64,000 nt of DNA, taken from positions 1-64,000 of the forward strand of contig CAMVRN010000004.1 of the NCBI GenBank assembly GCA_947169915.1. Direction: 5' to 3'. The position numbers were made by a program, and so were the translations under genes. The stretch's first letter is position 1; each line of letters opens with the position of its first letter. This DNA is from an uncultured Candidatus Saccharibacteria bacterium. Lineage in GTDB: Bacteria > Patescibacteriota > Saccharimonadia > Saccharimonadales > Saccharimonadaceae. Positions 1-64,000 of this stretch are shown here, piece after piece. The notes beneath the pieces were generated by a model that saw nothing but the letters and a program-made list of their open reading frames with translations, had not been told where the DNA came from and made no database searches.

Positions 1-56
1 AATAAGAAAACTAATAAAATGATCGTGCGTAGTCGTCACGAAGGAAAGAGGAAATA

Positions 57-356
57 ATGTCTCGTAGTTTGAAAAAAGGTCCTTTCGTGGACTACAAGCT
101 AGAAAAGAAGATTAAAGCCCTCTCTCTTGAGGACCGCACCGTAATCAAGACTTGGGCCCGCCAATCTACTATCTCTCCCGAGATGGTCGGTCGCACAATC
201 GCTGTGCACAATGGTAAAACCCATGTCCCAGTCCTCGTTAGCGAGAACATGGTCGGTCATAAGCTCGGAGAGTTCGCTCCCACCCGCAAGTTCAAACGCC
301 ACGGTGGTAAAAAAGCAGCTGAAGCTGCTGCCGCTGCAGGGAAAGGAGACGCATAA
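57..356 (+). CDS. rpsS: 30S ribosomal protein S19 (uS19)
   Basis: [19 protein letters not shown]...[20 protein letters not shown] is typical S19; operon context. Confidence 0.97.
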
Positions 357-769
357 TGTCTACCGTATTCTCTCATGCATATATTAAAGGTGTAGATTCT
401 ATGCCTCGCAAGACCAGCGTCGTCGCCGCTCTAGTTCGCGACCGCTACGTCTCTGATGCAGTTGTTATTCTTGAGCACACACCACGTCGCGCTGCTCGCG
501 CAGTTCTTAAGGCAGTTGAATCCGCCAATGCTAACCTCTTAAACGTCAACCCATCCGTTGACCCAAAGACTATTCGCATTGCTCGTATCTCTGTCACAGC
601 CGGAACCCGCATTCGTCGCTATGTTCCAGCTTCCCGCGGTCGCGCACTTCCATTCGAAAAAGTCTCTTCTAACATCTTTGTCGAAGTTGCTGGTGAAGAG
701 AAAGAGAAAAAAGTCGAAAAGAAATCAGACAAAAAAGCTGATAAAAAAGAAGATAAGGAGAAAAAGTAA
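356..769 (+). CDS. rplV: 50S ribosomal protein L22 (uL22) with Lys/Glu-rich C-terminal tail
   Basis: Position between rpsS and rpsC; TPRRAARAVLKAVESANAN...RIRRYVPASRGRA motif; KEKKVEKKSDKKADKKEDKEKK tail. Confidence 0.92.
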   Translation: MSTVFSHAYIKGVDSMPRKTSVVAALVRDRYVSDAVVILEHTPRRAARAVLKAVESANANLLNVNPSVDPKTIRIARISVTAGTRIRRYVPASRGRALPFEKVSSNIFVEVAGEEKEKKVEKKSDKKADKKEDKEKK

Positions 770-1395
770 TGGGACAGAAAGTTAATCCTATTTCCTATCG
801 TCTCCAAGTCAGCAAAGATTGGTCGTCCAAATGGTATACCAAAAAGACAGACTTCAAAAATTGGCTGATTGAAGACATTAAAATCCGCGAATACGTCGAG
901 GACCGCTTCAAGAGCCGCCCGACCATCGCAAAAGTTAACATTGAGCGCTCTGCGAACCTTACTACCATCACAATCCTCACCGCTAAAGCAGGTGCGGTCA
1001 TCGGCAAACAAGGTGCAGGTATCAATGAGATGAAAAAAGAGCTCGAAAAAATCGTCTCTGGTCCAATTCGCATCAACGTCGAAGAAGTTAAAAAACCAGA
1101 ACTCAATGCCAAACTCGTTGCCGAAAATATCGGCTTCCAACTTGGCAAACGTATGAACTTCCGCCGTGCAGTCAAAATGGCATGCCAATCAACCATGTCC
1201 GCTGGCGCACAAGGTGTTCGTATCGAAGTCTCTGGCCGTCTAAATGGCGCAGAAATGTCCCGCCGCGAAAAGTTCATCGAAGGCTCAGTCCCTCTACACA
1301 CTCTTCGTGCTGATATCGATTTCTACTGCCATCACGCCCAAACAATCGCTGGCGTCGTCGGTGTTAAAGTTTGGATTTACAAAGGGGAGAAATAA
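769..1395 (+). CDS. rpsC: 30S ribosomal protein S3 (uS3)
   Basis: MGQKVNPISYRLQ...KH-type domain GAVIGKQGAGINEMKKEL; operon context. Confidence 0.97.
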   Translation: MGQKVNPISYRLQVSKDWSSKWYTKKTDFKNWLIEDIKIREYVEDRFKSRPTIAKVNIERSANLTTITILTAKAGAVIGKQGAGINEMKKELEKIVSGPIRINVEEVKKPELNAKLVAENIGFQLGKRMNFRRAVKMACQSTMSAGAQGVRIEVSGRLNGAEMSRREKFIEGSVPLHTLRADIDFYCHHAQTIAGVVGVKVWIYKGEK

Positions 1396-1397
1396 TT

Positions 1398-1817
1398 ATG
1401 GCACTACTTCTACCTAAGAAAACCGCACACCGCAAAGTCCGCAAGGGCAAAAACGAAGGCGTAGCAACTCGTTGCAACACCGTAGCCTTCGGCGACTATG
1501 GACTTATGTCCCTTGATAACGAGCGTGTTAACTCTCGTCAAATCGAGGCCGCTCGTCAAGCTATCACCCGTTATATCAAACGCGGTGGTAAAATCTGGAT
1601 TCGCATTTTCCCACACACCCCAGTCACCAAAAAACCGCTAGACGTTAAAATGGGTAGCGGTAAAGGTGAACCACAGTTCTTTGTAGCAAAAGTCAAAGCT
1701 GGTACCGTCATGTTCGAAATCGGCGACGTCACCGATGAGCAAGCTAAAGAAGCTCTTCGCCTCGCCGGTCACAAACTTCCGGTTCGTACAAAAATTATTA
1801 AGAAAGAGGAGTTCTAA
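1398..1817 (+). CDS. rplP: 50S ribosomal protein L16 (uL16)
   Basis: [39 protein letters not shown] at 1398 preferred over the track start at 1371. Confidence 0.96.
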
Positions 1818-1819
1818 TT

Positions 1820-2143
1820 ATGGCACACACATTAGTCGGGATTGTTTCCTCCGATAAACGTGACAAGACCATTACCGTCTCCATCGAAAATCGCGAAACC
1901 CACCCACTCTATCGCAAGCAATATACGAAAACCCGTAAATACACTGCTCACGATGAGAAAAACGAAGCTCACTTGGGCGATAAGGTCGAAATCGTCGCCT
2001 GCCGTCCGCTCTCCAAGACCAAATCTTTCAAGTTGGTCAAGGTCATCGAACGTTCCCATGGCTCTGTCGAGCTCAAGGAAGATGTCAACGATGTTCTCGG
2101 AACGAACAAAGTTGAGGAATCTTCTGAAGAAGGAGAGAAATAA
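1820..2143 (+). CDS. rpsQ: 30S ribosomal protein S17 (uS17)
   Basis: [54 protein letters not shown]. Confidence 0.95.
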
Positions 2144-2511
2144 TGATTCAACAAGAAACAAGATTAAAGGTTGCTGACAACAGTGGCGCAAAAGAACTCG
2201 GAGTCATCCGCGTTCTCGGCGGTACTCGTGCTAGATACGCACGCGTAGGCGACATTGTCACCTGTTCCGTCAAAGATGCCTCCCCAACTGGTGGCGTCAA
2301 GAAAAAAGCCGTTGTCCGCGCCGTTATCGTCCGCACTCGTCAACAAATTCGTCGCCCAGATGGTTCTACCATCCGCTTCGACGACAATGCTGCAGTGCTT
2401 GTTAACGACGACAAAACCCCACGTGGTACTCGTGTTTTCGGCCCAGTTCCTCGCGAACTTCGCGACCTTGGCTTCTCCAAGATTATCAGCTTAGCACCGG
2501 AGGTACTCTAA
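2143..2511 (+). CDS. rplN: 50S ribosomal protein L14 (uL14)
   Basis: [27 protein letters not shown]. Confidence 0.98.
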
Positions 2512-2512
2512 T

Positions 2513-3091
2513 ATGGCTACGAAAACTGCTAAATATACCCCACGCTTGAAAGAGCTTTATCTCAACGACATTGAGAAAAAACTCCAGAAAGAATTAAAAC
2601 TTGATAATATCAACCAAGTTCCAAAACTCGACAAAGTCGTCATCTCTGCAGGCGTCGGTAAGAAACGTGAAGACAAGCGCTTCACCGAAACCGTTGAACT
2701 TACCCTTGAGAAAATCACCGGTCAAGCTCCAACTTCCCGCCTTGCCAAGAAATCTATTGCAACCTTCAAAATTCGTAAAGGAATGGGCGCACCTGTTGGC
2801 TACCTCGTAACTCTCAGAAACGACAAGATGTACGAATTCGTTGACCGCCTTATCAACGTCGCACTTCCACACGTCCGCGATTTCCACGGTGTCCCAACTA
2901 CTTCGTTCGACAAGCAAGGGAACTACTCTCTTGGCCTCCGCGAACAAACAGTTTTCCCAGAAATCACATTTGAAGATTCCGCCGTTCTTCACGGTCTCGA
3001 AATCACATTCATTATCAAAAATGGTTCAAAGGAAGGAAGCAAAAAGTTGTTAGAACTCTTTGGCATGCCGTTTGAGAAAGGAGAGAAGTAA
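2513..3091 (+). CDS. rplE: 50S ribosomal protein L5 (uL5)
   Basis: [20 protein letters not shown]...[34 protein letters not shown]. Confidence 0.96.
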
Positions 3092-3092
3092 T

Positions 3093-3362
3093 ATGGCTAA
3101 AAAGTCTGCTGTTCTCCGTGACCAAAAACGTGCAGAAATGTACAAGAAATATAAAGCTAAACATGATGAGCTAAAAGCTGCTGGCGACCTCGAAGGTCTC
3201 CAAAAGCTTCCACGCAACGCTAGTATCACTCGTCTCAAAAACCGCGATATGCTAGATGGTCGTCCACGTGGTTATATGCGCCGATTCGGCATGAGCCGTA
3301 TCACCTTCCGCGAAAAAGCTTCTAAGGGTGAAATCCCAGGCGTAACAAAGAGTAGCTGGTAG
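3093..3362 (+). CDS. rpsN: 30S ribosomal protein S14 (uS14), zinc-free C- type
   Basis: [20 protein letters not shown]...[33 protein letters not shown]; no CxxC motif. Confidence 0.95.
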
Positions 3363-3374
3363 GAGAAAGGAAAT

Positions 3375-3776
3375 ATGTCTATACAATCAACTGATCAAAT
3401 CGCTGACCTCTTGACCCGCATCCGTAACTGTTTGATGGTAGGGAAAAACGAAGTTGTTCTCCCAACCTCCAAACTCAAAGTTGCCGTCGTAGAGGCTCTC
3501 AAGAAAGCTGGCTACATTGCCGACTTCGACATCGTCGAGCAAGCTCCTCGCAACGTTCTTCACATCAACATTGCAGAGGAAGGCAAAGTTCCTGCTATTC
3601 ACGAAATCGAGAAAGTTTCTAAACCAGGACGCCGTGTTTACGTCTCTGCAAACGAAATTCCAAAGGTCAAATCCGGCCGTGGGGCTGTCCTTATTTCCAC
3701 CTCTAAAGGTGTCATGACTGGCCGTGAAGCCGTCAAGAACCGCCTCGGTGGAGAAATCCTCGTTCGCGTTTGGTAA
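3375..3776 (+). CDS. rpsH: 30S ribosomal protein S8 (uS8)
   Basis: DQIADLLTRIRNCLMVGKNEVVLPTSKLK...STSKGVMTGREAVKNRLGGEILVRVW. Confidence 0.96.
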   Translation: MSIQSTDQIADLLTRIRNCLMVGKNEVVLPTSKLKVAVVEALKKAGYIADFDIVEQAPRNVLHINIAEEGKVPAIHEIEKVSKPGRRVYVSANEIPKVKSGRGAVLISTSKGVMTGREAVKNRLGGEILVRVW

Positions 3777-3792
3777 TCTTACCTCCTAAATC

Positions 3793-3820
3793 ACCCCTGC
3801 TAAACAGGGGTGATTTTTGT
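3793..3820 (+). terminator. Intrinsic terminator of the ribosomal operon fragment
   Basis: TCACCCCTG ctaaa CAGGGGTGA followed by TTTTT. Confidence 0.85.
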
Positions 3821-3840
3821 ATCAAGGCCATACAATTCTA

Positions 3841-3869
3841 TTGACTTTTTATCAAGCTTATGCTATAAT
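3841..3869 (+). promoter_or_regulatory. Sigma70-type promoter, TTGACT-17-TATAAT with extended -10
   Basis: TTGACT 3841-3846, TGcTATAAT with the hexamer at 3864-3869. Confidence 0.8.
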
Positions 3870-3938
3870 AAAAGTATCTTTGGCGAATCCTGGGAGGGAG
3901 AAAGCTAGAGAAGAATTTTTATAAGGAGGGCGCTAAAA

Positions 3939-4478
3939 ATGCGTACCATCATTGGCAAACTCGTTATCGACCTCGCCCCTGTTCAAAGCCTGCAACTCGA
4001 AATCAAGGATGGAGAGGTTGCAACTCTTGGCAAGCTTCTCGAAAGGGACGCGGACCAAACCCCAGAAGATACCGTCCATGCTTTTGGACGCTCAGGTCGT
4101 TTGTTCTTCAAGAAAGCAGCTAACGGAGAGGACCCTGCAAGGGAATACATTATCCCGCACGACTATTTGATTATGAAGAAGGCGCATTATTGTTTCATGG
4201 CGACCGACAACGATACCTTTGGAGTTGTTGACCTCTGTCTGGAAAAGGATAATAACTATATCATCCTCAGAAAATCCCAGACTAATCCAGATGTAATCGT
4301 GCTCGACCTGCAAAGAGACCTCATTCTTAATTTTGAAAGCATACTCGAGTACGACATCTTCATCACGAAACTTGCTCCAGAAGAAGTAGCAAGCCTGCCT
4401 GTTCCGTCCTGGGAGAATGGCTCCTATCAGTTTAACGAATCTGAGTTCGAACCTGTCGGTACCGATACTAAAGCCTAA
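3939..4478 (+). CDS. Hypothetical protein, monocistronic
   Basis: Strong SD (aaggaggg), own promoter and terminator; no recognised domain. Confidence 0.75.
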   Translation: MRTIIGKLVIDLAPVQSLQLEIKDGEVATLGKLLERDADQTPEDTVHAFGRSGRLFFKKAANGEDPAREYIIPHDYLIMKKAHYCFMATDNDTFGVVDLCLEKDNNYIILRKSQTNPDVIVLDLQRDLILNFESILEYDIFITKLAPEEVASLPVPSWENGSYQFNESEFEPVGTDTKA

Positions 4479-4494
4479 CCTCCTCCTGAACAAA

Positions 4495-4524
4495 AGCCCC
4501 GCAATCACGCGGGGCCTTTTTTAA
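4495..4524. terminator. Bidirectional intrinsic terminator between convergent genes
   Basis: gCCCCGCaatcacGCGGGGCcttttttaatt. Confidence 0.8.
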
Positions 4525-6056
4525 TTCACCTTTTCTCTTATTAACTTTTCGCCGCTTTCATCCGAGGTAAAATAATACAGCCACCTATTATTTCCAGAAA
4601 TAGTCACCGCCCTACCGCCCATCACGCCAGAGTTAACAAGTTTTCTCTCGTTGAGTCCATCATAGTCAAGCACCGAAAGCTCTCCCGTCTCGAAATTGAG
4701 ACGATACCTCAAATACTCATCAATCCAGCCAGTTTTCTCGGCGTTCACGGCCGTCGTCTTCATCGCTTCAAGGTCAAAGACTTTCGTTCCACCTTCCTCG
4801 TCCTTAAATTCAAACACCATCCCTTTGCCACGTTTCTTTATACTAGCCGTCCTAGTCTCAAGTTTCTCCTCAAACACTATTTCCGCATCATCGTTGCTCG
4901 TAAACCACCCGTTTTTACTGTAAATCACAAACCCCTCCTCTTCAACGACACCTACATAACTATCCTGAAAATATTGCATCGTCGCAATTAACGTATCAGA
5001 ATTCGTTCCCGCAATCAGAAAGCTTTCCTCTTCACCAACGCGATAAGCCCGAACTTGCCACTTCGAATTATCTTTAATTGCTAATCCATCATCAAGCATT
5101 GATTCTTCTTTTTTCTTTGCGTTTTCCGAATCAATCAAGTACACCACCTTATCCCCATCATTATCAAACCTTATCACTTTTTCAAGCAGCACATCGCTGA
5201 GTTTTTTCTCTCGGATATTCGCCTCAAAGAACTCTCCGTCCGTATCGAGAACGAGAAGTTTGTCCCCAGCCTCGCTCTCAAATTTTATATCAGAAACAAC
5301 AATTTTGTCGCATTTTCGCTCCGCGCTTCCTTCGTCGTCTACCCCCTGTTTAGTGGCGCAATTTTCCAAAACCTCACTTATCCAAACTGTCTCTTTTTCG
5401 TCCCTCAAATTAATCGCCACCCAAGCGCCATTGACTTTCGCAAGCAACCTCTCACTATTTCCGCTCCATTCGGCGTCATTTATCGTCTTAAACTCAATCG
5501 ACGCACCATTCACGTTCCTAACGTCCAACAATTTCTTCTCTGGCTTATTTTCATTCAAATTCAGAACATACATCTTTCCGCCTTCAACAATCACCATCTT
5601 CTCATGATTCGGGGAAACATTTACGAACCTGACAAGTTTCTCGCCACTCAAAATCGTCTCCTTTTCTCGCTCCGTCTTAAATAACCGCGCATAGTTCAAA
5701 CGATACATTAATCCCTCCGTCACATCCACAACCTTTGTCCACTCGTCAAAGCCTTCCTTTTTAAATATAATCTCGTGCTGTCCGGCAATCATTGTCCGGC
5801 TCGCATTAGTACTTAAAAGCAGCGGCGCTTCTCCATCAATAAAAATCGTGGCACCAGTCGGAATCGATGACATTTGCACCAAACCAGACCTCTCAACCAC
5901 ATCTCCTGCGCCTCCAATCCCCCTAAGATTAAAACTATACCCCATCACGACGAGCGTCAAAAATCCAACCAGAAGAATAACCGACAAAAACATTAACGCC
6001 TCAGTAACAATCAACCGAACGTGTGCGCGTCTTTCTATCTTTTCTTGTTCGTCCAT
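4521..6056 (-). CDS. Membrane-anchored PEGA-domain protein with beta-propeller-like C-terminal region
   Basis: N-terminal TM, then MSSIPTGATIFIDGEAPLLLSTNASRTMIAGQHEIIFKKEGFDEWTKVVDV (PEGA-like). Confidence 0.75.
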   Translation of the reverse strand: MDEQEKIERRAHVRLIVTEALMFLSVILLVGFLTLVVMGYSFNLRGIGGAGDVVERSGLVQMSSIPTGATIFIDGEAPLLLSTNASRTMIAGQHEIIFKKEGFDEWTKVVDVTEGLMYRLNYARLFKTEREKETILSGEKLVRFVNVSPNHEKMVIVEGGKMYVLNLNENKPEKKLLDVRNVNGASIEFKTINDAEWSGNSERLLAKVNGAWVAINLRDEKETVWISEVLENCATKQGVDDEGSAERKCDKIVVSDIKFESEAGDKLLVLDTDGEFFEANIREKKLSDVLLEKVIRFDNDGDKVVYLIDSENAKKKEESMLDDGLAIKDNSKWQVRAYRVGEEESFLIAGTNSDTLIATMQYFQDSYVGVVEEEGFVIYSKNGWFTSNDDAEIVFEEKLETRTASIKKRGKGMVFEFKDEEGGTKVFDLEAMKTTAVNAEKTGWIDEYLRYRLNFETGELSVLDYDGLNERKLVNSGVMGGRAVTISGNNRWLYYFTSDESGEKLIREKVN

Positions 6057-6178
6057 AATAAAGCAGTTTCTAGGTAAGATTATACCATAAATAATTTCGA
6101 AAAATAGCTATTGCTTTTCTATTCCGCTTAAATTATTATAGATATAAGTATTATCAAAAGCGAGGTATAATTTTAATC

Positions 6179-7156
6179 ATGGTAAATGCAGCAACAGTCG
6201 ACCACACGAGCCTTTCCAGCTCAGCGTCCCATCGCCGTGTTCAACGATCGACTACTCTTAACAGAAAATACGTGAAGAAGCCTACAAAGGTTAGTGTTTC
6301 TGAATCTGCTGCCAAAGCCCGCGCTGACGATTTAAGACGCCGTCAGGCCCTCGCCGAAAAAATCAATAGCGAACGCATTGCTGCCCTTAAAGCCGGCAAA
6401 TCTCTTCGCAGAAACACTGCAGCTACAACCGCGACCTCAGCTGCGAGTGCAGCCGTAGCCACAGCCATAGGCAAAGCTACCGTTACTCCCGCCGCCAAAG
6501 CCGCCATCACTGGCGCTACAGCTCCTCGCCCACTTGCAACCGTTCTGGAAAAAACCTCGTTCTCCCCAGCCACCACCAATACTGCGAAAAAAGCAAAAGA
6601 AACCGCTGTTGAATCTGCCCTGAAATCCGTTGCTACTATGGAAAAGAAATCCGCCCGCATAAAGCTCCCAAAGCTCTCTCCAGCCCGCTCCCTAGGCGTA
6701 AAGAAACTACTCTTAGCTTTCGGTTGCGCCGCCCTTGCCGTTGGTGTTCTTGGCTATTTCATTTCAAACAACACACAAGGTTTCGATTTCCACGTCGCCG
6801 CTATGTCTAGTGGCATTGAAGCGACCTACCCTAAATACGTCCCTCGCGGATACTCTCTATCCGACATTATCTCCGGTGACAAAACCGTTTCAATCACCTT
6901 CAAGGATTCTGAAAACAATTCTTTCACTTTATCCGAAGAAGCCACGACTTGGGATAACGAAACCCTAGAGCAAACCTACGTCAAAGAGACTTGGGGCAAC
7001 AACTACACCTCCATCCGAGAAAACGGCCTCACAATTTTCATCTCGAATTCCGACGCTGCTTGGCTCAACGGCAACATCCTCTACAAGATTAAAGCCTCTG
7101 GATTCAACCTGACAAAGAAGCAGATAAAAAACATCGCCGCTAACGCCAGTAAATAG
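6179..7156 (+). CDS. Hypothetical single-TM protein with Ala/Lys-rich N-terminus
   Basis: Long ORF; TM LLLAFGCAALAVGVLGYFI; TATAAT 7 nt before ATG. Confidence 0.7.
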   Translation: MVNAATVDHTSLSSSASHRRVQRSTTLNRKYVKKPTKVSVSESAAKARADDLRRRQALAEKINSERIAALKAGKSLRRNTAATTATSAASAAVATAIGKATVTPAAKAAITGATAPRPLATVLEKTSFSPATTNTAKKAKETAVESALKSVATMEKKSARIKLPKLSPARSLGVKKLLLAFGCAALAVGVLGYFISNNTQGFDFHVAAMSSGIEATYPKYVPRGYSLSDIISGDKTVSITFKDSENNSFTLSEEATTWDNETLEQTYVKETWGNNYTSIRENGLTIFISNSDAAWLNGNILYKIKASGFNLTKKQIKNIAANASK

Positions 7157-7161
7157 AAATC

Positions 7162-7190
7162 AATCCGCCAAACAAAAGGCGGATTTTTTA
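7162..7190 (+). terminator. Intrinsic terminator
   Basis: AATCCGCC aaacaaaa GGCGGATTTTTT. Confidence 0.8.
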
Positions 7191-7349
7191 TCGCATTAAA
7201 AATCTCTCGGGCGAGTATACAGAACTAATATAAGTAGGGAACAACTAGCCGTTCCTTACCTATTTCTTGCCTCTCCAGCTTCACTAAACCCTCTTCTTAA
7301 TTCTCGAAGGGAACAACTACTTCTCTTATTTATCTAGCGTCAAATAGCA

Positions 7350-7386
7350 GAAAGTAAAAGAGAGGGATTTGTAATCCCTCTCCCTC
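7350..7386 (-). terminator. Intrinsic terminator of the surface-protein gene
   Basis: On the minus strand: GAGAGGGATTacaAATCCCTCTCTTTTACTTT. Confidence 0.7.
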
Positions 7387-7466
7387 CACACTGCCGCTAC
7401 CGTAACAGTTATTTTTTGTGTGTGAGTATGTTTTGGTAGCTCGCTATAGTATTTTGTCCTTATTCA

Positions 7467-10241
7467 TTAATCCCCCACGTACGTACCAAGTTTAATGTAC
7501 ATATCGGTAAGCGTACCGACCAAAGGACGCCAAGCTGTACCACTAATAGTTGCAGAAGCGCCGAACCAAACCTCCGTATCGAAGAAGAATCGAGTAATCG
7601 AAGTGATATCTTGGAATACAACAGGTTCAGATCCGTTTATAGCATAATAAATCTTAACCTTGTCAACCCCGTTTTCTTCGACTGTACGGCGAATAATTCG
7701 AACATGTTTCAGAGTGTCAGCAGGGATATCGTTCTTGGTAGCGCCATTGTTTCCTTTCCATTTTTGAGTAATTTCAACATTCGTGTTGCTATTACTGTAA
7801 CGGCGGAAGACGAAGCCAGGATAGTTGTTTGCGCTGTTTTCTTGCTTCGAATTAACGAATGTTGCTTGACCACCACTAGAAACCTGTGCAGTCGGATCAT
7901 ACTCAATAACACTGAACCCGATTTCAAAATCTTTATCATAATTCTCTTCTATAAAGAGTTGGATATTCGTGTCAATATAATTAACCGCAACATTATTAAC
8001 GGTCTTAGAGCTACAATAAGTACCAGTCATACTGCTGCCACCGTTGAAAGTGCAAGCGTTTGGTTCGTACCAAACAACAGGATAACTTGTCGTACTTTCA
8101 ACCCACCTAGCATAGAACGTCACGTCCTCATCAATCACAGTCTCCGGAGTAACCTCGGTATTATATGTAGTATCAGTATACCAACCAAAGAATATATTGT
8201 CCGTTTTCGTAGCCGTCGGAAGCGAGCCAATTGCCGTATTATCTACTATTTCATCACTATTGCGTGAAGGAGTACCGCCTTGAGCATTATAAGTCACTGT
8301 GCGCTTCGGAAGCTCTTCAACAACCTCAACCGTAAAAGTTTTAGTTTCATGAGAAGTTGTGCCGGTCATAGTAATAGTCACCGTACCTTCTGATACACCA
8401 GTCAAAACTCCAGTTGTTGAATCAATCGTAGCAATGCCAGTGTTGCTCGATGCAAACGTATATGGTTCAAGTTCTGCAGAATTCGTAACCTGAACAGTCA
8501 TATTATTACCAACCACAAGGAGAGTTCCGACGTTAGAAATATCCGCTAATGTCACATCACTCAACCATTGTGCATGATAAGTTGTCGAATGAGCCGGCTG
8601 GACCGGGAAAGTAATTTGGGTGCCGCCGGTCGCCGCGGTAAACCAGCCCTGGAACAAATGATGCGCATACGTCGTAGTTGGAGAAGAGTCAATTGTATCT
8701 CCTGCATCAAGTAGCACCGACTGCACCGCACTGCCGCCATGTGCATTAAAAGTAATAGTATATTGAGCTACGCTTTGGTGATGTTCGAGAGAGATAGACG
8801 ACAAAGGCACCTCAATAGCGGGACGTGCACCATTCAATTTCGAAGATGTAGTAATTGAGCGTCCGGCCGTCTGTACGCGCGCATTATTGGTACTACCAAG
8901 CCACCAACCATCGACATAATCAGTGGTAGCAAAGTTCGACCGCTCAAGAAGATAAATACATTTCCCGTTAGTTCCGAGGTTAGTTAGACTATTGTCACAA
9001 GCCGTTCGAGCTTCATTATAAGTTAAAAAGCGAGATGGCAATCCGTCAAATTGAACCAAGTCCGTATTACTCCATGTTGAAGTCGTCGGCAATCTAGTCA
9101 GGGCCATAGCATAGTTTTCGTTGGCATTAGAAATATTCTTGTGATATATTAATACTCCATTATTACCATTAGCTGCGACATAATAGAACATCTCATCCGC
9201 TTCGCTATAGGTACCATCACTGTTGACGTCGCACACAAAGGCATTTCCTGGAGCGACTCCAGAATTTTGATCTACAAGAGAACCATAGGTAATCGTTTGC
9301 CCTGCATATCCCGCAGCAGAACACCCGCCATTATCGGTTCTAGCACATACCTCCGTGTGAAGTGTTCCGGCCGCATAACAGGCATAGGTTTCTTCTACTG
9401 TCCACTGAGCATAGAGAATAATCGTATTTGGAGCCTCAGGATCAATTTCAACAGTACCCTCGACTCCATAGGCAGTACCAGTTCCATCAGCCGAGGTATT
9501 CCAACCACTGAATATGTATCCTTCGCGAGTTGGGGTTTTCGAAGAGAGAGTAACAGTTGCTCCAGAAAGATAGGCTTCAGAATCAGATGGGAAGTTACTG
9601 ACTGTGTCCGTTCCGGCATTTTCAGCGTAATGAACGGCAAAGTTGGAAGCATTTGCCGTTGCAGTAAGAGTAAAGACATTTTGATAAGTACCAGCAGGAG
9701 TATTTTGAGCAACTAAAACACCAAACGTCAAGTTACTAGTGCTTGCTTGTCCATTATTGCTATTGTTGGTTGTTGCCAAAATCGCACTACTATTAATTGC
9801 CGGCACAGGTTTATAGTTTATGCCGTCAGTGCTGTATCCATAAGACGCCTCAGTAAAGCCAGATTGGGTAATGCTATCTACTCCTTGCGGAAGCGTAATC
9901 GTCGGAATTGTCACTTCTAGTGTTTCATGCGTAAGGCTCGTGCTAGGACCTGAAGTCTCCATAGCCAACGTATAACCCGTATAGTTCGTAGTCGTAACAG
10001 AAAGTGTCTGCGAACCGGTAGAGAACAACCCAGGAATAGTGCTAATAATCAACGGGCTAGCAGGAGAAATCTCTAGTGACGGCACAGAAACAACCCCAGT
10101 CGTCGCCGAAGAACTCTCCGGCAAAAACTCGGGGTAAGCAAAGAATAGTGAAAAACAGATAATTGCAATTAGCAAAATTGCTCGTTCACAACAGGTGTCT
10201 TTCCCAAAAAAACCTCTTGCCAATTTAATCATAACTCTCAC
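7467..10241 (-). CDS. Large secreted/surface protein with InlB B-repeat-like modules and a Big_2-like Ig domain
   Basis: Hydrophobic N-terminus; repeats of GWNTSADGTGTAY / FQGWFTAATGGTQITFPV / FFGWYTDTTYNTEVTPETVIDEDVTFYARW; Big_2-like ASSNTGIATIDSTTGVLTGVSEGTVTITMTG. Confidence 0.8.
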   Translation of the reverse strand: MRVMIKLARGFFGKDTCCERAILLIAIICFSLFFAYPEFLPESSSATTGVVSVPSLEISPASPLIISTIPGLFSTGSQTLSVTTTNYTGYTLAMETSGPSTSLTHETLEVTIPTITLPQGVDSITQSGFTEASYGYSTDGINYKPVPAINSSAILATTNNSNNGQASTSNLTFGVLVAQNTPAGTYQNVFTLTATANASNFAVHYAENAGTDTVSNFPSDSEAYLSGATVTLSSKTPTREGYIFSGWNTSADGTGTAYGVEGTVEIDPEAPNTIILYAQWTVEETYACYAAGTLHTEVCARTDNGGCSAAGYAGQTITYGSLVDQNSGVAPGNAFVCDVNSDGTYSEADEMFYYVAANGNNGVLIYHKNISNANENYAMALTRLPTTSTWSNTDLVQFDGLPSRFLTYNEARTACDNSLTNLGTNGKCIYLLERSNFATTDYVDGWWLGSTNNARVQTAGRSITTSSKLNGARPAIEVPLSSISLEHHQSVAQYTITFNAHGGSAVQSVLLDAGDTIDSSPTTTYAHHLFQGWFTAATGGTQITFPVQPAHSTTYHAQWLSDVTLADISNVGTLLVVGNNMTVQVTNSAELEPYTFASSNTGIATIDSTTGVLTGVSEGTVTITMTGTTSHETKTFTVEVVEELPKRTVTYNAQGGTPSRNSDEIVDNTAIGSLPTATKTDNIFFGWYTDTTYNTEVTPETVIDEDVTFYARWVESTTSYPVVWYEPNACTFNGGSSMTGTYCSSKTVNNVAVNYIDTNIQLFIEENYDKDFEIGFSVIEYDPTAQVSSGGQATFVNSKQENSANNYPGFVFRRYSNSNTNVEITQKWKGNNGATKNDIPADTLKHVRIIRRTVEENGVDKVKIYYAINGSEPVVFQDITSITRFFFDTEVWFGASATISGTAWRPLVGTLTDMYIKLGTYVGD

Positions 10242-10362
10242 ACATAGCTACTATACTGCTACAGTTTAGATTATACCCCTTTTGCTTATCCTATTACAAG
10301 TCTTGAAATTAAAAAAACAAGTTATGTTTTATTTGACTTATTAAGGAACCTTTTTCTTAGTC

Positions 10363-10390
10363 TTGACTTTAAGAGAAAAACCATCATAAT
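10363..10390 (+). promoter_or_regulatory. Promoter TTGACT-16-CATAAT, predicted leaderless start for gltX
   Basis: -10 box ends 8 nt before the ATG at 10399. Confidence 0.7.
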
Positions 10391-10398
10391 ATCTATAT

Positions 10399-11856
10399 AT
10401 GCAGAAGATTATCACACGCTTTGCCCCATCTCCTACGGGCTACATTCATATTGGCAACGTCCGTTCCGCAATCTACCCTTATCTCGCCGCGCGCCAAACT
10501 AACGGTCATTTTATTCTCCGTATCGAGGATACCGACCAAGCTCGCTACGTTGAGGGCGCAACTGACCTCATCATAGACACTTTAAAATGGCTCGGGCTCG
10601 AATGGGACGAAGGCCCAGAAGTTGGTGGCGATAATGCACCATATTTCCAAACCGAGCGTCGTGAAATCTACCTCGAATGGGCCAAAAAGCTCATCGAAAA
10701 AGGACGCGCTTACGCTGACCCAACCGATTCAGAAACCATCCAAAAATACCGCGACGAAGACAACGCGAAAAAGGTTCCTTACCTCTACCGTAATCACCGC
10801 CCTGAAACCTTCCCAGAATGGGAAGAAGGTATGCCAATCCGTTTCAAAGCCGACCCAAAACCACGCGAATGGCACGACGAAGTCATGGGCGACCTAAAAG
10901 CCGGTCCCGAAGTTCAAGATGACATCGTCCTCATTAAGAAAGATGGGCTCCCAACCTACAACTTCGCTCACATTGTCGACGATTTTCTTATGCACGTCAA
11001 CATGGTTGCCCGCGGCGTCGAATACCTATCGAGCACGCCAAACTACCTCGCTCTCTATGAAGCCTTCGGCATCGACCAACCTCTCCTAGTCTCACTTCCA
11101 CATATCCTCGCCCCAACCGGCAACAAAAAACTCGGCAAACGCGATGGCGCCAAGTCCGTCACCGCCTACCGCGAAGACGGCGTCCTTCCTGAAGCCATGC
11201 TAAACTATCTCGCCTGCCTCGGCTGGAATGATGGCACGGAACAAGAAATCTACACAAAAGAGGAACTAATCGAAAAATTCTCCCTCGACCGCATCCAAAA
11301 CTCTGGCGCACGCTACGACGAAGTCAAACTTCTCTGGATGAATGGCCAATGGATTCGCAAAATTGTTGACGAACAGGGAATCGACGCACTTTATCCAAGA
11401 ACCGAAGGTTTCTGGCCAGAATCCGCAAAAAATTATGAAGATGAATATAAAAAACGAGTTCTTGCAATTATTTACGACCGTCTGAAAACCCTTTCTGACC
11501 TTCGCGAAATGACTTCGTATTTCTTTGAAGACCCAAAGTTCGATATTGAACAACTTTTGACTAATAAATTTGTTAAAAAGTTCTCCGAATCCGAACTTAC
11601 CGCACTCCTCGTCGAATCCATCTCGAAACTCGAATCTCTCAAAACCTGGGACGAACCAAGCCTCAAGGATGCCTTGAATGAACTTCTCGCTTCAACCGGC
11701 CGAAAACCTGCCGAACTTTTCTCCCTCATTCGCATTTCCGTTTCCTTCGCCCCATTTTCACCAGCCCTCGACCTAACCCTCAACGTCCTCGGACGCGAAA
11801 CCACCCTTGCTCGCTTGAACAAGGTTAAAACTGCCTTGTCTCTAGACCAACAATAA
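10399..11856 (+). CDS. gltX: Glutamyl-tRNA synthetase
   Basis: ITRFAPSPTGYIHIGNVRSAIYPYLAARQTNGHFILRIEDTDQ; KLGKRDGAKSV. Confidence 0.96.
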   Translation: MQKIITRFAPSPTGYIHIGNVRSAIYPYLAARQTNGHFILRIEDTDQARYVEGATDLIIDTLKWLGLEWDEGPEVGGDNAPYFQTERREIYLEWAKKLIEKGRAYADPTDSETIQKYRDEDNAKKVPYLYRNHRPETFPEWEEGMPIRFKADPKPREWHDEVMGDLKAGPEVQDDIVLIKKDGLPTYNFAHIVDDFLMHVNMVARGVEYLSSTPNYLALYEAFGIDQPLLVSLPHILAPTGNKKLGKRDGAKSVTAYREDGVLPEAMLNYLACLGWNDGTEQEIYTKEELIEKFSLDRIQNSGARYDEVKLLWMNGQWIRKIVDEQGIDALYPRTEGFWPESAKNYEDEYKKRVLAIIYDRLKTLSDLREMTSYFFEDPKFDIEQLLTNKFVKKFSESELTALLVESISKLESLKTWDEPSLKDALNELLASTGRKPAELFSLIRISVSFAPFSPALDLTLNVLGRETTLARLNKVKTALSLDQQ

Positions 11857-11870
11857 GCTATAATAAGCTT

Positions 11871-13526
11871 ATGCAAAATAATCCTAATGAGGATTTCCCA
11901 TTTCCGGGGCCTAACCCGAGTTTTTCCGACATTCCAATTCCTATAAACCCGGGCGTCCCAATTTCTCCCGAGCCAATCGCTCCAGAGCCAACCTTCACAC
12001 CCCCAACTTTTAACCCAGAATTATTAAACGCCACCTCTTCGCAAGCTCTCGTAGTCCCAGCTTTTGACGAGGCGAAAACCGACACGCTAACTGACTCAAC
12101 AATTGATGCACAAGATAACGCTCCCGCCCCTGATTCTAGTGCTGAAGGAACCGCGGACGAAATCCACGAAAAATCTCCCGAAACTGACGAGAAAAAGAAG
12201 GAAAAAGAAGGAAAAAAGGACGAAATTCCCGATACCGAAGAGGAAGCTCTGGCTAAAAAATTTGCCCGCGAACGCGTAAAAAAGCTGAACGTCCAATCAG
12301 CCCCTCAAGCTGAGGAGAAACAGTCCAAGAAGACAATGATTATCCTCATAACAGTCATTTCTTCCGTTATTATTATCGGCGGCCTAATCGCATTCTACTT
12401 CCTTGTCCTCAGCAAACCTAAAGAAGAAGTTGCCGAAGCACCTGTCGAAGAAATTGTCACTCCAATCATCCCAGAAACAAAAGAGGAGCCTGACGTTCCA
12501 CATTATTATTCGCTTCTTTCCGGCGAAGAAATCGCTTCCGAAGAAGCAAAATCCGACCCAACATTTTGCGTCCAAATTCCGAACGGTGTTGACGGTGCTC
12601 GCCCGCAAGTCGGACTTCATGACGCTAAAGTTGTTTTCGAGGCCATCGCTGAAGCCGGCATTACTCGCTTCTCCGCCATCTACCAAAATCCCCCAGCCGT
12701 CATCGGCCCAATTCGCTCACTCCGCCTTTACTATCTAAACTGGGATATTCCATTCGACTGTACAGTCGTCCATGCTGGTGGTTCCGAAGAAGCCATCAAT
12801 GCCGTCTCGAGTTACGGCGTCCGCGACCTCTCCGAAAACTATTCTTACATGTGGCGCTCCTCCGCCAACTACACCGTCAGTCGCTTCTGGAACAACCTCT
12901 TTACATCCGGCGACTACCTTAACGGCTTCAACAACGTCAATGGCTATCTAACTTCCGACATCAACTCATTCGCCCGCATGACCCCTCCAGAATCCGGACG
13001 CAACAAAATCGATGTTCAAATCACAAACAAACTCAAAATCGACCACGCCACCAAGAACGACACTGAAACTCTCTCCGCCCGTGTCACTCATATTGACATC
13101 AAAATCGGTTCCATTCCAAACTTCAACCCAGTCTACGATTACGACATCGCAACCAACACCTACAAACGTTCCTACGAAACCGGCGCTCCTCATACAAGTT
13201 ACGACTGTTCTGGGAAATCTGGTGAAATCACCCCCGAACTCGTCTGCGAAGAAGTTCCTATTACCGCCTCTGTTGTCATCGCAATGATGGTCCAAGAAAA
13301 GAAGGCTTCTTACGACAACTACCATGAAGACATCTCAACAAACGGTGCTGGCGATGCCTACATCTTCCAAAACGGCGCCGTCATCGTCGGTACATGGGAA
13401 AAGTCCAGTAAAGATTCCCAGATAATCTTCCGCGACAACAAAAACAACGAAGTTAAACTCGCCCCTGGCAAAACCTGGATTTCCGCTGTCCCAGAAAGCT
13501 ATGGTGGCTCCGTTTCATACGAATAA
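11871..13526 (+). CDS. DUF3048-like (YerB-type) membrane-anchored protein
   Basis: GARPQVGLHDAKVVFEAIAEAGITRFSAIYQN..IGPIRSLRLYYLNW..VVHAGGS; Pro-rich N-terminus; one TM. Confidence 0.75.
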   Translation: MQNNPNEDFPFPGPNPSFSDIPIPINPGVPISPEPIAPEPTFTPPTFNPELLNATSSQALVVPAFDEAKTDTLTDSTIDAQDNAPAPDSSAEGTADEIHEKSPETDEKKKEKEGKKDEIPDTEEEALAKKFARERVKKLNVQSAPQAEEKQSKKTMIILITVISSVIIIGGLIAFYFLVLSKPKEEVAEAPVEEIVTPIIPETKEEPDVPHYYSLLSGEEIASEEAKSDPTFCVQIPNGVDGARPQVGLHDAKVVFEAIAEAGITRFSAIYQNPPAVIGPIRSLRLYYLNWDIPFDCTVVHAGGSEEAINAVSSYGVRDLSENYSYMWRSSANYTVSRFWNNLFTSGDYLNGFNNVNGYLTSDINSFARMTPPESGRNKIDVQITNKLKIDHATKNDTETLSARVTHIDIKIGSIPNFNPVYDYDIATNTYKRSYETGAPHTSYDCSGKSGEITPELVCEEVPITASVVIAMMVQEKKASYDNYHEDISTNGAGDAYIFQNGAVIVGTWEKSSKDSQIIFRDNKNNEVKLAPGKTWISAVPESYGGSVSYE

Positions 13527-13589
13527 TCTTTACCTCTTTACTACCCCTGTTATTTTTCGACCCACCCCTATAAAATAACCACTTGCCTA

Positions 13590-13618
13590 TTGATTTTTTA
13601 AGCGAAATCTGTTATAAT
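13590..13618 (+). promoter_or_regulatory. Promoter TTGATT-17-TATAAT
   Basis: 13590-13595 and 13613-13618. Confidence 0.75.
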
Positions 13619-13669
13619 AGGATTGATTAGCCCCTTTGGAGCTAGTACATTTATTTGAAAGGATGGCGA

Positions 13670-14605
13670 ATGGAAATGGTTAGAGATGCGATTCTCACAG
13701 AACTCAAGAACGTATCGCAGGAACTGTTCCGGCGCAAACAGGAGGCATGGGATGCTTACGCCGCCACTCGCGAGAGGGTAGCAGAAGCCCATGACAAAAT
13801 GATTAGCGCTTGGGGCAAAAGAACTACGACAAGGGAAAAGATGAATGAAGAGTATACCGTTTTACAAGAGTCTATTGAACATTGCCGCTTAGTCTGGGAT
13901 AAATATGGCCAGATTCGCGACGAAAGAAACACACGTATCGAAGCGCTCCGCGCCGAAGCGGAATCTGAACACCGACAAATGGTCGCATGTTTCAATCAAG
14001 CAAGCGTCGAGTATGAAACCGGCAATAAAGCCGATTCTCCTCTCCTCGCGGAAAAAGGTCGTAAACACCAAGAACGACGCAATGAGCTCAATGCTCAAAT
14101 CGGTGAACTCATTCAGGAAATCAAAAACGCCAAACAGAATGCGAAAGACACAGCTGTAAAGCCCGACAATGTTCCGTTCCAAGCAGCAAAAGCTGCTTTC
14201 GAGTCAGCAAAGTCCGCACACGAAGAAGCCCAGGCCGAATTTAAGCGCTTAAAAACACTTCGCGACGAAGCCAAGGCAAAATTCGACGCAATCCAGGCTC
14301 AGTATCTGGAAGTAAAAAACGCATTTCAAGAAAGGCTGGATGTCCTCAAGGCTGAAGCCCAAGTTGAACGCGAAAAGATGCTGGAAACTGCCGGAGTTAC
14401 TGTAGAAGAGCAAAAAGACGCCAAAATCGTCAAGAAAACCGATGGTTCGGTTCAGATTTACTTTGGCGGAATTGGACGCGCAGACGGTCTCGGACACGGA
14501 CATATCGCCCTGAACGATTCGGGTCTGAAATTCTACGAACGGAAAGCATTCGAATCTCATGGAAGCCAAAACTACAAAGATGGAGGGACGAGATGTTTAG
14601 CTTAA
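13670..14605 (+). CDS. Hypothetical coiled-coil protein with C-terminal GLGHGHIAL module
   Basis: Alternate start ATG 13670 after SD AAAGGATGG; long coiled coil, then VQIYFGGIGRADGLGHGHIALNDSGLKFYERKAF. Confidence 0.7.
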   Translation: MEMVRDAILTELKNVSQELFRRKQEAWDAYAATRERVAEAHDKMISAWGKRTTTREKMNEEYTVLQESIEHCRLVWDKYGQIRDERNTRIEALRAEAESEHRQMVACFNQASVEYETGNKADSPLLAEKGRKHQERRNELNAQIGELIQEIKNAKQNAKDTAVKPDNVPFQAAKAAFESAKSAHEEAQAEFKRLKTLRDEAKAKFDAIQAQYLEVKNAFQERLDVLKAEAQVEREKMLETAGVTVEEQKDAKIVKKTDGSVQIYFGGIGRADGLGHGHIALNDSGLKFYERKAFESHGSQNYKDGGTRCLA

Positions 14606-14646
14606 AAAAGTCTCAAGCTCCAACGCGATTCATCCGTCCACCACTC

Positions 14647-14680
14647 GAAGCCACGGACCTTTTACCGTGGCTTTTTCATG
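14647..14680 (+). terminator. Intrinsic terminator
   Basis: AAGCCACGGaccttttaCCGTGGCTTTTTC. Confidence 0.8.
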
Positions 14681-14692
14681 AGAAGAAGTTAT

Positions 14693-14720
14693 TGACTTTT
14701 TTAAAAATAAGTAGTATAAT
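14693..14720 (+). promoter_or_regulatory. Promoter TTGACT-16-TATAAT
   Basis: 14693-14698 and 14715-14720. Confidence 0.75.
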
Positions 14721-14797
14721 ATACAAATGTCGTTTTGCTCTCGGGTGGGAGGTAGCAGACGATTAAGTCCTTTACATTTTAGGAGGTGCAAGTATTG

Positions 14798-15154
14798 ATG
14801 CCCAAAACCAGAAAGCGCGGCAACGTCTTTTTCGTCGAATACACCGAAGCTCTCAATCTGACCGAAAATGAAGTTATAATGTATGATACCTACGGAGATA
14901 TAGTTCATATCGCTCCAAAGAAATTCGCTGAATGCATAGTCAAACTTCACGAAGACCTGATGGTTATCGTCAATAATCTATCCGAAGGATTGGCCTTTGG
15001 GATTAGTCCCGACAACATCGTTGTTCCGCAATTTCCCGCATCTAGCGGTCGTAAAATGAGGCCCATCCAAAAGCTGGAACGGCCCAAAGACAAAGCGCTC
15101 GTTTCTTTCTCCCCAATACTCAAAGGAGAATCCGCCGACGAAATCTATCTTTAA
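14798..15154 (+). CDS. Hypothetical small protein
   Basis: SD aggagg, ATG 14798 (track start 14786 is a GTG overlapping the SD); own promoter and terminator. Confidence 0.65.
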   Translation: MPKTRKRGNVFFVEYTEALNLTENEVIMYDTYGDIVHIAPKKFAECIVKLHEDLMVIVNNLSEGLAFGISPDNIVVPQFPASSGRKMRPIQKLERPKDKALVSFSPILKGESADEIYL

Positions 15155-15164
15155 CCTCCCCCAC

Positions 15165-15192
15165 CCTATCCCCCGCACGCGGGGGATTTTTC
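15165..15192 (+). terminator. Intrinsic terminator
   Basis: CCCCCGCacGCGGGGGattttt. Confidence 0.8.
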
Positions 15193-15197
15193 TCCCC

Positions 15198-15226
15198 TTG
15201 AAAAATCATAGTTTTTGTGTTATAAA
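15198..15226 (+). promoter_or_regulatory. Promoter TTGAAA-17-TATAAA
   Basis: 15198-15203 and 15221-15226. Confidence 0.65.
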
Positions 15227-15284
15227 TAATCAGAGAGTTTAGACTCTCGCAAATTATTATCGTTGGTCTGAAGGGGGTATTATT

Positions 15285-15809
15285 ATGGCAGATATACAGG
15301 AAAAGTCGTTGTCTCAGGACGCATTTGCTCCCGAAGACGAACGTCTGAGAATCGCCGAGTGTAAGCTCGATACGATTGAGCACATCGACGAAGTCCGTAA
15401 AAACCTACGGTGGTTCTCCGAACGATTGACTTTGCGTGGCGTCAAACATGACCGCACGAAGCTCGAGAGTCCTGAAGTTGAGCTGTTTGCAAAGGTCAAC
15501 TACAAACTCAAAAACCTCGAATACGGCACGCCTGAATACGAGCAGAGCCTCGCCGAGCTAAAACCCGCACTTGACAATCATTACGCGAAGAATCGCCATC
15601 ACCCCGAACATTTCGCCGAAGGCATCAACGAGATGACGCTTCTCGACATCGTAGAAATGTTCTGCGACTGGCGAGCCTCAACCGCTCGCAACAAGAACGG
15701 GAACCTTCTCGTCTCCATCGCAACAAACGCCAAGCGTTTCCGCATCGATGCTCAGCTCGAGCAGATTTTCGTTAATACCGCCAAAATGATGGACGAGACA
15801 GACCAATAA
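15285..15809 (+). CDS. DUF5662-like protein
   Basis: GVKHDRTKLESPEVELFAKV...ALDNHYAKNRHHPEHFAEGINEMTLLDIVEMFCDWRAST. Confidence 0.7.
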   Translation: MADIQEKSLSQDAFAPEDERLRIAECKLDTIEHIDEVRKNLRWFSERLTLRGVKHDRTKLESPEVELFAKVNYKLKNLEYGTPEYEQSLAELKPALDNHYAKNRHHPEHFAEGINEMTLLDIVEMFCDWRASTARNKNGNLLVSIATNAKRFRIDAQLEQIFVNTAKMMDETDQ

Positions 15810-15884
15810 TTCCGGCCCTCAGCGCGAGGGCCTTTTTCATGAAAAACCGCCCCACAGGGCGGCAAGGAGATTTGTTTAATATTT

Positions 15885-16214
15885 TTATTCAATACCGCGG
15901 AGCCCACGACATTTTCCAAAATTATTCATCACGAGCCCATCGGGCGTCACAGATATACGCGCCTCAAGCGCACATCCTACGGTCTGGAAAACGTCATAAT
16001 TACAACAGTCCTGTGGAAAATATAATTTTACATTCCTTTTTTCGTACGCATCTTCGCCAGCCTTAATCTTTTCTTCCAGTCTAAGCACCAAGTCAATCAT
16101 CGCGTCTTTTTTCCAACGGGGAATCGTCGGGTCATTTTGCCAACGCTCTCTCACGCTAGTCAAATTTTTCGCATTCGCCGTAGTCACTAAACATCGTCTC
16201 CTTTCAAGGTGCAA
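15885..16214 (-). CDS. Hypothetical protein; start uncertain (the track uses TTG; a GTG near 16187 is possible)
   Basis: ORF with aaaggag upstream of an internal GTG. Confidence 0.4.
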   Translation of the reverse strand: MHLERRRCLVTTANAKNLTSVRERWQNDPTIPRWKKDAMIDLVLRLEEKIKAGEDAYEKRNVKLYFPQDCCNYDVFQTVGCALEARISVTPDGLVMNNFGKCRGLRGIE

Positions 16215-16259
16215 AATATACGTACAATAATACGCTACGAATCAAGAAAATTCAAAGGT

Positions 16260-16970
16260 TTATTCTTTTGTTTTGCCGTCTTTAATACTGACCCCACCGA
16301 AAGCACCAGCCGCATCGACATAAATCATGTGTTTGCCTTTATCAGCAATTGACTTTCTGTCATCAGAAACTCCGCCGAACACAAACGCGGAATTGCTCTT
16401 GACGCAAACATCGCTCGGAACAATAATATCCGCACCGCCAAACGCGCAGAACGCCTTTATTACTACATCTTTTTCAATAGTGGCGTTACGAAGGTCAAGC
16501 TTTGCTCCGCCAAAAACTGCAACAACATCGGCTCCCTCAAATTCTTCTTTGTTGTAAACTCTGTCAGAACCAGAGAAAACCGCCGTTAGTGAATCTAGTT
16601 TTCCGTTTTTCCTATTTTTTTTTACTTCTTCTTCAATCTTCTTTGCGTCTTTACTCTGGAAAACACTCCTAAAAACTAACGAACCGCCAACAAGAACTAG
16701 CGCAACCGCAACAAGCACTTTCCACGCAACTCCCCAATCAAAAACGCCCTGTTGGTTAAGAAGCAAAATTACACCCAAAGAAATCATAAACAGACTACCA
16801 GCTTTGTGTTTTTCTGTCATTAAGCCGACAATGCTTGGAATAATGATAAAGAGCGTCCACCATCCTTTAAAGAATATATCGAACTCAAAAAACCCAAGAG
16901 CCTTTCCGCCGAGAATGACGCCGAGTGCCAGAATCGCAAGGCCCCATATAATATTTCTTGCTTGTTTCAT
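16260..16970 (-). CDS. LiaF-like / DUF5668-type membrane protein
   Basis: N-terminal TM helices, then VFSGSDRVYNKEEFEGADVVAVFGGAKLDLRNATIEKDVVIKAFCAFGGADIIVP. Confidence 0.75.
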   Translation of the reverse strand: MKQARNIIWGLAILALGVILGGKALGFFEFDIFFKGWWTLFIIIPSIVGLMTEKHKAGSLFMISLGVILLLNQQGVFDWGVAWKVLVAVALVLVGGSLVFRSVFQSKDAKKIEEEVKKNRKNGKLDSLTAVFSGSDRVYNKEEFEGADVVAVFGGAKLDLRNATIEKDVVIKAFCAFGGADIIVPSDVCVKSNSAFVFGGVSDDRKSIADKGKHMIYVDAAGAFGGVSIKDGKTKE

Positions 16971-17077
16971 ATTATTATCCGTTTAAGTTTGTTAGGGTAA
17001 TTATACCATAAAGCGCAGTATACGCCTCTTATTATAATATAATACTGATAAGTTATAACCGTAAACAGGATAAAATC

Positions 17078-17284
17078 ATGGAACAAGAGACGAATCAAAG
17101 CGTCGACACGAACGTAGACGTGCAGAACGCGACCAAAAAAGGAAACAGCATGAAATACGACATGATTGCTTGCGCCGTCTTCGCCGTCGCTAGCATTGGC
17201 TTTGGCGTTTACGAAATGCTTCAAGCTAACCAAGCCAAACCTGGATTTCCGCCATCCCCGCTTCTTATTACGGCGCCGGTGTAG
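17078..17284 (+). CDS. Small hypothetical single-TM protein
   Basis: TM MIACAVFAVASIGFGVYEML; TAAAAT close to the ATG. Confidence 0.4.
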   Translation: MEQETNQSVDTNVDVQNATKKGNSMKYDMIACAVFAVASIGFGVYEMLQANQAKPGFPPSPLLITAPV

Positions 17285-17329
17285 AATACAAATAAAAAAA
17301 TAACGCCACATTTCTGCGCGTCTGTCAAT

Positions 17330-17406
17330 TGGTGATTCCGGCGGGAGTCGAACCCGCGATTTTCTGGATGAGAACCAGACGTCCTAGACCACTAGACGAC
17401 GGAACC
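17330..17406 (-). tRNA. tRNA-Glu(CTC), CCA encoded
   Basis: Reverse complement GGTTCCGTCGTCTAGTGGTCTAGGACGTCTGGTTCTCATCCAGAAAATCGCGGGTTCGACTCCCGCCGGAATCACCA; loop TTCTCAT. Confidence 0.93.
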
Positions 17407-17505
17407 GTGTGACTATTCTATCACAAAACTCTCCCCAAGTCCAGAAACAAAAGAATATAGACGGGTACAAAAAACGCCCCAACGGGCGATTCTATCAATA
17501 AATCT

Positions 17506-17580
17506 TGGTGATCTCTGCGGGAGTCGAACCCGCGTTGACGGGATGAAAACCCGTTGTACTAACCGTTATACTAAGAGACC
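17506..17580 (-). tRNA. tRNA-Glu(TTC), CCA encoded
   Basis: Reverse complement GGTCTCTTAGTATAACGGTTAGTACAACGGGTTTTCATCCCGTCAACGCGGGTTCGACTCCCGCAGAGATCACCA; loop TTTTCAT. Confidence 0.93.
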
Positions 17581-17601
17581 GTACGATTATTATACCAAAT
17601 C

Positions 17602-18132
17602 TTAGCTAGATGTGCAAGAATATTCGTACTCGACTCTATAATCTGTTGGCCCATACGGACTTTTCGGATAAAATTTCGCGCTCGTCTTGTTTTTGTCACA
17701 CTTAAACCCGTCGCGCTCAAAATATTCTTTATAACTCGAATACTTCCCGTTATTGTACAGAAGCAACTGCCTAAGCATCACTGGCTGTAAACCAGTTCGT
17801 TCATACGTCTTCATTCTTTCCTCGAATACATCTTCGTCAATCGCCTCGACAAACTTGTCGTAATAGTACGTTTCATAATAGGTCTTCGCAAGAAAGGCCA
17901 TACTCCTTTTCGCAACCGCCTCAGGATTATAATATACTGTCACAAAAAGCGACACACCAACCATAATCGTAGAGATAATAACACCCCAGGTTACGAACTT
18001 ACGTGCAAAAACCGGGTCATTACGCTTCTGAATCGTAGAATTCATTTTTGTTACAAGAGCCGACTTCTTAACCCTGTTATTCGCCTTTGTGGAGCGCGTA
18101 GCGCGCTTGCGAAAAAAATCGCTAGTACTCAT
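17602..18132 (-). CDS. Hypothetical single-TM protein
   Basis: Basic N-terminus, TM FVTWGVIISTIMVGVSLFVTV. Confidence 0.6.
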   Translation of the reverse strand: MSTSDFFRKRATRSTKANNRVKKSALVTKMNSTIQKRNDPVFARKFVTWGVIISTIMVGVSLFVTVYYNPEAVAKRSMAFLAKTYYETYYYDKFVEAIDEDVFEERMKTYERTGLQPVMLRQLLLYNNGKYSSYKEYFERDGFKCDKNKTSAKFYPKSPYGPTDYRVEYEYSCTSS

Positions 18133-18189
18133 GTTGTTATTTTAACATAACCGTTGTTGCTTTATCAAGTTTTATGCTAAGATAAGGTT

Positions 18190-19623
18190 ATGAGCAAACT
18201 ATTCAAACGTACCAAAATCTTGGCAACCATTGGCCCTGCTGTCATGTCTGAAGAAGCGATTACCGACCTCATCATGGCAGGCGTAAACGGTTGTCGTCTC
18301 AACTTTTCTCATGGAAATTATATGGAACGCGACGAACAAATCGCTTGGATTCGTTCCGCCGCTGCCAAAAAAGGTCGCTCCGTCGCTATCGTCCAAGACC
18401 TTCAAGGCCCAAAAATCCGCCTTGGCGAGCTAAAAGGGAACCATCTCGACGTTCACGCTGGAGATGAGCTCATCCTCGACTACGCTTGCGAAGCGCATAA
18501 TGGTGGCAAAACCCTTCCTGTCCAATACAACCTCGCCGAAAAAGTCAAAGTTGGCGAACCTCTCTTCCTATTTGACGGCAAAATCAAATCTTCCGTCATC
18601 GACATCCCATCCAGCACCGCCATTAAAATCCGCATAGAAAACGACGGCTATCTCATGAGCAAGAAAGGTCTAAACCTTCCAGATACCGATTTTGGTGGCG
18701 ACATCATCACCGACAAAGACATGGCCGACATCGAATTTGGCGCCGGTCGCGATTTTGATTACGTTGCTCTCTCTTTTGTTCAATCTGCCGCCGACATCGA
18801 TAAACTCCGACAGATTCTCTTATCTCACGGTTCTTCCGCTCAAATCATCGCCAAAATCGAGACCAAGAAGGCCATCGAAAGTGACGAACATCTCGAAGCA
18901 ATCGTCGAAGCCTCTGATGGCATCATGGTCGCTCGTGGCGACATGGCCGTCGAAGCTGGTGCCGAAGTTGTTCCAATCGTTCAGAGAAAGCTTATTGCTC
19001 TCTGTCGCAAACACTCAAAACTCTGCATCGTCGCAACTCAGATGATGGGCTCCATGGTTGAAAACCCAGAGCCAACCCGTGCGGAAGTTTCCGACGTAGC
19101 AAACGCCGTCATCCAAGGCGCTGACGCCGTCATGCTTTCCGATGAAACCGCAAACGGAAAATACCCCCTCGAAGCCGTAAAAGAGATGAAAAAGGTCATA
19201 CTCTATACTCAAAACAACACCCGCATCTCCCCCGCCGAAGAGGAACCTTCAACCGACATCAAGATTTACGATGCTATCTCAAGCGCCGTCGCCCGTCTAG
19301 CCGAAAAGATTGAAGCCGACGTCATTATCTGCCAAACCCACACCGGCGCAACCGCCGCAAGTTTGGCCGCTGAACGCCCGAACACCCCAATCATCTCCGT
19401 CACATCGAACTCTCGCGTTGCCTCCCAACTTGCTTTAACTTACGCCAACGCTTCCTTCGTCCGACCATATTCCGACGATTACGGCATTGACCTAGCTCGC
19501 GAGCTCAAAAACTCCGGCTATTTGAAGCCAAAAGAAGGGAAGGCTGAGCTTCTTGCCGTCATTATTTCCGGTGCCCACGGCGTAGACCACGGAACCGATA
19601 CTATTAAAATTCGCTATATTTAA
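18190..19623 (+). CDS. pyk: Pyruvate kinase
   Basis: RTKILATIGPAVMSEEAI...GVNGCRLNFSHG; MVARGDMAVE; TQMMGSMVENPEPTRAEVSDVANAVIQGADAVMLSDETA. Confidence 0.96.
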   Translation: MSKLFKRTKILATIGPAVMSEEAITDLIMAGVNGCRLNFSHGNYMERDEQIAWIRSAAAKKGRSVAIVQDLQGPKIRLGELKGNHLDVHAGDELILDYACEAHNGGKTLPVQYNLAEKVKVGEPLFLFDGKIKSSVIDIPSSTAIKIRIENDGYLMSKKGLNLPDTDFGGDIITDKDMADIEFGAGRDFDYVALSFVQSAADIDKLRQILLSHGSSAQIIAKIETKKAIESDEHLEAIVEASDGIMVARGDMAVEAGAEVVPIVQRKLIALCRKHSKLCIVATQMMGSMVENPEPTRAEVSDVANAVIQGADAVMLSDETANGKYPLEAVKEMKKVILYTQNNTRISPAEEEPSTDIKIYDAISSAVARLAEKIEADVIICQTHTGATAASLAAERPNTPIISVTSNSRVASQLALTYANASFVRPYSDDYGIDLARELKNSGYLKPKEGKAELLAVIISGAHGVDHGTDTIKIRYI

Positions 19624-19634
19624 TCAGGAGTATT

Positions 19635-20711
19635 ATGGAAAACAAATTGACCGTAAAAGATGCTAAAGTCCGTAACCAAACCGTGCTCGTCCGCACTGAC
19701 TATAACGTCCCGATGAACGACGGTAAAATCACATCCGACTTCCGCATCCGCGCCTCACTCGACACAATTAATTATCTTCGCGAAAAAGGCGCCAAGAAAA
19801 TCATCCTTATTTCCCACCTTGGCCGCCCAGAAGGGAAGAAAGTTAAAGAACTTTCCCTGAAACCAATCGCCATGAAACTTGCCGAACTTTTACCTGGCGT
19901 TCCAGTCGATTTTGTCGACGATGTCTCCGGCCCAGACGTCGAAGATGCCGTCGAACACCTCAAAAAAGGCGGCGTTCTTCTCCTTGAAAACCTCCGCTTC
20001 TACCCAGGCGAAGAGAAAAATAGTGAAGATTTTATTCGCGAGATTATCGATTCAACCGGCGCTAGTATCTTCGTCCAAGACGGTTTTGCTGTTATCCACC
20101 GCGCCCACGCTTCAACATCCGCAGTTGCTAAAAATCTTCCAGTCTATGCCGGCCTTCTGCTAGAAAAAGAAATTTCCGCCCTCGAAAAAGTCCTCAACTC
20201 CCCGAAAAAACCTCTCATGCTCATGCTTGGTGGCGCAAAAGTCGACGACAAAGCTCCTCTAATTGAAACGTTCAAAAGCAAAGCCGACCATATTTGTATC
20301 GGTGGCAAAATTGCCGCTGATGGTGCCGTCGCTCCAACCGGCAACATCTACGTCGCCGAAGATTTCGATGAAGACGCAGAGGGGAACAAACTCGACTGCG
20401 GTCCTGTCTCGACCTCAAAATTCGTCGAAACCGCCAAAGCCTCGAAAACCGTCATTTGGAATGGTCTCCTTGGCAAAGCCGAAGACCCCGCTTTTGCAAC
20501 CGCTTCGACCATTTTCCTCAAAACTCTTGGCGAGTCTCCGGAAATCAACTCCATCATTTTAGGTGGCGATACGACTGGCTTCGCCGAAGAACACATGAAA
20601 GAACATCCCGAACTCAAATTTGGTTTATTAAGTACGGGAGGAGGAGCAGCATTAGAATTTTTATCAGGCAACACGTTACCTGGATTAGAATCAATTGAGA
20701 ATAAAAACTGA
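19635..20711 (+). CDS. pgk: Phosphoglycerate kinase
   Basis: LVRTDYNVPMNDGKITSDFRIRASL...ISHLGRPEGK; LSTGGGAALEFLSG; SD aggag. Confidence 0.96.
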   Translation: MENKLTVKDAKVRNQTVLVRTDYNVPMNDGKITSDFRIRASLDTINYLREKGAKKIILISHLGRPEGKKVKELSLKPIAMKLAELLPGVPVDFVDDVSGPDVEDAVEHLKKGGVLLLENLRFYPGEEKNSEDFIREIIDSTGASIFVQDGFAVIHRAHASTSAVAKNLPVYAGLLLEKEISALEKVLNSPKKPLMLMLGGAKVDDKAPLIETFKSKADHICIGGKIAADGAVAPTGNIYVAEDFDEDAEGNKLDCGPVSTSKFVETAKASKTVIWNGLLGKAEDPAFATASTIFLKTLGESPEINSIILGGDTTGFAEEHMKEHPELKFGLLSTGGGAALEFLSGNTLPGLESIENKN

Positions 20712-20794
20712 AATCGGATCTACTTCCGTTTCGGTTTTGGAATTGAAGCCTTCTTTGTTAAGACTTCTTTCCGGGAAGAAGCCTCATAACAGCT

Positions 20795-21142
20795 ATGTTA
20801 CAACTCAAAAACATCTCCGTCCTCGAGCGTACTAAAGAAATCGGTATCCTCCGCGCCATTGGCGCCAGTAAACGCGACGTCGTCCGCGTCTTCCGCGCCG
20901 AAACCATCATCGAAGGTCTCGTCGCCGGCATCTTTGGCATGTTCTTCGCCGAACTCTTCTGCCTCCTCGCTAACGTCATTATTTCTGCCTTCAAGCTGGC
21001 TGATGGTCTTACTGTCCAATTTACGCTTGTCCACGCTCTCATCCTTATTGCCATCTCAATATTCTTGACCGTCTTCGCTGGTTCTGTCCCTGCCCGCCGC
21101 GCAAGCAAAAAAGACCCCGTCGAGGCCCTCCGCACAGAATAA
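20795..21142 (+). pseudogene. C-terminal fragment of a MacB/FtsX-type ABC transporter permease
   Basis: NISVLERTKEIGILRAIGASKRDVVRVFRAETIIEGLVAGI...VPARRASKKDPVEALRTE matches only the C-terminus of such permeases; no upstream remainder. Confidence 0.6.
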
Positions 21143-21227
21143 AGAACCTTGTAAATAACCTGTAAATGTGCTACTATCATTTCTGAACTTTTATTTTATT
21201 GTCAAAAATTTTTAATAAAGGAAGTAT

Positions 21228-23327
21228 ATGGCTCAAGAAGTCAAAGACCTATCAAAGTTCCGCAACATCGGTATCATCGCTCATATCGACGCCGGAAAAA
21301 CAACGACGTCCGAAGCGATTCTTTATCGTACCGGCCTCAAACATAAAATCGATTTAGTCAAGGGCGATACCGGTGGCGCAACCACCGACTGGATGGAGCA
21401 GGAAAAGGAACGTGGTATTACCATTACTTCCGCTGCTGTCACCGCCTACTGGAAGGGCCACAAAATCAACATCATCGATACCCCGGGCCACATCGACTTC
21501 ACCGCTGAAGTTGAACGCTCCCTCCGCGTTCTCGATGGTGCCGTCGTCGTTTTCGATGGTAAGATGGGTGTCGAAGCTCAGTCTGAAACCGTTTGGCGCC
21601 AAGCTACAAAATACGGTGTTCCACGCATCTGCTTCGTCAACAAAATCAACCAAATCGGTGGCGATTTCTACAAATCCCTTGACTCTATCCACAAACGCCT
21701 CTCCAAAAACGCCGTTGCAATTCATCTTCCAATCGGCTTCGAGAAAGACATTTGCGGCGTCGTTGACCTCGTTGACATGAAAGCCTACACCTACAAAGAT
21801 TACGCTGACCATGAACTTACCGTTGGTGAAATCCCAGCTGACATGGTTGAAAAAGCCAAGAACGCTCGTGCTGTCCTCGTCGAGGAAGCTGTTTCCGCCG
21901 ATGAAACTTTGATGGAAAAGTTCTTTGAAGGTGGCGAAGAAGCCATTACGACCGATGAGCTTAAAGCCGCTCTTCGCAAACGCGTCCTCGAAGGTGACTT
22001 CTACCTAGTCACTGGTGGTGATGGACGTGGCGTTATCGTCGAAAAAGTTCTTGACCTCGTAACCGATTATCTTCCTTCTCCTCTTGACCGCGACCAAGGT
22101 CAAACCGTCGGTAGCAATCCAAAAACCGGCGACGAAGAAGTCCGCAAGGCAGACGACAAAGAGCCTCTCTGCGCTCTCGCCTTCAAAATCGCAACCGACC
22201 CATTCGTTGGTAAACTTATCTTCATCCGCGTTTATTCTGGTAAGCTCGAAACTGGCTCCTTCATCTTGAATGCTTCGACCGGCAACAAAGAGCGCGTCGG
22301 CCGTATCGTCCGTATGTTCGCTGATAAACGTGAAGAAATCACCAGTGTCGGCGCAGGCGATATCGCTGCTGTCGTCGGCCTCAAAGATTGCACAACTGGT
22401 ACTACTATCTGTGACCCAGGACATCCAATCCGCCTCGAGTCTATCGAATTCCCAGACCCACCTGTTTCCATCGCTGTCGAGCCAAAAACCAAAGCCGACC
22501 AAGAGAAAATGGGTATCGGTCTCTCCAAGATGGCCGAAGAAGACCCAACCTTCCGCGTCCACACCGACGAAGAAACCGGTCAAACTATTATTTCCGGTAT
22601 GGGTGAGCTCCACCTTGAAATCATTATCGACCGTTTGAAACGTGAACATGGCGTTGAAGCCAACACTGGTGCTCCACAGGTTGCCTACCGCGAAACTATT
22701 CGTGGCACAGCTGAAGCTCAAGGTAAACACATCAAGCAGTCTGGTGGTCGTGGTCAATACGGTGACGTTTGGGTCAAGTTTGAGCCAAACGAACCGGGTA
22801 AAGGCTTCGAATTCATCGACCAAATCAAAGGCGGTGTCGTTCCACAAGAATATCGTAAACCAGTTCAAAAAGGTATCGAAGATACTTTGAACAGTGGTGT
22901 TATCGCTGGCTACCCAGTCGTTGACGTTAAGGCAACCCTCTACGATGGTTCCTACCACGATGTCGACTCCTCCGAGCTAGCCTTCACCCTCGCTGGTGCA
23001 CTTGCAACTCGCGAAGGTATCAAGAAAGCCAACCCAGTTCTTCTTGAACCAGTCATGAAGATGGAAATCACAACTCCTGAAGACTTCATGGGCGACGTCA
23101 TTGGCGACATCAACTCTCGCCGTGGCCGCATCGATGAAATGGAAGACTTGCCTGGTGGCACCAAGGTCATTCGCGCCTTCTGCCCACTTGCAAACCTCTT
23201 TGGTTACACCTCTGACCTCCGCTCTATGAGCCAAGGTCGCGCCGCTTCGACAATGGAGCTCTTCGCTTACGAGGAAGTTCCACCTAACGTTGCTCAAGAA
23301 ATCATCGAGAAACGCAATACGAAATAA
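21228..23327 (+). CDS. fusA: Elongation factor G
   Basis: [25 protein letters not shown]...[10 protein letters not shown]...[23 protein letters not shown]. Confidence 0.97.
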
Positions 23328-23333
23328 GTCGTA

Positions 23334-23366
23334 ACAGGGAAGCACCCCTTCGGGGGTGCTTTTTCT
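23334..23366 (+). terminator. Intrinsic terminator of fusA
   Basis: AGCACCCCttcgGGGGTGCTTTTTC. Confidence 0.85.
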
Positions 23367-23380
23367 TGCCTCTATAACTA

Positions 23381-23409
23381 TTGACAAATTGACGCGCTTG
23401 TGCTATAAT
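23381..23409 (+). promoter_or_regulatory. Strong promoter TTGACA-17-TGcTATAAT
   Basis: 23381-23386 and 23404-23409. Confidence 0.85.
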
Positions 23410-23478
23410 TAATGTCATGATGGCTTCATGGGGGGAGAAAGCCACAAGTATATTCAAAATTCGGGAGGGTTTAAATAA

Positions 23479-23904
23479 ATGAGTTATGGTTATTATGGAC
23501 ATTCTGACCCGACGGCTACGGCTGCCATTGGCGCCGCTAACAAGAAGCTGAAGGACATGGAGTCCCTTTCCAGAGAAAAGGTTGCAGAGAATTACATCGA
23601 ATTCTCAGTGAACAGCGTTATCAACGCTCCTCAGGAAGACCAGCTCGACACGCTTGTGAAACGCCTGGGCACGATTGCCCTTTCTACGGAAATGTCCGAC
23701 ACTGATGCTTCCGTGTTCTGCCACAAGCTCGAGCAGAAGACCAATGGGGAGTATTCCTACAGTTATTTGATTAATTGGTACCACAGCTACAAAAGATATC
23801 TCCAAAATGGTGGCCCGAATGGGGCGAACAACTTCTCTCCGGCAATGATTGCCAAGTCTGCTACAAAGGCAGATAAAATGAACACCGCATTCGCTTCCAC
23901 CTGA
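23479..23904 (+). CDS. Hypothetical protein, monocistronic
   Basis: SD gggagg; own promoter and terminator; no recognised domain. Confidence 0.7.
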   Translation: MSYGYYGHSDPTATAAIGAANKKLKDMESLSREKVAENYIEFSVNSVINAPQEDQLDTLVKRLGTIALSTEMSDTDASVFCHKLEQKTNGEYSYSYLINWYHSYKRYLQNGGPNGANNFSPAMIAKSATKADKMNTAFAST

Positions 23905-23927
23905 TATCCATATTCCCCCTCCCCCCT

Positions 23928-23960
23928 ACCCCGTCTCTCCGAGGCGGGGTATTTTTTATT
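23928..23960 (+). terminator. Intrinsic terminator
   Basis: CCCCGtctctccgagGCGGGGtatttttta. Confidence 0.75.
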
Positions 23961-24010
23961 GAAATACGCTTAAATTTTTACTATAATGAAATTAATAAAC
24001 AGGAGTTTTT

Positions 24011-25702
24011 ATGGCGAAAGCAAAGTCCACAAAAGAAAGCGAGAAAGAGCTCGCTTCTAAAGCAACCAAAAAAACCGAAGAACCAAAGAAGGAGGTGAAG
24101 GCTAAAGAAGCCAAAGCCGAAAAGGCAGAAAAAGCTGAGAAAGTCGAAAAACCAACAAAAACCAAGAAATCAAAGAAGAATCTTTTCATCGGTCTTGGCG
24201 TTGGCGTTCTCGCCATTGGCGCAATAGTCGCTTGCTTCTGCATCTTTGCTAAAACCATCGACCCAGCCGACAAAAGAGCTAAGCTTAGCTACTCCAATTC
24301 ATTCTTTGTCGCCGACGACAACGTCTATACTCTTTACAATAGCGCTGGTGTTCGTATCACTTCAGACGAATATACCAACAAATCCGATTTCCTCGCTGGT
24401 TGTGCTGCCGTTCAAAAAGATGGTCAATACGCAGTTATCCGTGAAAATGGCACTCTCGCCGTCGACTTTGGGCGCTACGGCGAAATCGCTGCTCGTGGCG
24501 GTCTTTACTACGTCAAAGACGGCAACACAAAGCTTTACTCAGTCATAACTTGCGACGGCAAAGTTCTTGCCCAAGGCGCAGACATTACCATGCAAACTTA
24601 CGGTTATAATAACGGCTTTGCACTCGTCGAATCTGAGAAACAATACGACCTCTTCACTTGGGCTGGCGTTCGCCTAGTTAGCCTCCAAAAAGAAGATGGC
24701 GCAGATGACCCAATTCTCGACGCTTCAAACGATTTTGGAACGCTTTATTATAACGGTCAAAATTTTGTCTTCGATGCCCGCACTAGCCAAATGCTCGCCG
24801 CCTTCGAAGGCTATCAGTTCAGCATTGATGACGTTTCTGAATCCCGCTCCCAAATCCTTCTCGAAACCGACGAAGAGAACGTTCTCGTCAAACACAAGAT
24901 GCTCACAAACGGCGAAATCTACGACCTTTCCGACACCGAGAACTACGGCTTCGTCAATGAAGAATACCTCATCGGTTACAATGATTTCGAGAAAGTCGCC
25001 CTCCTCGACAACGAGTATAAACTTGTTAAGTATGTCGGTACTTATCTCTCGCTCAAAGACCTTGACAACTACGCAGTCCTAAACGACGATGATGATACCG
25101 AAGACAACACCGCTGATATTTTCTACCGCGGCGAAGTCGTCACTTCATTCGGCCTAGAGCCATACGTCGTCAGCGGTATTCTTTACGATGACTACTATCT
25201 AATCCGCGACAACGGAAAATTCCGCTTCTACAACCTCGACGGTACCGTTGCTTCCTTTAGTAAAGAATACGTCTCAGCTCTTGGCAACTTCAACAAAAGA
25301 CACCACGCAATCGTCGCTGACGAAGAGAACAAATACTACCTCATCAACACCCAAGGCCAGCAAATCAACGAAGGCACCTACAGGCGCATCTATCTTGAGG
25401 ACGGTGGTTACGAAATCAAAAACGATGATGACAAATACGGTATCTTGAACCTCGACGGCCAACTCGTCGTCGAGCCAAAATACACCAGTGTCTACTATCG
25501 CTCCGCCGCCGTCGACCACGCCATCTGGACCGGTCGCAACGCCTACAACGATTATGACGTCATCGACGCAGGCACTGGCAAAGTTATCCTTGAGCATGCT
25601 AACGTCCAAAACTTCTACGCTCATTACTTCACTGTAACGAACGCCGATAAAAAAACCGAGTACTATACCTACGACGGTACTTTGTTCTACACCACAAAAT
25701 AG
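24011..25702 (+). CDS. WG-repeat-like membrane-anchored protein
   Basis: Lys/Ala/Glu-rich N-terminus, one TM, repeats such as GCAAVQKDGQYAVIRENGTLAVDFGRYGEIAARGGLYYVKDG and YGILNLDGQLVVEPKYTSVYY. Confidence 0.7.
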   Translation: MAKAKSTKESEKELASKATKKTEEPKKEVKAKEAKAEKAEKAEKVEKPTKTKKSKKNLFIGLGVGVLAIGAIVACFCIFAKTIDPADKRAKLSYSNSFFVADDNVYTLYNSAGVRITSDEYTNKSDFLAGCAAVQKDGQYAVIRENGTLAVDFGRYGEIAARGGLYYVKDGNTKLYSVITCDGKVLAQGADITMQTYGYNNGFALVESEKQYDLFTWAGVRLVSLQKEDGADDPILDASNDFGTLYYNGQNFVFDARTSQMLAAFEGYQFSIDDVSESRSQILLETDEENVLVKHKMLTNGEIYDLSDTENYGFVNEEYLIGYNDFEKVALLDNEYKLVKYVGTYLSLKDLDNYAVLNDDDDTEDNTADIFYRGEVVTSFGLEPYVVSGILYDDYYLIRDNGKFRFYNLDGTVASFSKEYVSALGNFNKRHHAIVADEENKYYLINTQGQQINEGTYRRIYLEDGGYEIKNDDDKYGILNLDGQLVVEPKYTSVYYRSAAVDHAIWTGRNAYNDYDVIDAGTGKVILEHANVQNFYAHYFTVTNADKKTEYYTYDGTLFYTTK

Positions 25703-25717
25703 TACATTTTAGCACTC

Positions 25718-25746
25718 TTGACTTGCGACTGCTAATTCGCTATACT
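25718..25746 (+). promoter_or_regulatory. Promoter TTGACT-17-TATACT, predicted leaderless start for clpC
   Basis: -10 box ends 7 nt before the ATG at 25754. Confidence 0.7.
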
Positions 25747-25753
25747 TTATAAT

Positions 25754-28237
25754 ATGCAAGATGAATTTTCCGAAATCATGAGCCACCTTTCCGAGAACGC
25801 CCGTTTCTCAATTCAGAAAGCTGACTATTACGCAAAGAAATACAACAACGGTTACATGGGCACCGAATATCTCCTCCTTGGCATTTTAGCAATGGACGCA
25901 AGTCAAGGCGCCAAACTCCTATTTAACTGGCACGTCTCTCTTGCTGACGCAGAAAAAGCGCTCGGTAAGACTGCTGTTGACACTCCGAATGAGGGCCAGA
26001 TGGCCATGATGTCGATTTCCGAATCAACTATCCTTACTCTTCAAATGGCACGTAACTTCGTCCGCGACGAAGGCCTCGACACCATCGGCACCGAACATCT
26101 TCTCTACGCCCTCATCAATCAGTCGAACTCCAACGCCGCTTCTCTTCTTAAGAAGCTTGAGGTCGACCTTGACGCCCTCGCAGAAGAAATCGAAAAAGTT
26201 GTCGATTCTGAAGTCGCAGAATACAAATTCTCGAAAGAGAAACAAAAATACACCCGTAAAAACCCGCTTCGCTGGCTCTCTCGCTTCGGTTCCGACCTAA
26301 CCGAGATGGCTCGCACCGGCAAACTCGACAACGTTATCGGTCGCGACAAAGAAATTGAACGCACAATCACAGTCCTCTGTCGTCGTACGAAATCCAATCC
26401 TGTTCTAATCGGAGAAGCTGGCGTCGGCAAGACCGCCATCGTTGAAGGTCTCGCTCAAAAAATCGTCAAAAACGAAGTTCCAAGCCTTCTTATCGGCAAA
26501 CATATCTACCAAGTCGACCTCTCCAGCCTCCTCGCTGGTACTAAATTTCGTGGCGAGTTCGAGGAACGCATTAAAGGCATTATTGACGAAGCATCGTCCG
26601 ACGATACAATCATCTTATTTATCGACGAACTTCATCTCCTAAGCGGAGCCGGTTCTTCTGAAGGCTCCATGGACGCCGCAAACATCTTAAAACCTGCGCT
26701 CGCTCGTGGCAAAATCCGTCTCATCGGCGCCACCACTCTCGATGAATATCGTAAGTCTATCGAAAAAGACCGCGCCCTCTCCCGTCGCTTCCAAACTGTT
26801 CTCGTTGAAGAACCAGCCCCAGGCGTCACTCTCCGCATCTTGAAAGGAATCAAGTCCCACTACGAAAAACACCATTCCGTCATCATCCCAGATGAGATTC
26901 TCGAGACCGCCATCAACATGTCCACTCGTTACATCAACGACCGCTTCATGCCAGACAAAGTCATCGACGTCATTGATGAAGCCAGCGCCATCGCCAAAGT
27001 AGAAGCAGACAAAAAAGGCGGTGGGGAACTAAAGAAACTCAAAATCGAATTCGGCGAACTCGAGCAAAAGATGGAAGACTCCGCCGAAAAGAACGACTAC
27101 GAAACCGCTGCCGAGTTCAAAACCAAATCCGAACAGGTAAAGCAGAAAATCAAAGAACTCGAAAAGAAAGGTGTCAAAGTCGAAGATAATCCAGTTTTGA
27201 CCGAAGAGAACCTTGCAACTGCTATCTCCCTAAAAACCGGCATTCCTGTCTCTAAAGTTCATGGCGACGAAATGGAACTCTTGAAAAATCTCGAGTCCCA
27301 TCTCAAGAAATCCGTCATCGGCCAAGACGAGGCAATTAAATCTGTCTCGAAGGCCATCCGTCGTGGTCGCTCCGGCATTACAAACGCCAATCGCCCAATC
27401 GGCTCCTTCCTTTTCATGGGCCCAACTGGCGTCGGCAAAACCGAACTTGCTCGCGTCCTCGCTCGCGAAGTCTTCGGCGGAGACAACTCTCTGATAAAAA
27501 TTGATATGTCTGAATTCGGCGAGAAGCATAACGTCTCCCGACTCGTCGGCGCTCCAGCAGGCTACGTCGGTTATGACGATGGCGGCAAACTTACCGAAGC
27601 CGTTCGTCGCCGTCCATATTCCGTCGTTCTCTTCGACGAAATCGAAAAGGCTCATCCTGATGTCTTCAATATGCTCCTTCAAATTCTCGAAGATGGCATC
27701 TTGACCGACGGGCAGGGAAATAAGATTAAGTTCAACAATACAATCATCATCTTAACCAGCAACCTCGGCGCAAACGATGCCTACCGTGAAGACTCCTTCG
27801 GCTTCGCCGAAAAGACTAAAGCCAAGAAGACCAAGAAAGAACTCGACCGCGAGTATGAAGAATCCAAAGAATATGCCATGCGCGCCTTGAAGAAGACCAT
27901 GCGTCCTGAACTCATCAATCGCCTCGATTCTATCCTTGTCTTCCGCGCTTTGACCGAAGAAGACGTCGATAAAATCTTTGACGTTCTTATGAACGATTTG
28001 AAGAAACGCCTCGGCACCAAAGACCTCGGTCTCAAAATCGACGCCAAAGTCCGCAAATTCCTCATCGACCGCGGATTTGACCCGAAAAACGGCGCACGTC
28101 CGCTTCGTCGCGCTATCGAGGACAACCTCGAATCACTCCTCTCTGAAGCTATCATCGACGGTACTTTGAAAAAAGGCGACGTCGCCGTCGTAACCGTGAA
28201 GAAAAACCAACTAAGCCTAGGAGTAGAACATGCTTAA
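25754..28237 (+). CDS. clpC: ATP-dependent Clp protease ATP-binding subunit ClpC
   Basis: Clp N domain; [22 protein letters not shown]-like [39 protein letters not shown]. Confidence 0.94.
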
Positions 28238-29222
28238 CGACAAACCAAAAAATCGCAAACCCCTCATTTTACTATGCGTTTTCGCACTCATCGCGGTTCT
28301 TGCCGTCATCTTCTTCCTAAATCATGATTTCTTCATCGACTCCTTTAACGCTATGACCTATAATCCGTCTCCGGCCATGTCAGAAATCCGCAGCAACCTA
28401 AACCTCACAAACGACGGCCTGCGCATCTTCAATGCCTCCCATCCAGTTCTTTCTTCCCGCGACGAATTCAATGAAGCCTGCCAGTCCCACGACGAAGCCG
28501 TTTCCGTCCTCGGGTGCTACGATACGAACAAGCATGTCTTTGTCTATAATGTCGAGGACGAAACCCTCGCCGGCATCCGCGAATCGACGTCCGCTCATGA
28601 ATTCCTCCACGCCGTTTGGGACCGTCTCTCGACCGTCGAAAAGGAAAACCTAGAGCCAATCCTTATAGAAACTTACGACAACCACCTAGAACTAAAAGAA
28701 ACCATCGAATCATACGACGAAAAAGAACGCCTTGACGAGATTTATGTCCGACTTGCCACTCAAGTCGCAGAGCTCCCTAGCTCACTCGAATCACACTACG
28801 CAAAATACTTCCGTAACCAAGACACCATCGTCGAATACTACGACGCCTACATTGCTCCATTCAATGAGCTCAAAAACCAAATCGAGAAACTAAAAACCGA
28901 ACTCGATACCTTCGAAAGAGAAATCAACATTCGCTCTTCAGCCCTCGACGAACGCGTTTCCGAATTCGAGGACGCCGTAGACGAATTCAATGATTGTGCC
29001 GACACTGCAGGGTGCTTCAGCTCCGAATACGCTTTCCGTACTCGTCGCACCGAACTCGTTGACGAACAAGAGTCCATCAACGCGGAGAATACCGCCATCA
29101 ACATCCTAATCGATACATACAACTCAAAAGTCACCGTCTACAACCAGTCCATCGCCCGCTCTACCGACCTCCAAAACAAGATTAACAGCAACTCTAACCT
29201 AAACGTAGTAAACGAAGAATAG
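28230..29222 (+). CDS. Membrane-anchored HExxH (putative zinc metallopeptidase) coiled-coil protein
   Basis: N-terminal [26 protein letters not shown] overlap with the clpC stop. Confidence 0.6.
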
Positions 29223-29232
29223 AAAGGATTAT

Positions 29233-29823
29233 ATGAAACAACCAAAAGACTATCTCGTTCCAACCGTCGTCGAAGAAACCGCTCGTGGCGAACGTGCTTA
29301 CGACATTTATTCAAGGCTCTTAAACGACCGCATCGTCTTCCTCGGCGAAGATGTAAACTCCCACACCGCCAACCTTGTTGTAGCTCAGCTTCTCTTCCTC
29401 GCCCATGAGGACCCAAAGAGACCAATTAAGCTCTACATCAACTCCCCAGGTGGCTCAGTCTACGACGGTCTCGCCATCATCGACACCATGAATTACATCG
29501 AACCAGACGTCGAAACAATCGGTATTGGTCTTCAAGCATCGATGGGCGCTATGCTCCTATCTTCTGGAGCAAAAGGTCATCGCTATTGTCTTCCAAATGC
29601 CCGCATCATGATTCATCAACCATCTTCCGGAACTGAGGGTAAAATCACCGACCAGGAAATTATGCTTCGCGAAGGAGTGTTTCTAAAGAAACGTCTTGCT
29701 GAAATCTTTGCCAAAAATACCGGCAAAAAACTCGAACAAGTCGAAAAAGACATGGACCGCGATAACTGGATGTCCGCCGAAGAAGCCCTCTCCTACGGTA
29801 TCATCGATAAAATCATTAAATAG
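29233..29823 (+). CDS. clpP: ATP-dependent Clp protease proteolytic subunit
   Basis: [64 protein letters not shown]. Confidence 0.97.
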
Positions 29824-29837
29824 TTTATAATCAATAT

Positions 29838-30077
29838 ATGACATCAAGCGACCAAGAATCGCCAACAAAACTCAAGAAAATCGGTGCCTTTATTAAAGAC
29901 CGAAAGAAGATTTTTATTCCGATTCTAATCGTTATTATCTGTGCGGTCATCGGCATCTTGGTCTTTACTTCCGGAAAATCCAATACTTCATCTGCAGAAC
30001 CTCAAATCGCTCCTCAAGTTCCCGGAACAGACCTCGACCAAAACCTAGAAGAACAGTCCACAACCGCCGAGGAATAG
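29838..30077 (+). CDS. Small hypothetical single-TM protein
   Basis: TM IFIPILIVIICAVIGILVFTSG; TATAAT 6 nt upstream. Confidence 0.5.
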   Translation: MTSSDQESPTKLKKIGAFIKDRKKIFIPILIVIICAVIGILVFTSGKSNTSSAEPQIAPQVPGTDLDQNLEEQSTTAEE

Positions 30078-30142
30078 TGAAACATTTTTTCAGATATGAT
30101 ACAATATCCTTATATAGGTAACTTTTTCCAAGCGAGGATATT

Positions 30143-30643
30143 ATGGAAAACGAAACCGCTGACAAATCACCGGAGAACAAAAAAGAGGACAATCGTCGCC
30201 GACTGAAAATCAGTCTTATCATACTTATCGCCGTCGTTGCGGCCGCCATATTTGCCGTCCGCGGACCAATCAAGCAAATCGGTATCTCGACAAAGAACGC
30301 TGCTCGTCGTGCCGACTACGAATTCGTTATTTCAAATATCAAAGAATTCATTTCCGAACACGGTAGCTACCCGAACCCACTAACAACTTTGCCTTCAGAC
30401 CTCCTAAAAGGGAAGTTCACCGACCCAGACGGAAACAATTACATTCTCCGCATGGTTTATTGTGGCTCCGGCTACATCGCTTGCCCAGGCTCACCAAAAG
30501 TCACTGTCGGCGAAATACTTGTCATCAGCTACGCAAAATGCAACGCAGACGACGGCCTTATCAGCCTTAGTGATGACCCGAACGATTATGCCGTTTGGGG
30601 ATATCAACAAGGCACTAGCCCTGCCTGTGTCGGCTCCAATTAG
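30143..30643 (+). CDS. Hypothetical membrane protein, pseudopilin-like organisation
   Basis: N-terminal TM, then ADYEFVISNIKEFISEHGSYPNPLTTLPSDLL. Confidence 0.5.
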   Translation: MENETADKSPENKKEDNRRRLKISLIILIAVVAAAIFAVRGPIKQIGISTKNAARRADYEFVISNIKEFISEHGSYPNPLTTLPSDLLKGKFTDPDGNNYILRMVYCGSGYIACPGSPKVTVGEILVISYAKCNADDGLISLSDDPNDYAVWGYQQGTSPACVGSN

Positions 30644-30675
30644 TCTCATACCCAAATCTGTGCTATAATACTTCC

Positions 30676-31365
30676 ATGAATTCGGAGGTAAACGGTCTTT
30701 TTGTGGTAGCGCACGAGCTAAAAGCTCCGCTTGCGCTTATGCGCCAACTCGCGCTTTGTCTTGACCCTGATAATCCCGCTGAGGTTAAGGATTCCCAGTC
30801 AAAATTAATTTCCGTTTCCGACCGCGCCCTTCGCCAAGTCTCCGACCTCTCAAAAGTCGCTCGTCTCGAAGACGGTCTTTTCGAAATGGAACCAATCGCC
30901 GTCCGTGGCGTTTGCGACGAAGTTGCCGCCGAACTCGAATATCTTTTCCGCTTCAACAAGAAACACCTTTCCGTCCGCTACACAAACAAATCTCGTTTGG
31001 TCTATGCAAACCGCGAACTTCTCCAATCCGTGATTTATAATTTCTGCGCCAACGCAATAAAGTACTCTTCCGACTATTCTTCGTCGGTCCTGACCGTTTC
31101 CGACAGCAAATCTCGCGTCAAAATCGCAGTCCGCGACTTTGGCCCGTCTCTTCCAAAAGAGATTTACGACAAGATTTCTTCTGGCAAGCTCGACGCTCCG
31201 ACGGGCATTTCTTTCCGTCCAGATTCCTCCGGCCTCGGCCTCTATATCGCAACGAAATTCGCCCGTTTCATGAAAGCCGACGTCGGCGCCATCCGCCACC
31301 GCGACGGAACAAGTTTCTTCGTCGAACTACCAATCTCTCATCAAGGAACTTTATTCGATGCGTAA
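30676..31365 (+). CDS. Sensorless histidine kinase (HisKA + HATPase_c only)
   Basis: H-box VVAHELKAPLALMRQ; N-box NFCANAIKYSS; G-box SSGLGLYIATKFARFM; no TM or sensor domain. Confidence 0.85.
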   Translation: MNSEVNGLFVVAHELKAPLALMRQLALCLDPDNPAEVKDSQSKLISVSDRALRQVSDLSKVARLEDGLFEMEPIAVRGVCDEVAAELEYLFRFNKKHLSVRYTNKSRLVYANRELLQSVIYNFCANAIKYSSDYSSSVLTVSDSKSRVKIAVRDFGPSLPKEIYDKISSGKLDAPTGISFRPDSSGLGLYIATKFARFMKADVGAIRHRDGTSFFVELPISHQGTLFDA

Positions 31366-31735
31366 GAAGAAGTCTTCCATCTTCATTATTGACGACGACG
31401 AACTGTTCGCAGACTGTATAGAAAAACCTGCAAAAAAAGCCAACAAAGACTTAATAGTAAAAAGATTCAACAACGCAATCGACGCAATTAACGCCCTCGA
31501 GCCCCCACTTCCAAAACTCATTTTTCTCGACATTCTTCTTCCTGGCGTCGACGGGTTCACCTTTCTAAACGAGCTCACATCTTACCCCGACACCGCCAAA
31601 ATCCCCATCATCCTTATCACGAGCTTAAAACTACCTGAAACAGATTTGTCAATTTACGGGATAAAAGCTATACTAAATAAAGAAACCATGAAACCTTCGG
31701 AGGTCGCCCAATATGTCGAACGATATACGAACTAA
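31358..31735 (+). CDS. Single-domain response regulator
   Basis: SIFIIDDDELFAD...PKLIFLDILLPGVDGFTFLNEL...PIILITSLK; no output domain. Confidence 0.85.
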   Translation: MRKKKSSIFIIDDDELFADCIEKPAKKANKDLIVKRFNNAIDAINALEPPLPKLIFLDILLPGVDGFTFLNELTSYPDTAKIPIILITSLKLPETDLSIYGIKAILNKETMKPSEVAQYVERYTN

Positions 31736-32390
31736 AGCCACCGTCCTCAGACGCACGAACTATGGCGAAGCGGACAGAGTTCTAACGCTTTTGACTGAAC
31801 AAGGAATTTACTCAGCCATGGCAAAAGGCGTGCGCAAGGAGAAATCCAAACTCGCCGGCGCTGTCGAACTCTTTACGATTTCCGACGTTACTCTCCACCA
31901 ATCTCGCAACAACAAACTCTACATTTTGACCTCAGCAAAGATGCTCGAGCACTACGACCAAATCGTCTACAAGCTCTCCGAGCTTGAACTTGCTGCCATG
32001 ATTATGAAGCAGATAGGGAAATACGCCGAGAACTCATCCGGCCCCGAATATTTTAATCTTCTTCGTGAAATCCTTTCCGCTCTTAATGCCGGCGTCAATC
32101 CTGAGCTCATCGAAACTTGGTTCTGGTTCAACCTTTCCCGTATCAACGGCGAACAAATCAATCTCGTAAAAGATGTGAATGGCGACCCACTCGACTCGTT
32201 TAAAACTTATATTTGGGATTCAACCGAAAGTGCACTCCGCGAACAACTCGGTGGCAACGTCGCCGCCGAAGACATCAAGCTCATGCGCTTAATGCTCTCA
32301 AACACGCTAAAAACCACTTCGCGCGTCAAAGACATCGCTTCCCACCTCCCCACTCTCCTCTACATCTCGAAAATCATCGCCAAACAATAA
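31713..32390 (+). CDS. recO: DNA repair protein RecO
   Basis: TKATVLRRTNYGEADRVLTLLTEQGIYSAMAKGVRKEKSKLAGAVELFT. Confidence 0.88.
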   Translation: MSNDIRTKATVLRRTNYGEADRVLTLLTEQGIYSAMAKGVRKEKSKLAGAVELFTISDVTLHQSRNNKLYILTSAKMLEHYDQIVYKLSELELAAMIMKQIGKYAENSSGPEYFNLLREILSALNAGVNPELIETWFWFNLSRINGEQINLVKDVNGDPLDSFKTYIWDSTESALREQLGGNVAAEDIKLMRLMLSNTLKTTSRVKDIASHLPTLLYISKIIAKQ

Positions 32391-32448
32391 ACCTCGCAAA
32401 GACCTTGGCGCCTCTCTTCCTCTAGCCAAATATGCTATAATATAGAAT

Positions 32449-33777
32449 ATGTCAAATCTAGATTCTATTGTTAGTTTGTGTAAGCGTCGCGGTTTCGTCT
32501 TCCCAGGCTCCGATGTTTACGGTGGCTTCGCCGGCACTTGGGACTTCGGTCCTCTCGGCGTCATGCTAAAGAAAAACATCATGGACACATGGTGGAATTA
32601 CTGGGTAGAGAAGCGTGACGATATTTTCGGCGTCGATGCCGACGTTATCATGAACCCACGTACATGGCTCGCTTCTGGCCACACGACCACCTTTGCCGAC
32701 CCACTAATCGAATGTAAAGCTTGTCATGGCCGTTTTCGCGCCGACAAACTCGCAAAAGGCCTGAACGAACACGTTACAGACGACGAATTTATTAAACTCC
32801 ACGTAAAATGTCCGACTTGTGGCCAGGAAGCTTGGGGCCCAATCCGCATGTTTAACATGATGTTCAAGACCCACGTTGGTCCTGTTTCTGACGACACCTC
32901 AACCGCCTACCTCCGCCCAGAAACCGCTCAAGGTATTTTCGTGAACTACCGCAACGTAGTCGATTCGTTCTATCCTGATATGCCGTTCGGCATCGCTCAA
33001 CAGGGAAAAGCATTCCGAAACGAAATCTCCCCGCGTGACTTTATTCTCCGCGACCGTGAATGCACCCAGATGGAAATCGAATACTTTGTTCATCCAAACA
33101 ATTGGGAATCTACTTTTGAAAAATTCTTAGACGACTCTGACGAATTCTTGGAGAAAGAAATGGGCTTGACTTTGGAAAAGATTAATCATGTCGAAGTCGC
33201 TCCCGAAGACCGTGCTCATTATTCAAAACGCACCGTCGACTTCATGTTTAACTATCCAAACGGCGAAGAGGAGCTCATGGGCCTCGCCTATCGTACGGAT
33301 TTCGATTTGAAAAACATCGAGCAAGAATCTGGAAAGTCGATGGAATACCGCGACAAAAACACTGGCGAATCTTTCGTTCCGCATGTCATCGAGCCATCAA
33401 TCGGTGTTGAGCGTCTCTTCTTGGCCGTCCTCGCCGACGCCTACACCGAAGAGAAAGTGGAAGGAAAAGAAGAAATTCGCACGGTTTTGAAGCTTCCTGA
33501 GAATCTTGCTCCGTACAAGTTCTGCGTCTCTCCACTCTTGAAAAACAAACCCGAACTCGTTGAAAAAGCTCGCGAGGTCTTCGAGATGTTAAAGAAGAAA
33601 TACACCTTCGTTACTTGGGATGATTCTGGAAACATCGGCAAACGCTATCGCAAACAAGACGAAATCGGCACCCCGAAATGTATCGTTATCGACTTCGATA
33701 CCTTGACCGACGGGACTGTTACAGTTCGCTTCCGCGACGACGCTTCACAAATCCGCATCAAGCCCGAAGAGCTCTAA
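32449..33777 (+). CDS. glyQS: Glycyl-tRNA synthetase (dimeric class II)
   Basis: LCKRRGFVFPGSDVYGGFAGTWDFGPLGVMLKKNI; RPETAQGIFVNYRNV. Confidence 0.95.
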   Translation: MSNLDSIVSLCKRRGFVFPGSDVYGGFAGTWDFGPLGVMLKKNIMDTWWNYWVEKRDDIFGVDADVIMNPRTWLASGHTTTFADPLIECKACHGRFRADKLAKGLNEHVTDDEFIKLHVKCPTCGQEAWGPIRMFNMMFKTHVGPVSDDTSTAYLRPETAQGIFVNYRNVVDSFYPDMPFGIAQQGKAFRNEISPRDFILRDRECTQMEIEYFVHPNNWESTFEKFLDDSDEFLEKEMGLTLEKINHVEVAPEDRAHYSKRTVDFMFNYPNGEEELMGLAYRTDFDLKNIEQESGKSMEYRDKNTGESFVPHVIEPSIGVERLFLAVLADAYTEEKVEGKEEIRTVLKLPENLAPYKFCVSPLLKNKPELVEKAREVFEMLKKKYTFVTWDDSGNIGKRYRKQDEIGTPKCIVIDFDTLTDGTVTVRFRDDASQIRIKPEEL

Positions 33778-33833
33778 GCGCCACAAAAATAGAAAAATGT
33801 GTTATTATAAAATGAACAACTAAAGGAGTTTAT

Positions 33834-34475
33834 ATGGCAGATTTCAATAAAGTTTTGACCCCAGGCGACTACGAAAACGGCGAACTTAATGTCGTTATCG
33901 AAATTCCAACCGGCTCAAACCACAAAATCGAATGGGATAGAAAGCACGCTTGCTTCATGCTTGACCGTGTCGAGCCTATCGCTTTTGCAAAACCATGCAA
34001 CTACGGCTTTATTCCGCAAACAATTGACGAAGACGGCGACGAACTCGACGCTCTCGTTATTACCGACCAACCTTTAACAACAGGTGTTTGGCTCAAAGCC
34101 CGCATCCTCGGCGTCATGAAATTCGTCGATGGTGGCGAAGTCGATGACAAAATCATCTGCGTTCCTGCCGACGACCGCAACAATGGCGACATGTACCAAA
34201 CTCTCGAAGACTTGCCAAAGCAGCTCATTGAGCAAATCCGCTTCCACTTCAACCACTACAAGGATTTGAAGAAGCCAGGCACAACCGAAGTTAAGGAATT
34301 CGCCGACGTAAAGACCGCGAAGAAAGTCATCGCCGACTCTATCGCTCGTTATGTCGAAGCTCATCCAGAACTAAAAACCAAAGAAGAACTTAAAAACATC
34401 GCCGAAGACGCTAAAGTCGCCGCGAAAAACTTCGCAAAGACCGCAAAGAAAGCTTGGGACGACGCAACTAAATAA
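33834..34475 (+). CDS. ppa: Inorganic pyrophosphatase with C-terminal extension
   Basis: VVIEIPTGSNHKIEWD...CNYGFIPQTIDEDGDELDALVI; SD aaaggag. Confidence 0.93.
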   Translation: MADFNKVLTPGDYENGELNVVIEIPTGSNHKIEWDRKHACFMLDRVEPIAFAKPCNYGFIPQTIDEDGDELDALVITDQPLTTGVWLKARILGVMKFVDGGEVDDKIICVPADDRNNGDMYQTLEDLPKQLIEQIRFHFNHYKDLKKPGTTEVKEFADVKTAKKVIADSIARYVEAHPELKTKEELKNIAEDAKVAAKNFAKTAKKAWDDATK

Positions 34476-34494
34476 TCGCCCGTAATAGTTCAAA

Positions 34495-34522
34495 AATAGG
34501 TTGTCGAGAGGACAACCTATTT
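34495..34522. terminator. Bidirectional intrinsic terminator
   Basis: AAAAATAGGTTGTCgagaGGACAACCTATTTTATTT. Confidence 0.75.
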
Positions 34523-35710
34523 TATTTCTGTACTTTTAAATATCTTTTCGTTCTTTATTTCGTCTGGAAGATAGTTCTTGTCGAGATGAAAACCACTTTC
34601 CCACTTTTGTCCTTTTCCATACCCAAGCTCTTTCATAAGTTTTGTTGGCGCATTACGAAGCCAGGTCGGAACGGGAAGCCCCATCGACTTTCTAGCAAGG
34701 TCTTGTGCAGCATACCATGCATCCGCACTATCACGGTTCTTTTTGGACTTAGAAAGTGCGACGCATGTGTGGGCGAGAATAAGTCCGCTCTCGGGCATTC
34801 CGACGCGTTCTACGGCCTGGAAACACGCCGTAGCGAGACTTAATGCACCATTTCCAGCAAGTCCAATGTCTTCCGACGCAAAAATAACCATACGTCTAGC
34901 AATAAACTTCGGGTCCTCTCCCGCCTCAACCATCCTTGCAAGGTAATAAAGCGCGGCATCCGTATCACTCCCGCGCATCGACTTAATGAACGCGGAGATG
35001 TTATCATAGTGCGCATCGCCTTTTTTGTCGTATCCTGGGACTTTCTTCCCAGCAGCGGTCTTAACTGTCTCGATATCAATCTTATTTTTCGCAAGCGACA
35101 TCGCGAGCTCAAGGTCTCCAAGCGCGCTTCGAGCGTCCCCGCCCGAAAGCTCTGCGAGATAGTCAATCGCGTCTCTTGTGAGCTTCTTCTCAACCCCCTC
35201 TTCTTTCGCCGCTCGTTGTATAACTTTTTTAATCGCTTGTTTGGAAAGCGGAGAAACGACGACAACTCGACTTCTGGAAAGAAGCGGGGAAATAACTTCA
35301 AACGATGGGTTTTCTGTCGTAGCGCCAATAAGAATAATCAGCCCCGACTCGACGTGAGGAAGAAACGCATCTTGTTGCGCTTTATTGAACCTATGGATTT
35401 CGTCAACAAACAAAACAGTTCGCGTTTTCAGATTCCAGTTCACTTTCGCACGCTCAACAACCGCCTCGATGTCCTTCTTGCCGGAAGTAACCGCAGAGAT
35501 TTCTACAAAGTCAGCCTTAAACTCGCTGGCGATAATTTTCGCCATGGTTGTCTTGCCTGTACCAGGAGGCCCCCAAAAGATAAGATTAACCGGCTCGCCT
35601 TTCTTCACAATTTCCGTCAAAATTTTTCCAGGTCCGATAATCTCGTCCTGGCCAATCACGTCCGAAAGTTTCTTCGGCCTCATTCTCTCCGCAAGTGGCA
35701 CTCTATTCAT
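34517..35710 (-). CDS. rarA: Replication-associated recombination protein A
   Basis: [53 protein letters not shown]-like C-terminal domain. Confidence 0.93.
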
Positions 35711-35794
35711 GGTTTCATTATACCATACACTACCTTAAAAATAATAACGCATATGTTTGCCTTTTAATCAAGTTTATGATAATCTAAAAGCAAT

Positions 35795-36517
35795 ATGAGT
35801 CAAGGTGTATTGATTGCCGATGAGCAAACTATTTTACAAACCGCAGAAACTCCCGCTATCGGGACACTTTCCGGCGCAAAAGTCAAATCAAAGCTCTCTA
35901 TCGCTACTTACAAAATTGTCAAACGCACCTTCGACCTCGTCTTCGGTTTAATCGGCTCTCTCTTTATTTTTCCTCTCGCAATCATTATTAAGCTCGCCTA
36001 CGTCCTAACTGGCGACTTCGGCTCCATCTTCTTCTCCCAAAAACGCATCGGAAAGAACGGTAGGGAATTTAACTTCTACAAATTCCGCACCATGGTCAAA
36101 GACGCCGACCTAAAACTCGTCGAGCTCCTCGAACAAGAACCCTACAAATCTGAATGGAAGAAGTACCAAAAACTTCATGACGACCCACGCATTTCCAAAA
36201 TCGGCAAACTTCTCCGAAAAACTAGCCTTGACGAATTTCCACAGTTTATCAACATTCTAAAGGGCGACATGTCGCTCATTGGCCCACGCCCTCTTGTCAA
36301 AGGCGAGTTAGACCTTCACGGCGGAGACCACGAGCTCTACGAAGCCGTTCGCCCAGGCTTAACTTCTTGGTGGGCTGCAAACGGCCGTTCCGAAACCGAC
36401 TACGAAACCCGCCTCGAACAAGAGTATTACTACGTCGAGAACCAATCGCTCTGGCTCGACCTCGTCTGCATCGCAAAAACCGCGAAAGGCGTCCTCCTTC
36501 ACAAAGGAGCCGACTAG
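35795..36517 (+). CDS. Undecaprenyl-phosphate sugar transferase (WbaP/WcaJ-like)
   Basis: KRTFDLVFGLIGSLFIFPL...QKRIGKNGREFNFYKFRTMV...LRKTSLDEFPQFINILKGDMSLIGPRPLV. Confidence 0.9.
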   Translation: MSQGVLIADEQTILQTAETPAIGTLSGAKVKSKLSIATYKIVKRTFDLVFGLIGSLFIFPLAIIIKLAYVLTGDFGSIFFSQKRIGKNGREFNFYKFRTMVKDADLKLVELLEQEPYKSEWKKYQKLHDDPRISKIGKLLRKTSLDEFPQFINILKGDMSLIGPRPLVKGELDLHGGDHELYEAVRPGLTSWWAANGRSETDYETRLEQEYYYVENQSLWLDLVCIAKTAKGVLLHKGAD

Positions 36518-37339
36518 ATGTCGCATCCAAAATATAGTGTTTTAATGACCGTCTACGCCAAGGAAAAGGCGTCTTTTTTGAGAGAAGCAATCGACAGTAT
36601 GTTGAACCAAACTATTAAGCCATCCGAATTCATTCTTGTTTGCGATGGCCAGTTAACCAAAGAACTCAACAATACTATTTCGAACTATTCTAATAACGAA
36701 ATCTTCAAAATCATCAGATTGAAGAGCAATCAAGGCTCTGGCCCAGCCTCCGCAAAAGGCGTGCTAGCGTGCAACACTGAGTGGATTGCGCGTCTAGACA
36801 GCGACGACATAGCCCTCCCGAACCGCATCGAAAAACAATTTGAGCAAATCAAAAAGAACCCAAAAATAGATATTATCGGAACAAATGTTATCGAATTCTT
36901 AAACGAAAACAACAAGACGGTTGAGCACAAAGTCATTCTGCCATCAAACGATAAGGAAATCCGAACATACAATGCCAGACGATGTCCATTTCGCACTTCG
37001 GCAATTATGTTCAAAAAAAATCTTATCCTAGAAGCAGGGAACTACCGCAGTTTTTACCGCGTCGAAGATTATGACGCCTTCACAAGAATGATAGAAAGAT
37101 CTACCGAATCAAGCAATATTCAAGAATATCTAACCAGAATGCGCATTGATAAAAACTATTTCAAACGCCGTGGCGGTTTGAAGCTAGCACGCAGCATCAT
37201 TAGACTGAAAAATGAGATGTTAAGAAGGCGACAATCCTCTGTTAAAGATTGGGTCGTCAGCGTTCCGCCACAAATAATCGTATGTCTAATGCCAAACTTT
37301 GCCAGAGACCTAGTATACAGAAAGATGCTAAGGAGCTAA
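36518..37339 (+). CDS. Glycosyltransferase family 2
   Basis: YSVLMTVYAKEKASFLREAIDSMLNQTIKPSEFILVCDG; WIARLDSDDIALPNRIEKQ. Confidence 0.88.
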   Translation: MSHPKYSVLMTVYAKEKASFLREAIDSMLNQTIKPSEFILVCDGQLTKELNNTISNYSNNEIFKIIRLKSNQGSGPASAKGVLACNTEWIARLDSDDIALPNRIEKQFEQIKKNPKIDIIGTNVIEFLNENNKTVEHKVILPSNDKEIRTYNARRCPFRTSAIMFKKNLILEAGNYRSFYRVEDYDAFTRMIERSTESSNIQEYLTRMRIDKNYFKRRGGLKLARSIIRLKNEMLRRRQSSVKDWVVSVPPQIIVCLMPNFARDLVYRKMLRS

Positions 37340-37340
37340 T

Positions 37341-38318
37341 ATGGAAGAATTAGTATCTATAGTCGTACCAATATATAATGTCGAAAAGTTCATCCATCGA
37401 TGTATAGATAGTATACTCCAACAGTCCTATAAAAACACAGAGATTATCTTAGTAGATGATGGCTCTCCAGACAATTGTCCAAAGATTTGCGACGAATACT
37501 CAAGAAAAGATAGCCGAATAAAGGTATTACACAAAAAGAATGGCGGTCTTTCTGACGCAAGAAATGCGGGCATAAGAATCGCAAAAGGAAAGTATATCGC
37601 TTTTGTCGATAGTGACGATTCAATAGAAAAAGATTACATAAAACAGCTGTATAACACAATAAGAAAAGCTGATGCTGATATCTCCGCGTGCGGTCACACC
37701 GTACGCTATGAAAACGGAAGAACGATTCCGCACTTTTCTAATAATAGCTTTATAGTTCAGCGCGAAGAGGCATTGGAACGCGTTTTGTATGACGATGAAC
37801 TTTGTGCAGCAACTTGGGCAAAACTATACAAAACCAAGTTATTCAAAAACATCAAATTCCCAAAGGGTGAGAACTTTGAAGATTCTTCGACGACATACAA
37901 ATTAATATTAGAATCGAATAAAGTAGCTTGCGATATGAAAAGCCAGTATAACTATCTTATTCGTTCAAACTCAATCATGACGACTCCATTTTCAAAAAAA
38001 GATCTTCTTCTGATAACTTCCTGGGACAATATGGGCGAAGAAATTCTTAAAATATATCCACATCTAAAAAACGCTGTCATTCGCGGAAAGACTTACGCAA
38101 GAATCAGCGTTCTTCGCAGGCTCATAGAAACTAAGCAAAAAGAAAAATGGCTAGAAAAAGAACTTCGCACAGAAATCTTAGCCGAAAAAACAAACCTTTT
38201 GAATGACGAAAAATGTCCAAGGCGAGACAAGATTGCCGTAATCCTTCTATTATTTGGCATTTTACCGTTTAAGATTAGCTGGAAAGCATATTGTGTTGTT
38301 ACGGGGAGAGTAGCGTAA
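37341..38318 (+). CDS. Glycosyltransferase family 2
   Basis: VSIVVPIYNVEKFIHRCIDSILQQSYKNTEIILVDDGSPDNCPKICDEY; GLSDARNAGI. Confidence 0.92.
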   Translation: MEELVSIVVPIYNVEKFIHRCIDSILQQSYKNTEIILVDDGSPDNCPKICDEYSRKDSRIKVLHKKNGGLSDARNAGIRIAKGKYIAFVDSDDSIEKDYIKQLYNTIRKADADISACGHTVRYENGRTIPHFSNNSFIVQREEALERVLYDDELCAATWAKLYKTKLFKNIKFPKGENFEDSSTTYKLILESNKVACDMKSQYNYLIRSNSIMTTPFSKKDLLLITSWDNMGEEILKIYPHLKNAVIRGKTYARISVLRRLIETKQKEKWLEKELRTEILAEKTNLLNDEKCPRRDKIAVILLLFGILPFKISWKAYCVVTGRVA

Positions 38319-39334
38319 TGAATAATGAAAAAATTGATTTTGTTATAACCTGGGTTAACAACACCGATTCTGAATGGCTAGCTGAGAAGAACAAATACGA
38401 TAACTCAGGCTCATATGACAAAAGAGACAACCGATACAGAGACTGGGGACTCTTAAAATATTGGTTCAGGGCAGTAGAAAAAAACGCTCCATGGGTAAAT
38501 AAAGTATTTCTCGTAGTTAGCGATAGCAAGCAAGTACCATCGTGGCTCAACATTAAAAACAAAAAGCTTGTTTTGGTTAACCATGGCGACTTTATGCCAA
38601 AAGAAATTCTGCCGACATTCAATAGTGTTTCGATTGAGCTCTTCCTTCATAAAATACCAGGGCTCGCAGACAACTTCGTTTACTTTAACGATGACATGTT
38701 CCTTAACTCAATGACAAGAAAAACCGACTTCTTCAAGAACAATCTTCCTTGCGATTCGGCGATTCTTTCCGCTATAGTCCCGTCAGACGGAAACGATCAT
38801 TTTAGCCATACGCTATTAAGCGACGCCGAATTAATGAACTTAAAATACAATATACATTCATCGATTAGGGGCAATTTATGCAAATGGTTTAATCTGAAAT
38901 ATGGCACCGAACAAATACGGACGCTATTGCTTTTACCATGGAATGGTCTTACCGGCATAAAGATGCATCACATTCCAAATTCTTATACTAAACAAACGTT
39001 CAAGCGAGTATGGTCAGACAATACAAAGCTACTTGAAAAAGTAGCTACAGAGAAATTCCGAAATAATTACAACGTAAATCACTGGATATTTAGATACGAG
39101 CAATTACTGTCCGGCAAGTTCACTCCGAGAAACCCAAAAATTGGCTATTTCTATATACTAGACGATAATTATAGAAAAAAAGATCTCCAAAAGACCTTAA
39201 ATAGTAATCATAAATTGATTTGTTTAAATGATTTAGTGAGGAAAAAAGACGTATTTGAGGAAGCTAAGAGAGATCTCCTAGCAATGTTTGAAAAGAAATA
39301 CCCTGAAAAATCTTCATTTGAGAGAAACAAATAA
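38318..39334 (+). CDS. Stealth-family sugar-phosphate transferase
   Basis: KIDFVITWVNNTDSEWLAEK (CR1-like), YRDWGLLKYWFRAVEKNAPWVNKVFLVVSDSKQVPSWL and NHGDFMPKEILPTFNSVSIELFLHKIPGLADNFVYFNDDMF (CR2-like); ATG 38318 in a TAATG overlap. Confidence 0.85.
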   Translation: MNNEKIDFVITWVNNTDSEWLAEKNKYDNSGSYDKRDNRYRDWGLLKYWFRAVEKNAPWVNKVFLVVSDSKQVPSWLNIKNKKLVLVNHGDFMPKEILPTFNSVSIELFLHKIPGLADNFVYFNDDMFLNSMTRKTDFFKNNLPCDSAILSAIVPSDGNDHFSHTLLSDAELMNLKYNIHSSIRGNLCKWFNLKYGTEQIRTLLLLPWNGLTGIKMHHIPNSYTKQTFKRVWSDNTKLLEKVATEKFRNNYNVNHWIFRYEQLLSGKFTPRNPKIGYFYILDDNYRKKDLQKTLNSNHKLICLNDLVRKKDVFEEAKRDLLAMFEKKYPEKSSFERNK

Positions 39335-40521
39335 TGCGCAAAATACCCAAAAGAAATAGAGTCAGCAGAGAGAGCATTCTTCAAGGCATTGTTTATCAAG
39401 TTTTATTATTGTCATGTCTTCGCCCAGAATACATTACGCAGAATACGGTCATCGATTTTACGCTTCGCGGGGCACTATTATTTTTCTTCGCATATGCCAC
39501 CATTAAATTCTTGCACAACATCAAAGCACATAAGTTTTCTTCTATAGTCTTACTGTTAATTATTGCACTTTTAATACCCACTTTAATATACCATCCAGAT
39601 TCAGAAGGCCTATTCTTCTTTGCGAAAACTTATCTCTCAACATGGACCGTAGTTGTCCTCGGCGAAGAAGAAATAATTAACGGTCGCTTACGTAGATTCT
39701 TATATTCAATCAATTTGTTTACTATAGGAATGACGGTGATCAATCTCTTATTTATACTACATTTTGGCCCCAATTATCTTGGTAATAGATCATCGTTTCT
39801 TGGTTATGACAACACTACCTTACCATTTATTTTCTTTGGCTCAATAATTGCCATTGCTACACCGTATTTACTAGGACAACAGCATTTAAATAAAACATCT
39901 TTACTCGCCGCTCTAGCCATAATCACAAATTGCTTAGCAATAGAGTCATCGAACGCAAAAATTGCAGGCGTAATGTTAATAGCTTATCTGTTCCTAGACA
40001 TTTTGGGTTTCTGGAATAAAAAATACGTATCCGTAGTTTTCAATTTAAAAACATATATCTTGTTCTCATTAATAGCATTTTTAGCTATAGTTATCTTCCG
40101 AGCACAATACTTATTTGAGGACATTATAACAAACGATCTTCATAGGAATCTGACGATAACTGGTCGAACTACTATTTGGGACCAATCGCTTGCACTGATA
40201 GCCGAGCACCCATTAATAGGTATCGGAGCGGAGGATTTCTCGGAAAGAGCTACTAGGATCGGGCTATTTCATGCTCACTCAACATACCTTAATATTGCAT
40301 TAGAAGGCGGTATTATGTCAATAGTTGCCTACTTAAATATCTTCTTGAAAACTTGGGCGCGCATAAAGAACAATCGGTCCGATAAAGCCGTAACGATTCT
40401 ATCATTCGGAATATTAATTTATTTCACCATATCGATTATCGAGTTTTATAGGCTTTCGCATATGGTCTACATATTATTACTACTATTGTTTTATTCAGGA
40501 AAGACAAAATCGGAGGAATGA
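39334..40521 (+). CDS. O-antigen/capsule polymerase-like polytopic protein
   Basis: Many TM helices; ITGRTTIWDQSLALIAEHPLIGIGAEDF...HAHSTYLNIALEGGIM. Confidence 0.8.
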   Translation: MRKIPKRNRVSRESILQGIVYQVLLLSCLRPEYITQNTVIDFTLRGALLFFFAYATIKFLHNIKAHKFSSIVLLLIIALLIPTLIYHPDSEGLFFFAKTYLSTWTVVVLGEEEIINGRLRRFLYSINLFTIGMTVINLLFILHFGPNYLGNRSSFLGYDNTTLPFIFFGSIIAIATPYLLGQQHLNKTSLLAALAIITNCLAIESSNAKIAGVMLIAYLFLDILGFWNKKYVSVVFNLKTYILFSLIAFLAIVIFRAQYLFEDIITNDLHRNLTITGRTTIWDQSLALIAEHPLIGIGAEDFSERATRIGLFHAHSTYLNIALEGGIMSIVAYLNIFLKTWARIKNNRSDKAVTILSFGILIYFTISIIEFYRLSHMVYILLLLLFYSGKTKSEE

Positions 40522-40522
40522 G

Positions 40523-41674
40523 ATGAAAAAAGTACTATTAATAACCTCTGGATATCTCCCGCTTCCACCAGTCAAAGGAGGCGCTGTCGAGGTCCTAACC
40601 CAAAATTACCTAGAGAAAAACGAACAGCTCAAAAAGGCAAAATTCGTCGTTTACAGCTATGGGAAAACTATACAGCCAACAAAAAATTTCACAAATACGG
40701 AGTATAGATTTATCAAAATCAACAAGCTATTAGATTTAGTATTCAAGATAGCTCAAAAATCTACAAAAAATAGAAGTCCAAACTACTTCCTGTATAGAAT
40801 AAAAAAAGATATCGACAAGCGCAATGAACAATTCGATGTTGCATTAGTAGAAAACAAACCAAAATTCGCAATCTATACAAAAAAGAAAATTTGCAACAAC
40901 GTAGTTCTTCACGCACATAATGATTGGTTTGAAAACCAATCAAAAGACATATGCGAAAGTTGCACTAAAGTTATAACGGTTAGCGACTATCTCAGGATGG
41001 CCATACGAAGAAGAACCAGCGCTGGGAAGATCGTCACTGTTTTTAATGCCGTCGATGAAAGACAATTCAGAAAGAAGAAACCAGCAATAATATCAAAAAC
41101 TAAAGATGACCTAGGCATCAAGGAAAAAGATTTGGTATTCCTCTATACAGGCAAAATTAAGCCAGAAAAAGGAACATTAGAGCTGATACGAGCATTTAAC
41201 GGAATTAACAGCGAACATGCAAAGCTGATATTAGTCGGTAGTTCTTTCTCAATAGACACAAACGACAATAACTACGTTAAAAAAGCAAAGAATATCGCAT
41301 CCACGAATAAAAATATCCTCTTTACCGGCTTCGTAGAATACGATAGCATCAGCCGCTACTATAGCATCGCTGATGTGCAAATTGTTCCTTCTCAATCAGA
41401 AGATTCGTGTCCGCTCACCGCGATTGAAGGGATCGATGCTGGCTTAGCTCAAATAGTTAGCGATAGTGGCGGAATTCCAGAAATAGTAAAAGACACCAAG
41501 GCAATTGTTATAAAACGAGGTCCCAGTTTTGTCAGAAAATTGCAAAAAGCCATCGATGACTTAATAAATGATAAAGATAGAATCGATAATATGAAAAAGT
41601 CTAGCCTAGCGCAATCCAAAAGATTCAAAAGCGACGACTTTTGTAAAAAAATGTTAAAGGAGATTACCGAATGA
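40523..41674 (+). CDS. Glycosyltransferase family 4
   Basis: VFLYTGKIKPEKGTLELIRAFN; YSIADVQIVPSQSEDSCPLTAIEGIDAGLAQIVSDSGGIPEIV. Confidence 0.9.
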   Translation: MKKVLLITSGYLPLPPVKGGAVEVLTQNYLEKNEQLKKAKFVVYSYGKTIQPTKNFTNTEYRFIKINKLLDLVFKIAQKSTKNRSPNYFLYRIKKDIDKRNEQFDVALVENKPKFAIYTKKKICNNVVLHAHNDWFENQSKDICESCTKVITVSDYLRMAIRRRTSAGKIVTVFNAVDERQFRKKKPAIISKTKDDLGIKEKDLVFLYTGKIKPEKGTLELIRAFNGINSEHAKLILVGSSFSIDTNDNNYVKKAKNIASTNKNILFTGFVEYDSISRYYSIADVQIVPSQSEDSCPLTAIEGIDAGLAQIVSDSGGIPEIVKDTKAIVIKRGPSFVRKLQKAIDDLINDKDRIDNMKKSSLAQSKRFKSDDFCKKMLKEITE

Positions 41675-42642
41675 AAAAAATAGTATTGTTTGATCCGTCG
41701 TGCGGAACTTTAAATGCAGGCGATTATATCATTAGTAACGCGGCTCGCTCCGAAATACAGGACATTATAAAGGACTCTTTTGTTTTAACGGTTAGTACTC
41801 ACAACCCAACCCTCACCACAACTCAACAGCTTCGCGCGAGTAAGCAGAGCAAGTATTTTAATAATGCCGACCTCAAATTCCTTCTCGGCTCGAACATTTT
41901 AAAACCAAATATGCTCCATTTACGCAATGATTGGAATATGAATATTTTTGATTGCAAGCCATACAAAAGTGTTATTCTAGTAGGGGCAGGATTTGACGGA
42001 GACACAAGTAGTGCCAACCTTTACACGAAACTAATCTATAAAAAGATCTTGAACAGAGAAATTACCCATTCTGTTAGAGATAAAAAAACCGAACAATTTC
42101 TAAAAAAGATGGGGTTTAAGGCGACGAATACAGGATGTCCCACGATTTGGCAACTGACGAAAGAACACTGCGCAAAAATTCCTAAAGAAAAAAGCAAGAA
42201 TGTCGTATTTACTCTAACCGACTACAGAAAAGACTTACCTAATGATCAATCGTTAATTAACATCTTGCAGAAAAACTACAAGAAACTATATTTTTGGATT
42301 CAAGGTTCTGAAGATTTAGATTATCTGAAATCTTTAAAAAACACCAACAACATAGAGTTAATCGCTCCGACATTCGAAACATATAAAGCTTTTCTCGAAA
42401 CTCACGACTGCGACTATGTTGGGACTCGTCTGCATGCAGGAATCCAAGCAATGCGATGTTATAAAAGATCAGTGATTCTAATAGTAGACAACCGCGCACG
42501 CGACATGAAAGAAACCTATAACCTACCAGCAATTGAACGAAACAACATACAGGAATTGGATTCAATCATTAATAGTCGTTTCTCCACCGATATCGAAATA
42601 GACGAGCAGAAAATAGCTAAATGGAAGGAACAGTTCGAATAA
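41671..42642 (+). CDS. Polysaccharide pyruvyl transferase family protein
   Basis: SCGTLNAGDYIISNAARSEIQ; HSVRDKKTEQFLKKMGFKATNTGCPTIW; DYVGTRLHAGIQAM. Confidence 0.82.
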   Translation: MKKIVLFDPSCGTLNAGDYIISNAARSEIQDIIKDSFVLTVSTHNPTLTTTQQLRASKQSKYFNNADLKFLLGSNILKPNMLHLRNDWNMNIFDCKPYKSVILVGAGFDGDTSSANLYTKLIYKKILNREITHSVRDKKTEQFLKKMGFKATNTGCPTIWQLTKEHCAKIPKEKSKNVVFTLTDYRKDLPNDQSLINILQKNYKKLYFWIQGSEDLDYLKSLKNTNNIELIAPTFETYKAFLETHDCDYVGTRLHAGIQAMRCYKRSVILIVDNRARDMKETYNLPAIERNNIQELDSIINSRFSTDIEIDEQKIAKWKEQFE

Positions 42643-42645
42643 AAA

Positions 42646-44055
42646 ATGTCCAAGAGTAAAGAGTTAGCAAAAAACACGATAGTAATGCTAATTGGCAAAA
42701 TCTTCACTCAGTTTTTGTCGTTCTTTTTATTACCGCTTTACACACGATATCTTCCGACAGAAGAATATGGTACAGCCGACCTTATCTTAACCTATATAAC
42801 TCTTCTTACCCCAGTAATAACAGTTCAACAAGAAATGGCGACTTTCCGCTATCTTGTCGATGCTCGCAAAGATGAAAAACAAAAAGCCAAGATTATCGCA
42901 ACATCTCTAGAAAGCACGCTATTGCGTCTTCTCATTTTCGTAGCGCCAGTATTCGTGGCTTCCTTCTTCATAAACTCTAGCTATATTAGTATTGTCCTTC
43001 TTGCTGGTATTTTCGTGTCTCTTTCTCACTTATTCTTACAAATCGCCCGTGGTCTTGGCGACAACAAAAAATACACTCTCGGTTCCGTCATTGCTGGCGT
43101 TATCACGCTCGCATCAAACCTAATCCTAATTTGCCTTCTTCATTTCGGCGGCAAGAGTATTCTGGTTTCCATGGCGCTCGGCAACCTAGGATGTGCTCTC
43201 TATCTATTCCTAACACTAAAAATTCCCACCTACTTAAAAGCGGCTCCATCCGACAACAAGCTTAAAAAGAGTATGCTAAAATACTCTTGGCCGCTCGTAC
43301 CAAACGGCATTTCTTGGTGGCTCATCAACGCCTCCGACCGCACAATCGTCTCTGCTTTTCTAGGCGTCGCAGCTAACGGCATCTACGCTGTCGCTACAAA
43401 GATTCCATCCATCATCAGCGGTTTTCTCGGCATTTTTACCCTTTCTTGGACCGAATCAGCTTCGCTTCACATCAACGACCCCGACCGAGACGAGTTTTTT
43501 TCAAGCGTCGCGAGAAACATTGTAAAAATCTTTTCTAGCCTTAGCATACTAGTAATTGCCGTCATGCCCTTTGTTTTTGACATTATCATTGGTTCGGATT
43601 ATCGCGAAGCCTATAATTATATTCCGATTGCAATCCTTGGCGTGTTTTTCAACTGTATGGTTTCCGTCTACAGCGCAATCTATGTGGCAAAGAAGCTCAC
43701 CAAAAAAGTTGCCATGACTTCATTTCTGTCTGCAGTCATCAACATCGTTGTCGACTTAGGCCTGATTCACTTTATTGGCCTCTACGCCGCCGTCGTCTCG
43801 ACCGCCATCGCCTTCCTCGTCATGACTATCTATCGGCACTTTGACGTCAAAAAATACGTCAAAATAAAATACAAGTCAGCCGACCTCATCCTCGCCATCC
43901 TCGGCTTCGCCGTCATCACCTTCCTCTACTACCTCTCCGGCACTATCGCCCACCTCACCGCCCTTCTCCTCGCTATCGTACTCTCAATTACTCTCAACCG
44001 CCCCCTCCTCACCAAACTCTCCCACAAGCTCACATCCACCCTCAAGCGCAACTAG
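42646..44055 (+). CDS. Polysaccharide flippase (Wzx/MATE-like)
   Basis: NTIVMLIGKIFTQFLSFFLLPLYTRYLPTEEYGTADLILTY; polytopic. Confidence 0.9.
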   Translation: MSKSKELAKNTIVMLIGKIFTQFLSFFLLPLYTRYLPTEEYGTADLILTYITLLTPVITVQQEMATFRYLVDARKDEKQKAKIIATSLESTLLRLLIFVAPVFVASFFINSSYISIVLLAGIFVSLSHLFLQIARGLGDNKKYTLGSVIAGVITLASNLILICLLHFGGKSILVSMALGNLGCALYLFLTLKIPTYLKAAPSDNKLKKSMLKYSWPLVPNGISWWLINASDRTIVSAFLGVAANGIYAVATKIPSIISGFLGIFTLSWTESASLHINDPDRDEFFSSVARNIVKIFSSLSILVIAVMPFVFDIIIGSDYREAYNYIPIAILGVFFNCMVSVYSAIYVAKKLTKKVAMTSFLSAVINIVVDLGLIHFIGLYAAVVSTAIAFLVMTIYRHFDVKKYVKIKYKSADLILAILGFAVITFLYYLSGTIAHLTALLLAIVLSITLNRPLLTKLSHKLTSTLKRN

Positions 44056-44119
44056 CTTCATCCTCTCTACTTTCTCCTCCAAATCAGTTTTCTAGAAACC
44101 ATAGCTAAAACACATAAAT

Positions 44120-44148
44120 TTGACCTGTCAACTCGTTTGTGCTAAACT
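44120..44148 (+). promoter_or_regulatory. Promoter TTGACC-17-TGcTAAACT overlapping a perfect palindrome (44141-44162)
   Basis: GCTAAACT aaattg AGTTTAGC covers the -10 box and predicted TSS. Confidence 0.65.
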
Positions 44149-44182
44149 AAATTGAGTTTAGCGGAGGCGCAAAAAACTTTTT

Positions 44183-44968
44183 ATGAAACGTTATTGTCAG
44201 CTTTGTAGTGTCGAATTGACCTCCAAAAACAGGAGAAAATCTCATATCCTGACCAAAGCTTCCTTTTTCGACAAACAACACCTGAAATCTGGCGAGCATG
44301 CCATACTCATAGTAGGGAATAAGAATCCAAAAATCATCGACCCTGGCCATCATGTATGGGAGTATCTTCTTTGCTCCGATTGTGAACAAAAAGTTGCGGT
44401 TTGGGAACAGGAAAGGGAACGATTTTTATCTCTCACCCCAAGACCGACCAAACCCCCGACCGACGAACGCTTCTTCGAAGTTAAAGGGTTCAACAAAGAG
44501 TATATCGCCTTAGCTTGCCTTGCAGACTTGTTCAGAGGCTCAGTCGCACATAGCGAAGCCTATTCAAAAATACGCCTAGGCGAAAAACACGAATCGAGAA
44601 TAAAAGAAATTTTGAACGATGGAAGAGTCATTGACTTTTTCGAATACCCCATCGTTTTCTCCCGCTTTATGAAAAGTAGCGACGAAATTGATGAAGTAAT
44701 TAAATATCCTCAGAGAGTAAAGCTGCCACATGGTGACCATTGCTATAATATCTACGAGACAATCGCCCCTGATGGATGGGTTTGGATGATAAAAGTAGAT
44801 AGTCAAAAATTCGAACTAATGAATCGTTGTGCCATAGGAAGCGCAACCGCAATTAGTGTTCTTAATCAAGGAAATCTATTGACAGACAGCCAAAATGTCC
44901 GCTTCCGAAGAACCCTCTCAAAAACAATCCATGCAATAGATTCCATCCAAGGTCTAAACGCCTCATAG
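44183..44968 (+). CDS. Hypothetical zinc-binding, HNH-nuclease-like protein
   Basis: CQLCSVELTSKNRRKSHILTKASFF...YLLCSDCEQKVAVWEQ: CxxC...SH...CxxC arrangement. Confidence 0.5.
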   Translation: MKRYCQLCSVELTSKNRRKSHILTKASFFDKQHLKSGEHAILIVGNKNPKIIDPGHHVWEYLLCSDCEQKVAVWEQERERFLSLTPRPTKPPTDERFFEVKGFNKEYIALACLADLFRGSVAHSEAYSKIRLGEKHESRIKEILNDGRVIDFFEYPIVFSRFMKSSDEIDEVIKYPQRVKLPHGDHCYNIYETIAPDGWVWMIKVDSQKFELMNRCAIGSATAISVLNQGNLLTDSQNVRFRRTLSKTIHAIDSIQGLNAS

Positions 44969-45048
44969 ACCAGCAAACGCCTCTCTTCACCAAACCCCGC
45001 ACTCTCTCACGTTCCGCCAGTAATTTTTTTTATGGTATAATACCTCTT

Positions 45049-45564
45049 ATGAAACTAATTGTTGCCTTCGGTAATCCCGGAGCTCAGTACAACTTCACTC
45101 GCCATAACTTTGGCTTTTTGGCGCTTGATTTTTACTTCAAGGTGAACAATCTCTCCTGGGAGTCGCACGAAAAGTTCAGCGCAATCTGGAAAAAAGACGG
45201 CGACACAATCTTTATCAAACCCCAAACCTTCTATAATGAAATCGGCACTTCGGTCCGCGCTTTCGCTGATTTCTACAAGATATCCTCAGAGAACATTTTT
45301 ATCATCTGCGACGACTTCAATCTTCCGTTCGGACAAATTCGCGAGCGCGCTCACGGCTCCGCCGGCGGAAACAACGGTCTCAAATCCGTCATTCAACATC
45401 TAGGTACAGAAAACTTTCCTCGTCTCCGCCTAGGAACAGGGAATGACGAACTCCGCAAAAAACTCGGTGACGTCGACTTTGTGCTTTCGAAGTTCACCAC
45501 TTCCGAGAAATCCAATCTTCCAGAAATCCTCAAAAAGGTTTCTGAAAAAATCGAATCCATCTAA
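45049..45564 (+). CDS. pth: Peptidyl-tRNA hydrolase
   Basis: MKLIVAFGNPGAQYNFTRHNFGFLALDF; ICDDFNLPFGQIRERAHGSAGGNNGLKSV. Confidence 0.95.
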   Translation: MKLIVAFGNPGAQYNFTRHNFGFLALDFYFKVNNLSWESHEKFSAIWKKDGDTIFIKPQTFYNEIGTSVRAFADFYKISSENIFIICDDFNLPFGQIRERAHGSAGGNNGLKSVIQHLGTENFPRLRLGTGNDELRKKLGDVDFVLSKFTTSEKSNLPEILKKVSEKIESI

Positions 45565-45579
45565 AATTCATTACAAGAA

Positions 45580-45915
45580 AAAGTCCCTCGGTGCCAGATA
45601 GGTAAGGGTGGGCATCACCTATCCAGCACTGAGGGGCTTTTTATACACCCTATAACACTTCCTTCAAGATACCGGGAGGACCCCGGAAGCACGACCCACC
45701 TCACACAAAATATGGGGCCCGCCGGTTATAGGGATTGCTATGCCTTCGAAGGGTCCCGCTCAAAAGTGGAGGTAATACTTATAAGACTTAAAACCATTGA
45801 AGAAGAAATTAAAAGTCCGAGGGGTTTCAAAAGCACGCAACTTTTGTTACACTAAACCGTGTAACAACCGTTATAATTTATTTAGGTACAGTTTAGGGCT
45901 TTAAAACCCTAACTT
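45580..45915 (-). ncRNA. Candidate structured ncRNA (about 335 nt), family unknown
   Basis: Minus-strand promoter TTGACT-17-TATAAT (45922-45950), several perfect stems, terminator hairpin 45583-45637 with minus-strand T-tract; no ORF. Confidence 0.6.
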
Positions 45916-45921
45916 GTGTTA

Positions 45922-45950
45922 ATTATACCACAGCAAAACTTAAAAGTCAA
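45922..45950 (-). promoter_or_regulatory. Near-consensus promoter TTGACT-17-TATAAT driving the candidate ncRNA
   Basis: + strand ATTATA 45922-45927 and AGTCAA 45945-45950. Confidence 0.8.
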
Positions 45951-45970
45951 CACTTTTTTAACATTTTTTA

Positions 45971-46849
45971 ATGAAAATCAACGCAACACCACCCCAAGAG
46001 AACAAATATCTTGAGCAATTGGAATCTATTGCGCTTACGCCTAAATTATTATATTATTACGGAAATTGGCCAGAAAAACGCATCAAAACCGTCGCTATCG
46101 TCGGCGCCAGGAAAAGCACCGCCTACGGGGAAGAAATCGCTTATAAGCTCGCTAAAGCCCTCGGGGAACAGGGAATTATCGTCATTTCCGGCCTAGCCTA
46201 CGGTATCGACTCTATCGCCGCTCGCGGATGTCTTGATGGCGGAGGCAAAACTATCGCTATTTTAGGGACAGAAATAGAGAAGATTTATCCTAAAACCCAC
46301 GTCGCCTTAGCCGAAGAAATCGTCGAAAAAGGCGGAGTTGTCGCGAGCGAATACCATCTCGGAGATAAAATCTTCCCCAAAACCTCATTTTTAGAACGAA
46401 ATCGCATTATTTCTGGACTTTCCGACGTTGTAGTTGTTATAGAGGCAAGGGAACGTTCTGGTTCGCTTAATACCGCCATGCATGCGCTAGAGCAGGGAAA
46501 AGACCTCTTTGCTCTCCCTGGAGATATTAGCCGTCAAACCAGCCAAGGTTGCAACCGACTTATCGCCAAAGGCGCCAATCCGCTCCTCTCTATTGAAGAG
46601 TTCATGAAATACCTTGTTCCAAAGAAAAATACCCGCTCAAAGGCCAGTCAAATGGAGCAAATCTCTCTGTTTGCGGAAAACGACGCGGAAAGGAAAATAC
46701 TGCTCCAAATCGCTAGTGGCGTTCATGACGGCGACGTTATCATGGAAAACCTCAAAATTCCCGTCGAAACCTTTAATCAATCCATCACGATGCTCGAAAT
46801 CAAAGGCGCCATCACTGCCATGGGCATGAATTATTGGACGCTAAGCTGA
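45971..46849 (+). CDS. dprA: DNA processing protein DprA
   Basis: VAIVGARKSTAYGEEIAYKLAKALGEQGIIVISGLAYGIDSIAARGCLDGGGKTIAILG...FLERNRIISGLS. Confidence 0.94.
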   Translation: MKINATPPQENKYLEQLESIALTPKLLYYYGNWPEKRIKTVAIVGARKSTAYGEEIAYKLAKALGEQGIIVISGLAYGIDSIAARGCLDGGGKTIAILGTEIEKIYPKTHVALAEEIVEKGGVVASEYHLGDKIFPKTSFLERNRIISGLSDVVVVIEARERSGSLNTAMHALEQGKDLFALPGDISRQTSQGCNRLIAKGANPLLSIEEFMKYLVPKKNTRSKASQMEQISLFAENDAERKILLQIASGVHDGDVIMENLKIPVETFNQSITMLEIKGAITAMGMNYWTLS

Positions 46850-46931
46850 TTAATCTATAAAGGCGAAAATAATAGAGGTAAAATCACCCAAGATTTGCAA
46901 AAACCTATATATATATGATATTATTCTGAAT

Positions 46932-49277
46932 ATGTCAAAAAACTTAGTTATCGTTGAGTCTCCTGCAAAAGCCAAAACAATCGAAAAATATCTCGGTAAA
47001 GACTTCCGTGTGCTTTCTAGCGTAGGCCATATCCGCAAGGATACTCACGTTGACGTCAAAAACAACTTCGCAGTCACCTACGAAATCGAGCCAGGTCATG
47101 CAAAAATCGTCTCTGAACTCAAAAAAGCCGTCAAACAAGCCGAAACAGTCTGGCTCGCGACGGATGAAGACCGCGAAGGAGAATCTATTTCTTGGCATCT
47201 TCTAGAAGTCTTAGGACTTCCAGAAACAACTCATCGTATTACTTTCCACGAAATTACTAAACCCGCTCTTGAGGAAGCCATAAAATCCCCTCGAACGGTT
47301 GATATGGCCATGGTCAGCTCTCAGCAAGCTCGTCAAACACTCGACATGCTCGTCGGTTTTGACCTTTCTGGCGTCGTCCGTCGCAAAGTCCCAGGCGCAA
47401 TTTCCGCCGGTCGCGTTCAGAGTCCAGCTCTCCGCCTCATCGTCGAAAAAGAGCGCGAAATCGAAAACACAAAAGAGAAGTTTAGCTTCAAAGTTACCGG
47501 CTCTTTCGTCTCGAACGACGCTTCTGAGTTCCAAGGCGTTCTAGAAAAGAACTCTCCCTCAACCGAAGAGGAAGCGACCGAACTCTTAAACTCCCTTAAT
47601 GGCGCATCCTATGCCGTTTCCGCCGTCGACAAAGCCGAAGCCGACAAACCGAACCCTGTTCCTTTTGCGACCGCCGCTCTTCAAATCGAGGCAAACGCTC
47701 GTCTTGGCTTCTCATCTTCGACCACCATGCGCGCCGCCCAAGGTCTCTACCAATCCGGCCACATTACCTACCACCGTACCGACTCTCTTAATCTCTCGAA
47801 ACAAGCCCTCGGCTCAATCGCGCACTACATCGAGACCACTTTCGGCAAACAATATCTTCATGTTCGCCACTTCAAAACTCATTCTGCTGGCGCTCAGGAA
47901 GCTCACGAAGCCATCCGTCCAACTCACATCGAAGTCGAATCCGCCGGTGCTAACGATTACGAGAGAAAACTCTATGCTCTTATCCGCGCACGTACGCTCG
48001 CAACCCAAATGTCGAACGCTCGCGTCGCCAAAACCACCATCTCTTTGAAGCCTGACAAAGCCCCAGAAAAAGTCTTTGTCGCACGCGGAGAGATTGTGAT
48101 TTTCGACGGTTTCTTGAAAGTTTATGGCAAATCCAAAGACCTCGAACTTCCAGCTCTTTCTGTCGGGGATTCCCTACGCGCTTCAAAGATTGTTGCCCGC
48201 CAAACTTTTGCTAAACCACCTGCACGCTACACCGAAGGTTCACTCGTTAAAAAACTCGAAGAACTCGGCATCGGGCGACCTTCAACTTATGCAACCATCA
48301 TGTCCGCCATCCAATCGCGTGGCTATGTCCAAAAAGGCGAAAGCGAAGGGAACAACCGTGATATTATCGAACTCACACTCAAGGATGGCGTCACCCGCGC
48401 TATCGTTCAAGAAAAGACCGGAGCCACCAAAGGCAAACTCGTCCCAACCCCGATTGGCGAACTCGTTTCTGATTTCTTGGTTGATAATTTCGACCAAATC
48501 GTCGATTACGGCTTCACTGCCGACGTCGAAAACAAGCTCGACCTTATCGCTGAAAAGAAGCTCGACCGTATCAAAATGCTCCGCGACTTCTACACTCCAT
48601 TCTCCGAGCTCATTGACCACTCTTCCTTCCTCGACCGCTACAACTCCGCCACCGAACTCGGTACCGACCCAAAAACCGGCAAGAAAATCTACGCCAAAGT
48701 CGGCAAAAATGGCGGTTTCATTCAACTTGGCGAAAGCGAGAAGGATTCTGGCGAGAAACCACGCTTCGCTCCGCTTCCAAACGGCAAGACCGTAAAGACC
48801 GTAACCTTAGAAGAGGCCATCAAACAACTCGAACTTCCAGCGCTTCCACGTAACCTTGGTAAAGCCAAAGACGGCACCGAAATCATCGCCTCTTCCGGCC
48901 CATTCGGCCCATACCTCAAGGCCGGCAAATACAACATTACTATCAAAGACAAAAGCCCATACAAAATCACTCTTGCCGAAGCTGAGGCGCTCTATGATGA
49001 AAAGCTAAAGAGCATTATTAAAGATTTCGAGAACGGCATCATGATTATTAACGGCGCCTACGGCCCATACATCAAAGGCTGTGGCCGTCGCAATAACATC
49101 AAGATTCCAAAGAACATAGATGCTAAAAAAATCTCCAAAAAGAAAGCAGAAGAAATGCTTCTTGCAAAGTACGGCACCAAAGCTTTGCCTGGCAGTGACG
49201 CTTTAAAGAAAACCACGAAAAAAACCTTCAAAAATTCTTCTAAAAAATCAACATCAACTCGCGCAAAAAAGAAATAA
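46932..49277 (+). CDS. topA: DNA topoisomerase I
   Basis: NLVIVESPAKAKTIEKYLGKDFRVLSSVGHIRK; RVQSPALRLIVEKEREIE; YHRTDS. Confidence 0.97.
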   Translation: MSKNLVIVESPAKAKTIEKYLGKDFRVLSSVGHIRKDTHVDVKNNFAVTYEIEPGHAKIVSELKKAVKQAETVWLATDEDREGESISWHLLEVLGLPETTHRITFHEITKPALEEAIKSPRTVDMAMVSSQQARQTLDMLVGFDLSGVVRRKVPGAISAGRVQSPALRLIVEKEREIENTKEKFSFKVTGSFVSNDASEFQGVLEKNSPSTEEEATELLNSLNGASYAVSAVDKAEADKPNPVPFATAALQIEANARLGFSSSTTMRAAQGLYQSGHITYHRTDSLNLSKQALGSIAHYIETTFGKQYLHVRHFKTHSAGAQEAHEAIRPTHIEVESAGANDYERKLYALIRARTLATQMSNARVAKTTISLKPDKAPEKVFVARGEIVIFDGFLKVYGKSKDLELPALSVGDSLRASKIVARQTFAKPPARYTEGSLVKKLEELGIGRPSTYATIMSAIQSRGYVQKGESEGNNRDIIELTLKDGVTRAIVQEKTGATKGKLVPTPIGELVSDFLVDNFDQIVDYGFTADVENKLDLIAEKKLDRIKMLRDFYTPFSELIDHSSFLDRYNSATELGTDPKTGKKIYAKVGKNGGFIQLGESEKDSGEKPRFAPLPNGKTVKTVTLEEAIKQLELPALPRNLGKAKDGTEIIASSGPFGPYLKAGKYNITIKDKSPYKITLAEAEALYDEKLKSIIKDFENGIMIINGAYGPYIKGCGRRNNIKIPKNIDAKKISKKKAEEMLLAKYGTKALPGSDALKKTTKKTFKNSSKKSTSTRAKKK

Positions 49278-49463
49278 TTATTCTAATTATTGCCCTTTTG
49301 CACCCCTGTTATTCTCAATCTTTTATACGAGAAAAGCACAAGCAGAAAACCATAATTAATAAATCCAGTAAAGTTGATTAAAACTTTCTTGCATTTTTTT
49401 CAAAAATTGTGCTACAATAAGTTGCAGATACAAAATGTACCTTAAATAACAGCGTAGAATTAG

Positions 49464-49492
49464 TTGACATAGTTCCGATTTTATGCTATATT
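49464..49492 (+). promoter_or_regulatory. Promoter TTGACA-17-TGcTATATT
   Basis: 49464-49469 and 49487-49492. Confidence 0.75.
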
Positions 49493-49545
49493 ATATTTTA
49501 AGTTTCAATAATTATTAACCGGGGTGGAAAATAAGGAAAATACCA

Positions 49546-50580
49546 ATGGAACAAAACGCCGACCTGATCGCGAAAGCGGTTAAAGGCAGTCTCAGTATCA
49601 TCGACCAAGACCGTGAGCGAAAAATCGTAGAAAAACGATTCGGGCTAGACGGTCATAAAGAGACTCTCGAGCAAATCGGAGAAACACTTTCCGTCACTCG
49701 AGAACGCGTTCGTCAATTGGAAAAAGTTATTCTCGTCCGTCTTCGCATCTCCGCCAAAGACGGCAAAATCCCGGACCTTGCAGCCGCTGAAAAACTCATC
49801 ATTAGAAATCTCGCCGAACTTGGTAGAGCCGCTCAAGTCAAAGCTCTTGCCAAGAAGGTTTTTGGTGAAAAAGCCACCGCAGCCGATTCCGCTGCTCTAA
49901 CTTTCCTTGCTGATATTTCCGCTTCCTTAACTATCGTCGCTGAAAACGACAAATACTACTCCGCCATTGCCATTTCTGACGTTGGAGACGAGAAGACTAT
50001 TCGCGCTAAAGTTGATGAAGTTGTCAAAATCATTAAAGAGAACAAAGCTCCATTTACCCTCGACGAACTCGACGGCAAACTCAACTACGAGCACCCTTCC
50101 CAAATTGCAGCAATCGCTTCTATTTCTAAACAACTCGCAAGCCTTGACGGGCTCTGGGGTCTCACCAAATGGCCATCAGTCAACCCGAAGAACATTCGCG
50201 ACAAGATTTATGTCATTTTAAAGAAGAAGAAAGAGCCAATGCACTTCAACGATATCGCTGAAGCCATCGCCGACTCCAACTTCAAACGCAAAAACGTCAC
50301 CACCCAAGCTATTCACAACGAACTCATCAAAGACCCACGTTTCGTCCTTATTGGCCGTGGCATCTACGCTCTTGACGACTGGGGATACAAAAAGGGAACT
50401 GTTTCCGAAATCATTACCGACGTCCTCAAACATTCTGATAAACTTCTCACTCGTGAAGAAATCGTTGCTGAAGTCATGAAATCCCGCAAGGTCAAAGAGA
50501 CTACTATTTTGCTAAATCTCCAAAACAAAAAGCTTTTCGAAAAAGTCGATAAGAATTCCTTCAAGCTCAAAGAAGCATAA
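49546..50580 (+). CDS. Sigma-70 region 4-like domain fused to HARE-HTH-like winged helices
   Basis: RERKIVEKRFGLDGHKETLEQIGETLSVTRERVRQLEKVIL (region 4) and KKKKEPMHFNDIAEAI...PRFVLIGRGIYALDDWGYKKG (HARE/RpoE-delta-like); no region 2. Confidence 0.75.
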   Translation: MEQNADLIAKAVKGSLSIIDQDRERKIVEKRFGLDGHKETLEQIGETLSVTRERVRQLEKVILVRLRISAKDGKIPDLAAAEKLIIRNLAELGRAAQVKALAKKVFGEKATAADSAALTFLADISASLTIVAENDKYYSAIAISDVGDEKTIRAKVDEVVKIIKENKAPFTLDELDGKLNYEHPSQIAAIASISKQLASLDGLWGLTKWPSVNPKNIRDKIYVILKKKKEPMHFNDIAEAIADSNFKRKNVTTQAIHNELIKDPRFVLIGRGIYALDDWGYKKGTVSEIITDVLKHSDKLLTREEIVAEVMKSRKVKETTILLNLQNKKLFEKVDKNSFKLKEA

Positions 50581-50623
50581 ATTCTTTAGACAATTTACAC
50601 AGTTTATGGTAAAATAGAATCAC

Positions 50624-53614
50624 ATGTTGTCCTCTATTATTCATGTAATTCTGTCACCCCTTATTTGGATCCCGCTTGTCGGGCTGTTTGCCTACCTCAC
50701 TTACCGAAACTATAAGAAGGCCAACCGTCTCCAAGTCCTAAACGTTGACTCAGTGCTTTTGATGCTCGAAATCCCGCGCACCAACGACAAAAAAGAGCTC
50801 GCCGCCGAGCAGCTTTTTGCCTCACTTCACGGTATTCTTCGCGATAAAAACGAACTTAGAAACTCCGGTGGCGTCCAAGAACACTTAAGTTTCGAAATCG
50901 TCTCCGCAAAAGGCCAGATTCGCTTCTATGTCTGGGTCCCAAAAATCCTTCAATCCTTCGTTGAGGGCCAGATTTATTCTCAATACCCGACCGTCCAAAT
51001 CCATAAAATGGACGAAGATTACGTCGATAACCGCCACAAACACACTATCGTTTATTCTAGCGAGCTTGCCTTGACTGAAGACAGCGCACTTCCGATTAAA
51101 ACCTTCGATTCTTTCGAAGTCGACCCGCTCGCTGGTATTACTGGGACGCTCGCTAAGCTCGACGCCGACCACGATGAAGAGCTCTGGATTCAGATTATCA
51201 CCCGCCCAATCGCCGACGACTGGCACAAAACCACGACCGACACCTGGATTCAAAAAGTCAAAAGCGGTGGCAAGACTGGGCTTTTCGGCACAAATTTCGA
51301 TGCCCGCTATCTTCTCCAAATCTTCGGTGCCCTTTGGAAACCGCCTGAAGGCGGCGTCGGAAGCGACGGTAAAACAGCTGTAGAAATCTCCGAACGCGAC
51401 AAAACTCGCATCTCCAAAGCGGAAGAAAAAGCCACGAAACTCGGCTATGAAGTCAAAATTCGCCTAGTGTACCTCGGCAATGACGAAATCAACGCCAAGC
51501 TCAATATGCAGGCTCTTGTCGGTACGTTTAAACAGTTCAACTCGACCAACCTTAACGGTTTCCGCATCGAAGGCTCCACTTTTGAACCGTCCGCCCTCGA
51601 TTCTTACAAACTCCGCCAATTCACCGACCATGGCTTCATTCTAAACATCTCCGAGCTTGCTTCCGTCTATCACCTTCCACACACTTCCGTCGAAACTCCA
51701 AACATCGTCTGGGCTTCTTCAAAGACCGCCGAGCCTCCTGCCAAACTTCCTGTTTTAACCGGCAATCCAGCCGAAGACGAGAACGTTTCCGCATTTGGCC
51801 TTACCAATTTCCGTGGCATCAATCATCAATTCGGTCTCCTTCGCCGTGACCGCTCCCGCCACGTTTACATTATCGGTCAAACTGGCGCAGGTAAATCCGG
51901 TCTTCTTGAGCTCTTTGCTCTCTCCGACATCTTTTATAATCAAGGCTATTGTATTATCGACCCGCATGGCGATTTTGCTATCAACAATCTCCGCTTTATT
52001 CCAGAATCTCGTATCAAAGACGTCGTCTATTTCAACCCTGCCGACACAGCTCATCCTGTTGCCTTCAACCCGCTTGAACTCTCCGACCCAGCCCGCAAGC
52101 CAAATGTTTCTTCTGAAGTTATCGGCGTTCTTAAACGCATGTTCGGCGAAAGCTGGGGCCCTCGCCTCGAGCACATCCTCCGCTATACGCTCCTCGCCCT
52201 TCTCGACCGCCCAGAAACCACTCTTCTCGATATTTCCCGCATGTTAACCGATAAAGATTTCCGCAAGGAAACTCTCGACTACTGTAAAGATGTTACTGTT
52301 CTTCAGTTCTGGAAACAAGAATTCGGTACATGGGGCGACAAACAAGTTACCGAGTCTATTGCTCCTGTTCTTAACAAAGTTGGCGCCTTTACTGCAAACC
52401 CAATCATCCGCAATATCATCGGCCAGCCTAAATCTTCGTTTGATGTCAGAAAAATCATGGACGAAGGCAAAATCCTCGTCGTCAACCTCTCTAAAGGTCT
52501 TATCGGCGAAGATAATGCTGGCATCCTTGGCGCCTTCCTAGTTACCAAAGTTCAGCTTGCCGCCATGTCCCGTTCTGATATTCCAGACGTCAAAGACCGT
52601 CGCCCATTCTACCTATACGTTGACGAGTTCCAAAACTTCGCTACCGATTCCTTTGCCGTTATTCTTTCCGAAGCTCGTAAATACGGTCTAAACCTTACTG
52701 TAGCTAACCAATACATCGCACAAATGACCGAATCGGTCCGCGATGCCGTTTTCGGTAACGTCGGCACGACCATCTCCTTCCGCGTTTCCGCCGATGACGC
52801 TCCGCTCCTCGTAAAGCAATTCGAGCCAACTTTCGACGCGTCCGACCTCATTCAAATGAATAACCGCCATTTCATCATTTCCATGATTATCAATGGCGAA
52901 AAAGTTCCGGCCTTCTCCGCAACAACTTTGTCTATTCCAAAACCACCAACCGACAACCTCGACGAAATTATCGAATCTTCTCGCCGACAATATTCGCGCC
53001 CTCGTGCCGAAGTTGAAGAAGAAATCCGTGAAACTATCGAAGCTTCTGAAAAATACAAGAAAGAACTATCCGACAGCGGTCGCATCGCTGGCGAACAGGG
53101 AAACATCGTCCGCGATGACTACTCTGGCGCTCAGTTTATGTTCAAGTCTTCCGACATCATGAAGTCGAAGTCATTCAATCCTAGCCTGGCCCAAGAAAAG
53201 TCCGCACAAACGGCGTTTAAGGCCTCTTACGATGCAAGCGTGAATGATGTTAAGGTTGAGCCTCCAAAGCCCTCAGAAGTGATTTCTGGAGTTTCTAGAA
53301 GCATAAATGAGCCAATCGTTTCCTCTTCTTCTGACCAACAAAAGAAAAACAAGAAAAAGAACAAAAACCGAACAAAACGCAATCGAGGGCCTCGAACGCC
53401 ACAAGAGGCTTTCCGAGATATGAAGCTCTCCCCGAATACCGCTGAGGAAAAAGACCGCCCAGGCTTAAAAGACCTCGGTAAACTCATCGAGGAACAAAAG
53501 AAAGCCGAAGAAAAGGGAACCGCTAAACCCGAAACTAAGCCAGAACCAAAACCTGAACAGAAGCAGGGAAACAAGCCAGTCGACGACCAGCATCGCTTCG
53601 ATATTAAACGCTAA
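50624..53614 (+). CDS. VirD4/TraG/HerA-like ATPase, membrane-anchored
   Basis: N-terminal TM; HVYIIGQTGAGKSGLLELFALSDIFYNQGYCIIDPHGDFA; FYLYVDEFQNFATDSFAVILSEARKYGLNLTVANQYIAQM. Confidence 0.88.
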   Translation: MLSSIIHVILSPLIWIPLVGLFAYLTYRNYKKANRLQVLNVDSVLLMLEIPRTNDKKELAAEQLFASLHGILRDKNELRNSGGVQEHLSFEIVSAKGQIRFYVWVPKILQSFVEGQIYSQYPTVQIHKMDEDYVDNRHKHTIVYSSELALTEDSALPIKTFDSFEVDPLAGITGTLAKLDADHDEELWIQIITRPIADDWHKTTTDTWIQKVKSGGKTGLFGTNFDARYLLQIFGALWKPPEGGVGSDGKTAVEISERDKTRISKAEEKATKLGYEVKIRLVYLGNDEINAKLNMQALVGTFKQFNSTNLNGFRIEGSTFEPSALDSYKLRQFTDHGFILNISELASVYHLPHTSVETPNIVWASSKTAEPPAKLPVLTGNPAEDENVSAFGLTNFRGINHQFGLLRRDRSRHVYIIGQTGAGKSGLLELFALSDIFYNQGYCIIDPHGDFAINNLRFIPESRIKDVVYFNPADTAHPVAFNPLELSDPARKPNVSSEVIGVLKRMFGESWGPRLEHILRYTLLALLDRPETTLLDISRMLTDKDFRKETLDYCKDVTVLQFWKQEFGTWGDKQVTESIAPVLNKVGAFTANPIIRNIIGQPKSSFDVRKIMDEGKILVVNLSKGLIGEDNAGILGAFLVTKVQLAAMSRSDIPDVKDRRPFYLYVDEFQNFATDSFAVILSEARKYGLNLTVANQYIAQMTESVRDAVFGNVGTTISFRVSADDAPLLVKQFEPTFDASDLIQMNNRHFIISMIINGEKVPAFSATTLSIPKPPTDNLDEIIESSRRQYSRPRAEVEEEIRETIEASEKYKKELSDSGRIAGEQGNIVRDDYSGAQFMFKSSDIMKSKSFNPSLAQEKSAQTAFKASYDASVNDVKVEPPKPSEVISGVSRSINEPIVSSSSDQQKKNKKKNKNRTKRNRGPRTPQEAFRDMKLSPNTAEEKDRPGLKDLGKLIEEQKKAEEKGTAKPETKPEPKPEQKQGNKPVDDQHRFDIKR

Positions 53615-53645
53615 TCATTCTCTTTTGTGATATAAGCTCTTTCTC

Positions 53646-53674
53646 TTGCCTTATATATGTATTTATGTTATAAT
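53646..53674 (+). promoter_or_regulatory. Promoter TTGCCT-17-TGtTATAAT
   Basis: 53646-53651 and 53669-53674. Confidence 0.65.
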
Positions 53675-53680
53675 AAATTT

Positions 53681-53779
53681 GTAGCGTTGTTAGATATCGC
53701 GATGCTACAGTCCTATTTTACTCATTCATAATGAGTTCCTTTCGCAAAATCCACCCCTAGCGGGTGGGTTTTGTTTTTC
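53681..53779 (+). ncRNA. Candidate small RNA (about 100 nt)
   Basis: Predicted TSS at hairpin GTAGC...GCTAC; second hairpin ACTCAT-tcata-ATGAGT; terminator CCACCCctagcGGGTGGgttttgttttt. Confidence 0.5.
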
Positions 53780-53836
53780 TTATGCTTTACCTCTGTTGCT
53801 TCCCTGTTATATAATGAAACAAATTAAGGAGGAATA

Positions 53837-53977
53837 ATGCCTTTTAGTTATACATCTTCAACGACTATTATCAGAGAAGAACTAGAGAGAATCGCAAAGG
53901 GAATTGAGCGCCAAAACGAACTTATCGAAAAGCTTCTACCAAAAGAAAAGCCAGCCAAAAAGGGAAATAAAGCCTAA
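53837..53977 (+). CDS. 46-aa small protein (not in the ORF track)
   Basis: aaggaggaataATG; MPFSYTSSTTIIREELERIAKGIERQNELIEKLLPKEKPAKKGNKA*. Confidence 0.6.
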   Translation: MPFSYTSSTTIIREELERIAKGIERQNELIEKLLPKEKPAKKGNKA

Positions 53978-54782
53978 ATTTTCAGATTTAGTAATTCTCT
54001 ACCCCTGTTCCACCCCTGTTATTTTTGAGCTTAAGACACCAGCCACCTCTAAAAGCCCCCCAAACTCCCCAATTTATTCAAAAAATCTTCTAAAATCCAC
54101 GGGTGAAATCCAGAGGGAAACATTGAAACAAAATTACACACAAAAAACGCAAAACAAAAGTCGCGGCAAAACCCGCCAAACGTCCAAAGCCGTCCGAACA
54201 TGCAGTTCCATTCTTCCATACATTGAATGTCGCACAATAACTCTTTTAAGACATTACACTTATGGTTAAAAGACGATAAAGTAATCGTCTATAACAGAGC
54301 ACTATATAAGCTTAACTAATAAATTTACGAATTTTCGCAGGTTGTAGTTCCGCGTACATGTGCATATTTGCTTCGTTATTTACGTTTATAATTACCAAGC
54401 TTTCAGCCATTCAGCCAGCTCCTATAATTAACCTTACGTCACGGATATTTACACCAAAAGTTTTCCACCGCTATTTAAGCGAATTCTGAATTCCATCGCG
54501 GCAAATTTGCTCCAAAAACACACTCTGCATAAGCCAACTTATGCATTTTGGGGCTTTTGTTCGGGTTTTTGGCCCATTTTCCGAACATTGGCCCAATTTT
54601 CCCGATTTTCGCTTTTCCCCGCTTCCCTCTTGATTTTTTCGTGTTTTTATTGTGTTGTATGTTTTTTCAAAATTCCCTCTTTCGTAATTTCATTTTTGCA
54701 AAAGAACAAAAACCGAACAAAATAGGGAAACATGGAAATAAACAGAGGTAAGACCCTATTTTACCCCTGTTGTACCACTGTT

Positions 54783-54816
54783 AAAAAAGCCTTGGCGTTC
54801 CCTGCCAAGGCGTACA
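54783..54816. terminator. Bidirectional intrinsic terminator
   Basis: AAAAAAGCCTTGGCgttccctGCCAAGGC. Confidence 0.7.
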
Positions 54817-54837
54817 TACGTAATCTTTTGACCACTC

Positions 54838-55395
54838 TTAATTCCCGTCTACAACGATAAATTCATCTGTTCTCTCACCATCATCGTGCCACTCTTCATC
54901 TGTAAAATGTATTCCAAGTAACCTTCTTATTGTCTTCTTCTCTACTCGATAGGTTAAATCAAAGCTATTTTTCTTACCAACCTCAATTTCATCAAGTTTC
55001 GTACTGAACTCTGCGATTTTCCCCTTCTCGAGCACTCCTCTGGTCTCTACGCGACTATCAATAAATTGCACAGAGAATAATAGAATGACTCCAACAAGCG
55101 CACCGATAACCATAAGCCAATGGTCCACAGATTCCATCTTGCTAAGCTTCTGCCCAGCCTTCGTAACAGAATATCTACGTTTTTTGAAATCATCATTGCT
55201 CTCGCGGCTTCTCTGGCGTGCTATCGTGTGATAATCCTGATTTTTCTCCAGTTCCGTAACCTCATTCTCGGCATCCCACTCAAGGGTTTTTCGCTTTCCT
55301 TTGGTCACAAAAAAATAAACAATTGCAGGAATCAAGGCACACGCAAGAATCCAAAACGACCCAAAGATAATAATTGAAACCAAAAACATTTCCAT
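54838..55395 (-). CDS. Hypothetical two-TM protein
   Basis: TMs ILACALIPAIVYFFV and WLMVIGALVGVILLFSVQFI. Confidence 0.6.
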   Translation of the reverse strand: MEMFLVSIIIFGSFWILACALIPAIVYFFVTKGKRKTLEWDAENEVTELEKNQDYHTIARQRSRESNDDFKKRRYSVTKAGQKLSKMESVDHWLMVIGALVGVILLFSVQFIDSRVETRGVLEKGKIAEFSTKLDEIEVGKKNSFDLTYRVEKKTIRRLLGIHFTDEEWHDDGERTDEFIVVDGN

Positions 55396-55462
55396 CCCCC
55401 TCTCACGCAGTCAAAAAACTATTAAGGAACCAATATAGAAGTATTATAACATATTTTGTCTA

Positions 55463-56005
55463 TTATTTCCAGTAAGCTTTGCGCTCGATTCTTACGTCAA
55501 CATATTCAACATCGTCTTCGTCTTCTTCGTCCAAATATTTCAACATCCTTACTGCGTCTTCTGCACTCACGGCCGGGTTTCTATCAATTGAAATTTTAAT
55601 GATTCCCGAAAAATCTTCAATTTCAACATCAACCTCGCGAATTTTGTCTTGTGGAATTCTTGCTCTAGTTACTTTTTTGCCCAAAAGCTTAAACTCCTCC
55701 TCAAGATTTACAATGTATTCTTTCATCCTCGAAGTAAGTTTTTCTACTCTCTTCCCTGTCGCATCGTCAATTACCTCTACCGTTGGCTCCTTTTCGACAA
55801 CTACAACTTCTTCTCTCGTCGAAGCCCAACGAATCCACTCTTGAAGCGCCCTAAATCCGAGATAAACCAAACTCGCCCCTAGCAAAATCACGCCAGTGAC
55901 CGCAATCACCTTGCGTTTACGAATCGCCCTTCGTGCCCTTTCACGCTCCGAGTCCGACTCTGTTTTTTCCCTTTTCGCAGCAATTGTCTTCCCTGCTTGC
56001 ATCAA
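55463..56005 (-). CDS. FtsQ/DivIB-like bitopic protein (position-based)
   Basis: Basic N-terminus, one TM, follows murG; weak sequence support. Confidence 0.45.
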   Translation of the reverse strand: MMQAGKTIAAKREKTESDSERERARRAIRKRKVIAVTGVILLGASLVYLGFRALQEWIRWASTREEVVVVEKEPTVEVIDDATGKRVEKLTSRMKEYIVNLEEEFKLLGKKVTRARIPQDKIREVDVEIEDFSGIIKISIDRNPAVSAEDAVRMLKYLDEEDEDDVEYVDVRIERKAYWK

Positions 56006-57294
56006 GATTTCCTTTTTTCAACATTTTCAATATTTTTCTTTTCGCCGACTTCTAGAACAATCTCTGCTAACTTCTTCGCCGAATCAAGTTTTGCTTCCTC
56101 GTGCAGTTTTTTAGCCAGCTTTTCCCTCTCCGCCGAACGTCTCGTGAGCTCTTTTATTTCCTCAAGTAAAAGATTTGGCTTTGCAAGCATTTTTTCATCG
56201 TCAATCACTCTCGCCGCTCCAATCTCCGCTAATCTTTCTGCATTTTTTGTTTGATGTGCCCCCGGAAGTTCACCAAACGGGACTAAAATTACCGCCTTTT
56301 CGAGCGCCGCTAACTCCGCAATCGTCGTCGCGCCCGCTCTAGAAACGACAACATCGGCTGCCCCAAGAAGTTCCGCCATATTGGCATTAAACTCCCACAT
56401 CCTAAACCCACTCTTTAGTTTCGCTTTATCCCAGACTTCATATTTTTTTAACTCAGTCATTTCTTCATAGTGCTTTCTACCGGCCACAAGTCCGACATCA
56501 ACCGTTTTGAGAAGTGTCGGCAAAATCTCACTCAAAGCTCGATTAAGGTGTTCTGCACCTTGACTTCCACCCGTAACTACAACTAGCGACCTTCCAGAAT
56601 CAAATCCAAAGGCTTTCTTAAGTCCAGCCTCTTTATTTGTCGATACTCTCCTGAAATCGTCCCCAATCGGCGTACCGGTCCATACCCATTTTTCACGCCC
56701 TTTGATTGGTTCTTCCCTCTTCTCAACTTCTCCGTTTTCGTTCGTCACTTCAACTTCCCTTACTGTCTCGAATCTCGCACCCATCGCTACAACCTGAGCT
56801 TTTTTCATCAAAATCCTATTCGCAAGTCCAGGCGTAGCATCGCTCTCATGAATTACATAAGGAATTCTGAACCATCTTGCGACAATTCCAACTGGAAGCC
56901 CAACGAACCCACCCTTCAAAAAGACCACATCTGGTCTGTTTTTCTTAAGAAATAACCTAAAGAAGCTTTGTATTACTCCAGCGATGAATCCGAAAAATCC
57001 AACAATGTTTTTAAACACCAAATCAACAAGCGTCGTTTGCCAAAGACGGAAATAATCCTTGAAACTCCAGCCTGCATATCGTCGGAATTTTCCGCTTGCA
57101 ACCTTTCTCACGCGCATGTTCAAATCCCCACCCGATTTTCCAAGTATTGTAAGCTTCAAAACATTTTTATAGTATTTTCTATCTGTCCAAAATTCAATTT
57201 TCGCCCTCGAATGGTCTTCTAGAATCTCTTTAACGACTGCTATAGCAGGAGTAATATGTCCACCACTTCCCCCACCTACAACTAAGATTTTCAT
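56002..57294 (-). CDS. murG: UDP-GlcNAc:lipid I GlcNAc transferase MurG
   Basis: MKILVVGGGSGGHITPAIAVVKEI; VVTGGSQGAEHLNRAL; VVSRAGATTIAELAALEKAVILVPFGELPGAHQTKNAE. Confidence 0.95.
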   Translation of the reverse strand: MKILVVGGGSGGHITPAIAVVKEILEDHSRAKIEFWTDRKYYKNVLKLTILGKSGGDLNMRVRKVASGKFRRYAGWSFKDYFRLWQTTLVDLVFKNIVGFFGFIAGVIQSFFRLFLKKNRPDVVFLKGGFVGLPVGIVARWFRIPYVIHESDATPGLANRILMKKAQVVAMGARFETVREVEVTNENGEVEKREEPIKGREKWVWTGTPIGDDFRRVSTNKEAGLKKAFGFDSGRSLVVVTGGSQGAEHLNRALSEILPTLLKTVDVGLVAGRKHYEEMTELKKYEVWDKAKLKSGFRMWEFNANMAELLGAADVVVSRAGATTIAELAALEKAVILVPFGELPGAHQTKNAERLAEIGAARVIDDEKMLAKPNLLLEEIKELTRRSAEREKLAKKLHEEAKLDSAKKLAEIVLEVGEKKNIENVEKRKS

Positions 57295-58523
57295 TTTCTT
57301 GTCCTCCCAGCAGTTCGCCTTTGTGCAATATTCTCTGCTTTGAGTCTTCCAACTCTCAAATGGCTATTGCTGAATTTCTTCTGGTTTAGGTCTTTCTCTC
57401 TCTTAGTATAGCATGAAAGCTGATATGTCAGTCCAAGCGCAATCGTCACAAACATCATACTCGTCCCACCATAACTTAGGAGCGGCAATGTGATACCAGT
57501 AAGCGGCACCAATCCCGTCATAGCCATAACATTAACTGCCATTTGCACCGCAATCCATGCAAATACGCCCGTTGCAATCAGCTTCTGTTCGTCATCTGCG
57601 CCCAATTCCGCCACGCGCAGGATTCTCGTAAGCAAAATCATAAACACCACAACGACGGTTCCAAGTCCAATGAAACCAAACGTTTCACCCATCACCGCAA
57701 ACACCGAGTCGTTAATACTTTCTGGTAGGTAACCCGTCGCCTGTACGCTATTCCCTACTCCAACACCAGTCAGTCCACCCGTTCCAATTGCAATCATCGC
57801 ATTCTCAATATGATACGAGTCTGCATCGTCACCATTAAGGAATGTTTTAACGCGCTCCATCCTATGTGGGCTCGTCACAATCACCCCAACTCCACCAACA
57901 AGAATCAACGCAAGTACGAGAACAAACTTCTTTATTTCCACCCCACCCGCAAAAATAGTTGCAAGAATAATTGCGATAATCACAACTCCAGTTCCAAGGT
58001 CTTTCTGAATCACGATAACGAGAGCAAGCGCAACAATACTCGCTACCCCAGCCGGCAGCCAAAAATCACTTTTATTGAGCGTTCCCTCCGCTTTTCTCGA
58101 ACTGATTAGCTGTGCCAGATAAATCAAAAGTCCAAACTTTAGAAATTCCGCAGGCTGTAAGCTCCCGAAGCTTCCAATGTTAATCCACCTACAAGCACCA
58201 AGCTCACATTTTGCTAGACTGCTTCCCATTTTCGCCAAGACTAAAAGCCCGATGCTTAGAACAATACCAAGTGCAAACACCCATTTACCAAACTTCTTAA
58301 CTTTCTCGTACGGAATTTTATAGGCCACAATGAACGCAGCAATCGATAGAATAACATTTATCAGTTGTCTGACGAAGAAGTGATTTTCACTGATATTTCC
58401 CCCATACATCGCATTAAGAAAGTTAGCCCGCATCGGACCAATTGCGTAAATAATTATTAGCCCCGCAAGAAGCAAGCCTAATGTCATCGCAACAATGATT
58501 CTATCTCCGCGATGTCTTCTCAC
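57291..58523 (-). CDS. ftsW: Peptidoglycan glycosyltransferase FtsW (SEDS)
   Basis: Polytopic; LQPAEFLKFGLLIYLAQ; IGTGGLTGVGVGNSVQATGYLPESINDSVFAVMGETFGFIG; LLSYGGTSMM. Confidence 0.94.
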   Translation of the reverse strand: MRRHRGDRIIVAMTLGLLLAGLIIIYAIGPMRANFLNAMYGGNISENHFFVRQLINVILSIAAFIVAYKIPYEKVKKFGKWVFALGIVLSIGLLVLAKMGSSLAKCELGACRWINIGSFGSLQPAEFLKFGLLIYLAQLISSRKAEGTLNKSDFWLPAGVASIVALALVIVIQKDLGTGVVIIAIILATIFAGGVEIKKFVLVLALILVGGVGVIVTSPHRMERVKTFLNGDDADSYHIENAMIAIGTGGLTGVGVGNSVQATGYLPESINDSVFAVMGETFGFIGLGTVVVVFMILLTRILRVAELGADDEQKLIATGVFAWIAVQMAVNVMAMTGLVPLTGITLPLLSYGGTSMMFVTIALGLTYQLSCYTKREKDLNQKKFSNSHLRVGRLKAENIAQRRTAGRTRK

Positions 58524-58544
58524 TTCAATCCACCCTTCATTTTC

Positions 58545-59576
58545 CTATGCAATCCCTGACGCACTCGCGATAAATAATCCAAGTACGGCCGCAATTCCAG
58601 CAATAATCCAGAACCTCATCACGATTTTCGCTTCTCCCCAACCCTTCGCCTCGAAATGATGATGTATCGGCGCACTGATAAAGATTTTTTTATGGAAGAA
58701 CTTTTTTGAAGTCATTTGAATCAAACTACTTCCTGCCTCAATAACCAACATAACGCCGATTATAGGAAGTAGCAAGAACGCATTCGTCATCATCGCCACT
58801 ACACCAAGCCCCGCACCAAGCGCAAATGAACCCGTATCGCCCATCATAAATCTCGCAGGCGGAACATTGAACCAAACGTAGCTTAGTAACCATCCTACAA
58901 CCGTCATACAAAAACCAAACAAAATCCATTGACCTTGGAACAAAGCAATCACCCCGTAAGCGCCGTAAGCCAACATCATCAAACCACCTGCAAGCCCGTC
59001 CAAACCATCAGAAATGTTTGTCGCATTCCCCGTTGCAACGACGGCGAATGTAAACAAGAAAATCATACCAACCACACCAATATCGAAACTCCCGACAAAC
59101 GGAACCATAACAGCCGTCCATCCAAGTTTTACTGCAAAGAACCAACCAAGAAGCGCACCTACGATAGAAATGAGTATCAGTTTAGCGCCTGCTCGAAGCC
59201 CAGCTGCTCCCTCTCCAGAACCAAAGACGTTAATCAAGTCATCAATAAATCCTACCGCTGCGCCGCCAAGGAAACCTGCCAAAGGAAGCCAAGTTTGGCC
59301 ACGGTCAAGGTTACAAATCAATGTCACCATCGATACGACCACTACGCCAATAATCCCCGCCATCGTTGGAAAATGGCGTTTAAACTTATGTGCATGGAGC
59401 TTCGTCATAATCGGAAGCGAACTTCCATCCGCCGTCGTTTTCTTCTGTTTCTTCCAAAACTTATATTTGTAAGCGAAGTAAGTATAAACAGGCGTCAAGA
59501 ACATCGCGAGCAAGAATGCTCCGAGTGTCAGGATAAGCCCGAAAAACATTTCATTATTGAATTCGACTTTCCACAT
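58545..59576 (-). CDS. mraY: Phospho-MurNAc-pentapeptide transferase MraY
   Basis: FPTMAGIIGVVVVS; GFIDDLINVF; ATNISDGLDGLAGG; FMMGDTGSFALGAGL; PIHHHFEAKGW. Confidence 0.95.
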   Translation of the reverse strand: MWKVEFNNEMFFGLILTLGAFLLAMFLTPVYTYFAYKYKFWKKQKKTTADGSSLPIMTKLHAHKFKRHFPTMAGIIGVVVVSMVTLICNLDRGQTWLPLAGFLGGAAVGFIDDLINVFGSGEGAAGLRAGAKLILISIVGALLGWFFAVKLGWTAVMVPFVGSFDIGVVGMIFLFTFAVVATGNATNISDGLDGLAGGLMMLAYGAYGVIALFQGQWILFGFCMTVVGWLLSYVWFNVPPARFMMGDTGSFALGAGLGVVAMMTNAFLLLPIIGVMLVIEAGSSLIQMTSKKFFHKKIFISAPIHHHFEAKGWGEAKIVMRFWIIAGIAAVLGLFIASASGIA

Positions 59577-59631
59577 ATTACCCTATTTTACTCCATTCTC
59601 CCCGCTTTTTCTATTATTTTATTCATCATCC

Positions 59632-61356
59632 CTAATCCCCTGGTTTTATCTTTAAATAATCAATCAAATAGTCAGAAATCTCGCTAAACATCGGCTCCGC
59701 CTCCTTCATCGCATCGCCTAGTTCTCCGTCTTTCCATATTCTCACCATCACTAGATACTCTGGAAGTTCGCCAGTCGCACCGCCAAAGCCCACGTAGGTC
59801 GCCACGGACTCGTCCATTACGTACGCTCCATCACGAATCACCTGTGCAGAACCAGTCTTTCCGCCGATACGATATCCATCCGGGTCCTCGCCATACCAAC
59901 CCGTATCGCGCGTTCCATAAAGCATTTCGCGCATCTCTTCGCTCGTCTCTTCGCTAATTGCGCGCCTCACTGGTCCAGCCTTCTCTTTTTCAATCAATTT
60001 TCCATTTTCCATGTAGCCCCTTACAACAGTAGGCGTGTAGTATTCCCCGCCATTTACCATTGCTGAATATCCACTTGCGACCTGTATCATCGTCACGAGC
60101 ATGTTCTGACCGAATGTCATGTTTGCATAAAGCGAATCACGCCCATAGCCTTCAACTGGGTCATTAATCAAGCCTTCTGCTTCAAATAATTCGATGCCGG
60201 TTTCTCGCCCAAGCCCGAATTTATTCACATAGTAATCGTAAAGAATTTTCCTTCCCTTCTCATTGATATTATTCTCATCGCCACCAAGCCACTTTAATAC
60301 CTGAATACTACCAACGTTTAAACTCCAGTTCAACGCATACTGCATTGTGCGCACCGCGTCACCATTTTTGCTTGCGTTAGAAATCGGCCAGCCATCAATA
60401 TAAATCGTATCTTGGTTATAATAGGTCGTATCAGCCGACATCACGCCCTCTTCAATTCCAGCCGCAAAAGTAAACGCTTTGCAAACACTAGCTGGCTCAT
60501 ACGGGTCATTCACTACGCCGTTCACGTACACGCTTGCATCGCTTACGTTCCCGTAATCCGCAGGGTCATATCCAGGCAAATCTACCATCGCCATAATTTC
60601 GCCATTTCTCGGATTCATCACAAGCGCCGAAGCATGGTCTTTCCCTGTTTCCTCCATCGCATCTTTAACAATCTCTTCTGCTTTCGCCTGAATGTTTCTA
60701 TCTATCGTAAGTACTACATTTTTTCCATCTACTGCAGGTATCTTTACGTTGTCTTTTCCAATTGAAAGCGCCACATTGTTTACATCCGCAACGGTTTTTA
60801 ACATTCCATCTTTTCCAGATAGCTCTTCATTCAATGAGCCTTCAACACCGTATTGTCCTTCTCCGTCCTCATTCACAAATCCAAGAAGTCTAGCCGCCAA
60901 AGGCCCCTCGGGATAAACTCGCTTAGTTCTCTCCTGAAGCCAAACTCCAGTCGGATTCTTTTCCTGAATCTTTTTCGCATTCTTTCTAGAAACATTCTTC
61001 GCAACAATAAAATATCTTCGAGCCTTGTCCTCGAAGACTTTGTCAAATTCCGTCGTCAAATTATCCTTCAAATCATCATTAAAGATTGCATCCTTAATCT
61101 CTTCTTCTTTCGCTGTCATCGGGTCGACAATCACCGTATAGACTTGTTCGTTCATCACCACTGCGACTGCTTCGCTTCCATCCATCATATAAATCTGGCC
61201 ACGCTTTGCTTTTATCGTATTCTCAAGCGTATGTTGCGCTTCCGCCTTTGCTACCCATTCGCCCTTCTGAATAATCTGAATTTGAAAAAGTCGCACTAAA
61301 ATTACTGCGACTATCACATACAATGCAATCTTCAAAAATTTCAGACGCTCATTCAT
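59632..61356 (-). CDS. ftsI: Class B penicillin-binding protein FtsI/PBP2
   Basis: YEPASVCKAFTFAAGIEEG (SxxK-like); NWSLNVGS; GGKTGSAQV. Confidence 0.93.
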   Translation of the reverse strand: MNERLKFLKIALYVIVAVILVRLFQIQIIQKGEWVAKAEAQHTLENTIKAKRGQIYMMDGSEAVAVVMNEQVYTVIVDPMTAKEEEIKDAIFNDDLKDNLTTEFDKVFEDKARRYFIVAKNVSRKNAKKIQEKNPTGVWLQERTKRVYPEGPLAARLLGFVNEDGEGQYGVEGSLNEELSGKDGMLKTVADVNNVALSIGKDNVKIPAVDGKNVVLTIDRNIQAKAEEIVKDAMEETGKDHASALVMNPRNGEIMAMVDLPGYDPADYGNVSDASVYVNGVVNDPYEPASVCKAFTFAAGIEEGVMSADTTYYNQDTIYIDGWPISNASKNGDAVRTMQYALNWSLNVGSIQVLKWLGGDENNINEKGRKILYDYYVNKFGLGRETGIELFEAEGLINDPVEGYGRDSLYANMTFGQNMLVTMIQVASGYSAMVNGGEYYTPTVVRGYMENGKLIEKEKAGPVRRAISEETSEEMREMLYGTRDTGWYGEDPDGYRIGGKTGSAQVIRDGAYVMDESVATYVGFGGATGELPEYLVMVRIWKDGELGDAMKEAEPMFSEISDYLIDYLKIKPGD

Positions 61357-61380
61357 CTTATGTTTATTATAACATACTAA

Positions 61381-61797
61381 CTAATCAGCGTATCCAGAAA
61401 CCGTTCCGGTTTCCATCGTTGTGGCAACTTCATTATTCTTTGACATTGCCACACTTGTCAATTTTTCCTTCTCAACCACTAAGTCATTCTTCCTAACCTC
61501 AAGTTCCGCAATGTTATCCTCAATCTCATTCAATTCATAGTCATAGCTCGTCGCCTTAGTTCCCTGAGTTACATAAATCAAACCAACTACAAGCACTAAA
61601 ATACCTAATATCACGCCCTGCGACACACTGCCTAAAGTTTTTGGGGTATATCTAACAATGTTCCTGTTTCGGACCCATGTCGAACTTGATTCTCGCATTA
61701 TTTTGTCTCGCTGTTTTTCCTTTTTATTTTTATTTTCGGTTTGGTGTATATAACTTAGTCCGAAGCGGGTCACCATAGCAGAGCTATAAGTAACCAT
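61381..61797 (-). CDS. FtsL-like bitopic protein; the true start may be ATG 61698
   Basis: One TM GVILGILVLVVGLIYVTQG plus coiled coil, between rsmH and ftsI. Confidence 0.6.
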   Translation of the reverse strand: MVTYSSAMVTRFGLSYIHQTENKNKKEKQRDKIMRESSSTWVRNRNIVRYTPKTLGSVSQGVILGILVLVVGLIYVTQGTKATSYDYELNEIEDNIAELEVRKNDLVVEKEKLTSVAMSKNNEVATTMETGTVSGYAD

Positions 61798-61966
61798 GGG
61801 CCCGCATCGGGAAGGTCATAAATTTAACACACTCTTTATTTTTGACTCTCCGCAACCAAAAGTTGTGGCAGCCCTTTTCGGGCCATGTCAAAAGGTATAT
61901 CTTTGCTCTTTATGCGCAAATATTACCTATAATTCCCCCTTTTACCGGAAAATAAACTTCTAAATC

Positions 61967-62032
61967 TTAGCAGAAGTGTACTTTCACTTTTTGAGCTCTA
62001 CTTTTGTTAGAGACTACGATTTGCTTAGGCAT
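61967..62032 (-). CDS. 21-aa candidate leader peptide upstream of the ftsL-like gene
   Basis: aaaaaggagggctatATG; MPKQIVVSNKSRAQKVKVHFC*. Confidence 0.4.
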   Translation of the reverse strand: MPKQIVVSNKSRAQKVKVHFC

Positions 62033-62122
62033 ATAGCCCTCCTTTTTATGTTTGTATTTGTTTTATTTTTTATCAATTCCACTTGGCCAAAAGCATTCCA
62101 CACTCTTTTCAAGTCATCCGTT

Positions 62123-62998
62123 TCAGCGACGTTTCGCTGCCCTCAACTTCGCACTTCGACTTCGTGGGTTGATAACTAATTCATTTTTGCCCGCAGTAAT
62201 TGGTGCTTTATTGATTATTTCAAGCTCAGACTCTTCTCCATGCTCGCTTACTTCTCTGAAATAGTTTTTGACAAGTCGGTCTTCGAGGCTATGGAAAGTT
62301 ATTATCGCAACCCTTCCTCCAGGACTCAGTATCTTTGGAAGTAATGGTAAAGTCCTCTCAATCAAGCCTAATTCATCGTTCACTTCAATCCTAATAGCTT
62401 GAAAAATTCTCGTCGCCGGATGCATCTTTGAATACTTTGATTTTGACTTGATAAAATCAGCCAACTCTAAAGTAGTCCTAAATGGCCTAGCGTGCACAAT
62501 TTCCCGAGCTAGTCTTTTCGCATTTCCCTGTCCCTCTTCTCCATACTTCACGAATATTTCTGCAAGTTTCCACTCTGGATATCGATTTACAACATAATCC
62601 GCCGTCAATTCCTGAGTCCTATCCATTCTCATGTCTAACGGTCCATTTTTCGTGAAAGAAAAGCCTCTCTCGCTTCTGTCTAATTGCGGGGAAGAAACTC
62701 CAAAATCAGCCAGGATAATATCGAACGTTTTACCACTCTCTACGAATTTCAGCACCGAATTGTAAAAATCATCATTCACAATTTCGAGGGATTCACTTTT
62801 GTACTTCTCCTTCAAAAACTTTACTGCAAATGAGTCTCGGTCTACTAAGACCGAATCCTTATAATTCCGTGTTAAACCCAAAATTTCACTTGCATGTCCT
62901 CCATACCCTGCTGTGAGGTCAAGATAAGACTCACCAACTTTAGGGTTCAAGACATGAAGTACTTCCGATAATAACACTGGTATATGAAGCTCTTCCAT
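62123..62998 (-). CDS. rsmH: 16S rRNA (cytosine1402-N4)-methyltransferase RsmH
   Basis: HIPVLLSEVLHVLNPKVGESYLDLTAGYGGHASEIL; DFGVSSPQLDRSERGFSF; DMRMD; ITFHSLEDRLVK. Confidence 0.96.
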   Translation of the reverse strand: MEELHIPVLLSEVLHVLNPKVGESYLDLTAGYGGHASEILGLTRNYKDSVLVDRDSFAVKFLKEKYKSESLEIVNDDFYNSVLKFVESGKTFDIILADFGVSSPQLDRSERGFSFTKNGPLDMRMDRTQELTADYVVNRYPEWKLAEIFVKYGEEGQGNAKRLAREIVHARPFRTTLELADFIKSKSKYSKMHPATRIFQAIRIEVNDELGLIERTLPLLPKILSPGGRVAIITFHSLEDRLVKNYFREVSEHGEESELEIINKAPITAGKNELVINPRSRSAKLRAAKRR

Positions 62999-63020
62999 GT
63001 AGCATATTATAACATGCTAC
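62999..63020 (-). promoter_or_regulatory. Perfect inverted repeat containing the rsmH -10 box
   Basis: Minus strand GTAGCAT gtTATAAT ATGCTAC immediately before the ATG. Confidence 0.6.
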
Positions 63021-63388
63021 ACGCTTCGTCTTTAGTTTGAGAACGCTTAACAAGAAATTTCAGCGTTTTTGTGTTTGTTCGATTTTTGTTTTCCCTTACA
63101 CTAGATCTACCACAATCTCCGCGGAAAATCCGAGTCATATTGTGGCCGTTGAGAGATTATTGTGTAAATGGTTGCTGAACTTTCTTAACGAAAATTCTAT
63201 TAGAGTTTTAATTGGGAGGTGTTAGTTTTTAGAATGTGCCCACGATTTTGTTGACGCGTATCGCTAAATTTAACCGCGCGCCAAAACTCCCTGTTAATCG
63301 TCCTCAAACTGATATTAATGTACCTTCGGTAGATTTTTATGTTGAATGTTTGTTTTTACATCTACTTGCTACTAATATAAATGCTTTT

Positions 63389-63425
63389 GTTAAAAAAATC
63401 AAGCCCTTTTTTGCTTGATTTTTTA
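63389..63425. terminator. Intrinsic terminator between 63464 and rsmH
   Basis: AAAAAAATCAAGcccttttttGCTTGATTTTTT. Confidence 0.6.
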
Positions 63426-63463
63426 CTTTTTTATTTCACTTTTCCACAAGCCTGTGGAAAACT

Positions 63464-64000
63464 TTATCCGCGTGGTGGTTCCCCGCCATCAGGTTCTGCC
63501 ATCAGTTTTTTGGATTTAATTTCATAACGAAGTCCCGTAACTGGCGAAACATAATAATCCTCGTTTAAAAGATTTACAAAAGTAGTCAAATCTTTATCGT
63601 CCATGATAATTATTGATTTATCGTCGTCGGTCATGAGGTCAAGTTGCATTTCATCAGAATAATCAAGCATCTGCTCTTGTGTCATAGCCTCAGCAATATC
63701 AAGATTCTGAATTTTCTTAAGCAAAGGCTTCTTATCTTGAAGAAGCACATTGAGCGTCAACCCCTCAGCAAACGACAATTTATATTTTTCCTGCAATTCT
63801 TTTGCCTTCGCGTCTGCAATTACCTGAGATTTATAATCATATTGGAATAGCGCCTCAAACTTCGTCTGATTGAAAACCACAATGTTTCCATCAATAATCG
63901 CAACTTGGTTATCTTCTGGCATCTTTATGGCAACTTCTGCGGAGAACGGCTCAAAACTTTCTCCATTAAGTTCCCAGCTAGTCGAACCCTTAAGTGCAGC
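63464..64000 (-). CDS. C-terminal part of a larger hypothetical protein running off the window edge
   Basis: The track ORF starts at Met 63922, but the frame stays open upstream (..LKGSTSWELNGESFEPFSAEVAIK-MPEDNQ) to the window end. Confidence 0.6.
   Translation of the reverse strand, partial: AALKGSTSWELNGESFEPFSAEVAIKMPEDNQVAIIDGNIVVFNQTKFEALFQYDYKSQVIADAKAKELQEKYKLSFAEGLTLNVLLQDKKPLLKKIQNLDIAEAMTQEQMLDYSDEMQLDLMTDDDKSIIIMDDKDLTTFVNLLNEDYYVSPVTGLRYEIKSKKLMAEPDGGEPPRG

Follow-up and report, generated by a model that had tools for sequence, protein, structure and literature searches.

Among the described bacterial RNAs that come closest to the element reported here, 6S RNA (RF00013) is a stand-alone, housekeeping-like non-coding RNA of broad conservation, tmRNA and RNase P RNA are structured molecules of 300-400 nt present throughout the lineage, and the C-rich-loop sRNAs of the RsaE/RoxS and LhrC type carry their own promoter and terminator together with conserved unpaired C-rich loops that are able to pair with Shine-Dalgarno sequences. 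In a stretch of 64,000 nucleotides from a Candidatus Saccharibacteria genome (referred to as the window), a first-pass annotation made from the letters alone had proposed a new structured ncRNA between pth and dprA. Our analysis supports this candidate, as it is without a match in Rfam, shows strong covariation, has a conserved promoter and carries a strand signal in its G-U and A-C cells. A new housekeeping-like ncRNA family is the best reading of the element, and we hold it to be very probable that a new structured ncRNA family has been found, a claim about identity that stands apart from the question of mechanism.

The pth gene ends at 45564 and dprA starts at 45971, and the ncRNA gene lies in the gap between them. 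Direct reading of the minus strand confirmed the promoter that the first-pass annotation had placed from 45950 to 45922, consisting of TTGACT (45950-45945), a 17-nt spacer and TATAAT (45927-45922) with an extended -10 element (TGTGGTATAAT), and it likewise located all the hairpins, the long-range stem and the terminator where they had been described. A TTGAC-N17-TATAMT promoter is kept in the aligned relatives and is present in other families too, and among the relatives of the source genome promoter and structure are both conserved. The approximate transcript covers 45578..45915 on the minus strand according to the placement of promoter and terminator and to the homologous span in 34 of 36 genus genomes, with its 5' end predicted about 7 nt past the -10 box and its 3' end within the U run that follows the terminator. 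At the level of sequence, this directly supports a predicted stand-alone structured non-coding RNA gene of about 335 nt with a sigma-70-type promoter and an intrinsic terminator, and from promoter, terminator and conservation we infer that the gene is transcribed. The promoter part of the query also has short matches (85-87%) elsewhere in relatives, at G013:C3:33133-33170 (L045) and G006:C3:80433-80466 (L046), and other genes may share the strong promoter type of the ncRNA gene. The gap (45564-45971) contains no open reading frame of at least 60 aa, in agreement with the earlier description of it as free of ORFs. A small-protein gene whose DNA folds by accident has a negligible probability in view of this lack of an ORF of 60 aa, of the variation that compensates within stems and of loop-length indels occurring in all frames.

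The minimum free energy of the minus strand is -116.1 kcal/mol, whereas its shuffles average -93.2 (z -4.55), and since none of the 100 shuffles equals it, chance is excluded as an explanation of the fold. Covariation among related genomes, which the first-pass annotation had suggested as a check, proved to be strong. One alignment, fitted to the model and comprising 76 members (75 distinct rows), leans towards the structure it was fitted to; in it 98.1% of the cells are in standard pairs, 32 of the 40 pairs show double changes and 386 cells are doubly changed, with 0 of 500 shuffles scoring as high and slid controls coming nowhere near. A structure-free MAFFT alignment of 45 members gave 97.4% paired cells and double changes in 18 of 25 pairs (0/500 shuffles). 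In a tree-corrected test, whose null consisted of alignments simulated along the tree under GTR+G with site rates kept, significance was reached by five pairs in the model-fitted alignment, by one in the MAFFT alignment and by two in a full-length alignment restricted to close relatives, the latter two alignments not being fitted to the structure; all eight pairs fall within the structure and none outside it.

Because G-U cells exceed A-C cells by 228 to 18, the RNA is placed on the minus strand. This bears on the idea that the structure might instead be a cis element of dprA, that is, a plus-strand 5' leader, riboswitch or attenuator. Although dprA, detected at 67 of 93 loci, is in all 67 the divergent neighbour located 5' of the RNA, the conserved promoter faces away from it, with the terminator on the side distant from it, the G-U pairs assign the structure to the minus strand, and the plus strand of the gap folds with a weaker z of -2.96. 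Moreover, the remaining 26 of the 93 loci have no dprA match in the examined flank, some of them perhaps through divergence from the query. We therefore consider a cis element of dprA extremely unlikely.

The alignments directly support a predicted fold of at least two covarying domains, one made up of H3, H4 and H5 and the other of H6, H7 and H8, followed by a terminator hairpin, all on the minus strand. Ahead of the first domain are the 5' hairpin H1 (TTAGGG/CCCTAA, 45893..45912), read from the sequence, with its stem kept and its sequence variable, an unpaired stretch conserved in the alignments of relatives (45878..45889; GUACCUAAAUAA, or GCACCUUAUACCCCC in many other genera), and H2 (45844..45867), a perfect 9-bp hairpin (45844-45852/45859-45867) that appears in sequence and alignment and is variable. 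H3 pairs UGCGUGCUUUUGAA (45826..45839) with UUCGAAGGCAUAGCA (45736..45750), a helix borne out by covariation with double changes in 13 of 14 pairs and four tree-corrected significant pairs. Within its domain the alignments contain the variable hairpin H4 (45785..45818), which takes forms such as GUCGAC/GUCGAC in L040 and GUCUAUAA/UUAUAGAC in L020, and H5 (45764..45780), an AAGU/ACUU stem that switches from A-U to U-A at one pair and presents the loop AUUACCUCC (45768-45776), whose CCUCC is kept in nearly all loci.

The second domain is closed by the long-range 9-bp stem H6, formed by CCCUAUAAC (45725..45733) and GUUAUAGGG (45648..45656), with 99.9% paired cells, double changes in 7 of 9 pairs and a tree-corrected significant pair. 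H7 (45689..45722; GCGGGCCC/GGGUC-G-UGC, with a loop containing UGUGAGGU and GGUGGG at 45695-45700) shows compensatory changes from C-G to U-A and from G-C to A-U, and the helix is confirmed by linked changes, among them GGACC/GGGUC becoming GGAUC/GGAUC in L100, L119 and L135, and two replacements by A-U pairs in L096. H8 (45672..45686), CCGGG/CCCGG at 45672-45676/45682-45686, has double changes in all five pairs. Several lineages among other genera and families (L173-L185) carry a much larger, different insert in place of the H7 region; the H6 stem, the CCUCC loop and the terminator loop are retained there despite this replacement. The terminator hairpin H9 (45583..45637) displays the conserved loop GAUGCCCACCCUU, with GCCCACCC at 45606-45613, and is followed by TTTTT; its inner five pairs are 100% paired, with double changes in every one.

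Across families, the promoter, the 5' hairpin, the C-rich unpaired stretch, the CCUCC hairpin loop, the H6 stem and the terminator loop GCCCACCC recur, and the CCUCC (anti-Shine-Dalgarno-like) loop, the CCCUUUAAC/GUUAAAGGG stem and the terminator loop are near-invariant throughout the order. The CCUCC and GCCCACCC loops persist although their stems vary. While the CCUCC loop reads AUUACCUCC in the source genome, it reads CUACCCUCC, with a C inserted, in many genera. The terminator loop is among the most conserved parts of the RNA and is not ordinary terminator sequence; as its stem is freely variable and the loop is not, the loop is itself under selection and has a task of its own. The hairpin as a whole probably also serves the convergent pth, since a T run flanks it on the plus strand as well. 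That the loop marks a genome-wide type of terminator was rejected, as a search of the source genome within 2 mismatches returned one other site, at 2 mismatches, and a reversed control pattern also had 2 sites. At one locus (L011, G012:C20) the GCCCACCC terminator hairpin is duplicated in tandem at the 3' end.

A GGUGGG/GGGUGG segment in the H6 domain is the predicted partner of the terminator loop GCCCACCC, and this pairing would close the RNA into a pseudoknotted body. A script found a GGUGGG or GGGUGG partner in 142 of 144 loci, a count without phylogeny correction in which some loci come from the same genomes; the two exceptions, L176 and L185, look like parser cuts, with L185 reading AAGGTGGG. 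The partner lies only in the body including H7 in 109 loci, only at the H6 junction in 17 and at both positions in 16, while independence predicts about 15 loci with neither. Uncorrected for shared ancestry, these counts support a loop-body pseudoknot rather than prove it. Helix H7 and the GGUGGG segment overlap in the source genus, where helix and pseudoknot pairing would thus be mutually exclusive. The H7 copy was dismissed as sole partner of GCCCACCC, since L096, L100, L119 and L135 lose it, and the copy at the H6 junction might hypothetically act as an alternative. The CCUCC loop is in addition complementary to GAGGU of the H7 loop; L096 alters GAGGU yet retains ACCCUCC, and compensation does not support this pairing.

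A DNA search with the minus strand matched 34 of the 36 genomes searched in the genus, including the source genome, and gave no match in 24 other families of the order. Covariance model R1, representing the RNA core, matched 145 of 392 order genomes in 28 genera. Model R2, comprising the H6 domain and the terminator and built from 45 diverse members, matched 327 of the 392, with 276 of 316 good-quality genomes and 128 of 156 genera represented, mostly in one copy. The members that R2 detected in a phylum-wide sample comprised 23 genomes from the family of the source genome and 7 further ones from its order; beyond the order that sample yielded only two borderline matches (E 1e-5 and 9e-4), and the out-of-order match L189 was unconvincing as a true homologue once its sequence was read. 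Neither model matches G028 and G322, two genomes of the same genus that are 95-97% complete. Absence from some genomes, these two among them, may be due to true loss, an assembly gap or the search settings, as the genome searches used strict filters that drop weak matches. The named relatives are Candidatus Saccharibacteria, mainly from ruminant gut and other metagenomes, and each of 21 named Saccharibacteria dprA loci has a match to the RNA model immediately upstream of dprA on the opposite strand. Taken together, this directly supports a mostly single-copy family, nearly universal among the sampled genomes of the Saccharibacteria order and adjoining dprA, with the source element as its founding example. 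It is unusual for an ncRNA so widespread in one bacterial order to be missing from Rfam 15.

When the whole window was searched with Rfam 15, two tRNAs were the only result; in the gap no match was credible even at E values up to 10, with the top score, 23.9 bits where the cut-off is 136, going to a eukaryotic microRNA model. A search of 20 distant homologous loci was equally without a match, and with this outcome of the Rfam comparison proposed by the first-pass annotation, a known Rfam family was discarded as the identity of the RNA. The sole tRNAs in the window are two adjacent tRNA-Glu genes (CTC and TTC anticodons) at 17330-17580 on the minus strand.

The earlier statement that the element is not RNase P RNA, tmRNA or SRP RNA also holds. 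RNase P RNA is encoded at C10:15323-15682 and tmRNA at C10:18799-19155 of the source genome, RF00010 has no match at the ncRNA locus, and ARAGORN detected neither a tRNA-like domain nor a tmRNA there. The models for SRP RNA (RF00169 and RF01854) and for 6S RNA (RF00013) found nothing in the source genome or at the ncRNA locus, and RF00169 stayed below its cut-off in 60 of 60 order genomes examined. The missing SRP RNA raised the idea that the new RNA might take its place, which was dropped since the SRP54 M domain (PF02978, Ffh) was not found in the source genome either, which is 96% complete, with 14 of 14 control genomes matched. The source genome appears to lack the signal recognition particle, and because the M domain was not found, its SRP slot is probably vacant and not occupied by the new RNA. 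That Rfam overlooked a divergent SRP RNA, 6S RNA, tmRNA or RNase P RNA is a very unlikely reading, and one that is largely refuted: while the apparently empty SRP slot in the 60 order genomes and the lack of a 6S match in the source genome speak for it, RNase P RNA and tmRNA are present elsewhere, the SRP models miss both the RNA and the 20 distant loci, no SRP54 M domain was found in the source genome, and 6S is a single long hairpin whereas the new RNA is multi-domain. A comparable SRP loss is reported for Parcubacteria (PMC4508563).

With respect to function, the mechanism we prefer, as possible rather than probable, is pairing of the C-rich loops in trans with Shine-Dalgarno sites. Exposed C-rich segments, foremost the CCUCC loop, would pair with Shine-Dalgarno sequences of mRNAs, and the RNA would thereby tune translation in trans in the manner of C-rich-loop sRNAs such as RsaE. 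The loop AUUACCUCC is nearly identical to the 3' end of 16S rRNA, AUCACCUCC. A strong Shine-Dalgarno site is located upstream of the first start in 20 of 59 long ORFs, and the source genome appears to make use of such sites. In 11 of the 59, for example pth (45049), a TATAAT-like box stands a few bases before the start codon, and the sequence suggests that leaderless transcripts are frequent beside Shine-Dalgarno-led genes.

About equally plausible, and sharing the ncRNA identity while differing in mechanism only, is a housekeeping RNP RNA that would bind a protein or, through its 16S-tail-like loop, the ribosome as a scaffold or decoy, comparable to 6S and CsrB-type RNAs. The RNA is conserved more broadly than trans-acting sRNAs typically are, a point in favour of such an RNP, and the order-wide, mostly single-copy conservation with strong covariation, the resemblance of AUUACCUCC to the 16S 3' end (AUCACCUCC) and the little change that the conserved loops accept point the same way. 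However, the C inserted in the CUACCCUCC loop of other genera suits base pairing better than a strict protein site. If Shine-Dalgarno pairing is correct, the RNA would act in an already known way; the novelty is at the level of the RNA family.

Saccharibacteria are tiny bacteria living on other bacteria. They are cultured epibionts with genetics, including natural transformation, Tn-seq and allelic exchange (PMC10633639, PMC12206443), so that the importance of the RNA is directly testable. The published Tn-seq of Southlakia epibionticum did not list DprA as a fitness gene (PMC10633639). The RNA is not described in the portions of the Saccharibacteria literature on noncoding RNA, SRP and transcriptomes that were covered, and the main text of a structured-RNA screen of the human microbiome (PMC8040213) does not mention Saccharibacteria, though its supplements may contain a match. 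As a regulator of translation or a housekeeping RNP, the RNA would offer a way into gene control in Patescibacteria, whose genomes are reduced; at the least, hundreds of genomes gain one more RNA family to be annotated.

Compared with the known systems, the new RNA resembles 6S RNA as a stand-alone, housekeeping-like and broadly conserved ncRNA, but 6S consists of a single long hairpin with an open-promoter-like bubble at its centre, whereas the new RNA consists of several covarying domains. In size it is near the large bacterial form of SRP RNA, and no other SRP RNA was detected in the genome; unlike SRP RNA it has no match to RF00169, RF01854 or any other Rfam model, and its genome yielded no SRP54 M domain. 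It is structured, in the 300-400 nt range and found throughout the lineage like tmRNA and RNase P RNA, both of which are encoded separately on contig C10, and no tRNA-like domain was found in it. With the C-rich-loop sRNAs (RsaE/RoxS, LhrC type) it shares its own promoter and terminator, here judged from sequence and conservation, and conserved unpaired C-rich loops, here CCUCC and GCCCACCC, that could pair with Shine-Dalgarno sequences; it departs from them by its length of about 335 nt, its multi-domain architecture, its order-wide occurrence, its additionally conserved terminator loop and the lack of an Rfam match. Somewhat short of an even chance, finally, is that it represents an undescribed, lineage-defining housekeeping RNP RNA in the league of tmRNA and 6S, which would act through its 16S-tail-like CCUCC loop and pseudoknotted terminator loop in bacteria that have apparently lost the SRP.
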